Below, piece after piece: positions 1 through 10,731 of a DNA stretch of 10,731 nucleotides (within the stretch, counting starts at the first letter, position 1; each line of letters opens with the position of its first letter). Location: NCBI GenBank assembly GCA_016550405.1, contig JABXGX010000063.1, positions 1 to 10,731 of the forward strand, given 5' to 3'. Source of the stretch: an archaeon (GTDB lineage: Archaea; Asgardarchaeota; Hermodarchaeia; Hermodarchaeales; Hermodarchaeaceae). The translations under genes were made by a program, and so were the position numbers. The notes under the pieces are model-generated. The model had not been told where the DNA came from. It searched no databases and saw only the letters and a program-made list of their open reading frames with translations.

Positions 1-948
1 AACATGGATCTTCACGAAGAACTTGAACGCCGCCTTGCTAGATTCAAAAGCGCCGAAGCGAGCCTCGTCTACCAAACTGGCTTTGCGGCGAATGCTGGAC
101 TCATCCCACAACTCGCTGGAAAAGGCGATCTCATCATTAGTGATGAGTTGAACCATGGCTCTATTATTGATGGCGTCCGCCTCACTCGGGCTGAACGAGC
201 GATTTTCAAGCATACAAACGTACCTGATCTCGGGCGCGTCCTTGATGAAGCAAAAAAACATAAACCCGCCTATCGACGCATCCTAGTCATCACCGATGGC
301 GTCTTCAGCATGGACGGCGATATTGCCCCATTAGACCAAATCGTCAAAACCTGTAAACCTCATGGCGCCATGGTTTATGTCGACGATGCTCATGGCGAAG
401 CAGTTCTTGGTGAAGGAGGCCGAGGAATCGTCTCCCACTACAACCTCGACCATAAATCGGTTCATGTGGAGATGGGGACATTCTCGAAATCATTCGGAGT
501 GGTCGGTGGTCATGTCTCGGGAAGCAAGTGGTTACGGAAGTTTGCATTGAATAAATCCCGTACTTGGCTTCTTAGCGGTTCTCACCCCCCACCTGTGGCT
601 GCTGCCTGCATTGCGGCTATTGATGTCTTGGAGACCGAACCTCACCATGTGAAGAATCTTTGGAAGAACACCGAGAAATTCAAAGTTACTATGAATGAAT
701 TCGGTTTTAACACGGGGATGAGTGAAACCCCAATCATTCCGGTTATAATAGGTGAGAGTGAAAGCGCTCAGAAGTTCAGTGTACGGTTATTTGAAGAAGG
801 CGTCTTTGCGTTACCCATCATCTATCCAATGGTGGCGCGAGGCCAGGCACGGATTCGTGTGATTATGAATGCCGCGTTGACACAAGACGATTTGAACGAA
901 GCCTTAGTAGCCTTTGAAAAAATTGGCAAAGAGCTTAACATCATCTAA
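1..948 (+). CDS. kbl: Glycine C-acetyltransferase (2-amino-3-ketobutyrate CoA ligase)-like alpha-oxoamine synthase, 5'-truncated
   Basis: PLP-dependent fold-type I enzyme of the alpha-oxoamine synthase family, which condenses an amino acid with an acyl-CoA. KBL itself interconverts glycine plus acetyl-CoA with 2-amino-3-ketobutyrate in threonine breakdown, in the cytosol. Seen directly, counting from the Met at base 4: SDELNHGSIIDGVRL (46-60), TDGVFSMDG (97-105), the PLP-ring Asp/His motif VDDAH (126-130), the Schiff-base lysine Lys162 in GTFSKSFG, and the late GQARIR motif. The end, IGKELNII, resembles the KBL C-terminus. Family members have about 390-400 residues, so roughly 80 N-terminal residues lie upstream. 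The frame is open to base 1 and the Met at base 4 is internal, because DLHEELE aligns well inside the family. BioF-like or other acyltransferase specificity cannot be excluded. The family is certain, the substrate less so. Confidence 0.8.
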   Translation, partial: NMDLHEELERRLARFKSAEASLVYQTGFAANAGLIPQLAGKGDLIISDELNHGSIIDGVRLTRAERAIFKHTNVPDLGRVLDEAKKHKPAYRRILVITDGVFSMDGDIAPLDQIVKTCKPHGAMVYVDDAHGEAVLGEGGRGIVSHYNLDHKSVHVEMGTFSKSFGVVGGHVSGSKWLRKFALNKSRTWLLSGSHPPPVAAACIAAIDVLETEPHHVKNLWKNTEKFKVTMNEFGFNTGMSETPIIPVIIGESESAQKFSVRLFEEGVFALPIIYPMVARGQARIRVIMNAALTQDDLNEALVAFEKIGKELNII

Positions 949-1023
949 TACTGAATTATTCCTACCATAACAGCTATTTCAGGTAGATGTGAGGGAAGAT
1001 TAAAAACCCATATTCGAGTTCAA

Positions 1024-1031
1024 TTTATATT
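1024..1031 (+). promoter_or_regulatory. Candidate TATA box for the gelsolin gene
   Basis: TTTATATT lies about 56 bases upstream of the start codon at 1087, in the 138-base gap after the KBL-like gene. It fits the archaeal TATA pattern and predicts a transcript start near 1050-1055, with a leader of about 30 bases. A GGTGGA ribosome binding site at 1074-1079 is 7 bases from the ATG. Inferred from sequence only. Confidence 0.4.
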
Positions 1032-1086
1032 GGCATTGTGGGCAACCTATCGCCTACAGCAAGGCTCCTTTAAGGTGGAATGAAAC

Positions 1087-1692
1087 ATGGTTGATTTTCA
1101 GAAGTACCATATTCAGCGGGGTCACGTAATGCGGGTCCCTGATGATATGGCCAACGATTTTGGTGATGGTGACTGTTACCTTATTGATGCTGGTTCCATC
1201 ATTTACCTCTGGTGTGGCAGCAAAGCCACCGTTGACGAGCGCTTCATTGGCGCGGTTACCTCTGTATGGCGCGACCAAGACCGAAAAGGTGTTGCACGCC
1301 TAGTCACTGTTGAAGCTCGCAGTGAGCCCCCCGAATTCCTCGACCTCTTTGGTGGAACAATCAATATCACGGATCAGGACACCGAAGGCATCCTAAAAAA
1401 GGTCATCTTAGAAAAGCACGAATACAAGCTTTTTCGGCTCAACATCGTTGGTGGAGTTCATCTATTCATTGAGGTACCTCGCTCAAAAGAGAGCTTGAAA
1501 TCCGATGATGTGTACATCCTCGACACCTTTGATCAGATCTATATTTGGCGAGGAAACTCCTCGACAGGGCGAGAGAAATTCCATGCAATGCTGATCGCAC
1601 GTCGATATGATTATGAGAGAGCAGGTGCACAAGATATTGTTCTTGTGGAAGACGGCGAGGAAACCAAGGAGTTTCTCCAAGCACTAGAATAA
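1087..1692 (+). CDS. Two-domain gelsolin-like actin-regulatory protein
   Basis: Gelsolin-superfamily protein of 201 residues built from two gelsolin-like repeats. Repeat 1 (about 15-100) has GDCYLIDAGSIIYLWCG (28-44) and the typical EPPEFLDLFGG segment (80-90). Repeat 2 (about 112-201) opens with YKLFRL and has SDDVYILDTFDQIYIWRG (139-156), then EKFHAM and a closing EDGEETKEFLQAL, the classic gelsolin repeat ending. No signal peptide or membrane segment is visible, so it should be cytosolic. Eukaryotic relatives sever, cap or bundle actin, usually under calcium control. Two-domain gelsolins are known from Asgard archaea, where characterised examples act on actin. Acidic residues (D27, D29, D140, D141) sit where gelsolin repeats often bind calcium; this is inference. 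The ATG is supported by GGTGGA 7 bases upstream. It appears monocistronic. Confidence is high for the fold, moderate for the exact actin activity. Confidence 0.88.
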   Translation: MVDFQKYHIQRGHVMRVPDDMANDFGDGDCYLIDAGSIIYLWCGSKATVDERFIGAVTSVWRDQDRKGVARLVTVEARSEPPEFLDLFGGTINITDQDTEGILKKVILEKHEYKLFRLNIVGGVHLFIEVPRSKESLKSDDVYILDTFDQIYIWRGNSSTGREKFHAMLIARRYDYERAGAQDIVLVEDGEETKEFLQALE

Positions 1693-1806
1693 GAATTCAT
1701 TCAAGAATCCCCACTGGTTCTCTATAATTGTAGTGTTTGTAGGTGAATGGGATCAGTTGTAGTTTTAGCTTAGAAGCTTAGACGAGGTTAATATATTATT
1801 ATAATA

Positions 1807-1860
1807 GATATAAAACATATCATTTAGTCGATATAAAATAAAAAACATTCGGTTATAAAA
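1807..1860. repeat. Regularly spaced GATATAAAA repeats
   Basis: GATATAAAA occurs at 1807-1815 and again, identical, at 1830-1838; a one-mismatch copy GTTATAAAA lies at 1852-1860. Copy-to-copy distances are 23 and 22 bases, about two helical turns, so the copies face the same side of the DNA. AT-rich DNA makes short matches likely, but the regular spacing is notable. Each copy also resembles an archaeal TATA element. Confidence 0.4.
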
Positions 1861-1938
1861 TAAAGGTTAAGATTAATAATTTTGTATTTTAACAATATAT
1901 AATTATTTTTATATTAAACTTATTACATTAACTGATTA

Positions 1939-1964
1939 ATTTTTAATTACGTTCAATTAAAAAT
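1939..1964. repeat. Perfect 10-bp AT-only inverted repeat (hairpin)
   Basis: ATTTTTAATT (1939-1948) pairs perfectly with AATTAAAAAT (1955-1964) around a 6-base loop ACGTTC. An all-A/T stem is weak as RNA, so it may be a protein site or cruciform rather than a terminator. It lies about 160 bases before the start of the 136-residue protein gene. Confidence 0.4.
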
Positions 1965-2065
1965 GTAAAAGAAAAAATAACAAGATTCTAAAACTAATAG
2001 AAATATATTAATTCTTATCTGGATTAAACATTTTTCTTCTAATAGTTACAGGTATTGCATATGGA

Positions 2066-2073
2066 TTTTTATG
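2066..2073 (+). promoter_or_regulatory. Candidate TATA element for the 136-residue protein gene
   Basis: TTTTTATG lies about 50-57 bases before the ATG at 2123, a spacing consistent with a transcript start near 2095-2100. The whole region is AT-rich, so other TATA-like matches (for example near 2003-2009) cannot be excluded. Confidence 0.25.
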
Positions 2074-2122
2074 GTGCCATTTTCTATTTTTCCTACCAGT
2101 TGATTATCACTGGAGGGTTCAG

Positions 2123-2533
2123 ATGACCACACCAACAGCTCAACTTGAAGGATTTGTTGCTGACGTTCTGATTCCTCGGATAGACGAGCTAGCGAACGCT
2201 GCTTCCAATGGTGTGGACAATGAACAGCTTCGTGAATTATTCCGCGATAACATCTATGATGGAATAAAATTCTTTTACGAAAGGTGGACTCCTGTCTATC
2301 TTCCGATTCATGGCCAAAAGAAGACAAATCATGCAAGTCGAACCCTAGATAAGCTATTCCAAGATGTGACTACGGTTCCAGCTAAACAACTCCGCGAAGT
2401 ATTGGTGAAAGCGATTTGGTATCTGCTTTCCATTAGTCTTGAGGATATGGATAACGTTCCGGTCTTCCCCGATGAATTAACTTTCACTGAGTTACGCTCT
2501 GCGATCAAGAACGCCACGCGTCGAATTTCCTAA
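2123..2533 (+). CDS. Hypothetical 136-residue helical protein
   Basis: I do not recognise this protein. It has 136 residues, no signal peptide and no membrane span, and looks mainly alpha-helical and soluble. Visible blocks are an N-terminal helix with FVADVLIPRIDELANAA (11-27), a central NIYDGIKFFYERWTPVYLP (43-61), a basic stretch GQKKTNHASR (64-73), and a helix KQLREVLVKAIWYLLSISLE (87-106), ending in ATRRIS. No cysteines or metal-binding patterns are seen. Codon use matches its neighbours and the ATG has the best ribosome binding site in the window (GGAGGG at 2112-2117, 5 bases away), so it is very likely a real, well-translated gene. It stands alone between its own promoter region and a T-tract terminator. 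No function is assigned. Confidence 0.75.
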   Translation: MTTPTAQLEGFVADVLIPRIDELANAASNGVDNEQLRELFRDNIYDGIKFFYERWTPVYLPIHGQKKTNHASRTLDKLFQDVTTVPAKQLREVLVKAIWYLLSISLEDMDNVPVFPDELTFTELRSAIKNATRRIS

Positions 2534-2541
2534 AGAATCAG

Positions 2542-2565
2542 TTTTTTTTGTTGATTTTTACCTTT
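2542..2565 (+). terminator. T-tract terminator after the 136-residue protein gene
   Basis: A run of eight T (2542-2549) begins 8 bases after the TAA stop and is followed by TTTTT (2555-2559) and TTTT (2563-2566). Archaeal RNA polymerase terminates at such T-rich tracts without needing a stem-loop, and none is evident here. It separates this gene from the stress-protein promoter just downstream. Confidence 0.6.
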
Positions 2566-2580
2566 TGAACACCAATACAC

Positions 2581-2590
2581 TTTTTATACT
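2581..2590 (+). promoter_or_regulatory. TATA box of the tandem universal stress protein gene
   Basis: TTTTTATACT lies 40-49 bases before the ATG at 2630, predicting a transcript start near 2610 and a leader of about 20 bases that includes AGGAG (2616-2620), 9 bases from the ATG. Confidence 0.5.
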
Positions 2591-2629
2591 AACCCAACGT
2601 CATCATCGCAGTAATAGGAGTCGGGTACT

Positions 2630-3508
2630 ATGAGTTTCCTATCAACAAAAGAATGGACCGAACCTCAGATGACTCGAATTTTGGTTCCGGTTCAGGGCTT
2701 CCCTGGAGAAGCTAGTGGAATCCAATTTGCCTTCAGTCTTGCTGAATATTCGAAAGCTAAAGTTTCTCTTTTGCATTGTCGCGAAAGAATTCGTCGATCG
2801 AAATTGACCGAAGTCAACCCTCTGATCAAACTCGCTAAGAGCCTGGCAAAGAAGCTCAAAGTTCCCATTGATGAAGAGCAAATCACCCGAGTACGTGCCT
2901 CCGATGCGATTCTAAAATCCAGCAAAGAAGATTGTGATCTTATTGTAATGTCTGCTGCCCATACGCCTGTTCACAAACATCTTCTTGGATCAACGGCTCG
3001 TCGGGTTGCTCGGAAAAGCCATATTCCTGTTATTATCGTTGCTTCGTGGCTTGAAGATTATTCTAAGGGAAACAGTCGAAGTTATAACAGGATTTTGCTA
3101 CCGATTCGAAGCACACGAAAGGATCAGGTTGCTCTACGATTAGCTGCTGCAGTGAAAAAGAGTACTGCAGGCAAAGATGCCGAATTAATTGCATTAAATT
3201 TGACTAGGTTTCCTGCGGTGATGAATTCGGCACCTTTGGGGTCTCCAGAAATCAAGGTTGGGCGCGAATTGTTTATGGATGACATCTCGATTTTCACTGA
3301 ACAAACTGGTTTATCGCTTACGCCACAACATGTAGCGGCACAAAATGTTGGTGACGCTGCAATCGAGTTTGCTGAAAAAGAAAAAATTGATCTCATTGTT
3401 TTAGGGGCTCATCACAAACCAGGACGCATTGGTGGATTTCTGGGAACGGTTTCACAACAGATTGCTTCCGGCTCTTCAACTACGGTAGTCATCACATTCC
3501 TCCCCTAA
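2630..3508 (+). CDS. Tandem universal stress protein (two UspA domains)
   Basis: This is a 292-residue cytosolic protein with two Usp-like alpha/beta domains. Domain 1 (about 14-140) starts at TRILVPVQG and ends with DLIVMSAAH and HLLGSTARRVARKSHIPVII (117-136). Domain 2 (about 153-292) starts at NRILLPI and ends with DLIVLGAHHKPGRIGGFLGT (254-273) and STTVVITF. The domain 2 G-rich stretch resembles the ATP-binding motif of nucleotide-binding Usp proteins. Domain 1 keeps only the GST part, so it may not bind nucleotide (inference). Usp proteins respond to starvation, redox or energy stress and act by binding ATP/AMP or partner proteins. The Met at 2630 is preferred over the internal Met14 because AGGAG and a TATA box precede it. 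It is convergent with the kinase gene. Confidence 0.85.
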   Translation: MSFLSTKEWTEPQMTRILVPVQGFPGEASGIQFAFSLAEYSKAKVSLLHCRERIRRSKLTEVNPLIKLAKSLAKKLKVPIDEEQITRVRASDAILKSSKEDCDLIVMSAAHTPVHKHLLGSTARRVARKSHIPVIIVASWLEDYSKGNSRSYNRILLPIRSTRKDQVALRLAAAVKKSTAGKDAELIALNLTRFPAVMNSAPLGSPEIKVGRELFMDDISIFTEQTGLSLTPQHVAAQNVGDAAIEFAEKEKIDLIVLGAHHKPGRIGGFLGTVSQQIASGSSTTVVITFLP

Positions 3509-3533
3509 ACCAATTTTATCAATTAATTGGTTT
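3507..3533. terminator. Inverted repeat between convergent genes, candidate bidirectional terminator
   Basis: AAACCAATT (3507-3515) and AATTGGTTT (3525-3533) form a perfect 9-bp stem with a 9-base loop. The stem overlaps the end of the stress-protein TAA (3506-3508) and the kinase stop (complement of 3523-3525). The 14-base gap leaves no room for separate terminators, so one hairpin may protect or terminate both mRNAs. No long T tract follows on either strand. Confidence 0.45.
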
Positions 3534-4446
3534 GTTGATATTTATCTGCGATTCGAATGAAATCGTCAATCTGCTGAGCTGTGGGCAAGCCGTCTCGTCC
3601 ACCTGATGCTGTGATTTGTAGAGCTGCACAAGCAGCTGCACGTTTTGTAACATCTTCCAAGGGTAGGTCCTGATGGTAATAATGAATAAATCCTGCTGCG
3701 AAGGCATCACCTGCTCCGGTTGTATCTACGGCATCAACTTTGTACGCGGGTGTGTGAATGGCTGTGTCGGATGTGGCTGTGAAGGATCCGTTTTGCCCTA
3801 ATGTGACAGTCAGCACTTTGAGGTTCCCTTCTAATTCTGCTTGGACGTTCTTGAGTGTAGGTCTCTTATTGAATATGCGTTGGAAGACACCTTGATTCAT
3901 GAATACAATTGAAAACCGGCAAATCAACTCCCGCACTTCATCTAGCGGTTGCTTCGTAAGTTCCTCACCTGCGTCGATTGCTGACAGCGTTTTAAGGTCA
4001 TGACAAACTGATGCTAGTTGTCTAGCTACTGGAATAGAAACACTTGCGGCGTACGTTATATCAACATTTTTTAAAAGGGCTTTTGTGATACTTTGTGGCG
4101 AAAGCCGGGCGTTTGCTCCCCGGTATCGCAATTTCATGGTTTGCCCACCTTCTCCTACTAAAATAATGACAAGTCCTGTTGAGTAGTATTTTTCGAGGAT
4201 GACTCGAGAAGTGTCAACTTGCTCGTGTTGAAGGACTGTGAGAGCTTCACGGCCCTCGACGTCGTCACCGACATGTCCAAAAATTGCCACCTGCGAACCT
4301 AATCGAGCGAGACTTGTTGCGAAGTTGGCTGCAGCTCCTCCAGGATAGATTTTAAGGGTTTGGATGTTCATTTTTTCATCTGGAGCAGGGAGTCGTGGAA
4401 GAGTGCAAATCCAGTCCATGTTAATATTGCCGATCGCGCAAATCAT
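3523..4446 (-). CDS. PfkB-family carbohydrate/nucleoside kinase
   Basis: This is a 307-residue ribokinase-like kinase, normal length for the family, which transfers the ATP gamma-phosphate to a sugar or nucleoside hydroxyl in the cytosol. Visible features are the N-terminal substrate motif GNINMD (6-11), the PfkB signature 1 region YPGGAAANFATSLARLG (34-50), the loop GHVGDDVEGRE (57-67), and signature 2 DTTGAGDAFAAGF (241-253), with catalytic base Asp247 and the anion-hole GAG. No motif fixes the substrate; ribose, fructose, 2-keto-3-deoxygluconate or nucleosides are all possible. The ATG at 4446 has AAGGG 7 bases upstream and a strong TATA box (4491-4498, minus strand). It is divergent from the nurA-like gene and convergent with the stress-protein gene, so it appears monocistronic and unrelated in function to the cassette on its right. 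Confidence 0.88.
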   Translation of the reverse strand: MICAIGNINMDWICTLPRLPAPDEKMNIQTLKIYPGGAAANFATSLARLGSQVAIFGHVGDDVEGREALTVLQHEQVDTSRVILEKYYSTGLVIILVGEGGQTMKLRYRGANARLSPQSITKALLKNVDITYAASVSIPVARQLASVCHDLKTLSAIDAGEELTKQPLDEVRELICRFSIVFMNQGVFQRIFNKRPTLKNVQAELEGNLKVLTVTLGQNGSFTATSDTAIHTPAYKVDAVDTTGAGDAFAAGFIHYYHQDLPLEDVTKRAAACAALQITASGGRDGLPTAQQIDDFIRIADKYQQTN

Positions 4447-4490
4447 CGCGTAACCCTTGTCTTATGCTGATGCTGTTCCTCGGTAATATG

Positions 4491-4500
4491 TTTTTATATC
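4491..4500. promoter_or_regulatory. Shared or divergent TATA element between the kinase and nurA-like genes
   Basis: On the minus strand TATAAAAA (4491-4498) lies about 45-50 bases before the kinase ATG, a near-ideal archaeal TATA box. Read on the plus strand the same bases give TTTTTATATC, and no better TATA candidate is seen between there and the nurA-like start at 4568. It may therefore serve both directions, with a nurA leader of roughly 40 bases. The assignment to the kinase is firmer than to nurA. Confidence 0.5.
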
Positions 4501-4556
4501 CAAAGATGAATCCCGACAGCCTTTAGTAGGTTTCACGAAAGTACATGGATAGAGAT

Positions 4557-4561
4557 GGTGG
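4557..4561 (+). promoter_or_regulatory. Ribosome binding site deciding the TTG start of the nurA-like gene
   Basis: GGTGG sits 6 bases before TTG at 4568. An in-frame TAG at 4550-4552 rules out an upstream start other than through TGG codons, and no in-frame ATG occurs until about codon 170. The same GGTG core precedes several other genes here. Confidence 0.55.
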
Positions 4562-4567
4562 CTAGGT

Positions 4568-6487
4568 TTGACATCACGTATAAGTAAAAGTGTCCAACGA
4601 GTTGGTGATATTTTACGGGCAAGTGCCGAAGACCAAATCCAGGATTATTCGAACCGATTCGAAGCTTTACGAGGTCTCTACGATAGTTTCTTAAAAGATC
4701 TTATTTGCACTAATTTTTCATTTGCTGACGCTTACAAAATAGCTCAATCCTTTTTCGGCGAAACAACTGTCAACTTTGCTGCAGTTGATGGCACCCTCTA
4801 CGTTCAGCCACTTTTTGATCTATTAGTATTTTTTGCTGGGTCCTTTACATGTCGGGGCGCCCTAACCTTTCACCCAGATAAACCTCCTAGTGTCGACTAT
4901 CAGGGAAGTCTGACCAAAGGTACTGCTGCAGTATCCACAGTTGCCCCAGTGTACATCAATAAGGTCCCTGAAATTGATCAAGAGTTCTTTGATCCTGAAG
5001 ACGGAGAGATTGTCATTGAACGACCCCTTAGCGATCAGTATATCATCAATAATTCCAGCATCGCGGAGACTCTCATGACACTCTCTGAATATTTCCTTGC
5101 GTATCGCCTCGCGACTAGTCCGGTAGAAAAAATCAAAGTGCTCCTCTTAGATCGAACGCTAGCTGGTTCTTATTCCTCACTACTCTATGATACTGCACGA
5201 AGGTATGGGTGGAACCGAAATCTGGGAATGTTAGGTGTCATCATCGACGGTTCACCCATAACTGAACTAGACTTTTTGTATTGTCGCCATCGGATTTTGA
5301 ACGATACACTAAAGCTTCCCCCAGCCCGTGGGGACTTTCTTCGCCAAGCAGTATTATACCATCTCGAGCAAGCGCCGAATCCATTGCGGATTGATGCCAT
5401 CTGTGATCAACTAGAACTCAAGACTCCCGAACAATGCAAACGGGCTGAGACATACCTTCAGAAATCTGTACGAGAAGGTTTTGTTACGGAAAAGCGGGAC
5501 CACTATAAACTGAAAGAACCGTACAAGCAATCATGGCGGCGAATTACTCGACTAGTTCAACAAATTGGGAACCAAATCTTCTCAGAAACCTTATCAAAAG
5601 ACCCGCTAGTCAGTCACAACCGCCTTCAGGTTCGAAAAGGCGACCGATTCGCTTGGCTCAGCACAATAGATGTAGCATTTCTGACGCTTTTCTCGATGTA
5701 TTTGTTAATAGAGGAATGCTGGCGCCGGAAAATCCTCTTAATCGGAGTGACAAAGGATACAGCATCACGGGATTTCAAACGCCAACTTATACCCATACTT
5801 TGGCAGGCGAAGCTCTTAACCAAATCAAGCGCTCAACGCGCATTAGAACGAGCCCCAAATACTGATCGCATGATCCTTCAAAGTATCAGTCATTTTGCTG
5901 CCGATAAACTTCCAGTTCCTTGGGCAACAATCGAATACGATGCAGCATTTCGCACCATGGTCCCAGATCGAAATCGACCTCGAAGAGCCACTTATGTTGG
6001 TGGCGCACGTCGGAACCGAATTGGATTAGAACGCACTTTTCTAAAAAGTTACATCCAATTAACCGAGGCAAAAAGTGATTCTAAACTTCGGAGCAATGTC
6101 CTATTCATTGACCGTTTGAGTCATCCAGAATTTGATGGCGCTACTGCGACCTCGCACTATCAATTTAACCACGAATATGGCGCCGCAACGGAACCAATAC
6201 ATGTACATCTTTATCGAAACAACACCATCCTCAATCCCTTACAGACCCTAACCCTCTCAATCCTTTCAAGTCTTAGCTGTTCATCAATCCCTGAAGCATT
6301 TGGGCACAACAAACCTTTGATGATTGCAGACAAGGTGGCAAAGTTCCATCAACATACCTTCAGTAATGTCATTGCTGGAACAACCAACTGGATTTCTGTC
6401 CATCCCCATCTGCGGTCATTTATTTTCTATCTCTCAAGTTTTCGTGAACGCCGTTCACGAATTGAGGCCCATCGTCGTGGAGACTAG
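4568..6487 (+). CDS. nurA: NurA-like nuclease, long form with an inserted winged-helix-like segment
   Basis: NurA-type nucleases degrade DNA ends as 5'-3' exonuclease/endonuclease partners of the HerA translocase. Seen here: NFAAVDGTLY (69-78) with Asp74 matching the first catalytic Asp; VLLLDRTLAGSY (191-202) with Asp195 matching the second acidic motif; LIGVTKDTASRDF (391-403), like the NurA Lys strand; and a C-terminal NKPLMIADKVAKF (581-593), like the NurA PL..AH helix. Between motifs 2 and 3, residues about 257-317 (FLRQAVLYHLEQ, then paired helices, ending in EKRDHYKL) read like a winged helix. At 639 residues it is well above the usual 300-450. Where NurA proteins normally have His in the last motif, this protein seems to have Asp588. 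The start is TTG, which may lower translation. It is convergent with the methyltransferase gene, with a 10-base gap. HerA at the other end of the cassette supports the call. Confidence 0.7.
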   Translation: MTSRISKSVQRVGDILRASAEDQIQDYSNRFEALRGLYDSFLKDLICTNFSFADAYKIAQSFFGETTVNFAAVDGTLYVQPLFDLLVFFAGSFTCRGALTFHPDKPPSVDYQGSLTKGTAAVSTVAPVYINKVPEIDQEFFDPEDGEIVIERPLSDQYIINNSSIAETLMTLSEYFLAYRLATSPVEKIKVLLLDRTLAGSYSSLLYDTARRYGWNRNLGMLGVIIDGSPITELDFLYCRHRILNDTLKLPPARGDFLRQAVLYHLEQAPNPLRIDAICDQLELKTPEQCKRAETYLQKSVREGFVTEKRDHYKLKEPYKQSWRRITRLVQQIGNQIFSETLSKDPLVSHNRLQVRKGDRFAWLSTIDVAFLTLFSMYLLIEECWRRKILLIGVTKDTASRDFKRQLIPILWQAKLLTKSSAQRALERAPNTDRMILQSISHFAADKLPVPWATIEYDAAFRTMVPDRNRPRRATYVGGARRNRIGLERTFLKSYIQLTEAKSDSKLRSNVLFIDRLSHPEFDGATATSHYQFNHEYGAATEPIHVHLYRNNTILNPLQTLTLSILSSLSCSSIPEAFGHNKPLMIADKVAKFHQHTFSNVIAGTTNWISVHPHLRSFIFYLSSFRERRSRIEAHRRGD

Positions 6488-6497
6488 ATAAAATGCA

Positions 6498-7475
6498 TTA
6501 TGGATTTTCTGAACGATAGGTAATTTCTAGCCGGTCAATCACTTTTCGGCGTCGATGTGATTTTACCGCGTCGATGTTCGCTAGCTTGTTCTCAATAATT
6601 GGAATCAGTTTCTCATCAATTTCATAACCAATGCTGCTTCGATGTGTCTCCCTTGCGACTTTCATCGTCGTTCCAGTACCTAAAAAGGGGTCTACTACGG
6701 TATCACCCAATACTGAAAACATTCGAATTAAGCGATATGCAACTTCCTCGGGAAATGCTGCTGCTCGTCGGGAAACTTGTGGAATATACTGTCGTGCCCC
6801 TGGAAGTTGCCAAATTTGACTAAACCAGGTATTGCGTTCACTAATCCTATAATGGCTAGCATATCGAATCAAATCCTTCGGAGGAAAAAGGCGGGGCTGT
6901 CCTTTTCGAAAAAGCAATATAAATTCACAATCTTGTGTAACATAAGCATTTGGTGGAATGAATCCCGATCCTAAAAAGGCATTAGACCGCGTGGTAGGTT
7001 TCTTCCATAATATGTATGGGAGTGTTGTAAAGCCTATGGACTCGCAATGTTCTATGACTTTTACATGGTTAGGATACAGCTGAAAGTTATCATCGATTTT
7101 GCGAAGGGCATCACCAATGTTGATACATGCGATTCCCCCATCAACCAGAATCCGGAAGCATTCACTCCAAACCTGAGCTAGATAGATATGCATTGTTTGG
7201 AAGTCCTGGCAGCCCATCCTATTGAACAATTCGTCCCATAAATCAATCATCGGATATGGTGGGGACGTCACAATAAGATGAACTGAATCATCAGCGATTT
7301 CATACATGTGACGGCTGTCACCGATGATAACGTGATGGTTCGTTTCTGGGATTTCGAGAGGCCGACCTTTCAGCATCTTCGCTAGCTGCCGTTCAGGGTA
7401 TGATGTCGACTTGGCTTTCTTGTCTGGCTTCGTGTCTTGTTTTTCTAGCTCTGAATGCACGGTCCGACCATCCAC
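6498..7475 (-). CDS. TSPPY-type site-specific DNA methyltransferase (N4-cytosine or N6-adenine)
   Basis: SAM-dependent amino methyltransferase that modifies DNA bases at a specific sequence. Seen: a motif X-like HHVIIGDSRHM (47-57); catalytic motif IV TSPPY (70-74); and, late in the chain, FPEEVAYRLIRM (241-252) followed by the SAM-binding motif I DTVVDPFLGTGTTM (258-271) and SIGYEID (281-287). The IV-before-I order is that of the beta class, and TSPPY favours N4-cytosine, though N6-adenine is possible. The 325-residue length suits a stand-alone enzyme. No restriction endonuclease is adjacent. It is last in the minus-strand operon, 59 bases after coiled-coil protein B. The start is uncertain: GTG at 7475 has a purine-rich stretch almost touching it, and an in-frame GTG at 7460 has GGGTGG about 11 bases upstream. 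The first 30 residues are low-complexity and charged, so little depends on the choice. Confidence 0.87.
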   Translation of the reverse strand: MDGRTVHSELEKQDTKPDKKAKSTSYPERQLAKMLKGRPLEIPETNHHVIIGDSRHMYEIADDSVHLIVTSPPYPMIDLWDELFNRMGCQDFQTMHIYLAQVWSECFRILVDGGIACINIGDALRKIDDNFQLYPNHVKVIEHCESIGFTTLPYILWKKPTTRSNAFLGSGFIPPNAYVTQDCEFILLFRKGQPRLFPPKDLIRYASHYRISERNTWFSQIWQLPGARQYIPQVSRRAAAFPEEVAYRLIRMFSVLGDTVVDPFLGTGTTMKVARETHRSSIGYEIDEKLIPIIENKLANIDAVKSHRRRKVIDRLEITYRSENP

Positions 7476-7534
7476 CCTTCCATAACTGTTCTTCAGACTC
7501 TAAAGCCTTTGCCATCATATCAAGGGGGAAAGGG

Positions 7535-8269
7535 TTATATCGAAATCACTAATCGTGCAGTGTCAGACCCTGTGATTTCTAGAATTCCTTTGTTTTCCAT
7601 CTCCTTAAGAACACGGATTGTAATGGCAGGAGGTGACTTTGCAACTTTCTTAATCTCCGAAATGGGGACTTCTTTTTGATGAATCAACAACGCCAGAATA
7701 TCCAATTCAGTTGGTTCAAGGGCCTCGGATAAAAGAAAATCAGCAACAGGGTTATCCTTCTGCACCTGTTTGATCTGCTTCTTTGCAGCATCTAGTTCAT
7801 TCTTCTGTTTAGCCACTTCCTGATCCTTACTTGCTTGCAGCCGTCCGAGTTCCTTCTGTTTTTCATCTAACAAATTTTGCTGTGCTTCTAGGGTTGTCTT
7901 TTGCTTGAGTAACTCTTCTTCGACTGTCTCAATCCGCCCAGTCTTCTCCATGAGCGTCGCCTTCAAAACAGCAATTTGTTTTTGTTGCTCACTTAGTTCT
8001 GAATACATTCCTGCAATTTTGGCTTCCATAGCCGAACCAGATTCACGTAATTGAGTCAATTGTTCGTGACTATGGTTAATCAAGTTTTGTTGTTCTTCTA
8101 TCCGCGACTTGGATAACTCGAATTCTCGGTCAATGCGCGTCAGGGTTTGCAGAGTACTGCTTATCTCATTGATTAAAGTTAGCATTTGAGTTTTGAAAGA
8201 TTCACTCAAAGCTTGAAGCCGTGCTTGATTCTGCTCAAGGGCTAATTGGAATTGTTTAATCTCAGACAT
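7535..8269 (-). CDS. Coiled-coil protein B with C-terminal winged-helix-like domain
   Basis: This is a 244-residue cytosolic protein of unknown function. Residues about 1-170 are almost entirely heptad-like and Q/E/K-rich, for example IETVEEELLKQKTTLEAQ (113-130), predicting a long coiled coil. A linker KDNPVADF (171-178) leads to a compact end, 185-244 (EPTELDILALLI, then ISEIKKVAKSPPAITIRVL, then KGILEIT), which looks like a winged helix of the kind that binds DNA or mediates protein contacts. I place the start at the ATG at 8269, not the ATG at 8281, because GGTGA lies 5 bases before it while nothing suitable precedes the other. It begins 15 bases after protein A ends, so the two are co-transcribed. 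It resembles protein A in size and layout, suggesting an old duplication and a heterodimer (inference). SMC-, Rad50- or kinesin-type ATPase motifs are absent. Confidence 0.8.
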   Translation of the reverse strand: MSEIKQFQLALEQNQARLQALSESFKTQMLTLINEISSTLQTLTRIDREFELSKSRIEEQQNLINHSHEQLTQLRESGSAMEAKIAGMYSELSEQQKQIAVLKATLMEKTGRIETVEEELLKQKTTLEAQQNLLDEKQKELGRLQASKDQEVAKQKNELDAAKKQIKQVQKDNPVADFLLSEALEPTELDILALLIHQKEVPISEIKKVAKSPPAITIRVLKEMENKGILEITGSDTARLVISI

Positions 8270-8274
8270 GTAGT

Positions 8275-8279
8275 TCACC
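8275..8279 (-). promoter_or_regulatory. Ribosome binding site fixing the start of coiled-coil protein B
   Basis: GGTGA on the minus strand, 5 bases before ATG at 8269. It overlaps the alternative ATG at 8281, which makes that upstream start unlikely. Confidence 0.55.
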
Positions 8280-8284
8280 ATAAG

Positions 8285-9031
8285 TTACAAATCAATCGTT
8301 TTAGACACCTTAACCTGACCTGTGCCTTTGTCAAACTTGACAATTTTGTGTTCGGCCATCCGTTCGAGGATTTCTCGCACCTTGAATCGCCCAATAAATG
8401 TAGTCTTCTGTAAATGATCTAAAGTCGTGGTGTCTTTGCCTTTCAGTTCTATAGCTACTTTCGCCTCAGGCATTGTGATGATTCCTTCATTTAGCAAGTA
8501 GCGTAACGCTTTGTATTTCGCCTCTTGTGAAGCGGCTTCATTTCGCGCTTCATTGACTTCATCATTTAAGCTTTGCAATTGAGCTGCAAGCTTTTCATCA
8601 GAAGAACTGAGCTTCTCATCAACAATTCCCATATTTTTCTCCACTTCTCGGATGGCTCGTTCGGTATTCCTGATATCATCTTCGAGCGTTTCGAGCCTTG
8701 CTTCGGCTTCAGCTAATTCTCGCTGGAGCCTTTCACGTTCAGCTTTTGCTTCCACAATTACTTTTTGTTGTGCAGAGGTCGTGGATACTAATTTCATCCG
8801 TTCCTCACTTTCAGCTGATAATTGGCCTTTTAGCTCTGAAGCTTCACGGGTCAATTCCTCTTCTGTGGCTTGGCGTACTTCCCACGTTTCTTGAAGTCCT
8901 GTTGCCATTTCTTGGAGTTGGGCAATCTGGGTAAGAATGGCTGATAGTTCACGTTGGGTGGTTGCGATTAATTCTTCCACGATTGCTTGATTCTTTTGTA
9001 GTGATCCGATTAATGGTGAAATTCCAGTCAT
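8285..9031 (-). CDS. Coiled-coil protein A with C-terminal winged-helix-like domain
   Basis: This is a 248-residue cytosolic protein of unknown function and the first gene of the three-gene minus-strand operon. Residues about 10-175 form a long charged coiled coil, for example RLQRELAEAEARLETLEDDI (101-120). The C-terminus, 174-248 (KALRYLLNEGII, then TTLDHLQKTTFIGRFKVREI, then KIVKFDKGTGQVKV), reads as helices followed by a beta wing, a winged-helix-like fold. Its N-terminal QKNQAIVEEL aligns with EQNQARLQAL of protein B, and the lengths and domain order agree, so the two look like diverged paralogues. The start is ATG at 9031, supported by AGGTG 6 bases upstream, rather than the in-frame GTG at 9040, which overlaps that site. 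No Walker motifs are present, so it is not itself an SMC/Rad50 ATPase. It could act as a rod-like adaptor for HerA or NurA on DNA (inference). Confidence 0.8.
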   Translation of the reverse strand: MTGISPLIGSLQKNQAIVEELIATTQRELSAILTQIAQLQEMATGLQETWEVRQATEEELTREASELKGQLSAESEERMKLVSTTSAQQKVIVEAKAERERLQRELAEAEARLETLEDDIRNTERAIREVEKNMGIVDEKLSSSDEKLAAQLQSLNDEVNEARNEAASQEAKYKALRYLLNEGIITMPEAKVAIELKGKDTTTLDHLQKTTFIGRFKVREILERMAEHKIVKFDKGTGQVKVSKTIDL

Positions 9032-9037
9032 TGTAGA

Positions 9038-9042
9038 CACCT
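9038..9042 (-). promoter_or_regulatory. Ribosome binding site fixing the start of coiled-coil protein A
   Basis: AGGTG on the minus strand, 6 bases before ATG at 9031. The alternative GTG at 9040 lies inside this site. Confidence 0.5.
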
Positions 9043-9060
9043 ATCCATACCATAGATAAT

Positions 9061-9087
9061 TTCGTTTGGATTCGTTTCCAATTCGTT
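9061..9087. repeat. Three helically phased TTCGTT repeats, candidate operator
   Basis: TTCGTTT occurs at 9061-9067 and 9071-9077, and TTCGTTC at 9082-9088, at 10- and 11-base steps, so all three present the same DNA face. They lie between the operon TATA box and the protein A start, around the predicted transcript start, where a bound protein would block transcription. Confidence 0.45.
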
Positions 9088-9100
9088 CTCAAAACTCCAT

Positions 9101-9112
9101 TATCATATATTC
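9101..9112 (-). promoter_or_regulatory. TATA box of the coiled-coil/methyltransferase operon
   Basis: GAATATATGATA on the minus strand (complement of 9101-9112), about 70 bases before the ATG at 9031, predicts a transcript start near 9080 and a leader of about 50 bases. It is the best TATA match upstream of the operon. Confidence 0.45.
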
Positions 9113-9151
9113 CCAAAAGAGTTTTGCTGCACTTTTCTATTTAAATCAGGG

Positions 9152-9183
9152 TTTGAGGGCTCCAAATTCAAGGGCTCATTGAA
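9152..9183. repeat. Two AGGGCTC-centred semi-palindromes in the divergent promoter region
   Basis: TTTG-AGGGCTC-CAAA (9152-9166) is followed directly by TTCA-AGGGCTC-ATTGAA (9167-9183). The identical 7-base cores are 15 bases apart and each is flanked by complementary arms (TTTG/CAAA; TTCAA/TTGAA). They sit between the two divergent TATA boxes, a suitable place for a regulator controlling either side. Confidence 0.35.
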
Positions 9184-9220
9184 GAATACCTTTTGAGGTT
9201 TGCGTACTATGTCAACAGGA

Positions 9221-9227
9221 TTATATG
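9221..9227 (+). promoter_or_regulatory. TATA box of herA
   Basis: TTATATG preceded by AACAGGA lies 36-42 bases before the ATG at 9263, predicting a transcript start near 9250 and a very short leader of about 13 bases. Confidence 0.45.
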
Positions 9228-9251
9228 CCTTCTCACAAGAAGGATAACGTA

Positions 9252-9257
9252 GGGTGA
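9252..9257 (+). promoter_or_regulatory. Ribosome binding site of herA
   Basis: GGGTGA ends 5 bases before ATG at 9263 and is close to a perfect match to the archaeal GGTGA core, so it supports this start strongly. Confidence 0.6.
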
Positions 9258-9262
9258 AAATT

Positions 9263-10731
9263 ATGAGTCCGATTGATGATGCGCTACTAAAACAATATTT
9301 CACCGATTTTGATGGTCGCTTTAAAGCGCGTTTGAGTCATCTACGGGCGGGGCGAATCAGTGATGCTTGGCGGGAAAGCCAAGGGGTCCATGCTAAACAC
9401 ACAGGGATAATCAAGGTGGAATATCAAAAGGATCTCATGGGGCTCCTTGAGGAAGGAATGTTGGTTGCTATTCGGAATTACCGCGCTTTTCACCAACGAC
9501 AACCTCGCTTCACCCTTTTAGAAGTTGCAGCAATCTGGCCAAGTCATTTCGGATTAGGCGGACTTGCTGAACAAGCATATTATCCACTTCAATTTGAGAT
9601 AATCGAACAATCAGTGGTTGACTGGGAATCGGCAGACACCAGCACCATGATGATCCGGCTAAGTACCATTCCCATCAATTATGACTTGGTTTTATATCCT
9701 GACAAGGAACCGGATTTTCATAGAGGATTTAGTTATCCGATTCCCGCTGAAGAAGCTTTCATTGTGAATCGAGACCTCATCCACCTAATGTACAATAAAA
9801 GCATCATCAAAAACCTCCGAGTGCCTGAAAAAACCACAGCAAAGGCAAGGCGCGATCCTCGACTTGGTGTTTTAAAAATGTTCGAGGTTGCCAAAGAGGA
9901 TATCCCTCTATACATTGATTTTGAACGTCTCGTTAGGTACCATTTCGGAGTATTCGCTTTTACTGGTGGTGGTAAAAGCAATATGCTCTCAAATCTCATC
10001 CGCCGACTTATCTACCACACTCAGGACACCAAATTGGTTATTTTTGATGTCGCAAGTGAATATCCCTTTCTCCTTATGGATGTGTTAAATGATCCCAAAA
10101 TCCCTGCTCATATTATATTTGAAAATAAGATTGCTACTGCTGAGCAACTGGCCACATCCATTGTCCGGCCTCGCGATTATGAGGATAATCCAAAGGTCAC
10201 AAACGCTCTCAAAGGTCTATTCAATCGAGATATCATTGGTTATCTTGCGCGAGAATCCCGCTCCCGGATATACACTTATGGCACGATTTTTCGGGAACTC
10301 GATGATTTAGTTGAACAAAGTTCGGGACGTCCAACCTATCTAAATGCTATCAATCTGATTGAGAAGCAAGTTACTCAGTATCTCGCTGAAAATGATCACA
10401 AAGAAGAAGAACCAATCAATGCTGCCTTTGTTACGTTTCTCGATGGTGTCGCCCAAGATGCAGTAGCACAATTTCGTGTTTCTGATCGGTCTCAACTCCA
10501 TGCTTGGGCAACAACTCGGGCCAAAGCCATCAAAATCGAAGAATCCAGTGCTGAGACGGAAAAACCTGAATCACAGGATAAGAACGCCTTTACGATTGAC
10601 CAATTACGGTATTTGATTGAAGGGAACAACCGCCTCCTGTGCTTGAGCATTGCTGACCCGAATACTATTCGGCAAATTGTCATTTCTCTGACTAGTCAGA
10701 TTCTTTTTGGACGAAAGAAGCAGTTCCAAGT
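9263..10731 (+). CDS. herA: HerA-like DNA translocase ATPase, 3'-truncated
   Basis: This is a HerA/FtsK-superfamily ATPase that forms hexameric rings, pumps double-stranded DNA and stimulates NurA in end resection. 489 codons are visible; the gene runs off the window and perhaps 50-150 residues are missing. Residues 1-150 probably hold the N-terminal HAS-type beta barrel (LLEEGMLVAI, RFTLLEVAAIWP). The Walker A loop is AFTGGGKSN (232-240), with Lys238 and with Ala in place of the usual first Gly. Walker B is LVIFDVASEYP (258-268), with Asp262 and Glu266 matching the HerA D...E pair. A later strand, RLLCLSIADPNTIRQIVISL (457-476), matches the HerA sensor region. An acidic linker (about 425-440) may be a lineage insertion. 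It is divergent from the coiled-coil operon. The nurA-like gene lies at the far side of the cassette rather than adjacent, which is unusual. A defence-type HerA with another partner is the main alternative. Confidence 0.82.
   Translation, partial: MSPIDDALLKQYFTDFDGRFKARLSHLRAGRISDAWRESQGVHAKHTGIIKVEYQKDLMGLLEEGMLVAIRNYRAFHQRQPRFTLLEVAAIWPSHFGLGGLAEQAYYPLQFEIIEQSVVDWESADTSTMMIRLSTIPINYDLVLYPDKEPDFHRGFSYPIPAEEAFIVNRDLIHLMYNKSIIKNLRVPEKTTAKARRDPRLGVLKMFEVAKEDIPLYIDFERLVRYHFGVFAFTGGGKSNMLSNLIRRLIYHTQDTKLVIFDVASEYPFLLMDVLNDPKIPAHIIFENKIATAEQLATSIVRPRDYEDNPKVTNALKGLFNRDIIGYLARESRSRIYTYGTIFRELDDLVEQSSGRPTYLNAINLIEKQVTQYLAENDHKEEEPINAAFVTFLDGVAQDAVAQFRVSDRSQLHAWATTRAKAIKIEESSAETEKPESQDKNAFTIDQLRYLIEGNNRLLCLSIADPNTIRQIVISLTSQILFGRKKQFQ

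Follow-up and report, generated by a model that had tools for sequence, protein, structure and literature searches.

A divergent HerA-NurA gene pair and a methyltransferase/coiled-coil block as probably independent, interleaved units in Hermodarchaeota

The closest described relatives of the locus reported here are partnerships of a HerA-type motor with a nuclease. The archaeal HerA-NurA end-resection complex is known from Sulfolobus and Thermococcus (PMC12977600), and DUF4297-HerA is an anti-phage system (PMC11291478). Neither HerA nor NurA occurs in the main text of PMC11291487 or in that of PMC12988326. The genes that lie between nuclease and motor at this locus resemble members of two further families, namely beta-class DNA methyltransferases and MarR-type winged-helix regulators.

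Our analysis concerns a stretch of 10,731 nucleotides, termed the window, from a Hermodarchaeaceae genome. A sequence-only reading had proposed that five adjacent genes in it, encoding a nuclease, a methyltransferase, two coiled-coil/winged-helix proteins and HerA, form a single module. Five open reading frames (ORFs) are indeed present at 4568..10731, and the types assigned to them were right. The methyltransferase and coiled-coil genes are antisense and lie between NurA and HerA, with coiled-coil B located 5' of A in the same orientation after a gap of 3 bp. The features are as follows.

4568..6487, plus strand: NurA-type nuclease of the long kind (639 aa), in which a winged helix inserted near residues 237-321 interrupts the NurA fold
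6498..7475, minus strand: amino DNA methyltransferase of the beta class (325 aa), with an SPPY motif followed by DPFLGTGTT
7535..8281, minus strand: coiled-coil A; long coiled coil and C-terminal MarR-like winged helix
8285..9040, minus strand: coiled-coil B; a single ~178-residue helix and a winged helix
9114..9126, no strand: CAAAAGAGTTTTG, a CAAAAN3TTTTG palindrome located upstream of coiled-coil B; candidate operator
9254..10731, plus strand: first 492 aa of a HerA-type ATPase, with TGGGKSN as its Walker A motif; the remainder lies outside the window

Upstream of NurA are genes for a gelsolin-domain protein (PF00626), a universal stress protein (PF00582) and a PfkB kinase (PF00294), as well as a 136-aa gene that matches no family. 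A gene labelled by eye as glycine C-acetyltransferase-like is also found there.

The window nuclease adopts the NurA fold, and its conserved motifs are AVDG (D74), LLLDR (D195) and TKDT (K396-D397), in which D74, D195 and K396-D397 are invariant in 23 sequences. Compared with the end-resection complex (PMC12977600), window-type NurA is distinguished by its length of ~640 aa and its inserted winged helix; the short full-length NurAs of Hermodarchaeota and of genome G010 measure 356-445 aa, one 465-aa ORF excepted. When long and short NurA profiles were compared, the alignment covered no more than the 36 columns of the KDS stretch, and the D motifs were paired by eye. The Pfam model PF09376 gives no match to window NurA at E <= 1 and scores 27.5 bits, against a cut-off of 21, on the same-family NurA of locus L073; four long NurA genes are above this cut-off and two are below it. 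A PDB sequence search with window NurA produced three matches, of which the best has an E value of 0.15 and none is named a nuclease. The family comprises 1105 NurA-like proteins at E <= 1e-3, and none of the 120 NurA-like proteins among the matches listed carries a precomputed Pfam domain. The closest relatives of window NurA among named records (L001, L054 and L068) all belong to Hermod/Hermodarchaeota.

The window HerA contains a PF01935 domain in addition to its Walker A motif, which identifies it as a HerA ATPase. The full-length HerA of locus L054 likewise passes PF01935 and carries FHFDEAQ and RQGRKYG, as recognized by eye. In a tree for which one over-long ORF (second_G002) was trimmed to 520 residues, the HerAs of the long pair form their own clade, apart from both short kinds (support 100/99) and separated by a long branch.

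A scan of public genomes produced 78 loci with a long NurA. HerA follows NurA on the same strand with a gap of <=300 bp and nothing between them in 69 of these loci. Overlapping ORFs are found in 64, and the overlap measures exactly 29 bp in 44 cases. A HerA match was at first missing from six loci. In four of these (L034, L061, L066 and L077) the sequence stops within or at NurA; L068 has the start of HerA after all, in a small ORF (<90 aa); and L006 lacks HerA and its NurA ORF is broken. Another three loci are split, L001 and L054 by a methyltransferase and L076 merely through a broken NurA ORF. Clustering of neighbors across the 78 loci recovered NurA in 78 and HerA in 71 but revealed no third recurrent partner; the next clusters, present in 25, 23 and 18 loci, are pyruvate:ferredoxin oxidoreductase subunits (assigned by eye, with Pfam support). 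By eye, no cluster common to at least 4 of the 78 loci resembles mre11 or rad50.

Gene content across 227 Asgard genomes, the phylum of G003, was surveyed with thresholds of E <= 1e-20 for NurA, E <= 1e-40 for HerA and the methyltransferase, and E <= 1e-10 for coiled-coil B. Long NurA is found in 45 genomes, including weak or partial matches in G021, G091, G100 and G132. HerA of the window type is found in 40, every one of which also has long NurA (Fisher p 2e-39; kinship is ignored in this and the following tests). The methyltransferase family is present in 122 of the 227 genomes, yet no more than 11 of these are among the 45 that have NurA, so it is absent at E <= 1e-40 from the other 34 NurA-bearing genomes; this is a depletion (p 9e-6). 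Coiled-coil B occurs in 31 genomes, three of which are among the 45 with NurA, and its co-occurrence with the methyltransferase is enriched (29/31, p 4e-7). Adjacency, co-occurrence and the joint deletion in genome G085 described below show that NurA and HerA are a coupled unit, and the pairing proposed by the earlier reading thus stands.

Other HerA-NurA copies were sought in 20 genomes by using PF09376 and PF01935. A PF09376 gene was found in 15 and none in five, and G012 contains just one DUF87 gene, so that some bathyarchaea may have no HerA-NurA besides the long pair; PF09376 fails, however, to detect many long NurAs. All three Hermodarchaeota genomes checked (G001, G002 and G003) carry, separately from the long-pair locus, a NurA-HerA pair directly before genes matching the Mre11 and Rad50 families, which is the canonical nurA-herA-mre11-rad50 operon; the Mre11 and Rad50 matches in G003 are also obtained with NCBIfam, below curated cut-offs. 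G002 and G003 have a second short NurA-HerA pair at another place. No mre11 or rad50 gene is present in the visible window, in which the far side of HerA is not included, and the four genes do not form one operon at this locus. Relative to the end-resection complex (PMC12977600), the long pair differs in that no mre11-rad50 is seen beside it and in its separate HerA branch. Because the canonical operon is present in three relatives, the long pair is an additional, divergent HerA-NurA lineage; on this point, and in the separate HerA branch, the check set out by the earlier reading favors a non-canonical pair. The long-pair NurA and HerA trees place Hermodarchaeota weakly and in conflicting positions, and we therefore do not claim transfer as the source of the pair in this group.

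Placement of the methyltransferase and the coiled-coil pair antisense between NurA and HerA is confined to Hermodarchaeota-type loci. Nine such loci were compared (the window, G001, G002, G003, G084, G085, G086, G087 and G088). All five genes, in the order NurA-methyltransferase-A-B-HerA, are found in only two of them, the window and G003; the G003 contig ends in a 52-residue HerA match, and a different contig of G003 carries the gelsolin and stress-protein genes. Two other loci, G001 and G002, have the order NurA-methyltransferase-HerA. The NurA of G002 is divided between two contigs, and this genome has a diverged coiled-coil pair elsewhere. The remaining five loci keep the methyltransferase and have neither NurA nor HerA, and in four of these (G084, G085, G086 and G087) the coiled-coil pair adjoins it in the order pfkB-methyltransferase-A-B. 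The genomes of these four also yield no NurA or HerA match at the survey thresholds. The fifth, G088, has a diverged coiled-coil pair ~3.8 kb away, and its methyltransferase adjoins a 287-aa gene that is 88% identical to the gene beside NurA in G002 (neighbor lengths 287/290 aa).

Genome G085 retains traces of both missing genes. An 88% match to the DNA of G003 covers the final portion of NurA, the methyltransferase, A and B. The last 36-38 codons of NurA persist beside the methyltransferase (E 1e-17 to G003), and beyond the coiled-coil genes the start of HerA is fused to the terminal ~30 codons of that gene (E 4e-8 to G002). The stretch that matches the G003 HerA start comes after a second tandem coiled-coil pair and runs straight on into a HerA end as in G002. 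This pattern indicates that NurA and HerA were removed by separate internal deletions that spared the intervening block. Searches with tblastn revealed no convincing traces of NurA or HerA in the G084, G086, G087 and G088 loci (best E 0.025). Scars are thus present in one of the five pair-less loci, and in the other four the pair was presumably lost rather than never present; absence is read here from metagenome-assembled genomes whose loci are contiguous, whose sequences are perhaps incomplete and in which short remnants may fall below the search thresholds.

Gene trees provide a further view of these losses. G003, which has the pair, and G085, which has lost it, are sisters in the methyltransferase, gelsolin, A and B trees (97/98 to 100/100), and the methyltransferase tree groups the window, G084 and G086 together (99/100). 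G086 was left out of the gelsolin tree, as it has only a more distant paralogue. Presence of the pair is therefore scattered among relatives. Our reading of these small trees, which contain open forks, is that NurA and HerA may have been lost jointly four or five times.

Thus, the genes proposed as a module are largely not conserved together: the full set is present in two of nine loci, 69 of 78 pairs have nothing between them, and the methyltransferase/coiled-coil block persists without NurA-HerA. The neighborhood and joint-absence data lead us to reject the five-gene module.

The coiled-coil proteins have features of regulators. The C-terminal winged helix of A matches PF01047 (E 8e-5). The structure model of B consists of one long helix and a winged helix that is most MarR-like, and its best Foldseek match is 3cdh (E about 1e-3; no match at E <= 0.001). 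With MarR-type regulators, A and B share the C-terminal winged helix and a palindrome upstream; they differ by a coiled coil of ~180 residues in front and by their tandem two-gene arrangement. Profile searches detected no ATPase family in A or B, and neither protein has an SMC/Rad50-like ATPase head. Homologue lists contain 37 proteins for A, including that of the window, and 29 for B, and those for which the source name states the organism (4/37 and 6/29) are all Asgard. We fetched 30 B loci with flanks of ~1.5 kb at most, among which weaker matches may be distant paralogues. Two coiled-coil ORFs are in tandem in 29 of the 30, and L116 ends at the place of the second gene. The methyltransferase adjoins the pair in five loci. 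NurA or HerA appears in none of the 30 excerpts, and in G003 both are just outside the excerpt.

The sequence CAAAAN3TTTTG is found upstream of B in six loci, as an exact copy in the window, G003, G084, G086 and G087 and as a copy with a single mismatch in G085, and was not seen upstream of the diverged coiled-coil pairs in G002, G023 and G088. Exact copies number 3 to 5 per genome, versus 3 to 10 for a reversed control, and exceed the control only in G084 (4 vs 3). A global regulon was rejected on these counts, which leaves the palindrome as a candidate operator of local reach only.

The order of motifs SPPY then DPFxGxGT is that of beta-class methyltransferases. All ten methyltransferases compared contain TSPPY and DPFLGTGTT (DPFLGSGTT in G087), and the enzyme is probably of the N4-cytosine type. 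It matches 2zie (TTHA0409) with an E value of 5e-35, is 36% identical to the N4-cytosine methylase of Sulfolobus virus STSV1, and shares the motif order with both. It differs in being cellular; its family occurs in more than half of the Asgard genomes (122/227). Of 50,697 phage records, 111 match, all at <60% identity and at best 36%, and we rejected a viral origin. We found no paper on a Hermodarchaeota DNA methyltransferase in the open-licence PMC literature.

A defense scan covered 129 neighbors of 15 NurA-HerA pairs, hand-picked from the 78 loci and mostly on long contigs. At E <= 1e-10, PADLOC matched 20 families with a single member each, including type II methyltransferase, viperin, AriA, PDC and MADS models, and the most frequent Pfam domains are those of pyruvate:ferredoxin oxidoreductase. 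With isolated defense-like neighbors and no recurrent family, we rejected a defense island. Of the PADLOC profiles, one for a methyltransferase of type II restriction systems scores best with the window methyltransferase (E 1e-103) and a 'Type III coevolved' HerA with the window HerA (E 8e-14). NCBIfam models for repair HerA (28.3 bits) and anti-phage HerA (26.4 bits) both score far below cut-off. DUF4297-HerA (PMC11291478) and the window pair are alike in joining a HerA-type motor to a nuclease, but the window nuclease is NurA-type by fold and lacks recurrent defense neighbors.

We consider it probable that the locus consists of two independent units that are interleaved. The divergent HerA-NurA pair, usually laid out as two overlapping co-directional genes, would act as known complexes do: double-stranded DNA would be pumped by a HerA ring into a NurA dimer and degraded there. 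The winged helix within long NurA probably provides an extra DNA contact. Its role may be extra end-processing or the clearance of foreign or broken DNA. The other unit would be a methyltransferase without a recognized nuclease partner, joined in some Hermodarchaeota by the Asgard tandem coiled-coil pair. These two proteins most likely form a hetero-oligomeric regulator of their own operon, B-A-methyltransferase, acting through CAAAAN3TTTTG; where NurA is missing, pfkB is next in this orientation. The second unit would have settled antisense inside the first in Hermodarchaeota, presumably with the methyltransferase arriving before the coiled-coil pair, and in several lineages NurA and HerA would later have been lost together while it was retained.

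The methyltransferase lies between NurA and HerA in 4/4 Hermodarchaeota loci with the pair, and this arrangement could reflect a lineage-specific restriction-like system, in which host DNA carries a mark set by the methyltransferase and HerA-NurA degrades DNA that lacks it. Loss of the nuclease would then leave an orphan methyltransferase, as in decayed restriction systems. The five loci that lack the pair and keep the methyltransferase show the direction of change expected for restriction loss, the pair is patchy among close relatives, and the best PADLOC profiles are compatible with such a system. The co-occurrence of the methyltransferase with coiled-coil B was counted against the two-unit reading. 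However, most NurA-HerA pairs elsewhere have nothing between them, most NurA-bearing Asgard genomes lack such a methyltransferase, no defense family recurs near the pairs, the PADLOC HerA models match weakly, and repair HerA scores slightly above anti-phage HerA in NCBIfam. Sequence specificity is not known for NurA nucleases. Common ancestry and synteny would account for the 4/4 placement, and we regard a restriction-like link between methyltransferase and pair as unlikely. Quite improbable is an elaboration in which a third, Mre11-independent archaeal HerA-NurA lineage acts against foreign DNA and, in Hermodarchaeota, was captured by the methyltransferase and an autoregulated coiled-coil switch, yielding a restriction-like unit that repeatedly shed its destructive half and kept its protective half.

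It is also rather unlikely that the long pair is simply a diverged copy of the end-resection HerA-NurA serving ordinary repair, with neutral insertion and loss. The shared folds and housekeeping neighbors are consistent with this possibility, as are the canonical sets in three of three genomes, whose redundancy would permit loss, and the genomes with no PF09376 gene (5/20) or one DUF87 gene only (G012). Yet the pair has a separate HerA clade on a long branch and a winged helix inserted in NurA, and its retention beside the canonical set in Hermodarchaeota suggests a distinct task. The original proposal of a single new DNA-processing complex made by all five genes, with the coiled-coil pair bridging in place of Mre11-Rad50, is highly improbable. 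The five genes are adjacent in two species (those of the window and G003), and the coiled coils have a low-scoring resemblance to SMC/Rad50/JetC arms. However, A and B end in MarR-like winged helices, tandem A/B pairs occur elsewhere in Asgard archaea without NurA or HerA in any excerpt, and Mre11-Rad50 is present in three relatives. A role of the pair as Rad50 substitute was rejected because there are no ATPase heads.

With two interleaved units as our preferred reading, a tempting five-gene system that proves false is replaced by a natural experiment. HerA and NurA are missing together on either side of an insert that was left untouched, one genome preserves both deletion scars, and this reveals which genes depend on each other. 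The locus also brings to light a large HerA-NurA lineage in Bathyarchaeia and Asgard archaea, with more than a thousand NurA-like proteins, and a family of paired Asgard regulators with a testable candidate operator.

The pair formed by the long, divergent NurA nuclease and the HerA DNA pump is also present in two records with bacterial titles (L053 and L055), one of them titled as a Desulfobacterales MAG. These occurrences could reflect either a binning error or transfer. In the Hermodarchaeota relative G001, the NurA frame (within L001 192-5151) carries a stop 16 codons short of the gene end, and HerA in the same interval is divided between two frames, which could result from either decay or an assembly error. 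Decay of the pair is also possible in a bathyarchaeon (L006), where two ORFs make up a broken NurA and HerA was not found within the 21.9 kb fetched.

The Hermodarchaeota relatives G003 and G002 each carry a second short HerA-NurA pair (L088 7308-10036 and L090 6336-10062, respectively) beyond the Mre11-linked one. Thus, each of these genomes has three HerA-NurA pairs.

In G085, a relative without intact NurA or HerA, a diverged second tandem coiled-coil pair (L129 10178-11688) lies between coiled-coil B and the HerA deletion scar. The palindrome CAAAAN3TTTTG, with one mismatch, is located upstream of this pair (L129 11735-11747).

The window also encodes a gelsolin-domain protein (1087-1692) that shows 87-90% identity in four relatives; a more distant gelsolin-domain paralogue was found in 6 of the 10 genomes searched.

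The methyltransferase family is represented in 122 of 227 Asgard genomes, and many of these copies are 45-52% identical to that of the window. The family is a candidate for a conserved Asgard DNA mark.
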